A stretch of DNA of 64,000 nucleotides, taken from NCBI RefSeq assembly GCF_023806485.1, contig NZ_JAMSLR010000003.1, positions 314,965-378,964 of the forward strand, in the 5' to 3' direction. Source of the stretch: Thermalbibacter longus. GTDB taxonomy: Bacteria > Chloroflexota > Chloroflexia > Thermomicrobiales > Thermomicrobiaceae. The notes below the pieces were generated by a model. The model did not search any database. It saw only the letters and a list, made by a program, of their open reading frames with translations, and was not told where the DNA came from. Within the stretch, counting starts at the first letter, position 1. Every line of letters starts with the position of its first letter. Positions 1 through 64,000 of the stretch are shown here, piece by piece. The position numbers and the translations under genes are program-made.

Positions 1-1182
1 CTGATGAAGTCGATCGCCGAGGGGCGGCTGGATCTCCTCGATCCGCTCTTCGAAGACGAGATGACGCTCTGCCTCAACTGCCGGGCCTGCGAGGCGGTCT
101 GCCCGTCCGGAGTGCGCTACGGCGAGATCCTGGAGGCATCGCGGGCCCAACTCGTCCAGCACCGGCCGCAGACGGCCAAGGAGCGCCTCTTCCGCTTCCT
201 GGGATTCCAGGTGCTGCTGGGCGACATGCGACGCTTCCGGGCCGCGAACCGGCTGCTCCGGCTCTACCAGCGGAGCGGTCTGCGGGCGCTGGCCCGCCGG
301 AGCGGCATCTTGCGCCTCCTGGGGATGGAGCACGCCGACCGGTTGATGCCGGAGATCAGCGACCGGTTCGTGGTCGCCGATGGGAGCTTCTACCCGGCTC
401 TCGGAGAGCGACGCGGCCGGGTGGCGCTGTTCGTCGGCTGCGTAATGGGCACCTCCTATGCACACGTCCACGAAGCGACTGTCCGGGTGTTGACGCGCAA
501 CGGGTTCGATGTCGCCTTGATTCCTGGGCAGGGGTGCTGCGGCGCGCTCCATGTCCACGGTGGCGACCCCGAGAGCGGGCGCCGGCAGGCCCGCCGCAAC
601 ATCGACGCGCTCGGCAGCCCCTATATCGACGCGGTCATCGTCAACGCCGCCGGCTGCGGGGCCATGCTCAAGGAGTACCCGCACCTGCTGCGCGATGACC
701 ACGACTACGCCGAGCGGGCACGGGCCTTCTCAGCCAAGGTTCGGGACGCCATCGAGTTTCTCGCCGAGCGCGGCCTCTCGGCTCAACCCGGCCCGCTTCC
801 GATGACGGTGACGTACCAGGAACCCTGCCACCTTGCTCATGCCCAGCGCATCACTAGGCAGCCACGCGCGCTCCTGGAAGCGATCCCCGAGCTGAAGCTC
901 GTGGAGATGGCCGAGTCGGCGCTCTGCTGCGGCAGCGCGGGGATCTACAACCTGCTGCGGCCAGAGATGGCTTCCACGCTGCTCGACCGCAAGCTGAACA
1001 ACGCGCTGGCGACCGGCGCCGAGGCGATCGTCTCGGCCAACCCTGGCTGCATGCTACAGCTCCAGGCCGGGCTACGGGCCCGCGGGGAACGAATCCCGGT
1101 GCTGCACCTGATCGAGGTGCTCGACCGCGCCTACGCCGCCGCGCCGGCGACTCGTCCGGCCGAAGCCCTCGCCGCGGGCTGA
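1..1182 (+). CDS. glcF: Glycolate oxidase iron-sulfur subunit, 3' part (GlcF-like)
   Basis: The reading frame is open from the first base, so the gene begins upstream of the window. The visible part has one 4Fe-4S cluster motif near its start (CLNCRACEAVCPSG) and two cysteine-rich CCG domains: GCVMG...GCCGALH around residues 145-185 and PCHLAH...CCGSAG around residues 278-325, followed by PGC. This is the architecture of GlcF and LutA/GlpC-type subunits, which pass electrons from a flavoprotein 2-hydroxyacid dehydrogenase to the respiratory chain. GlcF normally has two N-terminal 4Fe-4S motifs, and the first must lie outside the window. The flavin subunits (glcD/glcE) would be expected just upstream. 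Assignment to glycolate rather than another hydroxyacid is inference. Confidence 0.82.
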   Translation: MMKSIAEGRLDLLDPLFEDEMTLCLNCRACEAVCPSGVRYGEILEASRAQLVQHRPQTAKERLFRFLGFQVLLGDMRRFRAANRLLRLYQRSGLRALARRSGILRLLGMEHADRLMPEISDRFVVADGSFYPALGERRGRVALFVGCVMGTSYAHVHEATVRVLTRNGFDVALIPGQGCCGALHVHGGDPESGRRQARRNIDALGSPYIDAVIVNAAGCGAMLKEYPHLLRDDHDYAERARAFSAKVRDAIEFLAERGLSAQPGPLPMTVTYQEPCHLAHAQRITRQPRALLEAIPELKLVEMAESALCCGSAGIYNLLRPEMASTLLDRKLNNALATGAEAIVSANPGCMLQLQAGLRARGERIPVLHLIEVLDRAYAAAPATRPAEALAAG

Positions 1183-1422
1183 GCGGAGGCGCGCGCAGGC
1201 GACACGTCAGCGCTCGCGCTCGGCTCCGGCCTCGCTGCTGGGGCCTGGCGTTCAGTCGCCGCGACTAGGACAGCGCCGAGCAGGCTACGGCTTAACGCCA
1301 TGCCGCCGAGGGCCAACCTCCGGAATCGGGCAGCCCCTTGATCGGTCACGATCCCGACTTCCCCGGATCGGCTCGTTGTCCTACTATGTCCTGAGCACTG
1401 CCCGCATCCGAAGGAGGTCTCC

Positions 1423-2094
1423 ATGACGTTCACCGTGATCGGCCGGTGTTCCCGTACCGGAATGCTCGGGATCGCCACCGCGACCCACTCCTACGCCGTC
1501 GGCGTGCGCGTGCCGTTCGTGCGCGCGCGGCTGGGAGCCGTCGCCATCATGGCCGTCGCCGACCAGCGGCTCGGTCACACGGCGCTGAAACTGCTCGAGC
1601 TCGGCTACAAGGCGCCCGCGGTCATCGAGGAGCTGGTGCGGGCCGACCCGTACCACGAGTATCGCCAGCTCGGGGTGGTCGACGACGACGGCTTCGCTGC
1701 GGCACGCACCGGCGCGATGAACCGCCACTGGTGCGGCCACCGCGTCGGTGATGGATACGTGGTTTTGGGCAACGCGATCGCCAGCGAACAGGTCGTCGAC
1801 GCGATGGAGCGGGCCTACCTGGCCGATCCCTCTCTCGACCTCGAGGAGCGACTGCTCCGAAGTATCGAAGCGGGGCGCGATGCGGGCGGGCAGCCGGAAG
1901 GGCAGCGCTCGGCGGCGCTGGTCGTCTACGACCGGAAGGATTTCGCGCGAGTCGACTTGCGTGTCGACCTGCACGAGGAGCCGGTCGGCGAGCTGCGCCG
2001 GATCTTCGAGATCTACCGGCCGGCGATCCCGTACTACGAGCTGCGGCAGGTCGATCCGCGCGTCCCGCCGCTCGATGAGTGGCTGGCCGAGTAG
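1423..2094 (+). CDS. DUF1028 family protein
   Basis: A 223-residue protein of the DUF1028 family (Ntn-hydrolase-like fold). The N-terminus has the family hallmarks: MTFTVIGRC followed by GMLGIATATHSYAVG, VPFVRA and the AIMAVADQRLG segment. It lacks the C-terminal peptidoglycan-binding extension found on some members. The ATG is set by AAGGAGGT eight bases upstream. DUF1028 proteins often sit near hydantoin, ureide or peptide catabolism genes. Such genes are present further along the window, but none is in the same operon here. The substrate is unknown. Confidence 0.85.
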   Translation: MTFTVIGRCSRTGMLGIATATHSYAVGVRVPFVRARLGAVAIMAVADQRLGHTALKLLELGYKAPAVIEELVRADPYHEYRQLGVVDDDGFAAARTGAMNRHWCGHRVGDGYVVLGNAIASEQVVDAMERAYLADPSLDLEERLLRSIEAGRDAGGQPEGQRSAALVVYDRKDFARVDLRVDLHEEPVGELRRIFEIYRPAIPYYELRQVDPRVPPLDEWLAE

Positions 2095-2226
2095 ACGACG
2101 TATACCGCGTAGCGAAGACTCGCCTCCTCGCTGCCGGGATCGGGCCCGCGTGACCCTGCTACACTTCTGGCGGTCGGCGCGGCCCGGATGCGCCGCGATG
2201 TCGCGTGAGGGAGACACGGCTCGTCG

Positions 2227-3444
2227 ATGCGTCGGATGCTCATCCTGCTCCTCCTCGCTCTCAGCGTGCTGCCCTGGCCGGTCGCAGCGGCCGAGACTGG
2301 CTCGATCAGCGGAGTCGTGCGCAACGGCACCGCGGGCGGCGGGGACGTGGAGGGGCTGACCGTCACGCTGCGGCGCTTCCGCGGGATGGAACTGGCCCAG
2401 GAGTACACCGCGACGGTCGGCGCCGATGGACGGTTCACGTTCACCGATCTCCCAGTTGCCGATGGCGAGGCCTACCTCGCCGTCGTGACCTACCAGGGCG
2501 TCGAGTACTCGAGCTCGATGATCCAGCTCACCCAGAATCCCGATACTCAAACCGAGATCACGGTCTACGAGACCACGACCGACCCCAGCGTCGCCAGCAT
2601 CGGCTCGCGCTCCCTGGTCGTCGCGGGCGCGGCGCCGGAGCTGAAGACCATCGACATCATGGACATCGTCATTGTAACCAACCAGAGCGACCGCACCTAC
2701 CTCGGAGGGCCGGACGGCACCGTCCTGCGGCTGCCGCTCCCGGAAGGCGCGCTGGAGATCAGCCCGCAGCCGGGTTTCGACTACGGCCAGCCGCGGCTCG
2801 AGGCGGACGGCACCCTGGTCACGACGGGGCCGCTGCCGCCGGGCACGCACAACGTCGTCCTCAGCTACAGCGTGCCCTACTCCGGCACGCGCGCCACATT
2901 GACGATCGGTACCGCGATGCCGACAGGCACGCTGCGCGTGCTGGTGCGGGAGGGGACGTACGAGCTCAGCTCGCGCTCGCTGCTAGACAGCGGGACGGTC
3001 GAGGTGAGCGGTGTCTCGTACCAGGTCTTCTCGATCGACGGGCCAGTGGTCGGCGATCGGATGACGGTACAGGTCTCGAAGCTCCCGCGCGCTGGCGGCG
3101 GGCTGCTCGATCTCCCGCTCGGCCCGCTGATCGCTGCGGTCGTAGCTGGGATCGGGCTGGTCATCGCCAGCGTGCTCACCTACCAGCTCCTGAGGCAGCG
3201 GCGTGCCCCGGCAGAGCCAGTGCTTGAAGATGCCGGCGCGGAGGCGGAAGAGCGATCGCCTGCGGCCGAACCGGTACCGGGGGACGAGCGGCTGGAGCTG
3301 GCGGCGGCACTCAACCGGCTGGACGAGCAGCGGGCCGCCGGGGAGATCGACGAGGAGAGCTACCAGGTGCGGCGCGAGGAGATCCTGGGCCGGCTGCGCG
3401 CGCTCGTCCTGCGCCAGCGCGGGCTGGACGAGGCCGTGCACTGA
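2227..3444 (+). CDS. Secreted or membrane-anchored protein with C-terminal SHOCT-like segment
   Basis: A 405-residue envelope protein. It has a clear signal peptide (LILLLLALSVLPWPVAAAE), and residues of about 25-115 form a beta-rich carboxypeptidase-regulatory-like region (GSISGVVRNGT...VTLRRF). A second beta domain follows. One transmembrane helix lies near residues 297-320 (LGPLIAAVVAGIGLVIASV). The cytoplasmic tail ends in a short helical SHOCT-like segment (LNRLDEQRAAGEIDEESYQVRREEIL). An extended -10 (TGCTACACT, 2157-2165) lies upstream. I do not recognise a specific function. The topology suggests a surface beta-domain protein tethered by its C-terminus. Confidence 0.7.
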   Translation: MRRMLILLLLALSVLPWPVAAAETGSISGVVRNGTAGGGDVEGLTVTLRRFRGMELAQEYTATVGADGRFTFTDLPVADGEAYLAVVTYQGVEYSSSMIQLTQNPDTQTEITVYETTTDPSVASIGSRSLVVAGAAPELKTIDIMDIVIVTNQSDRTYLGGPDGTVLRLPLPEGALEISPQPGFDYGQPRLEADGTLVTTGPLPPGTHNVVLSYSVPYSGTRATLTIGTAMPTGTLRVLVREGTYELSSRSLLDSGTVEVSGVSYQVFSIDGPVVGDRMTVQVSKLPRAGGGLLDLPLGPLIAAVVAGIGLVIASVLTYQLLRQRRAPAEPVLEDAGAEAEERSPAAEPVPGDERLELAAALNRLDEQRAAGEIDEESYQVRREEILGRLRALVLRQRGLDEAVH

Positions 3445-3614
3445 CCCCGCCTCGCGGCCGTCGCTTCGCGCCGGTGACTGCGCGGGGCATCGCGGCACGG
3501 GGCCTGCAGCGCCCCTGCCTCCGGTTCTCGTGTCTCCGTTTCCGCACGCAGTGTTCGCGAGCGCAGGCTGTGCTAGCATGGTCCGCGGCGCGAGAGCGAG
3601 GGAGAGGGAAGGCG

Positions 3615-5609
3615 ATGGCCGAAGAGCGCACTGGAAAGCGGCGGCTGGCACCGGAGGACATCTACGAGATCGCGCTAGTGAGCGACGCGCAGATCTCGCC
3701 GGATGGGCAGCGCGTTGCCTTTGTCCGCACGGTGCTCGATCGGGAGCGCAACGACTACCGGTCCTCGATCTGGCTCGTCGACGTGGCCGGCGGCGAGCCG
3801 GTCCGCTTCACGACAGCCGATGCCCGCGACAGCTTCCCGCGCTGGTCGCCCCGCGGCGACCGGCTAGCGTTTCTCTCCAACCGGTCGGGCAAGGATCAGG
3901 TCTGGCTGATCAGCCTGGGGGGCGGTGAGGCCCAGCAGCTCACCCGCTTCCCGGAGCCGGTGACCCACTTCGCCTGGTCGCCCGACGGCACGACCCTCGC
4001 CGTGGTGACGAAGGCAGAGACTGCCGAGCCACCGGAGAAGGAACCGGAGCCCGAGACCGACGTCGTCCGCATCACGCGCATCCGCTACCGCTCCGACGGC
4101 ACTCCCGGCTTCCTCGACGAAAAGCGATCGCATATCTGGTGCGTCCCGGTGGACGGCGGTCGGCCCTGGCAGGTCACGTCCGGCGACTTCGACGAGAGCT
4201 GGCCGGCCTGGTCGCCGAGCGGCCACGAGATCGCCTTCGTCTCCAACCGGACGCCGGACCGCGAGTACAACACCGTGAGCGAGATCTGGGCGGTGCGGGC
4301 GAGCGGCGGGGAGCCGCGCCCGGTGGCGACTGGCGACGCCGCCTACTTCTTCAAGCCGGTTTGGTCGCCGGACGGCACCGTCCTGGCCTTCACCGGGCAT
4401 CGCGAGCCCTTTGCTGGCTCGTCGCGCAATCACCAGCTCTGGGCGGTTGCCGCCGGTGGCGGGGAGCCGGCGAGCCTCACTTCCGCGCTCGACCGCTCGG
4501 TGGAAGACGAGGTGCTGACCGACACGGCGGCGAGCTCGAAGCCAGGGCCGATCTGGGCGCCGGACGGGCGATGGATCTACACGCAGGTCAGCGACCAGGG
4601 CAACGTGCATCTCTACCGGATCCCGGCCGGCGGGGGAGAGCCGCAGCTCGTCGTCGGCGGCCGGCGCCGGGTAGTCGACTTTAGCCTCAGTGCGGACGGC
4701 TCGCTCATCGCCTGCACCGTCTCAGAGCCGCTGAATCCCTGCGACGTGATCGTCTGCTCGGCGGATGGCTCGGGCGAGCGCAGATTGACGCGGGTGAACG
4801 AGGAGTTCTTCGCGACGGTCGAGCTCTCGGAGCCGGAGGAGGTCTGGCTGCCGAGCGCGAGCGAAGACCGCCGGCCGATCCACGCCTGGATCATGAAGCC
4901 GATCGGATTCCGCGAGGGCGTCCGCTACCCGCTCGTGCTGGAGATCCACGGCGGGCCACACGCGATGTACGGGAACGTCTACTTCCACGAGTTCCAGCTC
5001 CTGGCCGCGCAAGGCTACGCCGTCCTGTACACAAACCCCCGCGGGAGCCAGGGCTACGGGCAGCAGTTCCTCTCCTGCACGCGCGGTGCCTGGGGCGAGG
5101 CTGACATGCCCGACCTGATGGGAGCGGTCGATGCGGTGATCGAGCGTGGCTACATCGATCCGAGCCGGCTCGGCGTCACCGGCGGCTCCTACGGCGGCTT
5201 CATGACCAACTGGGTGATCGGCCATACCGACCGGTTCAAGGCAGCGGTGACCCAGCGCTGCGTCTCCAACCTGGCGAGCTTCTACGGAACCAGCGACATC
5301 GGTTTCCACTTCGGCGAGCACGAGATCGGTGGTACGCCCTGGGAGCAGCCGGAGCTCTACCGGCGGCTCTCGCCGCTCACCTACGCGCCGCAGATGAAGA
5401 CGCCGCTCCTGATCCTGCACAGCGAGCAGGACTACCGCTGTCCCATCGAGCAGGCCGAGCAGCTCTACGTCTGGCTCAAGAAGCTGGGCCGCACGGTGGA
5501 GTTCGTGCGCTTCCCGGACGAGAGCCACGGGCTCTCGCGGTCGGGCAAGCCTAAGCACCGGGTCGAGCGACTCCAGCATATCCTGCGCTGGTTCGCCGAG
5601 TACCTGTAG
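3615..5609 (+). CDS. S9 family peptidase (prolyl oligopeptidase / acylaminoacyl-peptidase type)
   Basis: A 664-residue serine peptidase. The N-terminal two thirds is a TolB/WD40-like beta-propeller with repeated SPDG(x)-type strands (ISPDGQRVAFV, WSPDGTTLAVV, WSPDGTVLAFT). The C-terminal alpha/beta-hydrolase domain has HGGPHAMYG for the oxyanion region, GGSYGGFMTN with the nucleophile Ser at about residue 525, an Asp in LILHSEQDYRCP and the catalytic His in DESHG. The ATG at 3615 is preferred to an earlier in-frame start at 3474 because GAGAGGGAAGG precedes it and the upstream residues are low-quality. A candidate extended -10 (TGCTAGCAT, 3571-3579) fits this start. No signal peptide, so it is probably cytoplasmic. 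Confidence 0.9.
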   Translation: MAEERTGKRRLAPEDIYEIALVSDAQISPDGQRVAFVRTVLDRERNDYRSSIWLVDVAGGEPVRFTTADARDSFPRWSPRGDRLAFLSNRSGKDQVWLISLGGGEAQQLTRFPEPVTHFAWSPDGTTLAVVTKAETAEPPEKEPEPETDVVRITRIRYRSDGTPGFLDEKRSHIWCVPVDGGRPWQVTSGDFDESWPAWSPSGHEIAFVSNRTPDREYNTVSEIWAVRASGGEPRPVATGDAAYFFKPVWSPDGTVLAFTGHREPFAGSSRNHQLWAVAAGGGEPASLTSALDRSVEDEVLTDTAASSKPGPIWAPDGRWIYTQVSDQGNVHLYRIPAGGGEPQLVVGGRRRVVDFSLSADGSLIACTVSEPLNPCDVIVCSADGSGERRLTRVNEEFFATVELSEPEEVWLPSASEDRRPIHAWIMKPIGFREGVRYPLVLEIHGGPHAMYGNVYFHEFQLLAAQGYAVLYTNPRGSQGYGQQFLSCTRGAWGEADMPDLMGAVDAVIERGYIDPSRLGVTGGSYGGFMTNWVIGHTDRFKAAVTQRCVSNLASFYGTSDIGFHFGEHEIGGTPWEQPELYRRLSPLTYAPQMKTPLLILHSEQDYRCPIEQAEQLYVWLKKLGRTVEFVRFPDESHGLSRSGKPKHRVERLQHILRWFAEYL

Positions 5610-5821
5610 CGGGCGCCGGCCGGCGTGCCCCGTTCGCAGGCCGTGGCTGAGCGCACAGTCTCTGAGGGGCACCGCGCGTGCTCGCGAAGGGACTGAATGC
5701 CGAACTTCGCCTGCGTGTATGCCGCCTGGGGCAATTGATCTGTAGGGGCGAGTGAACTTTCGCCCTTACCGCTCCTTCAGAGCCTGGCCGGTACCTGGTC
5801 CGTCGCCGAGCGGAGGGCATG

Positions 5822-6148
5822 TCAAAGGTCCTGCTTGGAGCTCGCCCCCTCAGCGCTCTGCCGTGTCACGACTTCGAACCAGCGGTCTTCGCCCTTCTGC
5901 TGCTCGACCGCGTCCATGATCTCTTTCGTCTTCTTGAACACCTCCGTCTCGTGCCAGGCCTCCCAGTCGACGCGGGAGCGCCAGGTGCCGACGACGACGC
6001 GCTGGTTCGGCGCATCGACCGGGATCAGGAGCTGAACCTCGATCCAGCCCGGTTGGTTGCGCACGTCGTCGATCCGCTCCTGGAAGGCTCGATCCCACTG
6101 TGTCTCCTGACCCGGTTCAATCGTAACCTCGGTGATGACCGTCATCAT
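5822..6148 (-). CDS. Antibiotic biosynthesis monooxygenase (ABM) domain protein
   Basis: A 108-residue single-domain protein with the dimeric alpha/beta ferredoxin-like ABM fold: TVITEVTIEPGQE at the start, PGWIEVQLLIPVD in the middle and the VVVGTWRSRVDWEAWHET strand-helix motif. Family members act on quinones, heme or small aromatics, or serve as stress-related dimers. The substrate cannot be read from the sequence. A GGAGG motif precedes the two adjacent ATG codons (6148 and 6145). The gene is divergent from the tRNA-Pro gene and convergent with the S9 peptidase. Confidence 0.78.
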   Translation of the reverse strand: MMTVITEVTIEPGQETQWDRAFQERIDDVRNQPGWIEVQLLIPVDAPNQRVVVGTWRSRVDWEAWHETEVFKKTKEIMDAVEQQKGEDRWFEVVTRQSAEGASSKQDL

Positions 6149-6225
6149 GGCTGACTGCCTCCGTTTCCGCGTTGCTGTTTGTCCGGGGAAAGGCCGGATA
6201 TCAGGTGTGAACGGGTTGGGCTACG

Positions 6226-6254
6226 AGTATACGCGCTGCTCCGCGGGCTGGCGA
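6226..6254 (-). promoter_or_regulatory. Candidate sigma70 promoter of the ABM gene
   Basis: On the minus strand a perfect TATACT (-10; plus coordinates 6226-6231) has a TCGCCA hexamer (-35; 6249-6254) 17 bases upstream. It lies about 75 bases before the ABM start codon, back to back with the tRNA promoter. Confidence 0.4.
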
Positions 6255-6263
6255 TCGCGATCA

Positions 6264-6293
6264 TTGTTCGCCTTCAGGAGAGCGTGGTATACT
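6264..6293 (+). promoter_or_regulatory. Promoter of tRNA-Pro
   Basis: TTGTTC (6264-6269), an 18-base spacer and TATACT (6288-6293) preceded by TGG, about ten bases before the mature tRNA 5' end. The position fits transcription starting just upstream of the tRNA. Confidence 0.65.
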
Positions 6294-6303
6294 CATGCGT
6301 CGA

Positions 6304-6380
<77 letters not shown>

Positions 6381-6381
6381 T

Positions 6382-6420
6382 GGAGGACGGTGCGAGCCGT
6401 CCTCCCTTGCTTTCTGTCTT
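6382..6420 (+). terminator. Intrinsic terminator of tRNA-Pro
   Basis: A perfect 9-bp hairpin (GGAGGACGG, loop TGCGAG, CCGTCCTCC), followed by the T-rich run CTTGCTTTCTGTCTT. It begins four bases after the mature tRNA end and closes the tRNA transcription unit. Confidence 0.85.
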
Positions 6421-6551
6421 CGGCCCCCGATCGGCCCTCTACCTTCTAGATAGCGAGGGAACCATCCTCGCTCCAATCGCGGTACGCTATCCTCGCGGGT
6501 CAGGCAAGCGTGGATCCAGTATCGCGGTCGTGATCGAAGGGGCATTCAGGG

Positions 6552-7991
6552 ATGGCTGAGCACGTTCCCGGGACATCGTCCCTGGCTGAGCCTGAGCCAG
6601 AGCGGCAGCAGCGTCTCCGCCAGATCCCGTCCATCAGCGCGATCTTGGCCTATCCTGAGCTGGAAGGCTATCTGGAGCGATTCCCCAACGAGGTGGTGAC
6701 GCAGGTCGCCCAGCAGGTCGTCGGCCGCGTTCGCACCGCGATGTTGAGTGGCTCGGCAGAGGTCCATCCGGACCAGATCATCGACGCGGTCAGGCGAGAG
6801 CTGGATCAACTGGAGCGCCCGCGCCTGTCACCGATCATCAATGGGACCGGCGTGATCATCCACACGAATCTGGGGCGCGCTCCCGTCAGCGCGGAGACGG
6901 CAGAAGCGATGGCCGAGACTGCCTCGCGTTACACCCCCCTCGAGCTCGAGCTCGACAGCGGTCGCCGGGGCGGGCGCATGGTCGAGATCAGCCGGCTGCT
7001 TCGCTTGCTGGTCGGGGCCGAGTCGTCGCTGGTCGTCAACAACAATGCCGCCGCCGTGCTGCTGGTGCTGAGCGCGCTCTGCGCCGGGCGCGAGGTCATC
7101 GTCTCGCGCAGCCAGTCCATCGAGATCGGCGGAGGATTCCGGATCCCGGAGGTCCTGGCGCAGAGTGGCGCTCGGCTGGTGGAGGTCGGGACCACCAACC
7201 GGACCTACGTGCGCGACTACGCGGCCGCGATCACCTCGGAGACGGCGGCTATCCTCTCGGTGCACTGGAGCAACTTCCGGATCGTCGGGTTCACTGCCCA
7301 GCCGGCGCTGGCCGAGCTGGCCGAGCTGGCCCACCAGCGTGGCCTCGTCCTGATCGAAGACCTGGGCAGCGGGGCGCTGCTCGACACCGCGCCCTTCGGC
7401 CTGGCCCACGAGCCGACCGTGGGGGAGGCGCTCTCAGCCGGAGCCGACATCGTCTGCTTCTCCGGCGACAAGCTGCTGGGTGGGCCACAGGCCGGCATCA
7501 TCTCCGGCAAGTGGGAGCTGGTGAGCCGTGTGGCCGCGCACCCGCTGGCACGAGCCGTGCGGGCCGATAAGACGGCGCTGGCGGGCATCGCCGCGACCCT
7601 GCGGCACTATCTCTATCACGAAGCGTTGACCAAGGTGCCGGTGTGGCGAATGATCAGCGCGCCGCTGGACCAGCTCGAGGCCCGGTGCCGGTCCTGGGTC
7701 GCCCAGCTCGGCCATCTGCCTGGCCTGGCAGTGGTCGAGAGCCAGGCGACGGTTGGGGGCGGCTCACTGCCTGGCGAGACGCTCCCGAGCCGGGCCCTGG
7801 CGATCCCGGAGGCGGTTGCTCGCGCGCATGGCCTCACTCTCGACCAGCTCGCGCAACGACTGCGGACCGGCCGGCCGGCGGTGATGCCGCGGGTCGAGAA
7901 CGGGCGCCTGCTGATCGACGCCCGCACCGTGCTGCCCGGCGAGGACGGCGATCTTGTCCAGGCGCTCCGGCAGGCACTTGGGCGAGGCTGA
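6552..7991 (+). CDS. selA: L-seryl-tRNA(Sec) selenium transferase (SelA)
   Basis: A 479-residue PLP-dependent enzyme that converts seryl-tRNA(Sec) to selenocysteinyl-tRNA(Sec) with selenophosphate. It has the SelA-specific N-terminal segment (RLRQIPSISAILAYPEL). The PLP core includes VVNNNAAAVLLVL and ends in the lysine motif CFSGDKLLGGPQAG, with the Schiff-base Lys at residue 307. Presence of the N-terminal domain argues for true SelA rather than the shorter SelA-like ammonia-lyase family. No selB, selD or tRNA-Sec gene is visible in the window, so the rest of the pathway must lie elsewhere. Confidence 0.92.
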   Translation: MAEHVPGTSSLAEPEPERQQRLRQIPSISAILAYPELEGYLERFPNEVVTQVAQQVVGRVRTAMLSGSAEVHPDQIIDAVRRELDQLERPRLSPIINGTGVIIHTNLGRAPVSAETAEAMAETASRYTPLELELDSGRRGGRMVEISRLLRLLVGAESSLVVNNNAAAVLLVLSALCAGREVIVSRSQSIEIGGGFRIPEVLAQSGARLVEVGTTNRTYVRDYAAAITSETAAILSVHWSNFRIVGFTAQPALAELAELAHQRGLVLIEDLGSGALLDTAPFGLAHEPTVGEALSAGADIVCFSGDKLLGGPQAGIISGKWELVSRVAAHPLARAVRADKTALAGIAATLRHYLYHEALTKVPVWRMISAPLDQLEARCRSWVAQLGHLPGLAVVESQATVGGGSLPGETLPSRALAIPEAVARAHGLTLDQLAQRLRTGRPAVMPRVENGRLLIDARTVLPGEDGDLVQALRQALGRG

Positions 7992-7992
7992 G

Positions 7993-8940
7993 GTGATTCG
8001 GGAGCAGGAGATCCGGCAGGTTCGGGAGCGGCCGGCAGAGCGCCGGCTGCTGGCGCGGCTGCTCGTGCTGGCGGCGGCCGTGCTCTGGGGTACGACTGGT
8101 ACCGCCCAGGCCCTCGCGCCGGGTAGTGCTGACCCGGCTGCGGTCGGGGGCGTGCGCGTTCTGATCGGCGGCCTTGCGTTGCTGGTGCTCGCCCTGCTCC
8201 GTGGCGGGCTGGGCCGGCCTGGAAGCTGGTCACGCCTTGCAACCGCCCTGGCCGCGGCTGGCGTGGCCGCATACCAGATCTGCTTCTTCTCCGGTGTCGC
8301 CCGCACCGGTGTGGCCCTGGGCACCATCGTGACCATCGGGAGCTCGCCGGCATTCGCTGGGCTGCTCGGCCTGCTGGCCCGCCGCGAGCGCCCCGAGCCG
8401 GGCTGGGGCATGGCGACGGCGCTGACAGTGGCCGGCGCAGCCCTGCTGGTTCTGCCGGGACAGGAGGTCGGTGTCGATCCCCGCGGGGTCGTCCTCAATC
8501 TCGGAGCAGGTGCAGCCTACGCGACCTTTGCGGTCGCCAGCAAGGCGCTGATGGATGCTGGGCGACCGCCAGCGGCGATCATGGGGCTTGCCTTCAGCGG
8601 TGGCGCGCTCCTGCTCCTGCCCGCAGTGGTGACCTCGGATCTGACCTGGCTTCTCCAGCCGCGCGGGATGGCCGTGGCCCTGCACCTAGGCCTGGTGGCC
8701 ACAGCACTCGCCTACCTTCTGTTCGGTCGCGGGCTCCAGGGTACGCCGGTGACGACTGCGGCGACGCTGTCGCTGGCCGAGCCGCTGACGGCTGCCAGCC
8801 TGGGCCTGCTCCTGCTCGGCGAGCGGCTGACGGCGCTCGGGCTCGCCGGGGCCGGGCTCCTGTTCGCCGGCCTCGTCCTGCTCGCGCGCCCGCCGGGTAT
8901 GCGGCTTCGCCCGAGCCGCGGTCTTCCCACCGACGGCTGA
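7993..8940 (+). CDS. EamA/DMT family transporter
   Basis: A protein of about 315 residues with ten predicted transmembrane helices in two EamA repeats. Repeat 1 begins at VLAAAVLWGTTGTAQALAPG and repeat 2 at GVVLNLGAGAAYATFAVASKAL. The likely role is export or uptake of a small metabolite; the substrate is unknown. I chose the GTG at 7993, just after the selA stop, over an upstream TTG at 7954. The TTG lies inside selA and has no ribosome binding site. The one-base gap to selA indicates cotranscription, but a selenium link is not implied by the family. Confidence 0.82.
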   Translation: MIREQEIRQVRERPAERRLLARLLVLAAAVLWGTTGTAQALAPGSADPAAVGGVRVLIGGLALLVLALLRGGLGRPGSWSRLATALAAAGVAAYQICFFSGVARTGVALGTIVTIGSSPAFAGLLGLLARRERPEPGWGMATALTVAGAALLVLPGQEVGVDPRGVVLNLGAGAAYATFAVASKALMDAGRPPAAIMGLAFSGGALLLLPAVVTSDLTWLLQPRGMAVALHLGLVATALAYLLFGRGLQGTPVTTAATLSLAEPLTAASLGLLLLGERLTALGLAGAGLLFAGLVLLARPPGMRLRPSRGLPTDG

Positions 8941-8944
8941 AGCC

Positions 8945-8974
8945 TTGATCGGCCGTGGAGGTCGGCACGATAAT
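8945..8974 (+). promoter_or_regulatory. Candidate promoter of the alcohol dehydrogenase gene
   Basis: TTGATC (8945-8950), an 18-base spacer and GATAAT (8969-8974). The start codon is 46 bases downstream of the -10 hexamer. Confidence 0.55.
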
Positions 8975-9019
8975 ACGGCCAGGTACCAGTGCCAGAAGCT
9001 CTAGCAGGAGGTGAGTGCC

Positions 9020-10123
9020 ATGGTCTACGCCAGGGCAGCAGTCGTCGAGCAGAAGCACGGGCCGTTCGTCGTGCGCGAGGTGGAGCTGGGGGAGCCGCGG
9101 GAAGACGAGGTTCTGGTGAAGGTGGTGGCCGCCGGCATCTGCCACACCGACCTGATCGTCCGGGACCAGTGGTATCCGGTGCCATTGCCGGCGATTCTCG
9201 GCCATGAAGGAGCCGGTGTGGTAGAGGCTGTCGGGAGCCGCGTGACCAAGGTCAAGCCCGGGGATCACGTGGTTCTTACCTTCCTCTCCTGCGGCCGATG
9301 CCGGAACTGCTTGCGCGGACGTCCGTCCTACTGTCTCGATCTCTACCGCTTGAACTTCGGTGGTTCGCGGCCGGACGGCTCCTCGCCTGCGCGTGGTGAC
9401 GGCCAGCCGATCCACGCGTACTTCTTCGGACAATCCTCGTTCGCCACCTACAGCATTGCGCATGAGCGCAACGTGGTTCCGGTTCCCGAAGACGTGCCGC
9501 TGGAGTACCTCGGTCCGCTGGGTTGTGGGATCCAGACCGGTGCGGGGGGTGTCTTCAACTCCCTACACCCCGAGGCGGGAAGCAGCATCGTCGTTTTCGG
9601 AACCGGCACCGTCGGGCTGAGCGCAGTGATGGCTGCCCGGTTGTCGGGTTGTACCACGATCATCGGGGTCGATATCAGACCTCAGCGACTGGAACTCGCT
9701 CGGGAGCTGGGGGCCACGCACGTCATCAATGCTCAGGAAACAGAGGTCGTCCAGGCTATCCGCGAGCTTACCGGCGGTGGTGCCGACTATAGCATCGAGA
9801 CCACCGCCTCCCCACGCGTCTTCCGGCAGGCGGTCGACTGTTTGAACCAGCTCGGGGTCTGCGGCTTGATCGGTGCTGCGCCGATGGGCACGGAGACTAG
9901 CCTGGACATGAATACGATCCTGTTCGGCCGCACGGTCCGCGGCATCATCGAGGGTGATAGCGTGCCGGACCTGTTTATTCCCCAGCTCGTCGAGCTGTAC
10001 CGCCAGGGAACGTTTCCTATCGACCGCCTCATGCGTATCTACAGCCTCGACGAGATCAACCAGGCAGCCGCCGACTCGGAGGAGGGACGCGTCGTCAAGC
10101 CCGTGCTGCGCATGGCTGCCTGA
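9020..10123 (+). CDS. Zinc-dependent alcohol dehydrogenase (aryl/benzyl alcohol type)
   Basis: A 367-residue medium-chain dehydrogenase/reductase. The catalytic zinc site is seen in GICHTDLIV and GHEGAGVVEAVG. The structural zinc cysteines are in the CGRCRNCLRGRPSYC segment, and the nucleotide-binding motif is VFGTGTVGLSAVMAARLSG, followed by GVDI, whose Asp suggests NAD preference. The stretch FFGQSSFATYSIAHERNVV and the overall pattern resemble aryl-alcohol (benzyl alcohol) dehydrogenases. ATG 9020 is chosen over GTG 9011 because AGGAGGTG sits six bases before it and overlaps the GTG. The gene stands alone, with its own promoter. Confidence 0.88.
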   Translation: MVYARAAVVEQKHGPFVVREVELGEPREDEVLVKVVAAGICHTDLIVRDQWYPVPLPAILGHEGAGVVEAVGSRVTKVKPGDHVVLTFLSCGRCRNCLRGRPSYCLDLYRLNFGGSRPDGSSPARGDGQPIHAYFFGQSSFATYSIAHERNVVPVPEDVPLEYLGPLGCGIQTGAGGVFNSLHPEAGSSIVVFGTGTVGLSAVMAARLSGCTTIIGVDIRPQRLELARELGATHVINAQETEVVQAIRELTGGGADYSIETTASPRVFRQAVDCLNQLGVCGLIGAAPMGTETSLDMNTILFGRTVRGIIEGDSVPDLFIPQLVELYRQGTFPIDRLMRIYSLDEINQAAADSEEGRVVKPVLRMAA

Positions 10124-10284
10124 GGGAGTACGGCCAGCTTCGCCAACGAGCGGCCGCTTCGCGAACGCACCGTACGAGGTCGCTGGACGAGCTCGCCGCG
10201 CCCGCGTAAGATCGGGGCGTCGACGCGGCGAAGCGGTGGCGGCGCGCCGATTACCCGATCGCTTGCCCGCGCGGAGGCATAAGC

Positions 10285-10869
10285 GTGGTGCTCGAGGAAC
10301 AGGCGCGGAGCGGCCCTGCTGGGGAGATGACCGGCGAGGAAGTCTTCGCGGCGGAGGGGCTGGCCAGGATTTCCCAGCGGCTGGCTGATGCGATCGCCGA
10401 GCGCTTCGGCGACGCTCCAGGGCTGGTGCTCGTCGGGATCAAGCGGCGCGGTGATCTGCTCGCGCGACGCCTGAGCCAGCTCCTCGCCGAGCGGCTCGGC
10501 CGCGAGGTGCCGGTCGGGTCGCTCGACATCACGCTGTACCGCGACGATTTCGACAGCCTCAGCGAGCAGCCGATCGTCGGGCAGACGGAGATCGCCTTCC
10601 CGCTCGAGGGGCGCACAGTGGTCCTGGTCGACGACGTGCTCTTCACTGGCCGCACGGTGCGCGCCGCGCTCGACGAGCTGCTCGACCTCGGCAGGCCGGC
10701 CCGGATCGCCCTGGCCGTCCTGATCGACCGGGGCGGCCGGGAGCTCCCGATCTGTGCCGATATCGTGGGTCAGACGCTCACCGTCGAGCCGGGCGATCAG
10801 GTCCAGGTGCTGCTCAGCGAGCTGGACGGCCGCGACGCCGTCATCCTCTTCCGCGCGGCTCACCCCTAG
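10285..10869 (+). CDS. pyrR: PyrR: pyrimidine operon regulator / uracil phosphoribosyltransferase
   Basis: A 194-residue type I phosphoribosyltransferase. The PRPP-binding motif VVLVDDVLFTGRTVRAALDEL is followed by LVDRGGRELP-like and ADIVGQTL segments typical of PyrR. In Firmicutes and relatives PyrR binds pyr mRNA in response to UMP or UTP and has weak UPRTase activity. The start GTG is preceded by GCGGAGGC. No pyrB, pyrC or other pyr gene follows, and the next gene is an M20 amidohydrolase, so the gene is detached from a pyr operon here. The 160 bases upstream show no obvious PyrR-binding hairpin. Confidence 0.85.
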   Translation: MVLEEQARSGPAGEMTGEEVFAAEGLARISQRLADAIAERFGDAPGLVLVGIKRRGDLLARRLSQLLAERLGREVPVGSLDITLYRDDFDSLSEQPIVGQTEIAFPLEGRTVVLVDDVLFTGRTVRAALDELLDLGRPARIALAVLIDRGGRELPICADIVGQTLTVEPGDQVQVLLSELDGRDAVILFRAAHP

Positions 10870-10963
10870 ACTGCTCGCTCTGATCCGAAGGCCGATCGGC
10901 CGCTCGGTTGCCGGTGGTGCCTGCGGCACGGCGTTTGCGCTACTCAGCACGGCCCCGATCGGC

Positions 10964-10969
10964 TACAGT
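10964..10969 (+). promoter_or_regulatory. -10 element immediately before the M20 gene (possible leaderless transcript)
   Basis: TACAGT ends six bases before the ATG at 10976. No Shine-Dalgarno sequence precedes that ATG. A transcript starting at the usual distance from this -10 would begin at or next to the start codon. Confidence 0.35.
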
Positions 10970-10975
10970 TAGCCC

Positions 10976-12250
10976 ATGAGCGCGGTACGTGAGCTCGCAC
11001 CGAGCGTCGATCGCCAGCGGATCCTCTCCGAGCTACGGGCGTTCGCCCGCATCGGCTACAGCCCGGACGGAGGGATCAACCGGCTCGCCTTCAGCCGCGC
11101 CGACCGGCAGGCACGCCAGGTGCTGCTCCACCGCCTGCGCAGCCTGGGACTGGAGCCGCGAGTAGACGCCTTCGGCAACGTCTTCGGCCGCCTACCGGTC
11201 GCCCGCGAGCCCGCCCTACCCCCGGTGCTGGTCGGCTCCCACCTGGACACCGTGCCTGGTGGCGGGCGGTTCGACGGCGCGGCCGGGGTGGTGGCTGCGC
11301 TCGAGGTGGTCGCGGCCATACGCCAGCACGGCGTGGTGCCGCGCCGGCCGGTCGAGGTGGTCTCGTTCGCCTGCGAGGAGTCGAGCCGCTTCGGGCGGGG
11401 CACGCTCGGCAGCGCGCTCGTCGCTGGGACGGTGGAGCCGGAGGAGATCCTGGGGCTCCGCGATGCCCGCGGGCTCACGCTGCGCCAGGTGCTGGAGCTG
11501 GTCGGGCTCCAGCCAGACCGGTTGGCGACGGCCAGACGGCAGCCCGGCGACTACACCGCCTATCTCGAGCTGCACATCGAGCAGGGACGAGTGCTGGAGG
11601 AGACGGGGGTTCGGCTGGGGATCGTCGAAGCGATCGCCGCTCCAACAAGGCTGCGGTTAGAGCTCGTGGGCCGGGCCGATCACTCCGGAGCTACGCCGAT
11701 GCCGCTCCGGAGGGACGCGCTGGCCGGCGCGGCCGAGGTTATCCTCGCGGTCGAGCGCCTGGCGCGGGATGCTCCTGGGGTGGTCGGTACCGTGGGTACG
11801 ATCCGGATCGAGCCGGGAGCGATCAACGTGGTACCGGGACGAGCCGAGCTGGGTATCGACGTTCGCAGCAGCGATCGGGAGACGAAGGCGAGCGTGGTAG
11901 AGGCGCTGCGGCGGGAGATCGAGGAGATCGCCCGCCGGCGCGGGCTGGAGCGATCGGTTCAGACGCTGACCGACGAGGCGCCGGTCGCCTTGCACCCGGC
12001 TCTCGCCGCGCTGCTTGAGCGCTGCGCGCGGGCGAGAGGGTTGCCAGCGCTTCGGATGGTCTCCGGCGCGGGGCACGATGCGATGCAGATAGCCCGGATC
12101 TGCCCGTCCGGCATGGTTCTAGTGCCGAGCCGCGAGGGGATCAGCCACAGCCGCCAGGAGTGGACGCCACCGGACGACATCGTGTTCGGCACGCAGGTTC
12201 TGCTCGATGCCGTGCTCCATTTGGCCGAGCATGGCCTGCCGGAAGGCTGA
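10976..12250 (+). CDS. M20 family amidohydrolase (N-carbamoyl-L-amino acid hydrolase / allantoate amidohydrolase type)
   Basis: A 424-residue Zn-dependent amidase of the M20 hydantoinase/carbamoylase family. Metal ligands are visible in GSHLDTVPGGGRFDGAAG (His, Asp), FACEESSRFG (Glu-Glu pair), LELHIEQG (His) and GISHSRQEW (C-terminal His). The central dimerisation domain begins at RLRLELVGRADHSGATPM. These enzymes hydrolyse N-carbamoyl amino acids, allantoate or ureidoglycolate, releasing ammonia and CO2. It converges on the FdrA/DUF1116/DUF2877 cluster, which in E. coli belongs to allantoin catabolism, so an allantoate or ureidoglycolate substrate is plausible but unproven. Confidence 0.87.
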   Translation: MSAVRELAPSVDRQRILSELRAFARIGYSPDGGINRLAFSRADRQARQVLLHRLRSLGLEPRVDAFGNVFGRLPVAREPALPPVLVGSHLDTVPGGGRFDGAAGVVAALEVVAAIRQHGVVPRRPVEVVSFACEESSRFGRGTLGSALVAGTVEPEEILGLRDARGLTLRQVLELVGLQPDRLATARRQPGDYTAYLELHIEQGRVLEETGVRLGIVEAIAAPTRLRLELVGRADHSGATPMPLRRDALAGAAEVILAVERLARDAPGVVGTVGTIRIEPGAINVVPGRAELGIDVRSSDRETKASVVEALRREIEEIARRRGLERSVQTLTDEAPVALHPALAALLERCARARGLPALRMVSGAGHDAMQIARICPSGMVLVPSREGISHSRQEWTPPDDIVFGTQVLLDAVLHLAEHGLPEG

Positions 12251-12411
12251 GCGACGAGGCGGAACCCCGGAACATAGCCGGCTACCAGGCCCGGGCGCGC
12301 CGGATCGACTAAGCAGGCGCTGCTCGAGAGCCGACGTGCTCGGACGCCCCGAGCCGCTCTCCCACCGCGCGCTGAACCGTCCACGCGCGATACCGCGCAG
12401 CCCGCGCCGGC

Positions 12412-13836
12412 CTACGTTGCCAGGAAAGCCTCCTCGATCGCCCGCAGGGCCTGCGTGAAGCAGACGGCCGGAGGCCGGACGATGCCAGCGCCCACCTGGC
12501 CGATCCCCGGCTCCCGGTGGGCGATGCCGGTGTCGATGACCGGCAGGATGCCGGTGCGGACGACGGCCCGCACGTCGATACCCGTCGGGGTGCCACGGAA
12601 GTTGAGCGCGGCGATACGGAAGAGCTCGTGCTCGGCCACGGTAATCTCGTACATGTCGAGCGTGGCCCGCAGCGCGTCGGACGGCGAGCCGCCGATGAAC
12701 TGGACGATCGCCGGGGCGCCGGCGAGCGCGAAGCCGCCCAGCCCTACCGTCTCGGTGATGGCGCTGTCACCGATATCGGGGTTCGCGTCGGCGGAGCCGT
12801 AGCCGGGGAAGAAGAGGCCGGCGGGCGTCTCGGCCGGTCCAGTGAACCAGCGGTCTCCCAGCCCGCTGACCCGGATCCCGAACTCGGTGCCGTTGCGCGC
12901 GAGCGTGGTCACGACGGTGCTGCGCTCGACCCCGTGGGCCGCATCGGCCATGGTCTTGGCGGCTGCCATGGCCAGGTTCAGGAAGAAGTGGTCGTTGCCG
13001 TGGATGAAGCGCAGGACGGCAGCGATCTCGGCCGGCGGCGCCCCGGTCTCGAGCAGATGCGGCGCGAGCTCGCGGTAGAAGAGCGAGGTGCCGGCCTTGT
13101 TCCGGTTGTGGCACTCGTCGCCCATCTGCACTGCCTGGGCGATGAGCTGGCGCACGTCGATCCCCTCCGAGCGTGCCAGCGCCGCCTTCACGAGCGGCGC
13201 CAGCACCCGCTCGATCCAGCGAAGCCGCTCGATCACGTCGTCGCCGTAGGCTCCGTAGCGGAGCACCTTGCCGAGCCCCTCGTTGAAGGTACTGTAGGCC
13301 CGGTTGCCTCCCTGGGCGTTCTCCACCACCATGACCGGCATCGAGGGGGAGATGACGCCGGCCATCGGGCCCACCGCCTGTCGCTCGTGGCAGGGAGCCA
13401 GCTCGATCTCGCCTCGCTCGGCCAGGCGGATCGCCTCCTCGGGAGAAGAGGCCAGCCCCTCGTACAGCATGGCGCCGATCAGCGCGCCGCGGAGCGGCCC
13501 CGAGGCGTGGGCCCAGTCGATGGGCGGGCCAGCATGCAAAAAGGTGCGCGCCGTCATGCCCGGCAGCACGTCGCCGGCCCGAGCGACGTCGACCAGCACC
13601 GGCTGCGCGCCCATCATTCGCCGCACGGCTTCCTGGTTAGCAGCGGCGATGCCCGGGTCATTGAAGAGCGGCAGCGCCTCCGGCAGGGGCTCGACCAGCG
13701 GCGGCCGCCAGGCAACCCGCACCGCCTCGACCCCCTGCTGGGCCAGCGCATCCGCGAAGAGGTCGAGCCCGACGTTGATCGGACGGATCCCCTCGCTCAG
13801 CAGTGCCCTGATGGGGCCGATTCCCTCCAGACCCAT
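12412..13836 (-). CDS. DUF1116 family protein (YlbE/AllG-like, oxamate carbamoyltransferase component)
   Basis: A 474-residue protein of the DUF1116 family (E. coli YlbE/AllG). Family features include INVGLDLFADAL near the start, RTFLHAGPPIDWAHASGP, GVISPSMPVMVVENAQGGNRAYSTFNEG and IHGNDHFFLNLAMA. E. coli YlbE, FdrA and YlbF together form the oxamate transcarbamylase that splits oxalurate to oxamate and carbamoyl phosphate. The start at 13836 is chosen because GGAGGGAG lies seven to nine bases upstream; an in-frame start at 13908 has no such site. It is the last gene of the minus-strand set that includes FdrA and DUF2877. Confidence 0.85.
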   Translation of the reverse strand: MGLEGIGPIRALLSEGIRPINVGLDLFADALAQQGVEAVRVAWRPPLVEPLPEALPLFNDPGIAAANQEAVRRMMGAQPVLVDVARAGDVLPGMTARTFLHAGPPIDWAHASGPLRGALIGAMLYEGLASSPEEAIRLAERGEIELAPCHERQAVGPMAGVISPSMPVMVVENAQGGNRAYSTFNEGLGKVLRYGAYGDDVIERLRWIERVLAPLVKAALARSEGIDVRQLIAQAVQMGDECHNRNKAGTSLFYRELAPHLLETGAPPAEIAAVLRFIHGNDHFFLNLAMAAAKTMADAAHGVERSTVVTTLARNGTEFGIRVSGLGDRWFTGPAETPAGLFFPGYGSADANPDIGDSAITETVGLGGFALAGAPAIVQFIGGSPSDALRATLDMYEITVAEHELFRIAALNFRGTPTGIDVRAVVRTGILPVIDTGIAHREPGIGQVGAGIVRPPAVCFTQALRAIEEAFLAT

Positions 13837-13908
13837 CGCTCGGCTCCCTCCGCACCTCGAGGTGGTCGCTCCCGGACCCAGCGTGACTGCGCGGCTAGGC
13901 CGGGTCAA

Positions 13909-14550
13909 TCAGGGCGCCGGAACCGTCGCCGAAGTGCCGCCGTCGCACCGGGCGCCGCGCTCGGGTGTCTGCGGCCCGAGCCGGAAGGCCCGGATGAACT
14001 GCTCGAGTCTCGGATCGTTCGCCGATTCGAGCCGGACCTGCTTACCCCAGGCGGAGGCGACGACCGGCGTGGGCAGGTCAGGGTAGGGGCTCACTAGGAT
14101 GAACGTCTGGCTCTCGGCGATCTGGCGCAGTCGCTCCACCTGGTCGGCCGGCAGGTCTGGCCGGTAGGTGATCCAGACCGCGCCGTGCTCGAGCGAGTGC
14201 ACGGCAGTCTCGTTGGCGACCGGCTGGCTGTAGAACCCGCAGTTCTGCCAGATCGGTGAGTGCGGTCCACCTACCGGCGGCACCTGGTCGTAGGTGACCT
14301 CTCCCTGGGTGTGGTCGCGCGAGAGGTTCGTGAACGAGACGACGCCTTCCGGCGGCTGCCGTTCACGCTGGCCCTGCACGTAGACATAAGCACCAACGCC
14401 GAGGCCAGCCAGCACCAGAACCGCTGCCGTGGCGATGATGGCCCGCGCCATGCGCTGCTGGCGGCGGTGGCGCTCGGCCGCTTTGAGCCGCCCCTCGCGC
14501 CGTCGGCGGCCCGTCGCGGGTCGCTCGCCTTGAGGCGGGCGCTTCATCAT
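13909..14550 (-). CDS. DUF3105 family membrane-anchored protein
   Basis: A 213-residue protein. A basic cytoplasmic N-terminus is followed by one transmembrane helix near residues 35-57 (ARAIIATAAVLVLAGLGVGAY), then a DUF3105 extracytoplasmic domain with PPVGGPHSPIWQNCGFY and ETAVHSLEHGAVWITY (conserved HSLEHG). Cysteines are present in NCGFY and near the C-terminus (GARCDGG). Function unknown. It sits 13 bases downstream of the FdrA-like gene and 72 bases upstream of DUF1116, interrupting what is otherwise a three-gene carbamoyltransferase set. Start ATG 14550 is followed by a second ATG at 14547. Confidence 0.8.
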   Translation of the reverse strand: MMKRPPQGERPATGRRRREGRLKAAERHRRQQRMARAIIATAAVLVLAGLGVGAYVYVQGQRERQPPEGVVSFTNLSRDHTQGEVTYDQVPPVGGPHSPIWQNCGFYSQPVANETAVHSLEHGAVWITYRPDLPADQVERLRQIAESQTFILVSPYPDLPTPVVASAWGKQVRLESANDPRLEQFIRAFRLGPQTPERGARCDGGTSATVPAP

Positions 14551-14563
14551 AGCTGTGCCCCCT

Positions 14564-16147
14564 TCACGATTTATCTCCCTCCACGCCGCGATGGGTCGGT
14601 CTACGGGCTCCGGCCACGATGCGGCCGGCAAGCTGAGCCGCGATGACGTTGCTCGTGCTCACCAGCGCCCCCGCTGCCTCGAGCTTCGCTCGCTGGGCCG
14701 AGAGCCGCTGTGGGTCGCGCTCGGTCCCGACCAGCGAGACCACGATCGGGAGCGCGCGGCCATCTGCGGCGGCCCGGGAGCGCGCTACCTCCAGCGCCGG
14801 GGCGAGCGTACCCGCCGGGTCGGGGTGAGCCCCGTAACCCAGCACCACGTCGAGCAGGATACAGGCGGTGGCGGGGTCGGCGGCCTCCTCCATCAGCCGC
14901 TCGATGCGCAGCGTGGGGTCGATCATGGGGTGCGGTCGACCGACCGTCAGCTCGTCGGCGCCCAGATCGAGCAGCGTGTGCTCCCGGCTCCGGCGCGGGT
15001 CGGGAAGCCGGTATCCCGGCTCCAGCGGGACATTCGACCAGATCGGCCCCAACACCGGCGAGAGCACCCAGATCGCCTCCTCGCAGAGCGTGCCGCCGGA
15101 GAAGAGCCCGCGCGCGAAGCGCTGCGTCGGAGTCAGGCCGGCACGAGCGCGGGCGAGCGCTGTCTCGTCGACCGCCTCGTCAAACCGAACGGTCTCAGCC
15201 GGCCGGCTAGTCGCGAGCGCGACCGCGTGCCGCGCTGCCTCGGCCAGCGTCGGCACGCAGGTAACGCCCGGCCGGGACGGCAGCTCGGCTCCGAGGAAGG
15301 CGGCCACGACTGGCTTGCCCTGGGCCGTCGCTGCTGCCAGGACGCGGTCGGCGATCGCCGGATCCGGGGGCTTCGAGATCAAGACCAGCACCTCGGTCGC
15401 GGGGTCAGCACCGAGTGCCTCGATCGCGGCCAGCGTCGTCAGGCCGCCGACCGGGGCGCTCAGATCACGGCCGCCGGTGCCGATACCGTGGCTGATGCCG
15501 CCGCCGAGCTGGTCGATCAGGCAGGTGACGTGCTGCAAGCCGGTGCCCGAGGCGGCGATCAGGCCGATCGGCCCGCGGCGAACGACGTTGGCGAAGCCGA
15601 GGCCGACGCCGTTGATCAGCGCGGTGCCGCAGTCCGGCCCCATCAGGAGTAGGCCCAGCTCGGTGGCCAGGCGCTTGAGCCGGATCTCTTCGGCGAGCGG
15701 CACGTTGTCGCTGAAGAGGAAGACGTGGTGGCCGGCCCGTAGCGCCTCTTCGGCCTCGATCGGGGCGAACGGCCCAGGGACGGAGACCAGTGTCAGGTTC
15801 GCCTCCGGAGCGCGCCGCAGCGCCGAGCGGAGCGATCGCGGGCGCTCCTCGACCTGGCTGACCGGCGTGGCACCGATTTCGGCCAGTCGCCGGGCTGCCT
15901 CGGCCAGCGCGCCCCGCGCGGTCGACTCGTCGGTCGCCTGGACGACGATGACCAGGTCATTGGGGCCGGCCGCTTCGACCTCCGGCGTCGACAGGCCACT
16001 CTCGGCTAGCAGCTCGCGGTTCAGGCTGGTGCCCATCACCAGAGCGGCGCCGGTGACGCCGGGCAACTGGTTGAGCGCGGCCGAAACCGCCATCAGGGTG
16101 ACGGAGTCATGATAGGTTCCAGGCCGGACTTCAGCGACGACGACCAT
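14564..16147 (-). CDS. fdrA: FdrA-like protein (oxamate carbamoyltransferase component AllF)
   Basis: A 527-residue FdrA family protein with acyl-CoA-synthetase-like CoA-binding domains. Seen are YHDSVTLMAVSAALNQLPGV at the N-terminus, LMGPDCGTALINGVGLGFAN, GLIAASGTGLQHVTCLIDQ, GIGTGGRDLS and VLISKPPDP. FdrA (AllF) is one of three polypeptides needed for oxamate transcarbamylase in E. coli. Here it lies between DUF2877 (12 bases upstream) and DUF3105 (13 bases downstream), consistent with one transcript. Confidence 0.88.
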   Translation of the reverse strand: MVVVAEVRPGTYHDSVTLMAVSAALNQLPGVTGAALVMGTSLNRELLAESGLSTPEVEAAGPNDLVIVVQATDESTARGALAEAARRLAEIGATPVSQVEERPRSLRSALRRAPEANLTLVSVPGPFAPIEAEEALRAGHHVFLFSDNVPLAEEIRLKRLATELGLLLMGPDCGTALINGVGLGFANVVRRGPIGLIAASGTGLQHVTCLIDQLGGGISHGIGTGGRDLSAPVGGLTTLAAIEALGADPATEVLVLISKPPDPAIADRVLAAATAQGKPVVAAFLGAELPSRPGVTCVPTLAEAARHAVALATSRPAETVRFDEAVDETALARARAGLTPTQRFARGLFSGGTLCEEAIWVLSPVLGPIWSNVPLEPGYRLPDPRRSREHTLLDLGADELTVGRPHPMIDPTLRIERLMEEAADPATACILLDVVLGYGAHPDPAGTLAPALEVARSRAAADGRALPIVVSLVGTERDPQRLSAQRAKLEAAGALVSTSNVIAAQLAGRIVAGARRPTHRGVEGDKS

Positions 16148-16159
16148 CCGAGTCCTTCC

Positions 16160-17149
16160 TCACGCACCCGCAGTATACCGCCGGATGAGCGCCTGCCCGG
16201 CGGTGAGCAGGCCGCGAAGGGTGCAGCGTCCGGAGCTCGCTCCCAGGCGCACCAGCGTGTCCGCGGCAGCTAAGATCGCCGGCTTGTCGCTCGAAGCGAG
16301 CGCCTGCCCGAGCCGGAGGAGCGGCAGCGAGAACTCGCCTCTCCCGGCATGCGTGAGCCAGGCGGCGCTGAGCGCGGTCGTCTGCGCGGCGGCGGTCTCG
16401 GAGATGCGCCGCCGCAGCTCGAGGAGGGCCACGGCATCGTTCCGCAGGCGTGGCTCTTCGGCGCTGGCGAGCAGGGTCAGCGCGGCGCAGGCGCCGACCA
16501 GAATGTCGTCTCCCGCCGGAGTCGACCCGGGCCCGAGCCCGGCCAGCCGGCGCGTGGCCGCCAGGACGGCCGCGCGGTCACGGCGGGCCAGGCCGTCGAC
16601 GAGAATATCCAGGGCGCCTCGGATGGCCTCGGCGAAGGGGGCGAGGAGATCGTTCCGGATCGCGCTCGTGCCCTGGCCGAAGCCGCTGCCGTATTCCTCC
16701 TCTGGCGGCAAGACTGCCGCGAGGTATCGGAAGCCTGCCGCGAGCGCGGCCAGCGAGACGAGATCCAGATTCCGCGCGAGCGATGGCTCCCAGAGGTCGG
16801 CTGACTGGCCGGTGATGCGCAGCGCGGCATCGGGAAAGCGAATCTCTCCCTTACCGATCCAGGCGTGCTGCCCCGGACGGAGACCTAGCAGGGTGCGCTC
16901 ACCTCGGGTACAGGAGAGTACCAGCCCGTTGGGAACCCAGGAGGAAGTGGCGGCGGTCAACGTCACGAATTGCCCACCGACTTCGAGGTTTGCCGCCTGC
17001 GAGTAGGCGCTGTGGACGCGGGCGGCGCGCTGTGGGCCGGTGAGGAGATCGAGCACTGGCCGAGCGATCGCCGTCGCCGCGACCGTGAGCGGCCAGGAGC
17101 GGGTATCGCCTGCTGGATCGAACGACGCGTGAAAATCGGTCGCGGTCAC
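16160..17149 (-). CDS. DUF2877 family protein (YlbF/AllH-like)
   Basis: A 329-residue DUF2877 protein. Motifs include VHSAYSQAANLEVGG, ATSSWVPNGLVL and the glycine-rich LAGLGPGSTPAGDDILVGA that is characteristic of the family. E. coli YlbF (AllH) is the third component of oxamate transcarbamylase. GTG at 17149 is taken as the start because GAGGAG precedes it; an in-frame GTG at 17233 extends the protein with an unrelated Arg/Ser-rich stretch. It is the first gene of the minus-strand operon DUF2877-FdrA-DUF3105-DUF1116. No carbamate kinase gene follows. Confidence 0.83.
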   Translation of the reverse strand: MTATDFHASFDPAGDTRSWPLTVAATAIARPVLDLLTGPQRAARVHSAYSQAANLEVGGQFVTLTAATSSWVPNGLVLSCTRGERTLLGLRPGQHAWIGKGEIRFPDAALRITGQSADLWEPSLARNLDLVSLAALAAGFRYLAAVLPPEEEYGSGFGQGTSAIRNDLLAPFAEAIRGALDILVDGLARRDRAAVLAATRRLAGLGPGSTPAGDDILVGACAALTLLASAEEPRLRNDAVALLELRRRISETAAAQTTALSAAWLTHAGRGEFSLPLLRLGQALASSDKPAILAAADTLVRLGASSGRCTLRGLLTAGQALIRRYTAGA

Positions 17150-17507
17150 CGGCTCTCCTCGGGGTTGGCCGGGCCGAACGACCCGGCACGAACCGCTCAG
17201 GGCTCGTCTGCCTGAGCGACCCAAGCGCGACACGGGGCGAGCCGCTGGCAGTCTGGTCTTTGATCCTAGCCTGCTACTCCGGGATGTGCCAGGGCGGCCG
17301 GCGCTACGGCGGTTGTCGCGATGCCGAGAGATCCTCTAACGAGGCGGTCGACACGGCTGGACTCTCGGGCGGGCCGCGCAGTTGGCCAATCGGTACCGGG
17401 CTATGCGATAATGCGACCGGACTGTCGGTGCATCCTGGCGCAACGCGTCTGCGGCGACTCGTGTACAGTTGTGCTGGGAGCGGAATCAGCAGGAAAGGGA
17501 GGGAACC
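17150..17507. other. Divergent intergenic region between DUF2877 and superoxide dismutase genes
   Basis: 358 bases with no convincing gene. It contains the DUF2877 ribosome binding site at the left edge, a candidate sod promoter at 17382-17412, and the sod Shine-Dalgarno (GGGAGGG) at the right edge. Confidence 0.6.
17382..17412 (+). promoter_or_regulatory. Candidate superoxide dismutase promoter
   Basis: TTGGCC (17382-17387), a 19-base spacer and GATAAT (17407-17412) preceded by TGC (extended -10). It lies 95 bases before the sod start codon. Confidence 0.42.
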
Positions 17508-18119
17508 ATGGCGTTCGAGCTTCCCCCGTTGCCGTATCCGTACGACGCGCTTGAGCCGCACATCGACGCCAGGACGATGGAGATTCATCACTCGGGCCAT
17601 CACGGTGCCTATGTGCGTAACCTTAACGCCGCGCTCGAAAAGCACCCCGAGCTCCAGAACCGGAGCATCGAGGATCTGCTGCGCAACATCAACCAGGTGC
17701 CGGAGGACATCCGTACTGCCGTGCGCAACAACGGCGGTGGTCATGCGAACCACAGCATCTTCTGGACCATCATGGGCCCGAACGCCGGTGGCGAGCCCAG
17801 CGGCGAGCTGGCGGAGGCGATCAATCAGACGTTCGGCAGCTTCGCGACCTTCAAGGAGCAGTTCTCGGCTGCGGCCGCGGGGGTCTTCGGCAGCGGCTGG
17901 GCCTGGGTGGTGCTGAACAACGGGCGACTCGAGATCGTCACCCGGCCCAACCAGGACAGCCCGTACATGGACGGGCTCTATCCGGTGATGGGACTGGACG
18001 TGTGGGAGCATGCCTACTACCTCAAGTACCAGAACCGGCGGCCTGAGTACATCGCCAACTGGTGGAACGTGGTCAACTGGGACGCGGTGGCGCAGCGCTA
18101 TCGCGACGGGCTCAAGTAG
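17508..18119 (+). CDS. sodA: Superoxide dismutase (Fe/Mn family)
   Basis: A 203-residue Fe/Mn superoxide dismutase converting superoxide to oxygen and hydrogen peroxide in the cytoplasm. All four metal ligands are present: His in [10 protein letters not shown], His in [10 protein letters not shown], and Asp and His in [23 protein letters not shown] is the usual core motif. The pattern looks more like Mn-type enzymes, but metal choice cannot be settled from sequence. GGGAGGGAACC precedes the ATG. The gene is followed directly by an intrinsic terminator, so it is monocistronic. Confidence 0.95.
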
Positions 18120-18153
18120 CGAGTACCTGCCCTAACTGTCCGGCGAAGAGCAC

Positions 18154-18187
18154 GAGGCCCCGCTGTGATGCGGGGCCTCTGTTTTCT
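18154..18187 (+). terminator. Intrinsic terminator of the superoxide dismutase gene
   Basis: A perfect 10-bp stem (GAGGCCCCGC / GCGGGGCCTC) with loop TGTGAT, followed by TGTTTTCT. It starts 34 bases after the stop codon. Confidence 0.9.
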
Positions 18188-18209
18188 CTGGATCTCAGTG
18201 TGGGGGTGG

Positions 18210-19199
18210 TCAATGCCCCTCTTCCGCCGGCACCAGCGGTCGCAGACCTGCCTCGATCTGCGCGCGGTACGGCTCGAGGAAGGGTGGCAACGCGAGTCGC
18301 TCGCCGAGGTGCGCCGGGTCCTCATCGACGGCGAAGCCCGGTCCGTCAGTGGCGATCTCGAAGAGCACGCCGCCCGGCTCGCGGAAGTAGAGCGAGCGGA
18401 AGTAGTAGCGGTCGATTACCGGCGTCACCGTAAGCCCAGCCGCTGCCACGCGCTCGTGCCACTGGCGATGCTGCTCGTCCGTCGGAGTGCGGAAGGCGAC
18501 GTGGTGTACCCCACCGATGCCGGTGCGAGCACGCGGCAACTCCGGCCTGACCTCGACGTGGACCTCGGCGCCTGGGCCACCCGGCCCTGTCTCGAAGACG
18601 ACACGCCGGTGCCCATCGAGCGCGAGCTCCGCTGCCCAGCGGAATCCGAGCACGTCGCGGAGCACTGCCTCGGTAGGGCCGAGGTCGCGCACCACCAGGG
18701 CGACGAAGGCGATGCCGCGGATGGCGAACTCGGCCGGAACCGGGCTCTCGCGCCAGGGCGAGCCACCGGGCCAATCGCTGGCGTCAATCAACGCAAGCCG
18801 CTGGCCCTCGGGGTCGGTGAAGCGGATCATGCCGCGGCCGCCGTACTCCTCTATGCCCTGATGGTCGATGCCTGCCCTGTCGAGACGGTCCGTCCAGTAC
18901 TGCAGCGCGGGGCGGCCAGGCACGCCGAGCGCGATGGTCGCCACCTCGCCCGCCCCGGGGCGATGCGGGCCAGCGTCGGGCCAGTCGAAGAAGGTGACCT
19001 CAGTGCCGGGGCTGCCGGTCTCGTCCCCGTAGAACAGGTGGTAGGCGGACACGTCGTCCTGGTTGACGGTCTTCTTGACCAGGCGCATCCCCAGGACGCG
19101 AGTGTAGAAGCGGACGTTCTCGGCTGCCCGACCGGTGACTGCCGTGACGTGGTGGATCCCTCCGAGCTCCAGCTCGGTCACCGGGCTCCGGCTGTTCAT
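18210..19199 (-). CDS. VOC family ring-cleaving dioxygenase (MhqO/PcpA-like)
   Basis: A 329-residue two-domain vicinal oxygen chelate protein. The N-terminal module starts LGGIHHVTAVTGRAAENVRFYTRVLG and contains VKKTVNQDD and YHLFYGDETGSPGTEVTFF. The C-terminal module contains GGVHHVAFRTPTDEQ and GVLFEIATDGPGF, which carry the metal ligands (His, His, Glu). This pattern is typical of MhqO/PcpA-type hydroquinone or catechol dioxygenases and related glyoxalases. GAGGAAGGA precedes ATG 19199. The next gene on the same strand encodes a MOSC protein. The ring substrate is not known. Confidence 0.85.
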   Translation of the reverse strand: MNSRSPVTELELGGIHHVTAVTGRAAENVRFYTRVLGMRLVKKTVNQDDVSAYHLFYGDETGSPGTEVTFFDWPDAGPHRPGAGEVATIALGVPGRPALQYWTDRLDRAGIDHQGIEEYGGRGMIRFTDPEGQRLALIDASDWPGGSPWRESPVPAEFAIRGIAFVALVVRDLGPTEAVLRDVLGFRWAAELALDGHRRVVFETGPGGPGAEVHVEVRPELPRARTGIGGVHHVAFRTPTDEQHRQWHERVAAAGLTVTPVIDRYYFRSLYFREPGGVLFEIATDGPGFAVDEDPAHLGERLALPPFLEPYRAQIEAGLRPLVPAEEGH

Positions 19200-19227
19200 C
19201 GCGCGATCCTTCCTCGTTGTTCCGCCA

Positions 19228-19740
19228 CTAGCCATCGCCTGCCGGCGCGGCTGTAGCCCGCAGCAGTGTCACCGGGTCGCCCGGCCGCAGCGTGCCCGGC
19301 TCCAGGACGACGGCCGTGACCCCGCGACGTCCGTAGAGGTGCTTGACCAGAAGCGGGTGGTAGACCGCGACCGTCTTGCATGGCTGGTTCTGCGCCGTGA
19401 CCTCGACGAGCACCGGCCCGAGCCGCAGCCGGTCGCCGGGCTGGAGATCGCTCAGGTCGCCCAGCCCCCATACCAGCACGTTCTCGGCCAGGTCGCCAGG
19501 CTTGAGCTGGATATCCAGGAGCAGGTTCATCTCGTCCAGCACTTCCTGGGCGACGATAGTGAGCTGGCGCCGGTTCGGCTCCGGCTCACCCTTCTTCTTG
19601 TGCCGGTTGTATGGCCCGGCGTGGTAATCCCCGTCGATACCGTGCGGGCCGACCTCGACCTGCAACTGGGGATACTTCGGCACGCCACCGGTCGGGCTCG
19701 AGCACACGGCGACGACTTGTCCGGTTCTGGCCGCGCTCAC
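19228..19740 (-). CDS. MOSC domain-containing protein
   Basis: A 170-residue stand-alone MOSC domain (molybdenum cofactor sulfurase C-terminal-like). It contains GVPKYPQLQVEVGPHGIDGDYHAG, the family motif RQLTIVAQEVLDEMN, LKPGDLAENVLVWGL and the conserved cysteine in NQPCKT. MOSC proteins bind molybdenum cofactor or carry sulfur to metal sites. AGGAG precedes the GTG start. It lies 28 bases upstream of the dioxygenase gene on the same strand. A molybdenum-hydroxylase fragment is encoded at the far end of the window, but no direct link is visible. Confidence 0.85.
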   Translation of the reverse strand: MSAARTGQVVAVCSSPTGGVPKYPQLQVEVGPHGIDGDYHAGPYNRHKKKGEPEPNRRQLTIVAQEVLDEMNLLLDIQLKPGDLAENVLVWGLGDLSDLQPGDRLRLGPVLVEVTAQNQPCKTVAVYHPLLVKHLYGRRGVTAVVLEPGTLRPGDPVTLLRATAAPAGDG

Positions 19741-19889
19741 GCAGTCACTCCTTCACGCTACCGGCTCGGACGGTCCTTCCGGTCGATTCCACCCGGGCGA
19801 TGGCCGGGGCCGGCGAGTTCTCCGGGCGTGTCGCCGTTCCCTATCTAAACACGAGAGGGACGCGCCGGCAATCGATCGTTCGGCTGCCT

Positions 19890-20555
19890 TCACCTGGCTG
19901 CTCGCCTGCCCAGCGCCTCGGCAGCATAGACCACCACCGAGCAGCCGACCGGGAATACCAGCTCGTTGACCCCCCGCGTGAACAGGTCGATCGCCGACAT
20001 GCCCTCGGCGGTCTGCAGGATCAGCACGAGCACAAAACCGCCGAACACCAGACCCACGAGGAAACCAGTGGCGACATAATGGCTGATCCGGCCGTGCTCC
20101 CACTTCTGGATCCTGGCGATAGCCAAGCCGAGTATGCCGTACTCGATCCCCTTGACCGCGGCGAGCAAGAACGGTGAGGGTGTGGCCGGGACCGCGCTGG
20201 CAATCGCCAGCGCCTGTGCCACGCTCTTGTGGAGCGTGCGGGCAACAGCGAAGGCTGCCGGCGCGATGAAGAAGCCGGTGAACTTTCCGGCCGGGATACC
20301 CGTCTTCGCGACGGCTAACCCCACGGCAAGCCCCGTGCAGACGAAGAATGACCACGCGATCTGCTGGACGAGTTTCACCGCGAAGGACCGAGCCGTGGTG
20401 CCCTCGCCGAAGGCGGCGGCGAGAACGAGGAGGATCACCTCCATCGTCAGCCCCAGGAGGATAGAGAGCCAGGCGACGTGCAGGAGAAACGCGCGCAGGT
20501 CGAGTGCCGGCGCTTTCGCAGTCGCCGCGGGGTGGCCGCCGTTAGTCGCGCCCAT
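19890..20555 (-). CDS. Multi-pass membrane protein of unknown function
   Basis: A 221-residue protein with four to five transmembrane helices: FLLHVAWLSILLGLTMEVILL, IAWSFFVCTGLAVGLAVA, FTGFFIAPAAFAVA, GFLVGLVFGGFVLVLI and LVFPVGCSVVVYAAEAL. The start at 20555 has GGAGG (GAGAGGAGG) seven bases upstream. I do not recognise the family. It is divergent from the HyuA-like gene; an extended -10 on the minus strand (TGGTAGACT, plus coordinates 20696-20704) may drive it. Confidence 0.68.
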   Translation of the reverse strand: MGATNGGHPAATAKAPALDLRAFLLHVAWLSILLGLTMEVILLVLAAAFGEGTTARSFAVKLVQQIAWSFFVCTGLAVGLAVAKTGIPAGKFTGFFIAPAAFAVARTLHKSVAQALAIASAVPATPSPFLLAAVKGIEYGILGLAIARIQKWEHGRISHYVATGFLVGLVFGGFVLVLILQTAEGMSAIDLFTRGVNELVFPVGCSVVVYAAEALGRRAAR

Positions 20556-20859
20556 GCGAGGCCTCCTCTCCGTAGAGATGCGCGACTCATGGAGAGGGGC
20601 CAGCCGGCAACCGGGGCTGGCGGCTCTCCGCCCGACCAGGACGACAGCGTTGGCGTGCGTGCCTCGCCTCTGGCCCGTGGCCGGTGTATTGCAGCAGTCT
20701 ACCAGATGCGGCCCTGCTCCGATGCGGGGCGTGGCGGCTTCGATGATCGACCAGTCGTGAAGCGGGCTGGGCCTCTCCGGAGGCCGGAGGCGCGGTACAG
20801 TACGCCTGTCGCTCCGCCTGCGCGGCGGGGAGCGGTGGTGCTGCTCGAAAGGAGGGCGC
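20556..20859. other. Divergent intergenic region between the membrane protein and the HyuA-like gene
   Basis: 304 bases without a credible gene. A minus-strand extended -10 candidate (TAGACT, 20696-20701) and a plus-strand TACAGT (20796-20801, no good -35) are the only signals seen. The AAAGGAGG ribosome binding site of the HyuA-like gene is at the right edge. Confidence 0.5.
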
Positions 20860-22401
20860 GTGCGCATCGGGATCGACGTCGGCGGGACAAATACCGACGC
20901 GGTGCTGCTCGAGGGGCGCGAGGTCATCAGTTGGGCCAAGCGCCCGACGACCCCGAACGTGACCGATGGGATCAGAGCCGCTCTGCAGGCTGTGCTGTCC
21001 GGTACGGACGTGGCCCCTCGCGATATCGGCGCGGTGATGATCGGGACCACGCACTTCACCAACGCGGTGGTCCAGCGCCGCGAGCTCGACCGGATCGCGG
21101 CCGTCCGGCTGGGGCTGCCGGCCACCCAGGCCATCCCGCCACTGACCGACTGGCCCGACGAGTTGCGCGAGGCCGTCGCCGGACTCGTCCGGCTCCTGCC
21201 CGGCGGCCACCAGTTCGACGGCCGGGAGATCGCCCCGCTCGACCGTGCGGCGGTCGATCAGCTCATCGCCGAGCTGCGCGCGGAGGGAATCGATACTGTC
21301 GCGGTGAGCGCTGTCTTCTCCCCGGCGGTGCCCGACCACGAGCGCGCGATCGGAGCCTGGCTCAGGGAGGCGCTACCGGGCGTACACCTGACGCTATCGC
21401 ACGAGATCGGCCGGTTGGGGCTGCTGGAGCGGGAGAACGCGGCCGCGCTCAATGCCTGCCTCAACACGCTCGCCCGCCGGACGATCAGCGCCTTCACGCG
21501 CGCGCTGGCCGAGCTGGGCATCGAAGCACCCCTTTACCTGAGCCAGAACGACGGCACGCTGATGGCCGCCGGGTTCGCGGCGCGCTACCCGGTGTTGACG
21601 TTCGCCTCGGGTCCCACCAACAGCATGCGCGGTGCGGCGGCGCTCAGCGGGATCGCCGACGCAGTCGTGCTCGATGTCGGTGGCACCACGACTGACGGCG
21701 GGGTGCTGGTGAACGGCTTCCCGCGGGAAGCCTCGTTCGAGGTCGAGGTCGGCGGCGTGCGTACCAACTTCCGCATGCCGGACGTGGTGAGCGTCGGGCT
21801 GGGCGGCGGGAGCCTCGTCACCGCCGACGGCGGGCGGGTCGGGCCGCAGAGCGTCGGCTACCGCTTGACCGAAGAGGCGCTCATCTTCGGCGGCCGAACG
21901 CTGACCGCGAGCGACATCGCCGTTGCCGCGGGCCGAGCCAGCTTCGGCGATCCAGCGCGCGCCCGCAGCCTCCCGGTGGATCTGGTGCAGCGGGCGCTGT
22001 CGGTCATCGATGGCCGGCTGTCCGAGCTGGTAGACGCGCTCAAGACCTCACCGGATCCGGTGCCAGTGGTGGTGGTCGGCGGTGGCAGCGTGCTGGTGCC
22101 GGACGAGATCGAGGGAGCATCGGTCGTCGTCCGGCCGCCATATGCAGAGGTCGCGAACGCCATCGGCGCGGCCATCGCCCAGGTGAGCGGCGAGGTCGAC
22201 CGGGTGTTCTCGCTCGAGGGCAGGAGCCGTGACGCGGTGCTGGCCGAGGCGAAGGCCGAGGCCGAGCGGCTGGCGGTGGAGGCGGGGGCTGATCCAGCAA
22301 CGGTGAGCGTCGTCGAGGTGGACGAGATCCCGCTGGCGTACCTGCCATCGACCGCGGTACGCATCCGGGTGAAGGCAGTCGGTAATCTGCGAGGAGTGTA
22401 G
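20860..22401 (+). CDS. Hydantoinase/oxoprolinase family protein (HyuA-like)
   Basis: A 513-residue protein with the ASKHA-type N-terminus IGIDVGGTNTDAVLLEG, TTHFTNAVVQRR, the hydantoinase-A core NAALNACLNT, LSQNDGTLM, FASGPTNSMRGAA and VLDVGGTTTDGGVLVNG. The length matches the HyuA-type proteins paired with DUF917. They are thought to hydrolyse cyclic amides with ATP. GTG 20860 follows AAAGGAGG. The DUF917 gene starts three bases after the stop, so the pair is translationally coupled. The natural substrate is unknown; hydantoins or pyrimidine-derived rings are possible. Confidence 0.87.
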   Translation: MRIGIDVGGTNTDAVLLEGREVISWAKRPTTPNVTDGIRAALQAVLSGTDVAPRDIGAVMIGTTHFTNAVVQRRELDRIAAVRLGLPATQAIPPLTDWPDELREAVAGLVRLLPGGHQFDGREIAPLDRAAVDQLIAELRAEGIDTVAVSAVFSPAVPDHERAIGAWLREALPGVHLTLSHEIGRLGLLERENAAALNACLNTLARRTISAFTRALAELGIEAPLYLSQNDGTLMAAGFAARYPVLTFASGPTNSMRGAAALSGIADAVVLDVGGTTTDGGVLVNGFPREASFEVEVGGVRTNFRMPDVVSVGLGGGSLVTADGGRVGPQSVGYRLTEEALIFGGRTLTASDIAVAAGRASFGDPARARSLPVDLVQRALSVIDGRLSELVDALKTSPDPVPVVVVGGGSVLVPDEIEGASVVVRPPYAEVANAIGAAIAQVSGEVDRVFSLEGRSRDAVLAEAKAEAERLAVEAGADPATVSVVEVDEIPLAYLPSTAVRIRVKAVGNLRGV

Positions 22402-22403
22402 GC

Positions 22404-23546
22404 GTGTGGTACGTGGACGAAGAGCGGCTGGAACATATCGCCATCGGGGCTGGCATCCTCGGCACGGGCGGTGGCGGGAACCCGTACTACGGCAAGCTGC
22501 ACGTGCGGCGGCTGCTCCGTGAGGGGGCGCGTATCCCGGTCGTAAGCCTCGATGAAGTGCCGGACGACGCGCTGGTCGTCTCAGTCGGAGGCATGGGGGC
22601 GCCGACCGTTGGGATCGAGCGGATTCACCGGGGAGATGAGCCGCTGGTCGCGCTCCGCGCGCTGGAGGAGCACCTGGGCCGCCGGGCGACTCACCTGATC
22701 CCCGGGGAGATCGGTGGAGCGAACTCGACCCGCCCGATGGCGATCAGCGCCATGACCGGCTTGCCGGTCATCGATGCCGATGGGATGGGCCGGGCATTTC
22801 CAGAGCTCCAGATGGACACGTTCGCGATCTACGGCGTCTCGTCGACGCCGGCAGCCCTGGCGGACATCTACCACAACGTCGTCCTCTTTCCGCGCCTCGC
22901 GGACGCCTTGACACTCGAACGCTACGCCCGGGCCGTGACCGTCCAGATGGGCGGGGCGGCCGGCTACGCCTTCCCAGCGATGTCCGGCGCGGAGGCGAAG
23001 CGGACGGCCGTCCCGATGACGCTCTCGCTCGCCGAAGCAGCCGGCGCGGCGGTGCGACGCGCCCGCCGGGAACATGCTGACCCAGTGGCCGCGGTGCTGC
23101 GCGTCACCGGAGGACAGGTTGTGTTTCGTGGCAAGGTGATCGACGTGCAGCGCCGGCTGGTCGCGGGCTTCGCCCGCGGGGTGGTGGAGCTGGACGGGCT
23201 CGGCGACGATCGCGGGAGCCGGATGCGCATCGACTTCCAGAACGAGAACCTGATCGCCCGCCGTGACGGCGACGTGGTGGTCGTCGTGCCTGACCTGATC
23301 TGCCTGGTGGACGCCGAGACGGCGGAGCCGGTCACGACGGAGGTCGTGCGCTATGGCCTGCGGGTAGCGGTGCTAGGCATCCCGGCGCCGGCGCTGCTCA
23401 AGACGCCGCAGGCACTGGCGGTCGTGGGGCCAGCCGCTTTCGGGTATCCGGAGATCGAGTACCGCCCGCTGCCGGGAATCTACGGGGGCGACCGCCTGGT
23501 TGGTGAGCGAGACGGGACTGAGCCGAGCTGGCCTCGTTCAGGGTGA
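22404..23546 (+). CDS. DUF917 family protein
   Basis: A 380-residue DUF917 protein with the glycine-rich start IGAGILGTGGGGNPYYG, VSVGGMGAPTV, PGEIGGANSTRPM and LPVIDADGMGRAFPELQM. The family regularly accompanies HyuA-like proteins, as it does here with a three-base gap. The GTG start uses the GAGGAG that lies within the end of the preceding gene. It probably works in the same complex or pathway; the activity is not established. Confidence 0.87.
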   Translation: MWYVDEERLEHIAIGAGILGTGGGGNPYYGKLHVRRLLREGARIPVVSLDEVPDDALVVSVGGMGAPTVGIERIHRGDEPLVALRALEEHLGRRATHLIPGEIGGANSTRPMAISAMTGLPVIDADGMGRAFPELQMDTFAIYGVSSTPAALADIYHNVVLFPRLADALTLERYARAVTVQMGGAAGYAFPAMSGAEAKRTAVPMTLSLAEAAGAAVRRARREHADPVAAVLRVTGGQVVFRGKVIDVQRRLVAGFARGVVELDGLGDDRGSRMRIDFQNENLIARRDGDVVVVVPDLICLVDAETAEPVTTEVVRYGLRVAVLGIPAPALLKTPQALAVVGPAAFGYPEIEYRPLPGIYGGDRLVGERDGTEPSWPRSG

Positions 23547-23795
23547 GACCGCGGTGAGCAGCATCTGCCGCAGCACGTAGAGCAGCAGGAGTGCCACGAG
23601 CGGGGAGAAATCGAACATGCCGAGCGGTGGCAGCACCCGGCGGATCGGGGCGATGATCGGCTCGGTGAGCTGCACCAGGAACTGGCTGATGGGATTGCGC
23701 ATCCCCCGGTCGAACCAGGACAGGATCGCCCGAGCGATGATAGCGAACTGCATGATGGTCAGGAAGGTGAGCAAGACTTGGAAAACCAGGGTCAC
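23538..23795 (-). CDS. YggT family membrane protein
   Basis: An 85-residue integral membrane protein with two helix regions: VFQVLLTFLTIMQFAIIARAILSWF, and FDFSPLVALLLLYVLRQML separated by the conserved PIIAPIRRVLPP turn. YggT proteins are linked to osmotic stress and cell division in other bacteria. GTG 23795 is preferred because GAGAGGAC precedes it. The stop region overlaps the 3' end of the DUF917 gene by nine bases on the opposite strand. Confidence 0.85.
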   Translation of the reverse strand: MTLVFQVLLTFLTIMQFAIIARAILSWFDRGMRNPISQFLVQLTEPIIAPIRRVLPPLGMFDFSPLVALLLLYVLRQMLLTAVSP

Positions 23796-24260
23796 GGTCG
23801 GTGTCCTCTCTCCGTGTTTACTGACCAACCCTAACACGCGTCTGCCCCGGCGTCAACGATGATGCTGACGTCTGAGCGCTTGCCTGCTCGCCTCTTCCGC
23901 GTGTAGCAGAGTTCGCTTTGGGACGCATAGGGGCCCGTGAACTGCCTGCGCCCACGTTCAGCGCGGGGCAGGGGCTAGAGCGTGCGCTGCCTCGCGTTAT
24001 CCATTGCTGAGACGAGCCGCGCCCGCGGCTTCGGCGTCGCCGGTGGATCGACGCACCCTCGGCGACGCCGCGGCGGTCGGAGCTGGTGGACGAGCTCGGG
24101 TGGACGTGCGAGGCCGAGTAGGGTATGCTCCTCCTGGTGGTAACGTTATGGTAAGTATCGAGAAAGGGGGAGCTGCGCTGTCGCGATCTGCAACGGTATG
24201 CTCGCGGCGCCGAAGGGGGCCGGTGACGAGTGCCTATGCACGGATCGAGGCTTATGTCTT

Positions 24261-24294
24261 GTGAAGTGGTGCCAGGTCGGCACCAATTCTTCAC
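24261..24294. repeat. Imperfect inverted repeat (hairpin) upstream of the GT4 promoter
   Basis: GTGAAG-TGGTGCC, a five-base loop, then GGCACCA, a three-base bulge and CTTCAC: 13 pairs in two blocks. It lies about 40 bases before the -35 element, so it could be an operator or the end of a transcript from upstream. No T-run follows. Confidence 0.45.
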
Positions 24295-24335
24295 ACGTTG
24301 CGTAGATCAAGTATCCACGCTCAGTCTTCACTAAC

Positions 24336-24365
24336 TTGACACGTAACGCCTCATACAACTATATA
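24336..24365 (+). promoter_or_regulatory. Sigma70 promoter of the GT4 glycosyltransferase gene
   Basis: A consensus -35 TTGACA (24336-24341), an 18-base spacer and TATATA (24360-24365; TATAAG also at 24362). This is one of the strongest promoter matches in the window. It implies a leader of about 85 bases. Confidence 0.72.
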
Positions 24366-24456
24366 AGACGAATGGGGAGGGGCAAGGCGTCGCCTGGCTG
24401 CGGTCACGGCACTGCGCGCCTGGCCTCGGATACGACGACGAAGGAGGTCTTGCGCG

Positions 24457-25767
24457 ATGCGGATCGCCCAGATTGCGCCGCTCTACGAGGCTGTACCACC
24501 GAAGCTGTACGGTGGAACCGAACGGGTGGTGCATGCGCTGGTAGAGGAATTGGTCCGCCGTGGCCATGAGGTAACGCTCTTCGCGACGGCGGACTCTCGC
24601 ACGAGCGCCCGCCTGGTACCGATGGCCGACGGCGGGTTGCGCTTGCTCGGTACGAAGGATCCCTGGGCTCTGCATGTTGCCATGCTGGAGGAAGTCTATG
24701 CCCAGGCCGACCAGTTCGACGTGATCCACTCGCACGTCGACTACCTTACCTTTCCGTTCGCCCGCCAAAGCTCCACGCCCACCATCACCACGCTACACGG
24801 GCGACTCGACATGCCGGAAACCCGGCGGGTGCTCGCGCGCTTCCCGGAGCAGCGTCTGGTCAGCATCAGCGAGACGCAGCGTCTACCGCTGGCCGATCTG
24901 CCGCTCCGCTGGCAAGCCACGGTCTACAACGGCATTCGCCTGGAGCACTTCCCGTTCCGCGCGGAGCCGGATGATCCACCCTACCTTGTCTTCCTAGGCC
25001 GCATCTCCCCGGAGAAGGGGCCGCTGCAGGCGATCGAGGTCGCCAAGCGCGCCGGGATCCCGCTGAAGATCGCGGCCAAGATCGATCCGGCCGATCGGGA
25101 GTGGGCAGAGGCGAACTTCCTGCCGCTGCTGGACACGCCGGGCGTCGAATATCTGGGCGAGGTGAACGAGCAGCAGAAGGCAGAGTTGCTCGGCGGCGCG
25201 CTGGCGCTGCTCTTCCCGATCAACTGGCCAGAGCCCTTCGGGCTCGTGATGATCGAGTCGATGGCCTGCGGCACGCCGGTGGTGGCTTTCCCCGGCGGTT
25301 CGGTCGAAGAGATCGTTGTCGACGGCGTCACCGGGCTGATCTGCCACTCGCACACGATCGACGAGATGGTCGCGGCACTCGAGCGGGTCGAGCAACTCGA
25401 CCGGGCAGCCTGCCGGCGACATGTCGAACGGTACTTCAGTAGCCGGGTGATGGCCGAGCGCTACGAAGCGGTCTACCGCCAGGCGCTGGCGGAGTCGCTG
25501 GCCGAGCGACTCGGCCCGGCGATCGCCAGCCTCGATGGGCGGCTCACGACGCGCGACCTCATCGGGCATGATGGCCGGCATCTCCTGCTCACCGCGCGGG
25601 TGCTGCGCAACGGCCAGACTCAGCAGACTCCCGACGAGAAGGGGCAAGCCTCGCTGGACTGGTACGACGACGGCCGGATCCCGGAGAATGGGCACGCAAC
25701 CGCTGCGCCGGGTGTCACGACGTTGAGCGAGCAGAGCATCGATCGGGATCGACCGGCCGCCGATTAG
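24457..25767 (+). CDS. Family 4 glycosyltransferase (GT-B fold)
   Basis: A 436-residue GT4 enzyme. The N-terminal domain has IAPLYEAVPPKLYGGTERVVHALVEEL and the C-terminal domain has the nucleotide-sugar site: YLVFLGRISPEKGP, LLFPINWPEPFGLVMIESMACGTPVVAF with the EPFGLVxxE motif, and GGSVEEIVVDGVTG. The last 60-70 residues are a hydrophilic extension beyond the usual domain. GAAGGAGGT sits eight bases before the ATG. The acceptor is unknown. Its stop codon overlaps by four bases the stop of the convergent LLM gene. Confidence 0.88.
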   Translation: MRIAQIAPLYEAVPPKLYGGTERVVHALVEELVRRGHEVTLFATADSRTSARLVPMADGGLRLLGTKDPWALHVAMLEEVYAQADQFDVIHSHVDYLTFPFARQSSTPTITTLHGRLDMPETRRVLARFPEQRLVSISETQRLPLADLPLRWQATVYNGIRLEHFPFRAEPDDPPYLVFLGRISPEKGPLQAIEVAKRAGIPLKIAAKIDPADREWAEANFLPLLDTPGVEYLGEVNEQQKAELLGGALALLFPINWPEPFGLVMIESMACGTPVVAFPGGSVEEIVVDGVTGLICHSHTIDEMVAALERVEQLDRAACRRHVERYFSSRVMAERYEAVYRQALAESLAERLGPAIASLDGRLTTRDLIGHDGRHLLLTARVLRNGQTQQTPDEKGQASLDWYDDGRIPENGHATAAPGVTTLSEQSIDRDRPAAD

Positions 25768-26831
25768 GGTCGAATTCGGGCAACGAGGTCCGCATACGCG
25801 TGGGGATCTAGGTCGCCCGGCGGCGCCACGAAGACGTGCGTAACACCGATCTCCGCCAGCCGGCGCAGCCGGGCTCTGATCTCCTCTGCCGATCCGACAT
25901 GACTGACGGCCGCGACCAGCTCGGTCGGGATCAGGCGTCGTGCTGTGGCGAGATCACCGAGCTCTCTCGCAGCGCTCAGCCCACCGCCTCGCGCCAGCAC
26001 CTCCTCGGTACGCATCACCTCGCGCAGGCGAGCAATGAGTGCGGGCACGTCGAACCCAGGGACTTCGAGCTGCCTAGCCATGCCAGGCAACGTGCAGAGC
26101 AGCGCCAGCAGGCTCTTGCGCCGCTCGAGGATCGGCTCCGGGTCATCGGTCACGGTGATCGCGGTGCGGACGAAGATGCTGAACGCGTCGGGATCTCGCC
26201 CTGCCATTTCGACTTTCCGGCGGAGCTCGGGTACGAGGCGGCGCAGAAACGGCTCGCTGGCGAAGTCGGCAATCAGCACGCCGTCAGCCTGGCTCGTGGC
26301 TAGGGCCAGCGCGCGTGGCCCAAGCGCGGCCAGATAGATCGGGATCGAAGGCTGCACTGGGCCGAACGCGAGGCGCCAGTCCTGCACACGAAACTGCCCC
26401 GAGGACGAGGCCCGGTACGGCGGTTGCCACCACTGGCGCAGCAGCGCGATCGTCTCTCGCAGCGCGCGGAGCGGCTGCCCGGTCTCGATTCCCAGGCTTA
26501 CCCGGTACCACTCCGGCTGGCCACGGCCTAGCCCGAGGAACGCTCGGCCACCGGAGAGTCGGTCGAGCGTCACCGCCGACATCGCGAGCAAGACCGGATG
26601 CCGGAGGTACGGGTTCGTAACGCCCGTGCCGAGCCGGATACGCTCGGTGCGGTTCGCCGCCGCGCCCAGCACGGCGAAGGCGTCCCAGCCATCAGGGTCC
26701 TCGCTGAGCCAGGCCGAGTGCAACCCGGCCTGGTCGGCGACCTCGATGATGCGAATCGCCTCGCGGGCCGCTCGCTGCGGGTCGGCGCTGCGCGCCCACG
26801 GATGGTGCGAGAGGTCGAGGCAGAACTCCAT
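25764..26831 (-). CDS. LLM class flavin-dependent oxidoreductase
   Basis: A 355-residue luciferase-like TIM-barrel protein: FCLDLSHHPWA, AWLSEDPDGWDAFAVLGAAANRT, RIRLGTGVTNPYLRHP, AFLGLGRGQPEW and PIYLAALGPRALALA. These are typical of F420- or FMN-dependent members of the family (methylenetetrahydromethanopterin-reductase-like). Cofactor choice cannot be fixed by eye. It lies 15 bases downstream of the amidase gene on the same strand, so it is probably the third gene of a small-protein/amidase/oxidoreductase operon. Confidence 0.83.
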   Translation of the reverse strand: MEFCLDLSHHPWARSADPQRAAREAIRIIEVADQAGLHSAWLSEDPDGWDAFAVLGAAANRTERIRLGTGVTNPYLRHPVLLAMSAVTLDRLSGGRAFLGLGRGQPEWYRVSLGIETGQPLRALRETIALLRQWWQPPYRASSSGQFRVQDWRLAFGPVQPSIPIYLAALGPRALALATSQADGVLIADFASEPFLRRLVPELRRKVEMAGRDPDAFSIFVRTAITVTDDPEPILERRKSLLALLCTLPGMARQLEVPGFDVPALIARLREVMRTEEVLARGGGLSAARELGDLATARRLIPTELVAAVSHVGSAEEIRARLRRLAEIGVTHVFVAPPGDLDPHAYADLVARIRP

Positions 26832-26846
26832 GATGCCGGGCGTCCC

Positions 26847-28244
26847 TCAGAGCGGTGGCTGGCGGAGGTGCCAGTCCGTGCGCGCCTGGTAGGCCCGCGC
26901 CACCGCCAGCAGCCGGTTCTCCGAACCGGCCGCGCCGACGAGCTGGAGTCCGGTTGGCAGCCCGCGCTCGCCGAAGCCGTTCGGCACGCTGATGGCCGGC
27001 AACCCTGCCAGGTTCCCAGCGCTACCGAGCGGCAGACGGCGTCCCTTACCCGCATAGTCGTCGAAGCGCATGCTCAGCGGGCTGGCGACGACCGCCGTCG
27101 CCGGGTGCACGATGGCGTCGTAGCGAGCCAGCAGCGCGCTGAGCGCCGCGCGCGCCTGTCGCCGGATGCGCATGGCCCGCAGGTAGTCCACCGCGGGGAT
27201 GGTCAGGCCAGCGTAGCCGCCTGTCCGGTCTTCCGGCGCGGTCAACCCCAGGAGAATGCCGGAATGGAGCATCTCCTCGAAGGCCGAGGCTGCCTCGGCG
27301 CTCAGGATCAGCCGGGCCGTCTCGTTATACGGGAAGTCGGGCAGCGTCACGGGTTCCAGGTGGGCGAACTCGCCCAGCACGCCGAGCGCCGCCTCGAAGT
27401 TGGCCCGCACTTCAGGCTGCGCGGTCTCCAGACTCTCTTCCAGCACGCCGATCCGGAACCCCTGCGTTGGTTCGTCTTCGGGCCGGTAGCGGAAGCGCTC
27501 GGGCGACGTCGAGGGGTCGTTCGGATCCGGGCCGGCGATGGCGTCGAGCACTAGGCCGCAGTCGTCGGCGCTGCGGCACATCGGCCCGATCTTGTCCAGC
27601 GTCCAGCTCAGTACCATGCCTCCGAACCGGCTGACGCGACCGTAGGTCGGTCGCAGGCCGGTGATCCCGCAGTAGCTGGACGGGGTGAGGATCGACCCCC
27701 ATGTCTCCGAACCGAGGGCGAAGGGCACGGCGCCAGCACCGACCGCCGATCCGGGGCCGCTTGAGGAACCACCGCTCCAGGCGTCGAGGTTCCAGGGGTT
27801 GAGGCCAGGCCCGGTCAATGAGGCGTTCGGCTGCTCGTACCCCATCCCGCCAGCCAGCTCGACGGTGCCGAGCTTGGCGACCAGCACCGCGCCGGCGTCC
27901 CGCAACCGTGCGATAACCGTCGCATCGAAGTCGAAGCGCTGCTCACGTAGCGGCTCGGCTCCCCAGGTGGTCGGGTATCCGGCCGCGGCCAGCAGATCCT
28001 TGGCGCCATACGGGATCCCGTGGAGCGGTCCGCGATCGAGCCCGGCGGCCAGTTCCGCCTCCGCGAGCTGGGCCTCGCGGAGCGCCCGCTCTCTGGTAAC
28101 AGTGACCACCGCGTTGAGCCGCCGGCCGACCGTCTCCAGCCGGTCGATAAAGTACTCGGCCAGTTCGGTCGGCGTCGTCTCCCCCGCTCGAAGGAGCTTC
28201 CCGAGTTCGCGAATGCTCAGATAGGCGAATTCGCGGGTTGCCAC
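26847..28244 (-). CDS. Amidase signature family amidase
   Basis: A 465-residue amidase. The Ser-Ser-Lys triad is visible: the Lys in HGIPYGAKDLL, the cis-Ser in the glycine/serine-rich SGGSSSGPGSAVGAG, and the nucleophile Ser in FALGSETWGSILTPSSYCG, where many relatives have GTDTGGSIR. The enzyme hydrolyses a carboxamide or acts as a GatA-like amidotransferase subunit. The SETWGSILTP variant resembles AtzE- and Asp-tRNA-amidotransferase-like stand-alone amidases. The GTG start has GGGAGAGGGAAG upstream. A 64-residue helical protein is encoded 15 bases upstream. Confidence 0.88.
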   Translation of the reverse strand: MATREFAYLSIRELGKLLRAGETTPTELAEYFIDRLETVGRRLNAVVTVTRERALREAQLAEAELAAGLDRGPLHGIPYGAKDLLAAAGYPTTWGAEPLREQRFDFDATVIARLRDAGAVLVAKLGTVELAGGMGYEQPNASLTGPGLNPWNLDAWSGGSSSGPGSAVGAGAVPFALGSETWGSILTPSSYCGITGLRPTYGRVSRFGGMVLSWTLDKIGPMCRSADDCGLVLDAIAGPDPNDPSTSPERFRYRPEDEPTQGFRIGVLEESLETAQPEVRANFEAALGVLGEFAHLEPVTLPDFPYNETARLILSAEAASAFEEMLHSGILLGLTAPEDRTGGYAGLTIPAVDYLRAMRIRRQARAALSALLARYDAIVHPATAVVASPLSMRFDDYAGKGRRLPLGSAGNLAGLPAISVPNGFGERGLPTGLQLVGAAGSENRLLAVARAYQARTDWHLRQPPL

Positions 28245-28259
28245 GGCTTCCCTCTCCCC

Positions 28260-28454
28260 TCACGGCACGAAGGTGAAGTCCGGCTCGTCGGCGTTGTCCA
28301 GCGCTCGCTGGCGGAGCGTCGCCGCTGCCTGCACGAGCTGCTCCAGATCCTCGCGGATCTCTTCCCACTGCGGCTCGGTAAACCGGTCCGGAAACCGGTT
28401 CCGCAGGCTGGCCAACCGCCGCTCGATCTCGCCGGTCATCTGGGGATCGGTCAT
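28260..28454 (-). CDS. Small helical partner of the amidase (GatC/AtzG-like, tentative)
   Basis: A 64-residue, highly charged helical protein with the core RRLASLRNRFPDRFTEPQWEEIREDLEQLVQAAATLRQ and the tail DEPDFTFVP. GGAGGAGGG precedes ATG 28454, and the stop is 15 bases before the amidase start. Size, position and the acidic-aromatic tail resemble GatC and AtzG, which clamp onto amidase-signature enzymes. Direct sequence similarity is too weak to call by eye, so the partner role is inference. Confidence 0.62.
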   Translation of the reverse strand: MTDPQMTGEIERRLASLRNRFPDRFTEPQWEEIREDLEQLVQAAATLRQRALDNADEPDFTFVP

Positions 28455-28595
28455 GGTTCCCTCCTCCTGCCTGTCTCCGTGGCGCACCTGGCACTATACG
28501 GCGGAGACGCGTGGCTGTCAGCACTGCGGAAGCTCGGGCTCGGGACTGCGAGCCCGTCTATCGCGCTTATCGCGCTCCAGTGAGGCGACTCCGGT

Positions 28596-29027
28596 CTACT
28601 GGCCCTGCCCTTGTGGCGTGGGGATGACGAGCACCTGGCCCGCTTGCAAGGTATTCGGATCGCTGATGTTGTTCGCGTCGATCAGGGCCTGCACATCGAC
28701 GTTGAATTTCGCGGCGATACCGAAGAGCGTGTCGCCAGGCTGCACCACGTAGGAGGTGGGAGTCTCTCCACTCGGCTGGGAGCCTTCCGGTGTCGAGTTG
28801 CCTTCGGGGACAGCGGTCGGTGTCGCGCTGGGGTTTACGGCTGGCCCAGGTGTCGGCGTGACGATCTCGAGCATCACTGGGGACGTGGGAGTCGGCGTGG
28901 CGCTCGGTGTCGGAGTCGCCTCCGGTTCGCTCAGGCCGAGACAGCTCGCCGTCAGCAGTCCGCAGAGCAGAAGCCTCACCCACCGCAGCGCGCGCCAGGC
29001 ATCGGGTGCAGACCCTTGCCGGCCCAT
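28596..29027 (-). CDS. LysM domain lipoprotein
   Basis: A 143-residue secreted protein. The N-terminus has a lipobox-type signal (LLLCGLLTASCLG, with the lipidated Cys expected in TASC). A Pro/Thr-rich linker follows (EATPTPSATPTPTSP and repeats), and one LysM domain ends the protein: SYVVQPGDTLFGIAAKFNV...IPTPQG. LysM binds peptidoglycan N-acetylglucosamine. GGAGGGG precedes ATG 29027. It is last in the minus-strand cluster that includes the PIP synthase and PimA-like genes. Confidence 0.85.
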   Translation of the reverse strand: MGRQGSAPDAWRALRWVRLLLCGLLTASCLGLSEPEATPTPSATPTPTSPVMLEIVTPTPGPAVNPSATPTAVPEGNSTPEGSQPSGETPTSYVVQPGDTLFGIAAKFNVDVQALIDANNISDPNTLQAGQVLVIPTPQGQGQ

Positions 29028-29096
29028 AGCCCCTCCCACTCGAAGCTCGGTCCTTTCCGCCGCTAAGCATAGCAGCGATCGGTGCTGGCCAGTCAC

Positions 29097-29357
29097 CTAC
29101 CCCTGCTCTGTCCCCGGCTCGGGACCGAAGAGACGCTGCTGCAGGCTCCGGATCCGCTCTCGCCGCTCGCGCTCGGTCGCCGGATCCGGCTCCCAACGCA
29201 GCCGGAGGACAGAACCCCTCCGGGTTCCCTTCGGCAGAATGGCGAGCGGGACGACCAGTTGCTGGCCGTCGTCCAGCACCAGCACGGCAAGTGGTTCCCC
29301 TCGCTCGTCCGACTCGATCCGGTCCACAGCGGCAATAAGTGCCGGCTCGCTACCCAT
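29097..29357 (-). CDS. DUF3006 family protein
   Basis: An 86-residue protein with the small beta-barrel DUF3006 pattern: AAVDRIESDERGEPLAVLVLDDGQ, LVVPLAILPKGTRRGSVLRL and a charged C-terminal helix (ERERRERIRSLQQRL). The ATG at 29357 lies inside the last codons of the upstream MBL-hydrolase gene, overlapping it by eight bases. DUF3006 genes commonly follow ComEC-like metallo-hydrolases, as here. Confidence 0.8.
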   Translation of the reverse strand: MGSEPALIAAVDRIESDERGEPLAVLVLDDGQQLVVPLAILPKGTRRGSVLRLRWEPDPATERERRERIRSLQQRLFGPEPGTEQG

Positions 29358-30300
29358 CGACGGGCCCTCCGCTGACCTGTACCCGATAGCTCGTCCCGTC
29401 GCTCTCGATAAGCACCGTGCCGTCGACATCGGTCCGGTAGACTGCGACGCCGGCAGCACGGAGGCGATTGACCACTTCGGCGTGCGGATGACCGTAGGGA
29501 TTATCTGCACCGGCTGAGATGACCGCGATCGCTGGCCGCACCGCGTCGATCAGCTCGGGCGTGGTTGAGGTCTGGCTGCCATGATGGGGAACCTGCAAGA
29601 CCGGTGCGCGTAGCCCGCCGTCTTCCAGCGCGACGAGCTGGCGCTCCGCTGGTGCCTCGATGTCACCGGTCAACAGGACCGTGACCGCGCCGTGCACGAG
29701 ACGGACCACCAGCGCGTTGTCGTTGTCCGCGACCTCGCCGCTCTCGTCTCGCAGGAGCGGATCGCGCGGCCAGAGGATCTCCAGCCTGACGTGCTCTCCC
29801 AGCATGAACGCCTGGCCGCGGCGGGCCCGCTGAGCCGGAACGGCCTGATCGGCCACACGCTCCAGCGTCTCCAGGTATGCCTGGTTGGTCGACGGCAGCG
29901 CGGGATCGACGAAGGTGCCGATCGCGAATGAGTCGAGCACCACGGGCATGCCGCCGACGTGGTCTTGATCGGGGTGACTCAAGAGCAGGTAGTCGAGCCG
30001 GCTTACTCCCCGGGCCTCGAAGAATGGGCCGATGACTTCCTGCACGTCGCGCGCGCTGTTGCCGGCGTCGTAGAGCAGCGCGTGACCGTCGGCCGTGACG
30101 ACGGCCACGGCCAGGGCCTGCCCGACGTCGAGGAAGGCGATGGTCGTCTGACCGCCACTTGCGGACGGCTCTACGCTGGTACCGCGTAGCCAGCCGGAAC
30201 GGGCCAGCAGCGTGAGCGCGGCCAGGAGCAGCAGGCCCAGTAGCAGCACCCAGGCCGGCAGGCGAAATCTTTCCCGCCGGGCCCTTCGACCTCGTACCAC
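29350..30300 (-). CDS. Membrane-anchored ComEC/Rec2-like MBL-fold hydrolase
   Basis: A 316-residue protein. One N-terminal transmembrane helix (LPAWVLLLGLLLLAALTLLA) anchors a metallo-beta-lactamase domain of the ComEC C-terminal type: IAFLDVGQALAVAV, LLYDAGNSA, the metal motif LLSHPDQDHVGGMPVV (HxxxDH-like), LLTGDIEAPAE, VPHHGSQTSTTPEL and VISAGADNPYGHPHAEV. It lacks the ComEC channel region, so it is a stand-alone extracytoplasmic hydrolase, possibly a phosphodiesterase or nuclease. The GTG start lies five bases past the end of the PIP synthase gene. Confidence 0.87.
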   Translation of the reverse strand: MVRGRRARRERFRLPAWVLLLGLLLLAALTLLARSGWLRGTSVEPSASGGQTTIAFLDVGQALAVAVVTADGHALLYDAGNSARDVQEVIGPFFEARGVSRLDYLLLSHPDQDHVGGMPVVLDSFAIGTFVDPALPSTNQAYLETLERVADQAVPAQRARRGQAFMLGEHVRLEILWPRDPLLRDESGEVADNDNALVVRLVHGAVTVLLTGDIEAPAERQLVALEDGGLRAPVLQVPHHGSQTSTTPELIDAVRPAIAVISAGADNPYGHPHAEVVNRLRAAGVAVYRTDVDGTVLIESDGTSYRVQVSGGPVDG

Positions 30301-30304
30301 GGCA

Positions 30305-30922
30305 TCATCCCCGAGGTGTGCCAGGCTGTTGGGGCCGGTCGAGTGCCCGGCTCCGGCGCCACATCAGATAGGTGCGCTGTAGCACCGTCAGATTGGTCGC
30401 GATCGCCAGAATCCAGAGAACCCAGACCGGCCGGTTGAGGAGCAGGAACAGCGCCAGCACGACGATCCGTTCAGGTCGCGCGAACAGGCCGGCAGTCAAT
30501 GGCACTCCGGCTGCCTCGGCCCGCGCGCGGGCGTAGCTGACCATCAGCGAGCCGACGATGGTGGCATAACAGAGCAGCACAGCGACCTCTCCCAGGCCTG
30601 CGCGCAGGATATGGACGAGCAGCCCGCCGACGAGGACCGCCTCCGAGTACCGATCCAGCGTCGAGTCGAGGAAGCCCCCGAAGCGGGTGACACGCCGGGT
30701 CGCGCGGGCAACCGCGCCGTCCAGCATGTCGAAAGCGCCGGCAAGGAGCGCTAGCACTCCGGCCAGCCTGAGATGACCGGAAGCGATGACCAGAGCCACC
30801 CCGAAGTTGAGGAAGAACCCGATCACGGTCAGCGCGTTCGGCGAGAGCCGGGTGCGGGCGACGAACTCCCCGACCCGATGGAGTCGTCCGCGTACGCGGT
30901 CGGCCACGATGGAGCTGATCAT
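30305..30922 (-). CDS. CDP-alcohol phosphatidyltransferase (phosphatidylinositol-phosphate synthase type)
   Basis: A 205-residue integral membrane enzyme. The catalytic CDP-alcohol motif DGAVARATRRVTRFGGFLDS continues into TLD, giving D-G-x2-A-R-x8-G-x3-D-x3-D with all acidic residues present. Six transmembrane helices are expected. The enzyme transfers a diacylglycerol phosphate from CDP-DAG to an alcohol. Next to a PimA-like glycosyltransferase it is most likely an inositol-phosphate transferase, as in Actinobacteria. Its ATG overlaps the PimA-like stop (ATGA). Confidence 0.85.
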   Translation of the reverse strand: MISSIVADRVRGRLHRVGEFVARTRLSPNALTVIGFFLNFGVALVIASGHLRLAGVLALLAGAFDMLDGAVARATRRVTRFGGFLDSTLDRYSEAVLVGGLLVHILRAGLGEVAVLLCYATIVGSLMVSYARARAEAAGVPLTAGLFARPERIVVLALFLLLNRPVWVLWILAIATNLTVLQRTYLMWRRSRALDRPQQPGTPRG

Positions 30923-32115
30923 GGTGTCTCACCACTCCACCAGCCACGCAGCGGGATGCGGGTGATCGACGGCCGGGGAACCGGCGTTGCCGCCTTCCGG
31001 ATGTCCACGGCCCGCAGTCGCTCGTAGTAGGCCAGCGTCTGCTCGGCGATCACCGACCAGGAAAATCGCTCGGCACGCTGCCGCCCTGCCCGGCCCAGCC
31101 GCTCGCGCAGGTCACGGTCGGCCAGCAGGTGCACGAGCGCCAGCGCCAGCGCCTCCGGATTCTTGCGCTCCACCAGCAATCCCTCGACTCCATGCCGGAC
31201 CACGTAGCGGTAGCCCCGGATGTCGGAGGCGACCACGGGTCTGCCGCTCGCCATCGCCTCCAGCAAGACGATCCCGAAGCTCTCCCGGCCGGTGGCCGGG
31301 GAGCAGAACACGTCGCAGGATGTGTAGTAGCGCGGCAGCTCGTGTGGCGCGATCGGCCCGACGAAGTGGAGGTGCGACTCCAGCTCGTAGCGATCGATCA
31401 ACCACTGGAACCGGCGTGGATCGCCTGGGCCGACGACCAGGAGCAGGCAGGCAGGAAACTCGCGCCGCACCAGCGCCAGCGCTTCCAGGAGATACTTGAA
31501 CCCTTTCCGCGACTCATTGTACCGGCCGACGAAGAGGATCGTCGGCCGGTCACCGAACCGCTGGATGGGCGGCACATCCGGCCGGAACACCTCCACATCG
31601 ATCCCGTTCGGGATCAACTCGTAGTGGCCCGGAAAGTAGCGGCTCACGAACTCCAGCGCTGCCGGTGAGACGGCGATCCGCCCATGGAGCTTGCTGAAGA
31701 AATGCGCGAGTACCGGCTTACCGTAGAGATAACCGAGGTTGTGCGAGCGCGCGGCGTGAAACGTTCCCACGTTGACCGTCCGTGAGTGGAGCAGGACGAG
31801 AAGCGGCAGAGCGGGCGCCAGCGGCTCGTGGAGGTGGATGATATCGAACCGCTCCCGCTGGAGCAGATCTTTGACCTTGCCCGAGACGAAGGGCGAGAGC
31901 GTGATACGAGCCGTCGAGCCGTTCGCCGGGATTGGGACAGCCGTCCCGAGCTTGATGAAGTGGCCGTCATCGTACTCGTCTTCGCCGAGCGAGCGCGGGG
32001 TAAGCACGCGCGTCTCGTGCCCACGCTTCCGGAACTGGGCATCGAGGTGCAAGATATGCTCGTTGACGCCGCCGGGGAAGGTGAAGTCGAAGGGTGAGAC
32101 CAGGAGGATCTTCAT
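30919..32115 (-). CDS. PimA-like GT4 glycosyltransferase
   Basis: A 398-residue GT4 enzyme starting KILLVSPFDFTFPGGVNEHI. It has FHAARSHNLGYLYGKP, the domain hinge RIAVSPAALEFVSRYFPGHYELIPNGID, TILFVGRYNESRKGFKYLLEAL, and the C-terminal PATGRESFGIVLLEAMASGRPVVA (ESFGxxxxE). The overall pattern matches phosphatidylinositol alpha-mannosyltransferase PimA, which uses GDP-mannose. The ATG at 32115 is chosen because similarity begins there. It is the first gene of a minus-strand operon with PIP synthase, the MBL hydrolase, DUF3006 and the LysM lipoprotein. Confidence 0.85.
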   Translation of the reverse strand: MKILLVSPFDFTFPGGVNEHILHLDAQFRKRGHETRVLTPRSLGEDEYDDGHFIKLGTAVPIPANGSTARITLSPFVSGKVKDLLQRERFDIIHLHEPLAPALPLLVLLHSRTVNVGTFHAARSHNLGYLYGKPVLAHFFSKLHGRIAVSPAALEFVSRYFPGHYELIPNGIDVEVFRPDVPPIQRFGDRPTILFVGRYNESRKGFKYLLEALALVRREFPACLLLVVGPGDPRRFQWLIDRYELESHLHFVGPIAPHELPRYYTSCDVFCSPATGRESFGIVLLEAMASGRPVVASDIRGYRYVVRHGVEGLLVERKNPEALALALVHLLADRDLRERLGRAGRQRAERFSWSVIAEQTLAYYERLRAVDIRKAATPVPRPSITRIPLRGWWSGETP

Positions 32116-32181
32116 GGCGCATGCTGTCCCGCATCCAGGCGACCGCCGCATGACCCGATCCGGCCGGGAGGGGGGATCACG

Positions 32182-32355
32182 ATGAACTGGGCCGCCGCGC
32201 TGTTCGCTGCCGGCCTCTGGTGGCTGCTGGCCACTGCCTGGCTTCTGTTGCGACCCAGGCCGCAACCCATGCGTCTCTCCCAGCTCGGACTGCGGCTGCT
32301 CCAGGATCTTCTACCAGGGCTGCTGCTCGGTCTCCTGTTCGGCCGGCTGCTCTGA
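32182..32355 (+). CDS. Small hydrophobic membrane protein (57 aa)
   Basis: A 57-codon frame preceded by GGGAGGGGGG. It encodes one strongly hydrophobic segment (AALFAAGLWWLLATAWLLL), a short basic-amphipathic linker (RPRPQPMRLSQLGLRLL) and a second hydrophobic end (LPGLLLGLLFGRLL). It is divergent from the PimA-like gene, with 66 bases between the start codons, and ends just before the PRC-barrel gene. No family recognised. Confidence 0.45.
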   Translation: MNWAAALFAAGLWWLLATAWLLLRPRPQPMRLSQLGLRLLQDLLPGLLLGLLFGRLL

Positions 32356-32372
32356 TGCCGGGATCCCCAGGC

Positions 32373-32900
32373 TTACCGGCCTGCTGCCCCACCGGTCTCT
32401 GCCGTCCCCGCTTCGTCCGTCTCGACCGCGCTCTCCGGCACGACGACCACATCCCGGCCGATACTGATCACTTGCGCGATCGGAACCGACTGCCGCCGGC
32501 CGAACAGCCCTGCAAGCCCCACCGGCGCGATCTCGATCGTCGTGAGGCGACCGGATGGCGTGTCGATCTCGCCGCCGGCCACAGTGCCTAGCAGGCGCCC
32601 CTGATCGCTTACCACGCGGAGGCTGGTGAATTCTCTGAGACTCAGCAGTTCCCGGTTCGAGTCATCGGACTCTGCCCGCACCACGTCGCGGCCGGGAATC
32701 ATTGCGGCGTCGGGGCCGATGCTGGTCACCGCGTCCATCTCGACGAAGGTCGTGCGCCCGCTGAGCAGCCCGCCGCTGCTAATCTGCAAGCGCACGACCC
32801 GCCGGTCGCCCGGGCTGAGCAGGACATCGGACACCTCGCCGAGCCGCTGGCCGTCCTGGACCGCGACCACCGCCAGTCCCTTGAGGTCTTTGATGTCCAC
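32373..32900 (-). CDS. PRC-barrel domain protein (two domains)
   Basis: A 175-residue protein with two tandem PRC-barrel modules. The first is DLKGLAVVAVQDGQRLGEVSDVLLSPGDRRVVRLQI, and the second starts LREFTSLRVVSDQGRLLGTVAGGEID and ends IDTPSGRLTTIEI. PRC barrels occur in photosynthetic reaction-centre H subunits, RimM and many stress or envelope proteins. Here they form the whole protein with an acidic tail. The start is GTG 32900. No operon partner is evident. Confidence 0.82.
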   Translation of the reverse strand: MDIKDLKGLAVVAVQDGQRLGEVSDVLLSPGDRRVVRLQISSGGLLSGRTTFVEMDAVTSIGPDAAMIPGRDVVRAESDDSNRELLSLREFTSLRVVSDQGRLLGTVAGGEIDTPSGRLTTIEIAPVGLAGLFGRRQSVPIAQVISIGRDVVVVPESAVETDEAGTAETGGAAGR

Positions 32901-33038
32901 GGTCCACGTCCCTTCCAGGCTCTCCGGCTCGAGTCCTCGATCGTCATCATAACCGAAGGTCGGACCTGTTGTCCCGCGCTGGACTTGCGCCCTGTCACCT
33001 GTCTCTGCCGCAGAATCGGTCGATGCCCCGCTAGCCGC

Positions 33039-33827
33039 TCACAGGCTGCCGCGGTACAGGCCGCCGTCGACGAGAATTGTCTGGCCCGTTACGTAGCTGG
33101 CAGCCGGCGACGCCAGGAAGGCCACCACGTTGGCGAACTCCTCGGGCTCGCCGAGCCGCCCCAAGGGGATCCCACTGGCGCTGTCCTGCAGCGCTTCCTC
33201 CAGCGTGATCCCCTGGCGCTCCGCGCGCTGCCGGGCCAGATCGACGATGCGGTCAGTGCGGGTCGAACCCGGGCCGACATTGTTGACCCGGATGTTGTAC
33301 GGCGCCAGCTCGTCGGCGAGCGTCTTGGCGAACCCGACGACGCCCAGGCGGGCGGTGTTCGAGAGAATCAGCCCGCTGATCGGCTGCTTGACCGAGATCG
33401 AGGTGATGGTGACGATGCTGCCGCCTTGCCGCTTGAGATAGGGCACAGCTGCCCGGCAAAGCCGGATCGTGCTCATCAAGTTGAGCTGAATCGCGTCGAG
33501 GTAGGCCTGCTCGTCGAAGTCCTCGAAGCCACCACCAGGAGGCCCGCCAGCGTTGGTCACCAAGATGTCGAGCCGGCCAAAGTGTCGCACGGTCTCGTCG
33601 ACGACGCGTTGTACCTGGGCGGAGTCCCGGGCGTCAGCCACCTGGGCCAGGACGCTCGCGCCGGTCTCCTGGCGGAGGCGCTCAGCGGCTTCCTCGATCC
33701 TCCCAGCATCTCGGGAGAAGATACTGACAGAAGCTCCCTCACGCGCGAAGCCGCGCGCGACTGCGTACCCTAGCCCCTTGCTCGCCGCGGCGACCAACGC
33801 CACCTTGCCCTGGAGTCCGAGATCCAT
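33039..33827 (-). CDS. SDR family oxidoreductase-like protein without the YxxxK motif
   Basis: A 262-residue Rossmann protein with the SDR fold: [24 protein letters not shown] (dinucleotide site), [13 protein letters not shown] (NAG motif), [25 protein letters not shown] and [15 protein letters not shown]. The catalytic Tyr-x3-Lys expected after the Ser strand is absent; that stretch reads [14 protein letters not shown]. It resembles the beta-ketoacyl reductase-like subgroup known to depart from the canonical tetrad. It may bind NAD(P) without normal carbonyl reduction, or use other residues. Stand-alone gene. Confidence 0.82.
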
Positions 33828-33917
33828 CGATGTCCTCCCCTCGCCGGACGGACGAACTCTCCGCCGGGGCTGATTGTAACGGAAGGCGTTCGGCTTCCCG
33901 TCCGGCGCGCTGTCGCC

Positions 33918-33948
33918 TTGAAGACGCGTTTGAACCGCGTGGTATCAT
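33918..33948 (+). promoter_or_regulatory. Candidate promoter of the PBP1A gene
   Basis: TTGAAG (33918-33923), a 19-base spacer and TATCAT (33943-33948). The same stretch contains a direct repeat TTGAACCGCG (33930 and 33950). The spacer is long, so confidence is modest. Confidence 0.35.
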
Positions 33949-34025
33949 CTTGAACCGCGGGCACATTGCTTATGTCCACACTGTGTTCAGGAAGCCCGTA
34001 TCGGGTCACTGAGGGACAAGCACCG

Positions 34026-36617
34026 GTGGATCGGCGGCGATACGGACGCAACGGGCGCAACGGGGCTTTTGGCGGGGGCAATGGCTATCCGCCGCGTTCT
34101 CGCCGCGCCGCCCGTGTGCGACGGGTTCCGCCCTGGCTCCTCCGGACGCGGTCTCGCAGAAAGCGCAACTCCGGACGGGATGTGCTGACCCGGGTATTCG
34201 CTGGCGCGTTGCTGCTGGTGACCTTGCTCGTCGTCGGTACCGCCGGGGCGGCCGGCGCGACTGGCCTCTTCGCCTGGTCGTACCTGATGGGTGATCTCCC
34301 CTCACCCGATCAGATCGAAGCTCCCCAGTTCCAGACCACGAAGATCTACGACCGCAACTGGCGGCTGCTCAGCGAGGTGACTGACCCGTATACCGGCTGG
34401 CGCTGGGCGATCAGCTATCAAGAGATCATGGACCACATCGAGCAACAGCAGGATGACCCGGACAAGCCTCACCGGGCCTGGATCATCGATGCGACCATCG
34501 CTGCCGAAGACGAGAGCTTCTGGGTCAACCCCGGTGTCGAGCCGCGAGCGATCATCCGCAGCTTCATTACGAACCTCAGTGGCGAGAATATTTCCGGGGC
34601 CTCGACGATTACCCAGCAGGTCGTGCGCTTGCTCTACCCGGAGAAGATCGGTACCGAGCGCACGTACTCCCGGAAGCTGCGCGAGGCCGTCATGGCGATT
34701 CGCTTCACTCGCCACTACACCAAAGAGCAAATACTCGAGATGTACTTGAACAATGTCTATTACGGCAACCGCTCCTACGGTATCGATGCGGCTAGCCAGT
34801 CGTACTTCAACAAGTTCGCCTGGGAACTGAGCCTGGCCGAGGCGGCTATGCTCGCCGGCTTACCCCAAGCGCCGAGCATCTACGACCCCACGCAGAACTA
34901 CGAGCTGGCGAAGGCGCGCCAGCGCTACGTGCTGGAGCGGATGGTCGAGCTGGGCATGATCACGCGGCAGGAGGCAGACGCTGCCTATCAGGAGCCGCTC
35001 TTCCCCCAGACGCGCCAGGATCGAACCACGCTCGCCCCGCACTTCGTCAACTTCGTCAAGGAGTATCTGGAACAGCGCTACGGCGCGAACGCGGTCAACC
35101 GGGGAGGGTTGCTCGTCCGGACGACGCTCGACCTCTCGGTGCAGGAGACGGCCCAGCAGATCGTCAGCGACTGGGTCTCCCGGTTGTCCGGTTCTCGCGT
35201 CAACAACGGCGCGCTGGTGGCGATGCTGCCCTGGAGCGGCGAGATCATCGCCATGGTGGGGAGCGCTGACTTCTACAACGAGGCGATCGACGGGCAGGTC
35301 AACGTGACCGATACTCCGCAGCAGCCGGGCAGCGCGATCAAGCCGATCACCTATCTCGCCGCCTTCGAGTCGCTCGGCTGGCATCCGGGGACGGTCATCT
35401 TCGACTATGCCAAGACCTGGCGCCTCCCGAACTGCAAGCCGTATTCGCCTCGGAACGCCACCGGCCAGCACTACGGCGCCATCACGGTTCGCGAGGCGCT
35501 GGGCAACTCGCTCAACATCCCGGCGATCCAGGCGCTCGAGGCCGTCGGTATCCCGGCGATGCTCGACATGGCCCAGCGGTTGGGAATCAAGACGTCGTTC
35601 TGGCAAGATCCGAATCCGTGCGACCTGTCGATCACGGTCGGCGGGCGCGAGGTGAAGCCTATCGAGCTGACGAATGCCTTCGCGACCATCGCCAACAACG
35701 GCCGCTATGTTCCGTACAACCCGATCCTGGAGATCATCGCGCCTGGTAACCAGGTGATCTACCGGCTCGATCGCGCCAACGTCCTCAACCAGGCGGAACA
35801 GGTCGTCCGGGCCGAGTATGCCTACCAGATCACCCATATCCTCTCCGATAACCGCGCGCGCTCGATGATCTTCGGAAGCAATAACCCGTTGATCCTGCCG
35901 GAGCTGGATAACCGGCCGGTAGCGGCTAAGACGGGTACGTCCGAGGACGCGCGCGATCTCTGGACAGTCGGGTACACGACCGACCTCGTCGTCGGGGTAT
36001 GGGTAGGCAATACCGACAACAGCCCCACCCGAGGGCTGGACGGGGTGAGCAGCGCTGCCCTCATCTGGCATGACTTCATGGTCCGAGTCCACCAGGATCC
36101 GGCGCTCGCTCAGACCTTGCTGGGGCCAGATGGCCAGCCGATCCCGCCGGACTTCCCGCGTCCGCCAGGGATCATCGAGGCCCCCGTCTGTGCCGCGACT
36201 GGCAAGCGACCGATCCCCGGCGCTCGCACCGTGACCGAGATCCTGGTGCGCGACGGTGGGCCGAGCCTGCGCTGCGACCAGGTGAACGAGTGGGAGCTGC
36301 GCGAGCTGCGCGCCGCGCTCGCGACCCCCAAAGGGATGACGGCGAGAGGTCGCGCGAACTTGAACGCATACGCGGCGATGGTGGGCCGGAGTCCCGTCAT
36401 CGACGTCGAGCGGCAGCAGCCGCTCCCGACGCCGCAGATCGGCGCTCCGCCCGAGACTCCGACACCGACGCCCCAGGCCGGCACGCCGGCACCTGAAGAG
36501 GATCCATTCACCATCCCGGTGCTCACGCCGGTTCCGCAGCCTCCGGAACAGGCCGGGCCCGACGGCGGGGGGAACGGGAACGAACCGGCTCCTACGCCGG
36601 ACCTGCCAGGCCAGTGA
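34026..36617 (+). CDS. Penicillin-binding protein 1A (bifunctional transglycosylase/transpeptidase)
   Basis: An 863-residue class A PBP. A very basic cytoplasmic tail precedes one transmembrane helix (FAGALLLVTLLVVGTAGAAG). The GT51 domain has IAAEDESFWVNPG (catalytic Glu), GASTITQQ and YLNNVYYG. The transpeptidase domain has SxxK in QQPGSAIKPITYLAAF, SxN in GNSLNIPAI and KTGTSEDARDLWT. A Pro/Thr-rich tail of about 80 residues ends the protein. GTG 34026 is preferred, with GAGGGA nine bases upstream; an ATG at 33972 is possible but has no such site. The enzyme polymerises and cross-links peptidoglycan. Confidence 0.92.
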   Translation: MDRRRYGRNGRNGAFGGGNGYPPRSRRAARVRRVPPWLLRTRSRRKRNSGRDVLTRVFAGALLLVTLLVVGTAGAAGATGLFAWSYLMGDLPSPDQIEAPQFQTTKIYDRNWRLLSEVTDPYTGWRWAISYQEIMDHIEQQQDDPDKPHRAWIIDATIAAEDESFWVNPGVEPRAIIRSFITNLSGENISGASTITQQVVRLLYPEKIGTERTYSRKLREAVMAIRFTRHYTKEQILEMYLNNVYYGNRSYGIDAASQSYFNKFAWELSLAEAAMLAGLPQAPSIYDPTQNYELAKARQRYVLERMVELGMITRQEADAAYQEPLFPQTRQDRTTLAPHFVNFVKEYLEQRYGANAVNRGGLLVRTTLDLSVQETAQQIVSDWVSRLSGSRVNNGALVAMLPWSGEIIAMVGSADFYNEAIDGQVNVTDTPQQPGSAIKPITYLAAFESLGWHPGTVIFDYAKTWRLPNCKPYSPRNATGQHYGAITVREALGNSLNIPAIQALEAVGIPAMLDMAQRLGIKTSFWQDPNPCDLSITVGGREVKPIELTNAFATIANNGRYVPYNPILEIIAPGNQVIYRLDRANVLNQAEQVVRAEYAYQITHILSDNRARSMIFGSNNPLILPELDNRPVAAKTGTSEDARDLWTVGYTTDLVVGVWVGNTDNSPTRGLDGVSSAALIWHDFMVRVHQDPALAQTLLGPDGQPIPPDFPRPPGIIEAPVCAATGKRPIPGARTVTEILVRDGGPSLRCDQVNEWELRELRAALATPKGMTARGRANLNAYAAMVGRSPVIDVERQQPLPTPQIGAPPETPTPTPQAGTPAPEEDPFTIPVLTPVPQPPEQAGPDGGGNGNEPAPTPDLPGQ

Positions 36618-36819
36618 ACGCCAGCAGTCGCCGGGGTTCTCCAGCTACGTCCACTGGTTGGTAAAAATGGGCGGCGGTATCTCTTGCCTTCCTGGCTGGT
36701 CCGCCCCACACTCCCGGTGACGCGAACCATCGCCCGATGCCTGAACAGAAAGGAGTTTCAGGTGGCCTCTCGTGCGTCGTGACCGCTCTTGCCTGGTATC
36801 GAGCCGAGGAGGCATGGTC

Positions 36820-37674
36820 ATGTCACAGCAGCCTGGTGACTACGCCACGAAAAGCGCGCTGGTCGACACTGCGTGGGTCGCACAGCATCTCGATGATCCC
36901 CGCGTCCGGCTCGTCGAGGTCGATGTCGACACGAGCGCCTACGATAGCGGTCACATCCCGGGCGCGGTCGGCTGGAACTGGCAGACCCAGCTCAGCGACA
37001 CGATCCGCCGCGATATTCCCGCAAAGGCCGAGCTCGAGAAGCTCCTCAGCGAGTCCGGAATTTCCCCCGAGACGACGGTTGTGCTCTACGGCGACAACAA
37101 TAACTGGTTCGCGGCCTGGGCCTTCTGGCACCTCACGATGTTCGGCCACCGTGACGTCAGAATCATGGACGGCGGGCGCAAGAAGTGGGAGGCGGAAGGC
37201 CGTCCGATGACGACGGACGCTCCCCAACACCGGGCTACGCAGTATCAGGCGAAGGACCCGGACTACTCGATCCGGGCTTTCCGCGACCAGGTCCTCAGCA
37301 GCGTCGGCGTGCCCGGCCGGGCGTTCGTAGACGTGCGCTCGCCCCGGGAGTACAGTGGCGAGCTGCTGGCACCGGAGAACCTGCCCCAGGAGGGCGCCCA
37401 GCGCGGCGGCCATATCCCGGGGGCGGTCAACATCCCCTGGAGCCAGGCCGTGCGCGAGGACGGCACCTTCAAGCCTGCCCAGGAGCTCAGGGAGCTGTAC
37501 GGCAGCAAGGGGATCACGCCAGACAAAGAGATCATCGCCTACTGCCGCATCGGTGAGCGGAGCTCACACACCTGGTTCGTGCTCAAGCACCTGCTCGGCT
37601 ATCCCAATGTGCGGAACTACGACGGCTCCTGGACCGAATACGGCTCAATGGTCGGCGTGCCGATCGAGCGGTGA
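36820..37674 (+). CDS. sseA: Thiosulfate sulfurtransferase (rhodanese, two domains)
   Basis: A 284-residue tandem rhodanese. The inactive N-terminal domain starts ALVDTAWVAQHLDDPRVRLVEVDVD and contains GHIPGAVGWNW. The active C-terminal domain has DVRSPREYSGE, RGGHIPGAVNIPW and the catalytic loop AYCRIGERSSHTW, with Cys at residue 242 in CRIGER. It transfers sulfane sulfur from thiosulfate to an acceptor such as cyanide or thiols. ATG 36820 is chosen over ATG 36814 because GAGGAGG (36806-36812) sits seven bases before it. The upstream 200 bases carry a possible 6-codon leader frame. Confidence 0.9.
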   Translation: MSQQPGDYATKSALVDTAWVAQHLDDPRVRLVEVDVDTSAYDSGHIPGAVGWNWQTQLSDTIRRDIPAKAELEKLLSESGISPETTVVLYGDNNNWFAAWAFWHLTMFGHRDVRIMDGGRKKWEAEGRPMTTDAPQHRATQYQAKDPDYSIRAFRDQVLSSVGVPGRAFVDVRSPREYSGELLAPENLPQEGAQRGGHIPGAVNIPWSQAVREDGTFKPAQELRELYGSKGITPDKEIIAYCRIGERSSHTWFVLKHLLGYPNVRNYDGSWTEYGSMVGVPIER

Positions 37675-37746
37675 GCGGCGAGCCCGCGTCTGTCCCGCGT
37701 CGATACACCTGCGGACCCGCTCGCAGGCACCCTGACCAAGAGTGCT

Positions 37747-37815
37747 CCCCTCGTCCCCGACCCGTCCGGCCGGTACCGTGTCCCAGGTACGGCGGGGCGA
37801 GGTGGGGACGAGGGG
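37747..37815. repeat. Long inverted repeat between the rhodanese and nuoA genes
   Basis: Two perfect 12-base arms, CCCCTCGTCCCC (37747-37758) and GGGGACGAGGGG (37804-37815), flank 45 bases that contain a second short inverted repeat (GTACC/GGTAC). It lies 45 bases before the nuo extended -10. It has no T-run, so it is either a factor-dependent terminator, a stability element or a protein-binding site. Confidence 0.6.
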
Positions 37816-37856
37816 ATGAACGCGCTCCTCTCCAGGCAGCCTGAGATCCGAGATTG

Positions 37857-37865
37857 TGCTATAGT
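37857..37865 (+). promoter_or_regulatory. Extended -10 promoter of the nuo operon
   Basis: TGCTATAGT, an extended -10 with a near-consensus hexamer, 41 bases before nuoA. No good -35 is present at the usual distance, as expected for an extended -10 promoter. Confidence 0.5.
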
Positions 37866-37906
37866 ACACAAACGGGGCAAGGACCTGCCTGGGGTGAGGT
37901 GACCAG

Positions 37907-38266
37907 GTGTCGCTCGCAAGCTATGCCGTCATCGGCCTGCTGCTGATCACGGCCACCATTATGGGCACGACGCTGCTGCTCGTCGGGCGTTTCGTGCGGC
38001 CCAGCCGGCCGACGCCCGCGAAGCTGCAACCGTACGAGAGCGGCGTGCCGGACGTGAACCCGCCACGGGCGCGCTTTACGCCGCGCTTCTACCTGGTGGC
38101 CTTGCTGTTCGTCATCTTCGATGTCGAAGCGATCTTTCTCTACCCCTGGGCAGTGGCGTTCGACGCACTGGCACTCTATGGCTACGTCCAGGCGGCGCTC
38201 TTCGTAGGGCTGCTCCTGGTCGGGCTCCTGTACGAGTGGAAGAAGGGAGCCCTCGAATGGGTGTAG
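37907..38266 (+). CDS. nuoA: NADH-quinone oxidoreductase subunit A
   Basis: A 119-residue membrane subunit of complex I with three helices. Signature segments are [19 protein letters not shown] (conserved YE/CG loop) and [22 protein letters not shown]. The GTG start follows GAGGTG. It is the first gene of the cluster A-B-C-D-H-J-K-L-M-N, and its stop overlaps nuoB by ten bases. Confidence 0.95.
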
Positions 38267-38817
38267 CGGTTGAGGAACAGGTTCAGCGGAATATCTTCAC
38301 GACCAGCGTCGACTGGGTGTTCAACTGGGCACGGCGTTCGAGTCTCTGGTGGCTACAGTTCGGACTGGCCTGCTGCGCTATCGAGATGATCAGCGCTGCG
38401 ATGCCCCGGTTCGACCTCGCCGAGCGCTTCGGCATGCTCTACCGGGCCTCGCCGCGCCAGGCAGATCTGATGATCGTCGCCGGCACGGTGACCAAGAAGA
38501 TGGCTCCGGTCGTGCGACAGCTCTACGACCAGATGGCTGACCCCAAGTGGGTGATCAGCATGGGGAGCTGCGCCAACGTCGGCGGGCCGTTCGACACCTA
38601 TGCGGTGGTGCAGGGCGTGGATCAGGTGATCCCGGTCGATGTCTACGTGCCGGGTTGCCCGCCACTGCCCGAGGCGCTCTACTACGGCGTGCTCGAGTTG
38701 CAGAACCGGGTCATCCGCTACGACTCGATCAAGAAAAAGCAGGGCAAGGAGGCGGCCGAGGCCGATCGCCAGGCTCAGCGCGAGGCCGCGCGGGCAGCGC
38801 TCGGTCCGCGGCGCTAG
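38257..38817 (+). CDS. nuoB: NADH-quinone oxidoreductase subunit B
   Basis: A 186-residue peripheral-arm subunit carrying the terminal 4Fe-4S cluster N2. Ligand cysteines are in [10 protein letters not shown] (adjacent pair), [12 protein letters not shown] and [11 protein letters not shown] 38257 lies inside the end of nuoA; a few residues upstream of it in the same frame have no start context. A short charged C-terminal tail ([20 protein letters not shown]) extends past the usual end. Confidence 0.95.
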
Positions 38818-38834
38818 GGCGAGGGTGCGAGACG

Positions 38835-39455
38835 ATGAGCGACGAGCGCCAGCAGGCACCGGTCCCGGCCGTCCAGCCACGCCAGCCGTGGCAGACCGGC
38901 TACTGGGGGCCGACGAATCCCGAAGAGCACCCGGCCGTCATCGCCGTGCGCGCGCGTTTCCCGGAGGCGTTCGAGGAGGCGGTCAACTTCCGCGACGAGA
39001 TGACGATCCGGGTCAAGCGCGAGGCGCTGCGCGAGGTGGTGGAGTTCCTGCGCGACCATCCGGAGCTGCGCTACAACCACCTCACCGATCTCACCGCGGT
39101 CGACATGCTCAACCTGCGCGACGAGCCGCGCTTCGACGTCGTGGTCCAGCTCTACTCCATCCCCCGCCGCCAGCGGCTGCGCGTCAAGTGCGGCGTGAAC
39201 GACGGGGAGACCGTGCCCTCGCTGGTGCCGCTCTTTGCCGGGGCCAACTGGCTGGAGCGCGAGTGCTACGACATGTTCGGCATCGTCTTCGAGGGGCATC
39301 CAGACCTCAGACGCATTTTGCTGCCCGATGACTGGGACGAGGGACACCCGCTGCGCAAGGATTACCCGCTCCGCGGTTACCGTGACTACGTGCAGCCGGG
39401 ATTCGAGCGTCCGGCGCCGCGGGTGCGTGGCTCACTGCCGAGGCCGAGGCCATGA
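38835..39455 (+). CDS. nuoC: NADH-quinone oxidoreductase subunit C
   Basis: A 206-residue 30-kDa-type complex I subunit. The signature is [31 protein letters not shown] followed by [10 protein letters not shown]. It is separate from NuoD, not fused. The ATG at 38835 matches the start of similarity. Its last four bases overlap the nuoD start (ATGA), showing translational coupling. Confidence 0.95.
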
Positions 39456-40681
39456 TCGATTTCACGCAGGCGACACCGGTTCTCCTGAGCGAAGAGCGGC
39501 AGATCACCGAGACTCGCCGCGAGCTGGTCCTCAACATGGGCCCCCAGCATCCCAGCACGCATGGCGTGCTGCGTGTCCGTCTCACCCTGGAGGGCGAGAC
39601 GGTCATCGCGTGCGACCCGGTGATCGGCTATCTCCATCGCGGCGTGGAGAAGCTGGGCGAATCGCACCGCTACGCGCAGATCGTCCCCTGGACCGACCGG
39701 ACCGATTACGTTGCTGCCCCGTCCAACAATCTCGGCTATGTGCTGGCGGTGGAGAAGCTGTGCGGCATCGAGGCGCCGGAGCGCGCGCAGTACTGGCGCA
39801 TGATCATGGCCGAGCTGGCGCGGATCGCCTCGCACCTGGTATGGCTGGGCACCCACGCGCTGGATATCGGCGCGCTCTCGGTCTCGCTCTACACGTTCCG
39901 AGACCGCGAGCTGATCCTCGACATCTTCGAGAAGTTCTGCGGCGCCCGGCTCACCACCAACATGATGGAGATCGGCGGCTTCTCCCGCGAGATCCCGCCC
40001 GAGCTCCCCGGGATGGTGCGCGATTTCTGCCGATACTTCCCGAAGGCGATCCGAGAGTACGAGGATCTGCTGACGGAGAATCCGATCTGGCTGGCCCGGA
40101 CGAAGGGCGTGGGAATCGTCGAGCCGGAGGTCGCAATCAACTACAGCCTGACCGGTGCTTGCCTGCGCGGCTCCGGGGTGAACTACGACGTGCGCAAGGC
40201 GATGCCGTACCTCCTCTACGATCGGATCGACTTCGAGGTGCCACTCGGTACTCACGGCGACGTCTACGACCGCTACCTTGTGCGTGTCGAGGAGATGCGA
40301 CAGTCCGTCCGCATCATCGAGCAGTGCCTCGACCAGGTGCCGGCAGACGGGCCGCTGATGGCCTACGAGTCGAACTATGTCATCCCGCCGCACGAGACGG
40401 TGATGACGACGGCCGAGGACATGCAGCGCCACTTCATCTGGGTCATCAAGGGGTTCTCGCCACCGAAGGGCGAGGTCTATCACGCCGTCGAGCATTCGAA
40501 GGGAGAACTCGGCTACTACATCGTGAGCGATGGGTCGCCGATACCCTACCGGATGCGGATCCGATCCCCAGACTTCGTGAACCTGCAATCGCTGCCCTAC
40601 ATGGCGCAGGGCGCGATGCTGGCGGACGTGGTCGCCTTGATCGGGACGATCGATATCGTGCTCGGCTCGGTCGACCGCTAG
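39452..40681 (+). CDS. nuoD: NADH-quinone oxidoreductase subunit D
   Basis: A 409-residue 49-kDa-type subunit that forms the quinone-binding site with NuoB. It has [14 protein letters not shown] at the N-terminus, [33 protein letters not shown] and the C-terminal [19 protein letters not shown]...DIVLGSVDR (family DPVxGxxDR end). Its stop is followed by 108 bases without a gene, then nuoH. Genes nuoE, nuoF and nuoG, which would normally follow, are missing. Confidence 0.95.
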
Positions 40682-40789
40682 GAGCGCGATGGGTACGCCG
40701 TCGTCGCCGTCCAGATCCGGAGAACGGGTCACGCGAGACGAGGGCGACGAGCGGCTGTGCGGCACGAACGGGAGTGATCGCCGGAACCG

Positions 40790-41815
40790 ATGGACTGGGA
40801 AGCGCTGATCGTAAGCTACCTGCTCGGCTTCGTCCTGCTCAACATCCTGCTCGTGCTGATGGCCTACATGACCTGGTTCGAACGCCGGCTCGTGGCGTTC
40901 TTCCAGGATCGGATCGGGCCGAACCGTACTGGGCCGTTCGGCCTGCTCCAACCGATCGCCGACGGTGTCAAATTGATCAGCAAAGAGGATATTGTCCCAG
41001 CGAACGCCGACCGGCTCATCTTCCTGGTTGCGCCGCTGCTCTCCTTCGTGCTGGCGCCGCTCGGCGCGCTCGTCGTCCCGTTCGGGGACTCGATCACGCT
41101 GTTCGGTCGCCAGATCAACCTCTACGTTATCGACATCAACGTGGCAACACTCTACTTCTTGGCGGTCGGCTCGATGGGCGTCTACGGCATCATCCTCGGG
41201 GGCTACGCTTCGGGGAACCGCTACTCGCTCCTGGGCGCGCTCCGCTCTACTGCCCAGGTGATCAGCTACGAGCTGGTACTCGGGCTCTCGCTGGTCGGCA
41301 TCTTCATCCTGACCGGCTCGCTGAGCCTGGTCGAGATCCTGCGCGCGCAGCAGCGAACGCTGATCCTCGGCGGGCTGGAGCTGCCCAACTGGTTCATCCT
41401 GAGCCAGCCGCTGGCGTTCGTCCTGTTCCTGATCGCCGCCGTGGCCGAGACCAACCGCGCGCCGTTCGACCTTCCAGAGGCCGAGACTGAGCTGATCGCC
41501 GGCTATTTCACCGAGTACTCCGGCTTCCGGTTCTCGTTCTACTTCCTGGCTGAGTACATCAACATGATCGTGGTCTCGCTGATCGCTGCCACGCTCTTCC
41601 TCGGCGGGATCGACGGGCCGTTCATCGACGGTATCTGGTGGCTGGTGGCGAAAGCGTTCATCTTCCTGTTCTTCTATGTGTGGCTCCGCGCCACGCTGCC
41701 GCGTTTCCGCTACGACCAGCTCATGGGCTTGGCCTGGAAAGTGCTGCTCCCGCTGGCGCTGATCAATATCGGCGTCACCGGACTGGTGCGGCTCTGGGGG
41801 ATCGGGGCGCTGTGA
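40790..41815 (+). CDS. nuoH: NADH-quinone oxidoreductase subunit H
   Basis: A 341-residue membrane subunit that contributes to the quinone chamber. Signatures are WFERRLVAFFQDRIGPNRTGPFGLLQPIADGVKL near the start and AETNRAPFDLPEAETELIAGYFTEYSGF in the middle. Eight or nine helices are expected. nuoI, which normally follows nuoH, is absent; nuoJ comes next after 61 bases. Confidence 0.95.
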   Translation: MDWEALIVSYLLGFVLLNILLVLMAYMTWFERRLVAFFQDRIGPNRTGPFGLLQPIADGVKLISKEDIVPANADRLIFLVAPLLSFVLAPLGALVVPFGDSITLFGRQINLYVIDINVATLYFLAVGSMGVYGIILGGYASGNRYSLLGALRSTAQVISYELVLGLSLVGIFILTGSLSLVEILRAQQRTLILGGLELPNWFILSQPLAFVLFLIAAVAETNRAPFDLPEAETELIAGYFTEYSGFRFSFYFLAEYINMIVVSLIAATLFLGGIDGPFIDGIWWLVAKAFIFLFFYVWLRATLPRFRYDQLMGLAWKVLLPLALINIGVTGLVRLWGIGAL

Positions 41816-41876
41816 GCCGGGCGATGACCGTGTTTTCGTCGCCGGCGGAGCTGGGTTGGGAGGCTGAGACCGACTG

Positions 41877-42599
41877 ATGGCGATCGAAGTCCTGATCTTC
41901 TATCTGCTGGCGGGGGTCGCGATCGCTGCCGCGGCCGGGGTGGTGCTGGCACGCAACCCGGTACACAGCGCGGTGTCGCTGGTTCTGTCCTTCATCAACG
42001 TGGCGGCCATCTACGTGGTGCTGCGGGCCGAGTTTCTTGCCGTGGCCCAGATCATCGTGTACACCGGCGCGATCATCGTGCTGGTGCTCTTCGTGCTCAT
42101 GCTGGTACAGCAGCAAGACCTGCCCGAGTTTCACGGCGGCCGTCCGCTACGGCGGGCGGTCGGCTTTCTACTGGGGCTGGCCCTGCTGGCCGAGGTGGCA
42201 GCGGCTATCCTGACGCGCTCGCTCCGCGGGGCACCCGGCTCCTGGACACCGGAGGCCGTGGCTGCAGTCGGCGGGAATATCCAGGCCATCGGTCGCGAAC
42301 TCTACTCCGCCTACATGCTGCCGATCCAGGCGACGGCGCTGCTGCTGCTGGCCGCGACGATCGGCGCGCTGTTCCTGGCCCGGCCGGAGCTGGTCGAGGA
42401 GCGGCTGGCAGTGGCACGGCGGCTGTTCACGATCTCGCTCGCTCACCCGCGCGGGGTCGATACGCTGCAGCCGGTGGCCGAGCTGCCCGCGCCGCAGGAT
42501 GGCCAGCTCAAACCAGCCGGGGGCGACCGGTCATTGGTGATGGCGCGTACTGCCGAAGAGTTCACTGAGCAGCCGGCCTGGGGGGAGAGTCGACGATGA
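41877..42599 (+). CDS. nuoJ: NADH-quinone oxidoreductase subunit J
   Basis: A 240-residue membrane subunit with five helices and a hydrophilic C-terminal extension of about 65 residues. Typical segments are VVLARNPVHSAVSLVLSFINVAAIYV and EFLAVAQIIVYTGAIIVLVLFVLML. Its last four bases overlap the nuoK start. Confidence 0.92.
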   Translation: MAIEVLIFYLLAGVAIAAAAGVVLARNPVHSAVSLVLSFINVAAIYVVLRAEFLAVAQIIVYTGAIIVLVLFVLMLVQQQDLPEFHGGRPLRRAVGFLLGLALLAEVAAAILTRSLRGAPGSWTPEAVAAVGGNIQAIGRELYSAYMLPIQATALLLLAATIGALFLARPELVEERLAVARRLFTISLAHPRGVDTLQPVAELPAPQDGQLKPAGGDRSLVMARTAEEFTEQPAWGESRR

Positions 42600-42904
42600 G
42601 CGAGCTCACGACGGCGCACTTCCTGTTTCTGAGCGCGGCGCTCTTCATCATCGGAATGGTGGGCGTGCTTACCCGGCGCAACGTGCTGATCATCTTCATG
42701 TGCGTTGAATTGATGCTCAACGCGGTGAACGTCACCTTTATCGGCTTCGCCTGGGAGCAGAACGCGCTGACCGGGCAGATCTTCGCGCTCTTCGTCATCG
42801 CAGTCGCCGCCGCCGAGGCGGTGATCGGCCTGGGGATCGTGATGGCACTCAGTCGACGGCTGGATACGGTAGACATCGACGAGGTGCGCCAGCTCCGCGA
42901 GTAA
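42596..42904 (+). CDS. nuoK: NADH-quinone oxidoreductase subunit K
   Basis: A 102-residue subunit with three helices. LFIIGMVGVLTRRNVLIIFMCVELMLNAVN carries the conserved membrane Glu, and a second is in VIAVAAAEAVIGLGIV. These acids belong to the central proton path of complex I. Confidence 0.95.
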   Translation: MSELTTAHFLFLSAALFIIGMVGVLTRRNVLIIFMCVELMLNAVNVTFIGFAWEQNALTGQIFALFVIAVAAAEAVIGLGIVMALSRRLDTVDIDEVRQLRE

Positions 42905-42992
42905 CGGCTGTCCTCCACCGCGTGGGGATCTCCGGTAGCTGAGCCGGCAGGCGACAGGCAACGCGGGCGGGGAGGTACGGGAGAGCAGAGGC

Positions 42993-44894
42993 ATGGAGTG
43001 GATCGCCGACTGGCTGTTCATTATCCCGCTGGCGCCGCTGGTAGCGGCGGCCGTCAACTTCCTGCTCGGGCGCTGGTGGATCCGTGACCGGGCCCATTGG
43101 ATCGCCGTGCCGGCGGTCGGGATCTCCTTCCTGGCCAGCATTCCGGCCTTCCTTGCTGTTGCCCAGCACCATGAGCCGCTGAGCCAGCACCTCTATACCT
43201 GGATCCCGGCCGGCGACTTCCAAGTGCCGGTGACGCTCTACGTCGACCAGCTCACCGCGGTCATGCTGCTCGTCGTGACTGGGGTCGGCTTCCTGGTGCA
43301 CCTGTACTCGATCGGCTACATGCACGGCGACCCGGGGTACCACCGCTTCTTCGCGTACCTGCCACTGTTCGTCTTCTCCATGCTGATGCTGGTGCTGGCC
43401 AGCAACTTCCTGGTCCTGTTCGTCTTCTGGGAGGCGGTCGGCCTCTGCTCGTACCTCCTGATCGGCTTCTGGTTCCGTCGCCGCTCGGCGGCCGACGCGG
43501 CCAAGAAGGCGTTCATCGTCAACCGGGTCGGCGACTTCGGCTTCGGCGTCGGCGTCATGCTGATCTTCGTCACGCTGGGCACGCTGAACTACGCCGAGGT
43601 CTTCGAGCGAGTCGGGACGCTCAGCGCCGGCACAGTCACCGCCATCGCGCTGCTTCTCTTCACCGGCGCCGTCGGGAAGTCGGCACAGGTGCCGCTCTTC
43701 GTTTGGTTGCCGGACGCGATGGAGGGCCCCACGCCGGTCTCGGCCCTGATCCACGCGGCGACGATGGTCACGGCGGGCATCTTCATGGTGGCGCGCGCCC
43801 ACCCGATCTTCGTCGCCTCGCCCACGGCGATGCTGGTCGTCGCGATCGTTGGGGCGCTCACGGCGTTCATCGCCGCGACCATTGCGGTGACGCAGTACGA
43901 CATCAAGCGGGTCGTCGCGTACTCGACGGTGAGCCAGCTCGGGTATATGGCCATCGCGCTGGGCACGGGCGCGTGGATCGCTGCCATCTTCCACCTGTTC
44001 ACCCACGCCTTCTTCAAGGCGCTGCTCTTCCTCGGCTCGGGCAGCGTGATGCACGGCCTGCACGACGAGCTGGACATGCGGCGGATGGGCGGCTTGAAGC
44101 GCTACATGCCGCTGACCTATTGGACGTTTCTGATCGGGGCGGCGGCCAATGCTGGTATCCTGCCGCTGGCCGGCTTCTGGAGCAAGGACGAGATCATCGT
44201 GGGGGCATGGGTCGCGGGCTACCCGGTGATCGCCCTCATCGCCCTAGCGGCGGCCTTCTTCACCTCGCTGTACATGTTCCGGGCCGTATTCATGACCTTC
44301 CACGGCGAGGAGCGATTCGACCGGGAGCACCTGCACCCGCACGATCCGTCGTGGACGATGTCCGTGCCGCTGGTGATCCTGGCGGTCGGAGCGGCTGTGG
44401 CCGGCTTCGTCGGCGTACCGCCGGAGCAGGGCTGGTTCCACCACCTGCTGGAGCCGGTGTTCGAGGGCACCGAGCACCACGAGGTGAGCCTGGCGACGAC
44501 GCTGACGTTCGGTGTCGTCTCCACTCTAGTCGCCTTGGCCGGGCTCTACGCGGCCGCGGCCGCCTACGTGTTCCGTTCCGTCTCGCCGGCAGCCGTGGCG
44601 GAGCGGCTGGGCCCGCTGTACCGGCTGGCCCACAACAAGTGGTACTTCGACGACATCTACCAGCGATTCATCGTCGAGCCGGCGCGCGCCTCCGCCGTTT
44701 TCCTCTGGCGGCAGATCGACGTCGGGGTCATCGACGCGGCGGTCAACGGCGTGGCCAGCCTGGTGGTGTGGACCAGCCAGCTCTGGCGCCGGGCCCAGAC
44801 CGGCCTGGTGGCCAACTACGTGCTGGCCATCGCGCTCGGCACCGTGATCATCGTCGGCGCGTACCTGGTGGCCGGCAGCAGTCTGTTCAGGTAG
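42993..44894 (+). CDS. nuoL: NADH-quinone oxidoreductase subunit L
   Basis: A 633-residue antiporter-like subunit with about 15-16 helices. Hallmarks are FVFWEAVGLCSYLLIGFWF (conserved Glu), AKKAFIVNRVGDFGF, GKSAQVPLFVWLPDAMEGPTPVSALIHAATMVTAG (conserved Lys and His) and LPLAGFWSKDEI. The C-terminal region is consistent with the lateral helix. It lies 88 bases after nuoK; GGGGAGG is about 15 bases upstream of the ATG. Confidence 0.95.
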   Translation: MEWIADWLFIIPLAPLVAAAVNFLLGRWWIRDRAHWIAVPAVGISFLASIPAFLAVAQHHEPLSQHLYTWIPAGDFQVPVTLYVDQLTAVMLLVVTGVGFLVHLYSIGYMHGDPGYHRFFAYLPLFVFSMLMLVLASNFLVLFVFWEAVGLCSYLLIGFWFRRRSAADAAKKAFIVNRVGDFGFGVGVMLIFVTLGTLNYAEVFERVGTLSAGTVTAIALLLFTGAVGKSAQVPLFVWLPDAMEGPTPVSALIHAATMVTAGIFMVARAHPIFVASPTAMLVVAIVGALTAFIAATIAVTQYDIKRVVAYSTVSQLGYMAIALGTGAWIAAIFHLFTHAFFKALLFLGSGSVMHGLHDELDMRRMGGLKRYMPLTYWTFLIGAAANAGILPLAGFWSKDEIIVGAWVAGYPVIALIALAAAFFTSLYMFRAVFMTFHGEERFDREHLHPHDPSWTMSVPLVILAVGAAVAGFVGVPPEQGWFHHLLEPVFEGTEHHEVSLATTLTFGVVSTLVALAGLYAAAAAYVFRSVSPAAVAERLGPLYRLAHNKWYFDDIYQRFIVEPARASAVFLWRQIDVGVIDAAVNGVASLVVWTSQLWRRAQTGLVANYVLAIALGTVIIVGAYLVAGSSLFR

Positions 44895-44906
44895 GGGAGC
44901 GAAGCG

Positions 44907-46493
44907 GTGGATCAGATCCCGATCCTCAGCCTGATCACCTATGCGCCGCTGGCCGGCGCGCTCGTCCTGTTCCTCTGGCCCCGCGCGACGGAGCGCGCGG
45001 CGCGCTGGATCGCCCTGCTCGGCGCCGGCGTCTCCTTCGTCCTCTCGCTCGCCTTGCTCGCTGCGTTCGACCGCTCGGCTACGGGCATGCAGTTCACCGA
45101 GTTCATCGACTGGCTGCCGGGGCTGGGGATCGCCTACCGGCTGGGCGTGGACGGTATCAGCGCGCCGCTGGTGGTGCTGACGACGCTGTTGAGCCTGATC
45201 TCGATCATCGCCTCCTGGGATCCGATCAAGCGGCGGGTACGCGAGTACTACATCTCGCTCCTGCTGCTCGAGACCGGCATGCTCGGCGTCTTCGTCAGCC
45301 TCGACCTCTTCCTGTTCTACATCTTCTGGGAGGTGATGCTGATCCCGATGGCGCTGATCATCGGGATCTGGGGCAGCGCGAACCGGGTATACGCGGCAGT
45401 CAAGTTCTTCCTCTACACGCTCGCCGGCAGCCTGCTGATGCTGGTGGGCATCGTCGCGGTCTATCAGGCGTACTTCGAGCAGACCGGCGTGCGCACGCTC
45501 AACGTGCTGGAGCTGGCCCAGGGCACCTACGGGCAAGCGTTCCAGATGTGGGCCTTCGCGGCCTTCTTCCTGGCCTTCGCCATCAAGATCCCGATGTGGC
45601 CCTTCCACACCTGGTTGCCAGACGCCCACGTCGAGGCCCCGACGGCGGGCTCGGTGATCCTCGCCGGCATCCTGCTGAAGATGGGTGGGTACGGCTTCCT
45701 GCGCTTCAACCTTCCGCTCTTCCCGGACGCCACCCGAGCCTGGGCGCCGTTCATCATCGTTGTCTCGCTGATCGCGATCATCTACGGCGCGCTGGTGGCG
45801 CTCGTCCAGCCGGACCTCAAGAAGCTGGTGGCCTACTCCTCGGTGAGCCACATGGGCTTCGTGACGCTCGGCATCTTCGCGCTGAACGCGCAGGGACTGT
45901 ACGGCGCCATGATCGTGATGATCAGCCACGGGCTAGTCACTGGTGCCCTCTTCCTGCTGGTCGGTGTCCTCTATGAGCGTGCGCATACCCGTGAGATCAG
46001 CGCCTTCGGCGGGTTACACCGCTCCATGCCGCTGGCGGCCGCCTTCTGGGGCCTCTTCGCGTTCGCTTCGCTCGGGTTGCCGGGGCTCAGCGGCTTCGTC
46101 GGCGAGTTCTTGGCGATTCTCGGTGGCTTCCGGGCCTATCGCTGGGCCGGCGTCATTGCCATGGTCGTGGTGATCCTGGCGGCCTGGTACATGCTCTGGA
46201 TGCTCCAGCGGATCGTGATGATGCGCGCGCCGGGGGAGCCACCAGACCCCGACGATCCCGAGCTGCGGCTGGCGAACGCCTACGCGGTACCGCCGGCGGC
46301 TGGAGGCGCTGGGCCGCACGGGCATACCGTCGACCCGCGCACCTTCCCGGATCTGAACTGGAAGGAATTCGCGACGCTGGCACCGCTCGCAGTACTGACG
46401 GTCTGGCTCGGTGTCTATCCAGGGTACGTGATGCGCATCCTGCAGCCGGCGATCGAGCAGGTGCTCTCGGCGTTCGGGCGCATCGGGCTCTGA
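44907..46493 (+). CDS. nuoM: NADH-quinone oxidoreductase subunit M
   Basis: A 528-residue antiporter-like subunit. It has FYIFWEVMLIPMALIIGIWG (conserved Glu), AIKIPMWPFHTWLPDAHVEAPTAGSVILAGILLKMG (conserved Lys) and KKLVAYSSVSHMGFVTLG. The GTG start is 12 bases past nuoL. A Pro/Gly-rich loop near the C-terminus (GEPPDPDDPE, VPPAAGGAGPHGH) lengthens it slightly. Confidence 0.95.
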   Translation: MDQIPILSLITYAPLAGALVLFLWPRATERAARWIALLGAGVSFVLSLALLAAFDRSATGMQFTEFIDWLPGLGIAYRLGVDGISAPLVVLTTLLSLISIIASWDPIKRRVREYYISLLLLETGMLGVFVSLDLFLFYIFWEVMLIPMALIIGIWGSANRVYAAVKFFLYTLAGSLLMLVGIVAVYQAYFEQTGVRTLNVLELAQGTYGQAFQMWAFAAFFLAFAIKIPMWPFHTWLPDAHVEAPTAGSVILAGILLKMGGYGFLRFNLPLFPDATRAWAPFIIVVSLIAIIYGALVALVQPDLKKLVAYSSVSHMGFVTLGIFALNAQGLYGAMIVMISHGLVTGALFLLVGVLYERAHTREISAFGGLHRSMPLAAAFWGLFAFASLGLPGLSGFVGEFLAILGGFRAYRWAGVIAMVVVILAAWYMLWMLQRIVMMRAPGEPPDPDDPELRLANAYAVPPAAGGAGPHGHTVDPRTFPDLNWKEFATLAPLAVLTVWLGVYPGYVMRILQPAIEQVLSAFGRIGL

Positions 46494-46517
46494 GAACGGA
46501 GATCAGAGGAGAGAACC

Positions 46518-48005
46518 GTGCCGGTGCAACTCGTTGCCCCCGACTGGTCGCTGCTCGTCCCGCCGCTGGTCGTGCTCGGGACGATCCTGGTGCTCCTCGC
46601 GGCAGACCTGGTGCTCCCGCGCGAGCGGCAGGCCGGGCTCACCGTGGTTGCGCTCCTCGGGCTGGCAGTGTCTCTGGTCTCGCTGCTGGCGATCGACTGG
46701 ACGGCCGGCGCCAGCACGTTCGGTGGCATGTATCGGGCCGACTCGTTCAGTCTTTTCGTCTCCCTGGTGGCGCTGGTCGCCGGTATCCTGTCCATCCTCG
46801 TTTCGGCCGGCTACGTCGAGTCGGGTATCGAGCCGGGGGGAATGGCGCTAGCCGAATACCTCTCGCTGCTGCTCTTCTCGGTGCTGGGCACGATGCTGGT
46901 CGGTGCGGCGGGTGACCTGCTGATGATCTTCCTCGGCATCGAGATGAGCTCGCTGGCCGTCTACGCGCTGACGGCCTTCGCTCGCCGGCGGCTGACCTCG
47001 ATCGAGGGCGCGCTGAAGTACTTCCTGCTGGGCGCCTTCGCCACGGCCATTTTCCTGTACGGCATCGCCTGGGTCTACGGCCTGACCGGCAGCATCATGC
47101 TCGACGACATCGCCGGCGCGCTCCGGGATATCGTCCAGGGTGACGCGCCGGTCGAGGCGTCGCTTCTGCTAGCGCTGCTGCTGCTAGCTGTCGGGCTCGG
47201 GTTCAAGGTGGCGGCGGTGCCGTTCCATATGTGGACGCCCGATGCCTACCAGGGTGCTCCGACGCCGGTCTCGGCCTACATGTCGGTGGTGCCGAAGGTG
47301 GCCGGCTTCGCGGCTATGGCGCGGGTTCTGGTGCAAGGGTTGAGCCCGCTGAGCGAGCAGTGGCTGCTCCTGATCGCCATCCTGGCGTTCATCACGATGG
47401 TCTACGGCAACGTGGTCGCGATCGCCCAGCGCGACGTCAAGCGAATGCTCGGCTACTCCTCGATCGGCCACACCGGCTACATGCTGGCGGGTCTGGCTGC
47501 CTTCACCAGCCTGCAGCCCGGCGACCGCAGCGTCGGCAGCATGCTCTTCTACCTGTTCGCCTACGCCTTCATGAATATCGGTGCCTTCGGGGTCGTGGCC
47601 TGGTTGCAGGAGCGCGGGCAGGGCGTCGACCTGGAAGACTTCCAGGGACTGGCCGCGCGTAGCCCGCTGGCCGCCATCGCGATGACGATCTTCATGCTCT
47701 CGCTGATGGGCATGCCGCCGCTGATCGGCTTCTATGCCAAGTACTACGTGATCCTGGCGCTGATCGAGGCCGGCTTGCTCTGGCTAGCGGTCGCGATCGT
47801 GATCATGAGCGCGGTATCGGCCTTCTTCTACCTGCGCGTGGTGGCGGTGATGTACTTCAACGAGCCGGCCGGAGCCTGGCAGCCCGCTCGGACGCCGCTG
47901 CTCGGCGCCGGGCTGGCGGTGATGGCGCTCGGCAACCTCGCGCTGGGGCTGTTCTCCGGCCCGGTGCTCGACCTGGCGCAGCGCTGGGCCCTGGCCTTCG
48001 CCTGA
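46518..48005 (+). CDS. nuoN: NADH-quinone oxidoreductase subunit N
   Basis: A 495-residue antiporter-like subunit. Seen are [15 protein letters not shown] (conserved Glu), [56 protein letters not shown] (conserved Lys) and [19 protein letters not shown]. The GTG start is 24 bases past nuoM with AGAGGAGAG upstream. It is the last gene of the cluster. No intrinsic terminator is obvious in the 60 bases before the convergent gene. Confidence 0.95.
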
Positions 48006-48065
48006 GCACGACGTCCAGGCCACTTACTCTTCTTCATGTAGAGCAAAGAACGCCTCTGTGCTATG

Positions 48066-48398
48066 CTATGGGCTGCTGGCAGGAGGTTGTGGAACGTAGA
48101 CGATGTCGCCCACCCGGAGCCACTTGGGATCGGGATGACCGCTTGCTCCGATCGTGCCATCCCGGCGCCTGTACTGGTGCACGATTGCGATTTTCGTGCC
48201 GTCATGCCCGTAGTAACGCAGTGTCTGGCTCATGGAGCAGTGCTCGGTATGAGTGAGACTCGTGACATGGCTTTCGCGGATGACCTCCGCTCGCAGCTCG
48301 CCGTTCTGGACGCGTTCCCAATAGCGGAGGGTATTGAAGAGCCGGCGGATCTCTGCCTCGGAGACGACCTGCACCTGTGGATCGGAGTGTGCACGCAT
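48066..48398 (-). CDS. Conserved hypothetical protein (WERV...GELRA type)
   Basis: A 110-residue protein. It contains EAEIRRLFNTLRYWERVQNGELRAEVIRESH, a central LRYYGHDGTKIAIVHQYRRRDGTIGASGHPDPKWLRVGDIVY and a proline-rich end. Similar small proteins with an ExxIRxLFNTLRYWERV start and a VHQYxRxDGTxGASGxPDPK core are known to me as an uncharacterised family. Its ATG (48398-48396) overlaps the start codon of the divergent gene, so one of the two starts may be misplaced or both messages are leaderless. Confidence 0.72.
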   Translation of the reverse strand: MRAHSDPQVQVVSEAEIRRLFNTLRYWERVQNGELRAEVIRESHVTSLTHTEHCSMSQTLRYYGHDGTKIAIVHQYRRRDGTIGASGHPDPKWLRVGDIVYVPQPPASSP

Positions 48399-48654
48399 GC
48401 ACGCTGACTCCCTCGCCCGCGAGCTGGCGGGGCTGATCTCGGACTACCTGGTCGGCGAGCTAGATTTTGGCTCGTTCGAGCAGGCTTTTGTTGGGCTGAC
48501 CTGGAACGCGCACCAGTTGGGGGACGCTTCGCTGGATGAGGTGGTCAAGGACATCGAGCACGCACTGGTGCAGAGTCGAGCCCACGTCTTCAATGAGACG
48601 GAATTCCGCCGCTGGCTAACGGACGCGCTGCACAAGCTAGCCGTTCGCACCTAA
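48397..48654 (+). CDS. Small hypothetical protein
   Basis: An 85-residue acidic helical protein: SLARELAGLISDYLVGELDFGSFEQAFVGL and a C-terminal EFRRWLTDALHKLAV. No family recognised. The ATG overlaps by two bases the ATG of the divergent gene, within GCATGC. The residues upstream in the same frame are poor in coding quality, so this ATG is the likeliest start. Confidence 0.6.
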   Translation: MHADSLARELAGLISDYLVGELDFGSFEQAFVGLTWNAHQLGDASLDEVVKDIEHALVQSRAHVFNETEFRRWLTDALHKLAVRT

Positions 48655-48765
48655 CGACCTCGCACCTCTTCGCAGCCCGGCCTAGATCCATTGCCCCGGC
48701 AGTATACATGAGCGTACGTATGCAAAGAACGGTGGCACCATGCGTTGGCGCGCTCTGGCCATCTG

Positions 48766-49680
48766 TCAGCGATCAAGCGGCAGCCGCTGGGGCTGAACCT
48801 TCGCTCTGGCCCACGGATCACCGATCGCGTCCAGCCGCTGGGGCAGCGTGCGGATCGTAAAGTGCTCCGGGCGCACCTGGCCCTCCTCCACCTCCTCCCA
48901 GGCCAGCGGGGCCGAGGCCGGGGCTCCGGGCCGGGCGCGCAGGGTATACGGGGCCGCGGTGTTGCGCGCCAGGCTGTTCTGGGCGTGGTCGATCGTCACC
49001 CGCTCGTCCTCGTCGTGGGTCGCGCCGTCGCCGGTGGCCACCAGATCGGGATGCTCCCGGCTCAGCTCCTCGGCCAATCGATGCACCCACTCTCGTACTG
49101 CCTCGACCGGATGAACCGGCTCCAGCGGGAGGAAGAGGTGCAGCCCGGAGCCGCCGCTCGTCTTGGGCAGAGCAGCAATCTTGTCCCGGGCCAGCCGCTC
49201 GCGCACCAGCAGCGCGACCCGCAAGACGCGCTCGTAGCCGGCCCGTGGGCCAGGGTCGAGATCGAGGATCGCCCAGTCAGGCCTATCCGGGTGCTCGGCC
49301 GGCGCGTGCCACTGGTGGAACTCGATCGCGCCGCGGTTGGCGTACCAGATCAGCCCGGCGACGTTCTCAATCAGAGGGAGACGTCGCGCCTGCCCAGTCG
49401 TCTGCGGCCGGTAGGGAGCCGTGCGCAGCCAGCCGGGCAGGCGCGCGGGCGCGTTGCGCTGGTAGTGGCCGGACCGTTCGATGCCATCGGGGAACACGCG
49501 CAGCGTCACCGGGCGGCCGCGCAGGTACGGGAGCATCGCCGGGCCGGTGTGCCGGTAGTAGTCGAGCAGGTCGCGCTTGGTCAACCCTTCGGCTGGCCAA
49601 AGCACCTTGTCCAGGTGCGTGACCTCGACCTCGACCCCGTCGATCTCCCAGCGCTCGCCTGCAGACATGCGGCGTGCCAT
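48766..49680 (-). CDS. LigD-type DNA polymerase/primase domain protein
   Basis: A 304-residue stand-alone polymerase domain of the bacterial NHEJ family (archaeo-eukaryotic primase fold). Features are LTHLDKVLWPAEGLTKRDLLDYY-like start (VTHLDKVLWP), YLRGRPVTLRVFPDGIERSGHYQ, IWYANRGAIEFHQWHAP, the metal-binding AILDLDPGP (two Asp), LPKTSGGSGLHLFLPL (catalytic His) and ARNTAAPYTLRARPGAPASAPLAWEEV. These enzymes extend DNA ends with ribonucleotides or deoxynucleotides during end joining. GAGGGAG precedes the ATG. No Ku or ATP-dependent ligase gene is adjacent. Confidence 0.9.
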   Translation of the reverse strand: MARRMSAGERWEIDGVEVEVTHLDKVLWPAEGLTKRDLLDYYRHTGPAMLPYLRGRPVTLRVFPDGIERSGHYQRNAPARLPGWLRTAPYRPQTTGQARRLPLIENVAGLIWYANRGAIEFHQWHAPAEHPDRPDWAILDLDPGPRAGYERVLRVALLVRERLARDKIAALPKTSGGSGLHLFLPLEPVHPVEAVREWVHRLAEELSREHPDLVATGDGATHDEDERVTIDHAQNSLARNTAAPYTLRARPGAPASAPLAWEEVEEGQVRPEHFTIRTLPQRLDAIGDPWARAKVQPQRLPLDR

Positions 49681-49834
49681 CGCGTCGCTCCCTCGCTTCG
49701 CTGAAGCCTCGCCTGGGCCGGGACTCTGCCCGAAACTGGGCCGAGCGCCCTTTACGAGCGTACTCCCGGCAACCGGGCGTGTACACCGTGGACATCAGGC
49801 CGCCAGGTCGGAGTCGCGCCGGAGCGGTTCGCGA

Positions 49835-50185
49835 GTGCCCCGCGGCGAGCTGGGCTCACTACGACTGGAACCGGAGCTACACGGACGGGCGCTCGGGCTG
49901 GAGCTCGTTCTCCAGGCTGCGGAGTGGCCGCGCGCACGGCAGCGCGTCTGCCGTGATCTGTTAGACGACTTTGCCGGCGTTCTACGGCCGCGCTGGCGCT
50001 CGCGTCTGGCGCGCCTGTTACTCCACGACCTGCAAGCTGCCCAGGGCCGGCCCGGAGTCCTTGCGGTCACCGCGGGTTCCCTGCGCGCGGCAGTCTCGAG
50101 AAGTAGCCTGAGGCTGGTATCGTTCCTGGCTCGTACCGTGTGCCGCGCCGCTGGTGAACACGAGACACGTCCGTATAGGCATTGA
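49835..50185 (+). CDS. Possible small protein (116 aa), low confidence
   Basis: A GTG-started frame with GGAG ten bases upstream. It reads as a plausible basic-helical protein (LHGRALGLELVLQAAEW, RQRVCRDLLDDFAGVLRPRW, RLARLLLHDLQAAQG, SLRLVSFLARTV). Third codon positions are mostly G or C, as in real genes of this genome. No family recognised, and a longer antisense frame also exists. Its stop overlaps the -35 of the structured RNA promoter. Confidence 0.28.
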   Translation: MPRGELGSLRLEPELHGRALGLELVLQAAEWPRARQRVCRDLLDDFAGVLRPRWRSRLARLLLHDLQAAQGRPGVLAVTAGSLRAAVSRSSLRLVSFLARTVCRAAGEHETRPYRH

Positions 50186-50210
50186 CAGGCCGGGGCGGGT
50201 GAGGTATCCT
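50182..50210 (+). promoter_or_regulatory. Consensus promoter of the structured RNA
   Basis: Perfect -35 TTGACA (50182-50187), the ideal 17-base spacer and TATCCT (50205-50210). Transcription is expected to start near 50217. Confidence 0.75.
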
Positions 50211-50216
50211 GGATGT

Positions 50217-50467
50217 GCTGAGCGCTGGAGCGCTCAGGCTGAATGTGCGGCGAGACCTGTTCCGCCGCATTGCTGTGTCTCAAGAAGAGCACAGCGCGAG
50301 TCGCTCTCCGCGTGGGGAGCGTGCAGAAGTCGACCGTGGAGGGTAGATCGGTGGATTCCGGAGGAGTCCCAGAACGCAGTACCTGCTCCACGGGCTGACC
50401 GGCTTGGGTGCCTCTGAGCGCGACAGTGTAGGCTAGCACCTCCGCGCCCCCGGTCAGTCCGGGGGCG
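50217..50467 (+). ncRNA. Unassigned structured RNA of about 250 nt
   Basis: From the expected start to a closing hairpin the stretch is a chain of stems. These are GAGCGCT/AGCGCTC (50220-50235), ATGTGCGGCG/CGCCGCAT, GCTGTG/CACAGC, GCTCTCC/GGGGAGC, a long arm closed by CCGTGGAG/CTCCACGG with inner GGTA/TACC and GGATTCC/GGAGTCC, GGTGCCT with AGGC-TA-GCACC, and finally CGCCCCCG/CGGGGGCG. No convincing reading frame runs through it. The conserved sequences of RNase P, SRP, tmRNA, 6S, T-box, cobalamin, TPP and FMN elements are absent. It could be an independent RNA or a long leader of the 62-codon gene that starts at 50510. Ends are estimated. Confidence 0.55.
50445..50467 (+). terminator. Closing GC hairpin of the structured RNA
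   Basis: A perfect 8-bp stem, CGCCCCCG/CGGGGGCG, with a seven-base loop. The following bases (ACTTGTCAG) are not a proper T-run, so termination may be partial or factor-assisted. Confidence 0.4.
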
Positions 50468-50509
50468 ACTTGTCAGTAGTGTGAACCTGGCAAGAAAGGA
50501 GGTGGGCCG

Positions 50510-50698
50510 ATGCAGACCTACATCCGCTACACCATCACCAACCAGGACGGGCGGCCGGTCATCCGGGCCGTGCCGGTGCCGCGGAGGATCGAGACCTCGG
50601 TCGTCGAGGCCGCGCCGGCCCAGGAGACCAAGGGTGAGCGGGTCGAGCAGCCGCTCGTCCAGCGGATCCGGCGGTTCCGCCTGCTCGATATCCGCTGA
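50510..50698 (+). CDS. Small conserved-looking protein (62 aa)
   Basis: A 62-residue basic protein (YIRYTITNQDGRPVIRAVPVPRR; VQRIRRFRLLDIR) with the best ribosome binding site in the window, AGAAAGGAGGT, five bases before the ATG. No signal peptide, helix or cysteine motif. No family recognised. It starts 43 bases after the closing hairpin of the structured RNA and is followed by a GC-rich hairpin at 50726-50758. Confidence 0.65.
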   Translation: MQTYIRYTITNQDGRPVIRAVPVPRRIETSVVEAAPAQETKGERVEQPLVQRIRRFRLLDIR

Positions 50699-50725
50699 CG
50701 CTCAACGCCAGTCCCAGGTATGCGC

Positions 50726-50758
50726 CGACCCCCGCGGGCGACAACCCGGCGGGGGTCG
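50726..50758 (+). terminator. GC hairpin after the 62-aa gene
   Basis: A perfect 10-bp stem, CGACCCCCGC/GCGGGGGTCG, with a 13-base loop followed by TGGCATTTCC. It lies between convergent genes and may act in both directions. Confidence 0.55.
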
Positions 50759-50809
50759 TGGCATTTCCAGAATCTCCGTGACCGCACTGGTCTGTCTGGC
50801 GCGCGTGGC

Positions 50810-52021
50810 TCAGGCCAGACTCGCTAGTCCTCGCTCCAGGTCCTCCACTAGGTCTTCCGTCGTTTCGATCCCAACGGAGAGCCGGAGCAGACCCTCGCCG
50901 ATCCCGTGGGCGGCGCGCGCTGCCTGCTCGACCGATCGGTGAGAGGTCGAAGCCGGGTGGACGATGGTCGTCGTGACTCCACCCAGCGTCTCGGCGAAGC
51001 GGATCAGGCGCAGCGCGCGCACTAGCCGGGCGACGGCGGCGCGGCCGCCCTCGACCTCGAACGCGAGCATGCTGCCGAAACCGTTCGCCAGGAGTCCACG
51101 CGCCAGGTCGTGCTGCGGGTGGCCTGGCAAGCCGGGATAGCTCACGCGCTCGACTGCCGGGTGCTCCACGAGCCGGGAGGCGAGTGCCAGGGCGCTCCGG
51201 CTGCTCTGGCCCATGCGCAGCGCCAGGGTGCGCAGGCCGCGCAGAGCCAGCCAGGCGTCGAACGGCCCGCCGATACCGCCCATCCGGATCGCCTGGCGAC
51301 GTGCCCGTTCGACCAGCTCCGACCTGCCCACCACGGCGCCACCGGAGACATCGTGGTGCCCGGCGATGAACTTGGTTGTGGAGTGCACGACGAGATCGGC
51401 CCCGAGCTGGATCGGCCGGCCGTGGTAGGGCGTAGCGAACGTGCTGTCGACCACCAGCAGCGCGCCATGCCGGTGTGCCAGCTCGGCCAGCGAGGGCACG
51501 TCATGGACCAGGATCGTCGGGTTGGTCAGGAAATCGACGTAGAGTAACCGGGGCGGCTGCCCGGGTCGCTGGAGGGACGCCTCGACGGCAGCGAGGTCAG
51601 TCGCGTCGACGTACTCGACGATGACTCCGAAACGAGCGAGATCGAGGTCGAGCAGGTTCCTGGTACCACGGTAGACCAGCTCGCTCGCGACCACGCGATC
51701 GCCCGGCGCGAGGAGCGCGAACAGCAGCGAGCTGATCGCGCTCATCCCGCTCGCGGTGGCCAGGGCGGCCTCGGCCCCCTCGAGATCCGCCAGCGCCCGC
51801 TCGAGCTGGACGTGGTTTGGCAAGCCGTACCGGCCATAGATGAAGCCACGCTCTCTGCCCTCATAGATCGCGTCGAGGGTGTCCAGGTCAGGGTAGGCGT
51901 ACGCCGCGGTCTGCCAGATCGGCGGCGTGAGTGGATCAGTCGCCGACGGAAGGAGATCCTCGCCACCGTGCGCGCAGCGGGTCAGGTCGCCCATCTCCTC
52001 CGGCGCGTCTCGCTCCCACAT
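50810..52021 (-). CDS. Cys/Met metabolism PLP-dependent enzyme (cystathionine gamma-synthase/lyase family)
   Basis: A 403-residue PLP enzyme of the trans-sulfuration family. It has PPIWQTAAYAYPD, YGRYGLPNHVQLERALADLEGAEAALATASGMSAI, DSTFATPYHGRP, the PLP-Lys motif VVHSTTKFIAGHHDVSGGAVVG and SVGIETTEDLVEDLERGL. Whether it acts as synthase, beta/gamma-lyase or homocysteine synthase cannot be told. GGAGGGG precedes ATG 52021. The first 10-15 residues resemble the MGDLTRCAHGG start common to gamma-lyases. A 7-bp dyad lies 57 bases upstream. Confidence 0.88.
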   Translation of the reverse strand: MWERDAPEEMGDLTRCAHGGEDLLPSATDPLTPPIWQTAAYAYPDLDTLDAIYEGRERGFIYGRYGLPNHVQLERALADLEGAEAALATASGMSAISSLLFALLAPGDRVVASELVYRGTRNLLDLDLARFGVIVEYVDATDLAAVEASLQRPGQPPRLLYVDFLTNPTILVHDVPSLAELAHRHGALLVVDSTFATPYHGRPIQLGADLVVHSTTKFIAGHHDVSGGAVVGRSELVERARRQAIRMGGIGGPFDAWLALRGLRTLALRMGQSSRSALALASRLVEHPAVERVSYPGLPGHPQHDLARGLLANGFGSMLAFEVEGGRAAVARLVRALRLIRFAETLGGVTTTIVHPASTSHRSVEQAARAAHGIGEGLLRLSVGIETTEDLVEDLERGLASLA

Positions 52022-52077
52022 CGCATCCCCTCCAGCCTCGGGTCTTTCGTTATCCGTCTCTACTGAGCGCGGGGCCG

Positions 52078-52095
52078 CCTGTCCGAATGGACAGG
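52078..52095. repeat. Perfect dyad upstream of the PLP enzyme gene
   Basis: CCTGTCC-GAAT-GGACAGG, a 7-bp perfect inverted repeat in the divergent region between the PLP enzyme and the MFS gene. It could be an operator or a hairpin in the 5' leader. Confidence 0.4.
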
Positions 52096-52233
52096 GACAC
52101 AGCCAGATCGATCGACCATGCTCCATTCTCGCACCCGAGCTGGCTGCCTTCGAGCTGGCGCGGTGAGGGACCGGCCCGAGTTGCCAGTGACGGGGCGATC
52201 GGCGTGAGATCGTGGCGATGAGAAGGAGCCCCT

Positions 52234-53532
52234 GTGCGTCTCGGCAGCGTGGCTGGCGTCATCGGTAGCCTATCCCCCAACCGGCTTCTAGGGATACCCC
52301 TGGCGGCACTGCGAGATCCGCTCGGCCGATTCAACCTGGCCACCTTCTTCCTCTCGCTCACCATCTATTCGCCTATCCTGGTGCTCTACTACACCGGTCG
52401 CGGCCTCTCGCTCTTCCAGGTGCTCTCGCTGGAAGCCTTCATGGGACTCGCCACCATCCTGCTCGAGGTGCCGACCGGCGTCGTCGCCGATCGCATCGGG
52501 CTCAAGCGGTCAGTGACGCTGGGGTTCTTCTTCCAGGCTGTGTGGGTCGGACTCCTGGTGCTTGCGCGCGAGTACTGGCAGTTCCTGGCCGGCTACGCGG
52601 TGCTCGGAATGGCGATCAGCTTTCGCTCGGGAGCGAGCGAGGCCTGGATCTACGAGACGCTCAAGGCGCGTGGTGAGGAGCATCGCATGAGCCAGGCGCA
52701 CGGCGCGTTCTGGGCCGCGTCGCTGGCCGGGCGCACGACCTCTGCCGTGCTCGCGGCGCTGGTGGTACGCGAGATGAGCGAGCCGTCGTTCGTGCTGGCG
52801 CTCGAGCTGAGCGCGGCCGCGATGCTGCTCGGCACTGTCCTGGTGCTCACGGTGCCCAACCGGCAGACCGAGGCCGAGCTGGCCCGGCAGCGAGGTAGCC
52901 TGCGCCTGGTGCGGGACGGCATCCGGCTGATCCGCGCGCATCCGGCACTCCGGCGCATCGTCGCCCTGTCCGTCCTGGCAGACCCGTTGCCGTATGCACT
53001 GCTCTTCCTCTTCCAACCGTACTACCAGCTCGCTGGGACGCCCGCGGCGCTCTACGGTCTCTCATCGGCTGCGGCCGCTGCGCTCGGGGCGCTGGGTGCG
53101 AGGAGCGCATTCGGGCTGGAGCGTCGACTGGGGGCGCTGCGGGCGTTCGTTCTGGCAAACCTGTTACCCGTTGCCGGCTACCTGGCGATGGCCGGCCTTG
53201 CCGGGCCGTACCTGGCGCCGCTGCTCTTCGTAATGACCTACGGCGCAATGCAGATCCGCTACCCGCTGATCGCGGCCTTGCAGAACCGGCACATCGCCTC
53301 GTACAACCGGGCGACCACGATTTCGGTGGTCTCGATGCTGGAGGGCGCCTACGCGCTGGCGATGAAGCTGGTAGCTGGCTACCTGGCCGACATCGACCTG
53401 CGGCTGGCCTTCGGGTTCCTGGCGCTGGTGCCGCTGGTCGCGGTGAGCTGCTTCCCTCTCAGGGTCGAGCAACTGGAGTCGCAGGAGCTATCGGCTGCGG
53501 AGGGGTCGGATGGCCCGCGAAACGACGACTGA
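52234..53532 (+). CDS. MFS transporter
   Basis: A 432-residue major facilitator superfamily protein with about 12 hydrophobic helices. The first helices read FNLATFFLSLTIYSPILVLYY and FQVLSLEAFMGLATILLEVPTGVVADRIGLKRSV; the latter holds the MFS loop motif G-x3-D-R-x-G-x-K-R. A second half begins around VALSVLADPLPYALLF. The pattern is of the small-molecule efflux type. AAGGAG precedes the GTG start. Substrate unknown. Confidence 0.85.
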   Translation: MRLGSVAGVIGSLSPNRLLGIPLAALRDPLGRFNLATFFLSLTIYSPILVLYYTGRGLSLFQVLSLEAFMGLATILLEVPTGVVADRIGLKRSVTLGFFFQAVWVGLLVLAREYWQFLAGYAVLGMAISFRSGASEAWIYETLKARGEEHRMSQAHGAFWAASLAGRTTSAVLAALVVREMSEPSFVLALELSAAAMLLGTVLVLTVPNRQTEAELARQRGSLRLVRDGIRLIRAHPALRRIVALSVLADPLPYALLFLFQPYYQLAGTPAALYGLSSAAAAALGALGARSAFGLERRLGALRAFVLANLLPVAGYLAMAGLAGPYLAPLLFVMTYGAMQIRYPLIAALQNRHIASYNRATTISVVSMLEGAYALAMKLVAGYLADIDLRLAFGFLALVPLVAVSCFPLRVEQLESQELSAAEGSDGPRNDD

Positions 53533-53573
53533 CCGCTCGCCGCCGGCGTCGTTACTGTTCCGACGAGTCCGGC

Positions 53574-53604
53574 TTGCGCTGGGCTGGCATACTCGGACTA
53601 TGAT
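53574..53604 (+). promoter_or_regulatory. Candidate promoter of the F420-dependent oxidoreductase gene
   Basis: TTGCGC (53574-53579), a 19-base spacer and TATGAT (53599-53604), 36 bases before the start codon. Confidence 0.38.
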
Positions 53605-53640
53605 GTCGGCCGGACCGTGCGCGGAGGGACGGAGGAGTCG

Positions 53641-54666
53641 ATGAGCCGACTGGGATACTCGGCCAGCTTCGAGCAGTTCCACCCCACCGACATGCTACGC
53701 TGGTGCCAGCTTGCTGAGCACTACGGGTTCGACTCGGTGCTGGCAGCCGACCACTTTCACCCCTGGACGCCCGAACAAGGGCAGAGCGCCTTCGTGTGGG
53801 CCTGGCTCGGCGCGCTGGGAGCGGCGACCACGCGGCTGCGCTTCGGCACTGGCGTGACCCCGCCGATCGGGTTTCGCTATCACCCAGCGATCGTGGCCCA
53901 GGCAGCGGCGACGCTCGAGGCGATGTTCCCCGGCCGCTTCTGGCTGGGGCTGGGGGCCGGCGAGGCGCTCAACGAGCACATCGTCGGCGGCTACTGGCCG
54001 GAACCCGCCGAGCGGGTGCGGATGCTGGTCGAGGCGATCGAGGTCATCCAGAAGCTCTTTACCGGCAAGGTGGTCAAGCACGAGGGCAAGTACTTCCGGC
54101 TCGAGAGCGCCAAGCTCTACACCATGCCCGAGACCCCGCCGCCGATCATCGTCGGCACCGCTGGGCCAATCATGGCCAAGCGCACCGGCGAGCTCTGCGA
54201 CGGCTTCCTCACTCCCGGCGCGCCCGACGAGAAGCTGCGCATGCTGATGGGCCGCTTCGAGCAGGGGGCCCGCGAAGCCGGCAAGGATCCGGCCAAGATG
54301 CCGCGGATGATCCAGCTCCATGTCTCCTGGGCCGAGAGCGATGAGGCGGCGACCGAAGCGGCAGTGCGCGAGTGGCCCAACGGGGGAATGGCCTTCCCCA
54401 AGGGCGACATCCGCAACCCGGAGGACTTCGCGGCCATGGCCAGGCTCGTGCGCCCGGAGCACTTCCGCGGCCGCGTGCTCATCTCGGCCGACCTCGAGGT
54501 GCACCGCGAGCACATCCAGCACTTCATCGATCTCGGCTTCACCGAGGTCTACGTCCACAATGTAGGGCGCAACCAGGAGGAGTTCATCAAGGCGTACGGC
54601 GAGCAGGTGATCCCGAAGCTCCGCTGGCCCGAGGCAGTGCCGGTCGCTTCCACCAGCGCAAGGTGA
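53641..54666 (+). CDS. F420-dependent LLM oxidoreductase (glucose-6-phosphate dehydrogenase-like, TIGR03557 type)
   Basis: A 341-residue TIM-barrel protein. It has the start GYSASFEQFHPTDML, VLAADHFHPWTPEQGQSAFVWAWLGALGA, RFGTGVTPPIGFRYHPAIVAQAAATLE, FWLGLGAGEALNEH and PPPIIVGTAGPIMAKRTGE. It matches the F420-binding group related to Fgd1, which reduces F420 with a sugar phosphate or other substrate. GAGGAG precedes ATG 53641. The gene is 34 bases upstream of a GNAT gene and probably in one operon with it. Confidence 0.87.
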   Translation: MSRLGYSASFEQFHPTDMLRWCQLAEHYGFDSVLAADHFHPWTPEQGQSAFVWAWLGALGAATTRLRFGTGVTPPIGFRYHPAIVAQAAATLEAMFPGRFWLGLGAGEALNEHIVGGYWPEPAERVRMLVEAIEVIQKLFTGKVVKHEGKYFRLESAKLYTMPETPPPIIVGTAGPIMAKRTGELCDGFLTPGAPDEKLRMLMGRFEQGAREAGKDPAKMPRMIQLHVSWAESDEAATEAAVREWPNGGMAFPKGDIRNPEDFAAMARLVRPEHFRGRVLISADLEVHREHIQHFIDLGFTEVYVHNVGRNQEEFIKAYGEQVIPKLRWPEAVPVASTSAR

Positions 54667-54700
54667 CCCGCTCCGGGCCACGGCTCGTGGTGGAGAGAAC

Positions 54701-55243
54701 ATGGAGATCGTCGATCTCACCCCGCGGCGCCGGGATTGGATCGCCCAGGCAGCCCGGATCCTGCAACAAACCCTGCCGCAGGGCTGGCCTACCGTCGAGT
54801 CGGCCCGCTCCGAGGTCTGGGCGTCGTTCGGGCCAGACCGCTTGAGCCGGGTCGCGGTAGACGAGCGCGGCGAGGTGCTGGGGTGGATCGGCGCGATCCA
54901 GCGCTACTCCCACGCCTGGGAGCTGCACCCGCTGGTGGTACGCCCGGATCGCCAGCGGCAGGGGATCGGCTCGGCGCTGGTGCGCGACCTGGAGCGGCTG
55001 CTCCGCGAAGGAGGTTGCCTCACGCTCTTCGTCGGTAGCGACGACGAGACGGGCGAGACCAGCGCAGCGGGCGTCGAGCTCTTCCCCGATGTGTTGGAGC
55101 ATGCCCGGCGGTTGGCCGTGCTCGGCAACCACCCGGTCGGGTTCTACCGGGCGCTCGGCTTCGTCGTGATCGGCTTGCTCCCGGACGCGAACGGCCCGGG
55201 CAAGCCCGATATCTGGCTCGCGAAGCGGATCGCGCCAGGGTAG
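54701..55243 (+). CDS. GNAT family N-acetyltransferase
   Basis: A 180-residue acetyltransferase. The acetyl-CoA binding region is ELHPLVVRPDRQRQGIGSALVRDLE (RQRQGIGSAL, motif A), with VGFYRALGFVVIGLLPDANG at the C-terminus (motif B). The length and the PDANGPGKPDIWLAKRI end recall aminoglycoside 6'-N-acetyltransferase-like proteins, but the acceptor is unknown. TGGAGAGA precedes the ATG. Confidence 0.82.
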   Translation: MEIVDLTPRRRDWIAQAARILQQTLPQGWPTVESARSEVWASFGPDRLSRVAVDERGEVLGWIGAIQRYSHAWELHPLVVRPDRQRQGIGSALVRDLERLLREGGCLTLFVGSDDETGETSAAGVELFPDVLEHARRLAVLGNHPVGFYRALGFVVIGLLPDANGPGKPDIWLAKRIAPG

Positions 55244-55258
55244 GGTGCCGGCCGGGCG

Positions 55259-56398
55259 CTATTGCGCTTGGACGAAGCGAGCCGGGCTGAAGGGCGCGAG
55301 CAGCGGATCCGGCTCGCCGCTCAGGATCCCCTCCACGACGAGGTCGGCGGTGGCCGGCGCGAGCTGCACGCCGGTGCGGTAGTGGCCGGTCGCGACCCAG
55401 ACGTTGCTGTAGCCTGGCAGTGGGCCGATGATCGGCTCGTCGTCCGGCGTGCCCGGCCGCAATCCGGCGCCGAGTGCCACGAGCTCGCCCTCGAGCAATG
55501 TCGGAGCCAGTCGTTCGACGAGGCGTAGGCAGTGGGCAATGCCGGCGGGCGTCACCCGCGTATCCCACTCGCCACGCTCCTTGGTTCCACCAGCCCAGAT
55601 CAGTCCATCGGTACGTGGGGCCAGGTACCCGGCCCCGTCAGCCGAACCGAGCACGTGGCGGAGCACGGTCGCCCCTCCGGAGATGAGGGTCATCTGCCCC
55701 TTGACCGGGAGCGTCGGGAGAGGCCGGCCGAGCTGCCCGGCCAGATGCCCTGTCCAGGCCCCGGCCGCCAGCACGACCTGGACGGTCAGGTAGCGACCCT
55801 GCCGGGTCTCGAGCGCGACGACCCGATCCCCTTCGACGGCGAAGCCAGTCACCGGTGCCCGCTCCACGACTCGCGCGCCTCGACTCGCGGCAGCCAGCGC
55901 GAGCGCCCGTACCAGGCGCTGGACGGTCAGGCTGCCGCCCTCGTCGGCGAGCAGCGCGCCATGGATCCGCTCAGGCAGCAGCGGCTCGATCTCACGGGCC
56001 GTCTTCCCATCGACCCATTCGCTCTCGAACCCTGCGCTGGCTTGCCAGCCGGCCAGCTCTCTCAGCGAGGTGACCTCGTCTTCAGTCTCGGCAACCAGGA
56101 GCTCTCCCCATTGCCGGTAGCCGGCGTCAAGGCCGCTGTCCTCCTGTACAGCCGCGACCAGCCAGGGATAGGCCTGGAAACTGCGCCGGGCAAGCTCCAG
56201 CCGCTCGGCGGGGATGGCACTGCTCGAGGGCGGACTGACGATCCCTGCGGACGCCTCCGAGGTGCCCTGGCCGATGATGCCCTGCTCGAGCAGGAGGCAA
56301 GAGACCCCCCGCCGGGCGAAGGCATAGGCGATCGCGGCACCGACTACCCCGCCGCCGACGACGATGACGTCCGGCGTGCCCTCGCTTCTGGTGCTCAC
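55259..56398 (-). CDS. FAD-dependent oxidoreductase (glycine oxidase / D-amino acid dehydrogenase-like)
   Basis: A 379-residue DAO-family flavoprotein. Features are the dinucleotide site VIVVGGGVVGAAIAYAFARRG, LEQGIIGQGTSEASAGIVS, VVLAAGAWTGHLAGQLGRPLPTLPVKGQM and TGHYRTGVQLAPATADLV. The pattern resembles ThiO-type glycine oxidases, which make the glycine imine for thiazole synthesis, but no thi gene is adjacent. GTG 56398 follows GGAGGG; upstream in-frame codons run into unrelated sequence. It is divergent from the fluoride riboswitch operon. Confidence 0.85.
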   Translation of the reverse strand: MSTRSEGTPDVIVVGGGVVGAAIAYAFARRGVSCLLLEQGIIGQGTSEASAGIVSPPSSSAIPAERLELARRSFQAYPWLVAAVQEDSGLDAGYRQWGELLVAETEDEVTSLRELAGWQASAGFESEWVDGKTAREIEPLLPERIHGALLADEGGSLTVQRLVRALALAAASRGARVVERAPVTGFAVEGDRVVALETRQGRYLTVQVVLAAGAWTGHLAGQLGRPLPTLPVKGQMTLISGGATVLRHVLGSADGAGYLAPRTDGLIWAGGTKERGEWDTRVTPAGIAHCLRLVERLAPTLLEGELVALGAGLRPGTPDDEPIIGPLPGYSNVWVATGHYRTGVQLAPATADLVVEGILSGEPDPLLAPFSPARFVQAQ

Positions 56399-56540
56399 CG
56401 TCTTGCCCTCCACTGCTCTCTGTCCGGTCACTCCGTCACGGCCGGCCGCGCCGGCACCATCATAGCGCCTCGTGCAGCGGAGGCGACGGGACAGCGTCCA
56501 GAGCGAGGCCAGATCCTCCAGCAAGAGGAGCACGCCGCTG

Positions 56541-56549
56541 TGGTATACT
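56541..56549 (+). promoter_or_regulatory. Extended -10 promoter of the fluoride riboswitch operon
   Basis: TGGTATACT, an extended -10 identical to the tRNA-Pro one. It places the transcript start near 56556, five bases before the riboswitch aptamer. No clear -35. Confidence 0.6.
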
Positions 56550-56560
56550 CGGGCTGGACA

Positions 56561-56628
56561 GGGCGATGAGGCTCGCCTGGCGGCGAGTCAGCCGCCGAAC
56601 CGCCAATCCTGGCTGATAGCCTCTACGC
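56561..56628 (+). ncRNA. Fluoride riboswitch (crcB motif)
   Basis: The aptamer reads GGGCGATGAGGCTCGCC, then an extra hairpin, GAACCGCC, AATCCT, GGCTGATAGCCTCTACGC. This follows the known fluoride riboswitch pattern GGCGATG-AGGCC-CGCC...AACYGCC...GGCTGAT-GGCC-TCTAC. GGCG (56562-56565) pairs with CGCC (56574-56577). GCC (56602-56604) pairs with GGC (56611-56613). The loop AGGCT (56569-56573) forms the pseudoknot with AGCCT (56618-56622), co-varying from the published AGGCC/GGCCT. An additional perfect hairpin, GGCGGC-GAGTCA-GCCGCC (56579-56596), sits between the two stems. A terminator overlaps the 3' pseudoknot strand, so fluoride should allow read-through (an ON switch). Confidence 0.9.
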
Positions 56629-56658
56629 GTGACCTCCGGTCGGTGCGTGGAGGCTTTT
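56619..56658 (+). terminator. Riboswitch-controlled terminator
   Basis: GCCTCTACGC (56619-56628) pairs with GCGTGGAGGC (56645-56654), ten pairs with one G-T wobble, followed by TTTT. The left arm contains most of the pseudoknot strand AGCCT, so the folded aptamer and this terminator exclude each other. The right arm contains GGAGG, the ribosome binding site of the next gene. Confidence 0.82.
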
Positions 56659-57831
56659 GTGTTCGGGTCACATCGACTGGTCGTCGGCCCCGCGGACACG
56701 CTCCGCTTATCCGCCTGGCTGTCCGGGATCCTCGCTGGTGCCCAGCGGCTCCTCGGCGTTCGAGAGCCGGCGCCCGACCGTTATCTCCTCGGTGCTCTCG
56801 AGGAGGAGCTGGTACGAGCCGGCTGCCCGGTCTGCCGCCTCCAGGCCCGCAAGGAGCTGCGCGGGCTCGAGGCATTACTCTGGGAGCAAGTCACCGATCC
56901 CCTGACACACCGGCGACTCCTCGCCTCGCGTGGCTTCTGCTTCGAGCATACCTGGGCACTGATCCCCGCCGGGCACCTGGTGCACAGTCACCATGGCGTG
57001 GCGATCATCCTCGACCGGCTGCTGCGCGACTTTCTGGCACGAGCCGGCACCGGGGGCGTCGAAGCCGCCCGGCGATGGCTGCGACCGGATGGCCCATGCC
57101 CGGCTTGCGAGTGGAACCGCGCGGCCGAGGACACGCTGCTGTGGGCACTGGTCTGGCTTGCCGGACGAGATCCTGGCCTTGTTAGTGAGGGCCCGGCGGT
57201 GCTCTGCCGGCCGCATGCTGCCGCTCTCATCGAGTACGTCCCGGCCGAGCGGCGACTGGCCCTCGAGCGCGGGATCGTTGCGCGGCAGGAGCAGGCACTT
57301 GACGAGAGCACGGTTGAGGAGCGGCTCGCCCTGCTCTTCGGCCGGCAGCCGCATGAGCTTCCCCCGCGAGTAGTCTCCTGCCCCGCCTGCGCGCGGGCAC
57401 GCCGGTCCCTCCTCGATGACGATTCCTGGCAACGGTCGCGGCTGCATGCCTGGGTTGCATTGCGGGACGCGCCGGAACGAGTCGCCGAGGCGCTAGCCCA
57501 GGGCCTCCCGAACCCAGTCGGCCGGCTCGGCCATCCTGCTCCGCTGCGAGCGCCGGATACTGCCGTCGATCCTCTCTGCCTCGGACACTTGCGCCAGCTT
57601 CTGGTCGCAACCGGGTCTCGCGAGGCGCTGCGAGCTGCGCTCGAGGGGCTGGAGCGGCTGGCGGAGGCGCTCGAGGGGTTCATCGCCAGCGCCGACTACC
57701 GCTTTACCGGCGAGCTGACGCCGGCCCAGCGCCGGAGCTGGCGACAGGTCGTGGCCCGCTTCGCTGGGGAGACGCCGGGCGTCGGGCTGCACGATCCGCT
57801 TTCCGGTTCGCCCGGGAGGCGATGCGAGTAG
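56659..57831 (+). CDS. Triple CxxC...CxxH protein (DUF6062-like), first gene of the fluoride riboswitch operon
   Basis: A 390-residue, mostly helical protein with three metal-site-like repeats: CPVC (56-59) with FCFEH (Cys 94, His 97); CPAC (147-150) with LCRPH (Cys 183, His 186); CPAC (241-244) with LCLGH (Cys 307, His 310). The first repeat, CPVCRLQARKELRGLEALLW...VTDPL...LLASRGFCFEH, resembles DUF6062. No transmembrane helix or exporter motif. GTG 56659 is chosen because GGAGG in the terminator arm is five bases upstream; an in-frame GTG at 56629 would start inside the terminator loop. It is followed after 31 bases by the HEAT gene. A metal-binding or redox role is inference. Confidence 0.75.
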   Translation: MFGSHRLVVGPADTLRLSAWLSGILAGAQRLLGVREPAPDRYLLGALEEELVRAGCPVCRLQARKELRGLEALLWEQVTDPLTHRRLLASRGFCFEHTWALIPAGHLVHSHHGVAIILDRLLRDFLARAGTGGVEAARRWLRPDGPCPACEWNRAAEDTLLWALVWLAGRDPGLVSEGPAVLCRPHAAALIEYVPAERRLALERGIVARQEQALDESTVEERLALLFGRQPHELPPRVVSCPACARARRSLLDDDSWQRSRLHAWVALRDAPERVAEALAQGLPNPVGRLGHPAPLRAPDTAVDPLCLGHLRQLLVATGSREALRAALEGLERLAEALEGFIASADYRFTGELTPAQRRSWRQVVARFAGETPGVGLHDPLSGSPGRRCE

Positions 57832-57862
57832 GATAGAGGCTGTACGGCGAGGAGCGAGTGTG

Positions 57863-58306
57863 ATGCCCGCAGCCACTGATCCGCGAGTGCCCGGCGACGC
57901 GACCGGGTCGAGCTACGATGACCAGCTCATCGCCGGGCTCGCCGACGAGCGGCCGGAGGTGGCCGAGATCTGTGCCTGGGTGCTCGGCCAGCGCCGGGTC
58001 GCCCGCGCCGTGGGGCCGCTCTGCGAGCTCGTCCAGCGTCGCCCGCGCGACATCGCCGTCTGCGCCGCAGCGGTAGAGGCGCTGGCCCAGATCGGTGACC
58101 CGTCGGCAGTCCCTGCGCTGTTGTGGGTGCTCGAAGAAGGATATGCTGGCGTTCGCCGTGCCGCGGTCCGCGCGCTGGCCCGGCTCGACGCCGAGACGGC
58201 GCGCGCTGTGCTGGCCAGGGTGGCTGCCGAGGATCCGGCTGCCGGTGTCCGGGAACTGGCGGTCCGGCTGCTCGACACGCTACGAAGGGAGGACCGGAGT
58301 GGATGA
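57863..58306 (+). CDS. HEAT repeat protein
   Basis: A 147-residue protein of three to four HEAT-like repeats: DDQLIAGLADERPEVAEICAWVLGQRRVARAVGPLCEL, AAVEALAQIGDPSAVPALLWVLEE, VRRAAVRALARLDAETARAVLARV and VRELAVRLLDTLRR. Such proteins serve as interaction scaffolds. GAGGAG precedes ATG 57863 by nine bases. Its last eight bases overlap the MoxR start, so the two are translationally coupled. Confidence 0.82.
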   Translation: MPAATDPRVPGDATGSSYDDQLIAGLADERPEVAEICAWVLGQRRVARAVGPLCELVQRRPRDIAVCAAAVEALAQIGDPSAVPALLWVLEEGYAGVRRAAVRALARLDAETARAVLARVAAEDPAAGVRELAVRLLDTLRREDRSG

Positions 58307-59303
58307 GCCTCGTGCCCGCGACGAGCGGCTCGGATCGGAGGAGGCGCAGCGCATCCATTCGATGGCTCGACGTATCCGCGAGGCGGTGGAGCGGGTCATC
58401 GTCGGCAAGCGCGACGTCATCGACCGGCTACTGGTGGCCCTCCTCGCCGAGGGGCACGTCCTGATCGAGGATGTGCCCGGCATCGGCAAGACCAGGCTGG
58501 CACGGTCGCTGTGCCTGGCGCTCGGCGGGGTCTTCCAGCGGATCCAGTTTACGCCGGATCTCCTGCCGACCGACGTCCTCGGCTCGCTGGTCTACGAGCC
58601 GCAGTCCGGCGCCTTCGCCTACCATCCTGGGCCGATATTCGCCAACGTGATCCTGGCTGACGAGGTCAACCGGGGGACGCCGCGCACGCAGTCGGCGCTG
58701 CTGGAGGCGATGGAGGAGCGCCAGGTGACCGTGGAGCGCCAGACGCATCCGCTGCCGCGCCCGTTCCTGGTCGTCGCGACCCAGAACCCGGTCGAGCTGG
58801 AAGGTACCTTTCCGCTCCCGGAGGCGCAGCTCGACCGCTTCCTCTTGCGGCTGCAGGTGGGGTATCCCGAGCGCGAGGACGAGCGCGAGATGGTGCGCCG
58901 GCTGCTGCGCCGCGACCCGATCGTCGACGTGGAGCCGGTCACCGAGCCCGGCGAGCTGGCGGCGGCCATAGAGCAGGTGGGCCGGGTCTACCTCGGGCAG
59001 GCGGTGGAGGACTACCTGCTGGAGATCGTCCGGCGGACGCGCGAGCATCCTGAGGTAGAGCTGGGCGTCAGCCCGCGGGGGACGCTGGCCCTGGCGCGAG
59101 GGGCGCAGGCGCTAGCAGTGCTGAACGGCCGATCCTTCGTGATCCCCGACGATGTGCGCGCGCTGGTCGTGCCGGCGCTTGGGCACCGGCTGATGCTGAC
59201 CTCGCGCGCCGAGCTGCACGGTCGAACGCGAGAGGAGATCCTGGAGGCGATCCTCGCCGAGGTGCCGGTGCCGGTGGAGGAAGACTTGGAGCTGCGGGCC
59301 TAA
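58299..59303 (+). CDS. MoxR family AAA+ ATPase
   Basis: A 334-residue AAA+ ATPase. The Walker A motif is in EDVPGIGKTRLARSLC, Walker B in ILADEVNRGTPRTQSALLEAM, and sensor 1 in LVVATQNPVELEGTFPLPEAQLDRF. It ends with the AAA lid (LGVSPRGTLALARGAQALAVL). MoxR proteins act as chaperone-like ATPases with a DUF58 partner. GTG 58299 follows GGGAGG and overlaps the HEAT gene. The DUF58 gene begins two bases after the stop. Confidence 0.92.
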   Translation: MDEPRARDERLGSEEAQRIHSMARRIREAVERVIVGKRDVIDRLLVALLAEGHVLIEDVPGIGKTRLARSLCLALGGVFQRIQFTPDLLPTDVLGSLVYEPQSGAFAYHPGPIFANVILADEVNRGTPRTQSALLEAMEERQVTVERQTHPLPRPFLVVATQNPVELEGTFPLPEAQLDRFLLRLQVGYPEREDEREMVRRLLRRDPIVDVEPVTEPGELAAAIEQVGRVYLGQAVEDYLLEIVRRTREHPEVELGVSPRGTLALARGAQALAVLNGRSFVIPDDVRALVVPALGHRLMLTSRAELHGRTREEILEAILAEVPVPVEEDLELRA

Positions 59304-59305
59304 CG

Positions 59306-60559
59306 ATGGACGACGCGCGCGCGCTCTTCGCCGGCCAGCGCCAGGAGCGCCTGCGGGCGCTCCTGGTCGCCGCGGCCCTGCTCGGCCTGGTGGCGGTGGC
59401 ACTGCGCCAGCCGGTGCTGGCTGTGGCCGGGTTCGCGGTGGCGCTGACGCTGGTCGTGGCGCTCGCCTGGCAGCGCTTCGGGCTGGTCGCCGTGCGCTAC
59501 CGCCGCCGCTTCTCCCAGTCGCGGGCGTTCCCCGGCGAAGAGCTGTGGCTGGAGCTGAGCGTCGAGAACAACAAGCTGCTGCCCTTGCCCTGGCTTGAGG
59601 TCGAGGACGAGTTCCCGGCCGACCTCGCGTTCCCCGGTCTCCAGCTCGATCCCTCGCCGAAGCCGAAGACCGCGGTCTTCCGCACGCTCTTCTCCCTGCG
59701 CCCGTACGAGCGGGTGCGGCGCCGCTACCGGGTGGTGGCGACCCAGCGGGGCTACTATCGCTTCAGCCGGGTCCGGCTGCGCACCAGTGATCCCTTCGGA
59801 CTGGCGCTGGCGGCCTGCGACGACGCAGCGACTGACGAGCTGATCGTCTACCCGGCGATCGAGCCGCTGCCGGCCTTCGGCCTGCCGGCGAAGCAGCCGC
59901 TGGGCGACCGACGGCCGGTGCGGCCCCTGCTCGACGACCCCACGCGCTACCGCGGTGTCCGCCCCTACGTCCCCGGAGACCTTCCCCGGCGCATCCACTG
60001 GCGGGCGACGGCGCGCACTGGAGAGGTCCAGTCCAAGCAGTTCGAGCAGGCGGCTATGCCGGCGCTGGCGCTCTTCCTGGACATCAACACCTTCGAGCAC
60101 TTCTGGGAGGGGCTCGATCCCGAAAAGCTGGAACGGGGTATCTCCCTCTGTGCCTCGCTGGCGGCCTGGGGGCTGGAGGAGCGCTATCAGGTCGGGCTCT
60201 ATGTCAACGCGCCGCGGGCGGGCGGCGAGCGCTTCATCCGGCTCCCGCCGAGCCGGCACCCCCGCCAGCTCCAGCGGATCCTCGAGGCGCTCGCGCTCCT
60301 CGTTCCCTACACCGGTTACCGGATCGAGCTGCTGCTGGGAGCCGAGGCGCGCCTGCTCCCCTGGGGATCGACGATCGTCGTTATCACGAGCGTGGTGAGC
60401 GAGGCGCTCCGGCGGACGCTGCTCGCGCTGCGCCGGGAGGGGCACGCCGTGACGCTGCTGGCGGTCGGGGTGGATCCTGACCTGCCGGCCCACCCGGGCC
60501 TCACGGCGTACCGGATCGAGGGAGGCGCAGATGGTACGGTGGCGAGGCATACCGCTTGA
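59306..60559 (+). CDS. DUF58 family protein (VWA-like MoxR partner)
   Basis: A 417-residue protein. Two N-terminal helices (LLVAAALLGLVAVALRQPVLAVAGFAVALTLVVALAW) anchor it in the membrane. The DUF58 hallmark YVPGDLPRRIHWRATARTGEVQSKQFE follows, then a VWA-like region (LALFLDINTFEHFWEG). It typically works with MoxR, and here it lies two bases downstream of that gene. It overlaps the next gene by 29 bases. Confidence 0.9.
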   Translation: MDDARALFAGQRQERLRALLVAAALLGLVAVALRQPVLAVAGFAVALTLVVALAWQRFGLVAVRYRRRFSQSRAFPGEELWLELSVENNKLLPLPWLEVEDEFPADLAFPGLQLDPSPKPKTAVFRTLFSLRPYERVRRRYRVVATQRGYYRFSRVRLRTSDPFGLALAACDDAATDELIVYPAIEPLPAFGLPAKQPLGDRRPVRPLLDDPTRYRGVRPYVPGDLPRRIHWRATARTGEVQSKQFEQAAMPALALFLDINTFEHFWEGLDPEKLERGISLCASLAAWGLEERYQVGLYVNAPRAGGERFIRLPPSRHPRQLQRILEALALLVPYTGYRIELLLGAEARLLPWGSTIVVITSVVSEALRRTLLALRREGHAVTLLAVGVDPDLPAHPGLTAYRIEGGADGTVARHTA

Positions 60560-61982
60560 GCCGCTGATCTCCGTGCTGGTCGCTGTGGCGGAGGCGGCGG
60601 CCATCGCGCCCTGGCTGTGGATCGCCGCTGCCTTCACCGGTCATGCCGAGGCTCGAGTGCCGTCTCCCGTCGTGCTCGCTCTGGTGGGGCTACTCGCGTT
60701 CTGGTCGACCCGCGCTTTCCTGAGCGCTGGCTGGGATCTCGGCGCGGCTCGGGCGCTGAGCGCGCTCGTCTGGCTCAGTGCGATGCTCGTCTGGTTCGCG
60801 GCGCGGACAGACACCTGGCTACGCGCGCCGCTGGTCATGGTCGACCGGCTCCTCACGCTCGATGGCGCGACGGTGGCCCTGTTCGCGCTGGGGCTGGTGG
60901 CGTGGTGGCGCGGGCTGGCGCTCGGGGCCGACCCGCGACCGTTCACCCCAGATTTCATCCGCTTCAGCTTCGTCCGCGACCTCGGCCTGATCGGCGGGGC
61001 CAGTTTGGTGACATGGCTCAGCCCGGCGATGGGGAGCGTGGCCGGCGCGACGCTCGCGTGGGCTGTCCCCCTCCTCCTCGTCACCCGGCTGCTGTGCGCC
61101 GCGGCCGTCCTGGCCCAGGAGGTGCAAGCTGCGGCGTCGCCCCAGGCGAACCGGGGGCGTCTCGGGTCGGGCTGGCTCGGTGCGGCGCTGGCGCTGGCGC
61201 TCGGGATCCTCGTTCTGGCGACGGTGCTGAGCGCCTTCGCTGGGCCGCACGCCTGGCGCTGGCTCGCCACGCCGCTACGACTAGCGCTCGAGGGTCTCGG
61301 AACCGCGCTGTTCTGGGTCCTGGCGGCGGTCGCCTATGTCTTCTTCCTGGTGCTCACGCCGGTCGCCTGGCTCGTGGGTCGAGCTCGGGGCGAAGAGCAG
61401 CCGCAGCCGATCTCGCCGCCGGCGCTGCCGCAGTTTCCGGAGGTGGCTGAGCGCGCTCGACTGGCCATCCCGCAGCCGCTGCTCGTTCTGGTGGAGGTCG
61501 CGCTCGGTATCGCCATCGCCGCCGCACTGCTGTGGCTGGTACTCCGCGCGCTGCGCCGCTACCGGCTGCGGGAGCCGCAGCGGGCTCTCGAGGAAGTTCA
61601 CGAGAGCACCTGGTCGGGCCAGCTCATGCTCCAGCAGCTCAGCGATGCCCTGCACCGGTGGCGGCCGCGCCGGGGACGGGCCCGCCGGCTGGATGCGGCG
61701 CAGCTCGGCCGCCCGCCGCGGTCGGTGCGCGAGGCATACCGGTACGCGCTGGCGCTGCTGGCGATGCGCGGCCTCCCGCGCCGGGCGGACGAGACCCCGC
61801 TCGAGTACCTACCCAGGGTCGTTGAGACGTGGCCGGCGGTGACAGAACCGTTGGCCGATCTCACCGGCCGCTACCTGGCGGCACGCTACGGGGAGCTGGC
61901 CAGTGCCGACGACGTGCTGGCCGCCCAAACCGATTGGGCTGAGATGCGGGACGCGCTCGCAGCGGATTCCTCGCGTGGTTGA
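60531..61982 (+). CDS. Multi-pass membrane protein with C-terminal DUF4129
   Basis: A 483-residue protein with about eight to nine transmembrane helices and a cytoplasmic C-terminal DUF4129 region (SVREAYRYALALLAMRGLPRRADETPLEYLPRV...DLTGRYLAARYGEL). DUF4129 accompanies transglutaminase-like proteins and MoxR/DUF58 operons, usually as a fusion; here no transglutaminase domain is present. GAGGGAGG precedes the ATG inside the end of DUF58. It is the last gene of the riboswitch-led operon. Confidence 0.82.
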   Translation: MVRWRGIPLEPLISVLVAVAEAAAIAPWLWIAAAFTGHAEARVPSPVVLALVGLLAFWSTRAFLSAGWDLGAARALSALVWLSAMLVWFAARTDTWLRAPLVMVDRLLTLDGATVALFALGLVAWWRGLALGADPRPFTPDFIRFSFVRDLGLIGGASLVTWLSPAMGSVAGATLAWAVPLLLVTRLLCAAAVLAQEVQAAASPQANRGRLGSGWLGAALALALGILVLATVLSAFAGPHAWRWLATPLRLALEGLGTALFWVLAAVAYVFFLVLTPVAWLVGRARGEEQPQPISPPALPQFPEVAERARLAIPQPLLVLVEVALGIAIAAALLWLVLRALRRYRLREPQRALEEVHESTWSGQLMLQQLSDALHRWRPRRGRARRLDAAQLGRPPRSVREAYRYALALLAMRGLPRRADETPLEYLPRVVETWPAVTEPLADLTGRYLAARYGELASADDVLAAQTDWAEMRDALAADSSRG

Positions 61983-62069
61983 CAGCCGCTGGCGGCCATG
62001 AGCTAATCCTCGAAGCCCGGCCGGTGAGCCGGCTGGGATGCAACGGCCTGAACGCAGGGAGGTGGAGCC

Positions 62070-63254
62070 ATGCCAGATACAGCCGACGTCGTGGTGGTCG
62101 GCGCTGGGGTGAACGGGGCCAGCACGGCCTTCCATCTCGCCCGGGCCGGCGTGCGCCGGGTCGTGGTGGTCGAGCGGAGCCACATCGCTGCGGGGGCGAC
62201 GGGCAAGTCCGGCGCGCTCGTGCGGATGCACTACACCAACCCCTTCGAGTCGAAGCTCGCCTTCGAGAGCCTGAAGATCTTCCAAGCGTGGAGCGACATC
62301 GTCGGGGGCGAGTCGCCGTTCGTCCGCACTGGCTTCATCCAGGTCGTGGCGCCGGAGTACGAGGAGCACCTACGACGCAACGTCGCCGACCAGCAGGCAC
62401 TCGGCATCGATGCGCGGGTGATCTCGGTCGAAGAGCTGAAGAGAATGGAGCCCTGGTGCGACGTGGAGGGGCTGACCTGGGTCGCCTACGAACCGGATAG
62501 CGGCTACGCCGACCCCTACGCGACCACCTGCGGCTTCCTCCGGCGGGCACAGGAGCTGGGTGTCGAGGTGCGGACGCACACCGAGGCCGTGCGCGTTCTG
62601 ACCCGCGGCGATCGGGTTACCGGCGTCGAGACGAGCGGTGGGACGATCGAGGCGCCAGTCGTGGTGCTGGCGCCCGGTGCCTGGGCTAACCGGCTCTTGC
62701 AGCCGCTCGGCCTCGACTACGGCCTCTACCCGCGCCGTGCGCAGGTGATGATCTACCGCTGGCCCTGCGGCTTCAATCACCGTCACATGACCTATATCGA
62801 CGCGGTGCTGAACACCTGGTTCCGCCGCGAAGGCGAGAACTGCACCCTGGTCGGGGTGGAAGTCGGCGTGCTGGGTGCCGACCCCGACGACTACGACGAG
62901 ACCGGCGACCAGGAGTTCGTGGAGCCGACGCGGACCACGCTGGCCCGCCGCTTCCCGGTCATGGCCGACGCGCCGCTGAGGGGTTCCTGGGCCGGGATGA
63001 TCATGATGAGCCCGGACGACCGGCCGATCATCGATCAGGCGCCGCAGTACCAGGGTCTCTACGTGATGCTCGGCGATAGCGGAACGTCGTTCAAGACGGC
63101 ACCGGCCATCGGCAAGTGCCTGGCCGAGTGGATCACCGAAAGCCGGCCGCAGACGGCAGACCTCCGGCCGTTCCGGTCCACCCGCTTCGCCGAGGGACAA
63201 CCCTGGGAGGATGCGACCAACTACGGGCGGGCGCGCCGCACTATCTCCCGCTAG
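62070..63254 (+). CDS. FAD-dependent oxidoreductase (sarcosine oxidase beta subunit-like)
   Basis: A 394-residue DAO-family flavoprotein: DVVVVGAGVNGASTAFHLARAGV, VVVERSHIAAGATGKSGALVRMHYTNPFES, VVLAPGAWANRLLQPLGLD and AGMIMMSPDDRPIIDQAPQYQGLYV. The sequence around GATGKSGALVR and the C-terminal DRPIIDQ place it near sarcosine oxidase beta/dimethylglycine dehydrogenase-like enzymes, which oxidise N-methyl amino acids. AGGGAGGTGG precedes the ATG. Not in an operon with the preceding gene (87-base gap). The substrate is unknown. Confidence 0.87.
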   Translation: MPDTADVVVVGAGVNGASTAFHLARAGVRRVVVVERSHIAAGATGKSGALVRMHYTNPFESKLAFESLKIFQAWSDIVGGESPFVRTGFIQVVAPEYEEHLRRNVADQQALGIDARVISVEELKRMEPWCDVEGLTWVAYEPDSGYADPYATTCGFLRRAQELGVEVRTHTEAVRVLTRGDRVTGVETSGGTIEAPVVVLAPGAWANRLLQPLGLDYGLYPRRAQVMIYRWPCGFNHRHMTYIDAVLNTWFRREGENCTLVGVEVGVLGADPDDYDETGDQEFVEPTRTTLARRFPVMADAPLRGSWAGMIMMSPDDRPIIDQAPQYQGLYVMLGDSGTSFKTAPAIGKCLAEWITESRPQTADLRPFRSTRFAEGQPWEDATNYGRARRTISR

Positions 63255-63265
63255 GTAAAACGCAG

Positions 63266-63294
63266 CGCGTCCCCGGCCAAAGGCCGGGGACGCG
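63266..63294. terminator. Bidirectional hairpin between convergent genes
   Basis: A perfect 13-bp stem, CGCGTCCCCGGCC/GGCCGGGGACGCG, with an AAA loop. On the minus strand a TTTT run follows a few bases beyond the stem. It separates the sarcosine-oxidase-like gene from the molybdenum hydroxylase gene. Confidence 0.75.
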
Positions 63295-63315
63295 CCCTCG
63301 AGCTCGCGTACCGGG

Positions 63316-64000
63316 CTAGGCCTGGGCCTGCTGGATCGCAGCCCAGACCTTCTGTGGCGTGAGCGGGATGTCGAGGTGCTTGATGCCGAGTGGCTTCAAC
63401 GCGTCCATCACCGCGTTGGCAACGGCGGGCGTCGAGCCGATCGTGGCGGCTTCACCGATGCCCTTGGCGCCCAGCGGGTTGAGCGGCGTCGTCGTCTCTG
63501 TCTTATCGGTGATGAACGAGGGCAGCATGTTGGCCTTGGGCACGGCGTAGTCCATCAGCGTGCCCGTCAGAAGCTGCCCGTTCTCGTCGTACTGGACCTC
63601 CTCGTAGAGTGCCTGGGCGATGCCCTGAGCCAGCCCACCGTGGACTTGCCCTTCGACCAGCAGCGGGTTGATGCGTGGCCCGCAGTCATCGACCGAGACG
63701 TACTGCAAGATCTTGACCTCGCCGGTCTCCGGGATCACCTCGACGACGGCCACGTGCGTGCCGAACGGGAAGACCTCGTCAGGCGGGGCGAAGAAGTCGG
63801 TGGCCACCAGGCCAGGCTCGATCTCGGCCGGGAGCCCAGGGCCGTAGGCCGCGCCGGCGATCTGCGCCAGGGTCAGCGCGCGGTCGGGCGCGCCCTTGAC
63901 GCGATACTTGCCGTCAGCGAACTCGATGTCGTCGACCGCGGCCTCGAGCAGATGGGCCGCGATGCGCCGCGCCTTCTCTCGGACGCGCTCGATGGCCATC
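63316..64000 (-). CDS. Molybdenum hydroxylase large subunit, C-terminal part (xanthine/CO dehydrogenase family)
   Basis: The frame continues past the window end, so only the last 228 or so residues are seen. It contains FGTHVAVVEVIPETGEVKILQYVSVDDCG, INPLLVEGQVHGGLAQGIAQALYEEV, MDYAVPKANMLP and NPLGAKGIGEAATIGSTPAVANAV, with the conserved active-site Glu in GxGEA. These belong to the molybdopterin-binding subunit of xanthine/aldehyde/CO dehydrogenases. The small 2Fe-2S and FAD subunits may lie upstream (outside). The Met at 63999 is internal, not a start. Confidence 0.87.
   Translation of the reverse strand, partial: MAIERVREKARRIAAHLLEAAVDDIEFADGKYRVKGAPDRALTLAQIAGAAYGPGLPAEIEPGLVATDFFAPPDEVFPFGTHVAVVEVIPETGEVKILQYVSVDDCGPRINPLLVEGQVHGGLAQGIAQALYEEVQYDENGQLLTGTLMDYAVPKANMLPSFITDKTETTTPLNPLGAKGIGEAATIGSTPAVANAVMDALKPLGIKHLDIPLTPQKVWAAIQQAQA

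Follow-up and report, generated by a model that had tools for sequence, protein, structure and literature searches.

A conserved leader RNA of Thermomicrobiales with a Shine-Dalgarno-sequestering platform and a probable role in the control of magnesium uptake

The leader, its fold and the search for a known class

The window, i.e., the whole stretch of 64,000 nucleotides of Thermalbibacter longus analysed here, carries an element that runs from a promoter to the Shine-Dalgarno (SD) sequence of a small-protein gene (Table 1). Its extent was best set at 50182-50510, as the SD belongs to the structure. The promoter had been predicted to be the best in the window, and the counts agreed with this: 10/12 sites occur only twice in the window, and TTGACA is intact in this one alone, with 0.0 such promoters expected in shuffles of the region. 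It gives rise to a leader of ~295 nt, the transcript of which would start near 50217. The SD of the ATG at 50510 is AAAGGAGGTG, and the closing hairpin ends 43 nt before this start codon, as predicted. The inverted repeat located 3' of the gene is the probable 3' end of the transcript. The open reading frames crossing the RNA were rejected as coding because homologues from the same genus show indels of 1-4 nt that are not multiples of three. Elsewhere in the window, a fluoride riboswitch (RF01734, 39 bits, E 2.9e-7) was detected on the forward strand at 56553-56632, directly upstream of an ORF of ~400 aa (56629-57831).

Table 1. Features of the leader and the gene that follows it (window coordinates).
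Feature	Position	Strand	Basis or remark
Sigma-70 type promoter TTGACA-17-TATCCT	50182-50210	+	similar TTGAC...TAT.. at the same place in homologues
5' part of the leader, variable hairpins A-D	50217-50321	+	fold; differs between genera in the alignment
Hairpins A, B, C, D	50219-50236, 50246-50269, 50272-50295, 50302-50321	+	fold
Conserved core (presumed sensor)	50319-50404	+	model R2, 52 bits, E 1.4e-7 (G000:C23:365283-365368; this copy is among the sequences used to build R2)
Core stem CCGTGGAG (50334-50341) with CTCCACGG (50386-50393)	50334-50393	+	fold; helix of the CGUUGG/CCAACG type, for which covariation was detected in families f1 and f2
Conserved GCTGACCGG, proposed switching (antiterminator) strand	50394-50402	+	complementary to 50450-50458
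Anti-SD CACCTCC	50437-50443	+	
Terminator-like GC hairpin CGCCCCCGGTCAGTCCGGGGGCG (closing hairpin)	50445-50467	+	no U-tract in the window copy
Second hairpin CTTGTCAG...CTGGCAAG	50469-50494	+	directly 5' of the SD
SD GGAGGTG	50498-50504	+	partner in the OFF fold: 50437-50443
Regulated gene, 62-aa small protein MQTYIRYTITNQDGRPVIRAV...	50510-50698	+	
GC-rich inverted repeat 3' of the small gene	50727-50757	+	kept in homologues

A fold of -136.1 kcal/mol was obtained for 50217-50475, as opposed to -113.6 +/- 5.0 kcal/mol for its shuffles (z -4.56, 0/200), and the multi-stem architecture with a closing hairpin is the one described in the original prediction. The prediction that the RNA belongs to no known class also stood: the comparison with Rfam 15 yielded no match for the window region at the gathering threshold and none at E<10, and no covariance-model match to T-box, tmRNA, RNase P, 6S, SRP or any other family of that release. 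Nine homologous loci gave only unrelated chance matches at E<5, while the copy of the RNA next to mgtE matched no family at either gathering or permissive thresholds. No Rfam riboswitch resembles the core motif at E<10, and the M-box (RF00380) is absent from the window's genome (no covariance-model match at gathering). Our literature search found no paper describing the RNA of the window.

Distribution and gene neighbourhood

Conservation in relatives, on which the original prediction was made to depend, was found at two levels. The whole element, from the promoter to the start codon, shows 83-87% identity in three genomes of the same genus (BLASTN, 331 nt), and the same search matched its 3' half in Thermomicrobium-type genomes; the core is kept across the order. 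A second copy of the RNA on contig C1 of the window's genome has its core, its GCTGACCGG strand and its hairpin in common with the first. The covariance models R1 and R2 matched 41 of the 61 Thermomicrobiales genomes, or about 40, as the match in G009 (L168) is doubtful and was excluded, neither the core motif nor the small protein being present. None of the 97 other genomes of the class was matched, and 400 genomes of the phylum added one borderline match (G328, E 6e-4), which is probably due to chance and has no small-protein gene in the stretch examined. R1 also gave weak matches at L107, L111, L113, L114, L117, L119, L120, L122/L123 and L127-L129; as they have neither of these two features, we dismissed them as chance, and L122 looks like 23S rRNA. 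In our estimate, the RNA is likely to represent a class of cis-regulatory RNA that has not been described before and is restricted to Thermomicrobiales.

The 3' side of the RNA is nearly always adjoined by a gene of one small-protein family, of which the 62-aa ORF of the window is a member, and the distance from the RNA to its start codon was 165-209 nt in every leader measured. The family is defined by the motif (I/V)RY(Y/T)(I/V)...(V/I)R.V.V and a basic, arginine-rich C-terminal tail. A search of the order with its profile returned 33 confident genes, all of which directly follow the RNA. The protein had no match in Pfam, NCBIfam or PDB, its named relatives come from records of Thermomicrobiaceae, Thermomicrobium, Sphaerobacter and Sphaerobacteraceae, and AlphaFold predicted only a beta hairpin (residues 4-23), with a low-confidence tail. 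In several genomes of family f3 (L102, L106, L108, L167, L169), the next gene encodes a protein of 110-180 aa with the pattern IHRxGxGPxARVxDxxRG, which may belong to the same regulon.

A Mg2+ transporter gene lies downstream on the same strand in 12 of the 43 copies of the RNA, representing nine genera (mgtE in ten, corA in two), where a simple estimate gives 0.018 such links expected by chance among the 43 copies. The remaining 31 copies have no transporter within 1.5 kb, several of them being located at contig ends. The order RNA, small ORF, mgtE was observed in seven f3 genomes (G054, G038, G039, G022, G031, G033 and G029), and corA follows the RNA in G030 (family f2) and G044. The RNA is found, like the M-box, as a leader of Mg2+ transport genes. 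In the window's genus, g1, a short ORF coupled to mgtE follows a second copy (G000, G002, G003), and an ancestral operon type appears to have been split there, with one copy of the RNA on the small-protein gene and the other on mgtE. The g1 ORF between the RNA and mgtE (L068/L070/L071; G000:C1 ~466400-466650 and relatives) has 67 aa in the window's own genome and ~117 aa in relatives, with common first residues MP[SI]AGRVR and common C-terminal residues; its end overlaps the start of mgtE, which suggests translational coupling. A weak small-protein match was also noted ~1.1 kb before an MgtE domain in G034 (C99:35597-35737), where no RNA was detected; a leader too diverged for the model may be present there.

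Within the order, the M-box was found only in genus g4, upstream of mgtE in all four genomes (L131-L134), while the new RNA remains there on the small-protein gene. This restricted occurrence points to either a recent acquisition or the retention of an ancestral M-box.

Expression platform and alternative folds

All copies have in common an anti-SD, a GC hairpin and the SD. The elements follow the core in the order GCUGACCGG, anti-SD, GC hairpin, usually a second hairpin and SD, and in the homologues from g2 and g4 a U-tract comes after the hairpin, as in textbook terminators. The anti-SD and SD differ between genera, yet remain complementary: CACCUCC/GGAGGUG, GUGCCAC/GUGGUAC, GCGCACC/GGUGCGU, GGUCGCCC/GGGCGACC and GGGCCUCC/GGAGGCCC. 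In G005, both strands are altered together (CGAGCUGGUCGGG with CCCGAGCUAGCUCG).

In permutation tests, from which phylogenetic relatedness is not fully removed, the anti-SD and SD of the same leader paired at -17.3 kcal/mol as opposed to -13.4 kcal/mol for swapped partners, a result equalled in 0 of 2000 permutations; the pairing of the antiterminator strand GCUGACCGG with the hairpin arm gave likewise 0/2000, the negative control pairing gave 1325/2000, and the outcomes of both tests were unchanged at about one sequence per genus. The two pairings form a mutually exclusive platform, in which each alternative can form and pairs better within a genus than between genera. Covariation was also detected for the core helix type CGUUGG/CCAACG in families f1 and f2 (1/2000 permutations). 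The core hairpin P1 and helix P3 received weak support from RNAalifold and pair counts in the whole-order alignment, because the core hardly varies; the covariation proposed as a check was observed for the platform helices and the f1 and f2 core helix, and by itself it lends no support to P1 or P3. A pseudoknot within the core, with CGUUGG/CCAACG crossing GGYAG/CURRCC, is put forward here as a hypothesis.

The minimum free energy fold of the window copy is the SD-closed (OFF) fold, and it is more stable than the alternative ON fold by 21 kcal/mol. Switching in this copy would therefore have to be kinetic, during transcription, or decided by a ligand.

Interpretation and comparison with known systems

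With very high confidence, the RNA of the window is a conserved, structured leader in the 5' UTR that acts in cis and contains a platform for the sequestration of the SD. The original prediction had left a choice between a free RNA and a very long leader; the nearly constant spacing, the covarying SD helix and the Mg2+ transporters decide the matter in favour of the leader and against the free RNA. Its structured-RNA reading was borne out, while the small-protein family, the link to magnesium and the anatomy of the switch had not been foreseen. That the RNA is part of the regulation of Mg2+ transport is strongly supported and very likely. As the RNA precedes magnesium-uptake genes in related species, a magnesium-responsive switch is probable, and our best reading, with somewhat better than even confidence, is a small monocistronic mRNA the 5' leader of which represents a new class and acts as a Mg2+-OFF switch for Mg2+-uptake operons. 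Such a leader would probably be a riboswitch of the Mg2+-OFF type, with the identity of the ligand suggested by the gene neighbours; direct sensing of Mg2+, with the gene OFF at high Mg2+, has about an even chance.

The comparison of homologues shows a platform in which the anti-SD, brought close by the GC hairpin, pairs with the SD and closes the start site, and in some genera the U-tract after the hairpin can cause transcription termination as well. According to the proposed mechanism, the GCUGACCGG strand, located beside the core stem, can pair instead with the 5' arm of the hairpin, an alternative supported by the permutation results, which would break the hairpin, free the SD and turn the gene ON. 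At sufficient intracellular Mg2+, the core would fold around its ligand and retain GCUGACCGG, leaving the gene OFF, whereas at low Mg2+ the alternative pairing would turn it ON. The regulon would be Mg2+ uptake, consisting of mgtE or corA together with the small protein.

The genome is GC-rich, which would favour a chance fold with no function, but the z of -4.6 and the order-wide conservation with compensatory change contradict this explanation, to which we give practically no weight. A free-standing small RNA that merely precedes the gene would fit the strong promoter of its own and the closing hairpin; the near-constant spacing to the start codon, the pairing with the SD and the conserved link to the downstream gene led us to reject this reading as highly improbable. 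Autogenous control would mean that the small protein, which is rich in arginine, binds the leader of its own gene in the manner of a ribosomal protein and that the transporters belong to its regulon. In favour of this, no partner of the RNA is more constant than the small protein, the C-terminal tail of which is basic. However, the RNA is not confined to the gene of such a binding protein: in G030 and G044 it stands before corA with no detectable intact small-protein gene, and the second g1 copy is located at mgtE without the family. The protein is, moreover, predicted to be only a small beta hairpin with a low-confidence tail, and we consider this explanation improbable.

It is also unlikely, though less so, that the leader responds to another ligand (a different divalent metal, a nucleotide, or a tRNA or ribosome signal) under conditions that make Mg2+ uptake useful as well. 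The core motif is unlike that of any known aptamer, and the metal of MgtE-type genes may be misannotated (PMC11109978); against this stand the occurrence of the RNA with two unrelated families of Mg2+ transporters and the M-box that holds the mgtE position in the sister genus.

Returning to the Mg2+-OFF switch, its furthest-reaching form is a second, independently evolved class of Mg2+ riboswitch, with a pseudoknotted core the 3' strand of which serves as the antiterminator, controlling operons that encode the small protein with MgtE or CorA and exchangeable with the M-box in evolution. We propose this form tentatively, at somewhat less than even confidence. If true, it would provide a second solution to Mg2+ sensing, unrelated to the M-box and placed before both MgtE and CorA, for comparison with the first; in the sister genus g4, the M-box and this RNA can apparently replace each other at mgtE. 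Direct sensing of Mg2+ is known in few RNA classes, and how an RNA senses an ion that all RNAs bind is a live question. A small-protein family would also be newly tied to Mg2+ uptake, in parallel with the small uORF under M-box control in Mycobacterium tuberculosis.

The M-box, or ykoK leader (RF00380), is the known Mg2+ riboswitch that likewise precedes mgtE-type transporters as a leader, with the OFF state expected at high Mg2+. The RNA described here has no sequence or structure match to RF00380, its core motif is different and its range is much narrower. With riboswitches that attenuate transcription or translation, it shares the order of a core followed by an exclusive antiterminator/terminator and an anti-SD/SD platform, but its ligand is putative and its core differs from those of the Rfam riboswitches at E<10. 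Another candidate leader of mgtE comes from Thioalkalivibrio, which belongs to the Gammaproteobacteria. This motif, SRC-65-1, is an orphan riboswitch candidate with 32 representatives, reported from Thioalkalivibrio only, and is described as having the SD in a terminal stem (PMC11109978). The pe20 M-box of M. tuberculosis controls a conserved small uORF through a translational platform of anti-SD and anti-anti-SD, a layout strikingly like that of the leader and small gene of the window (PMC12810186).
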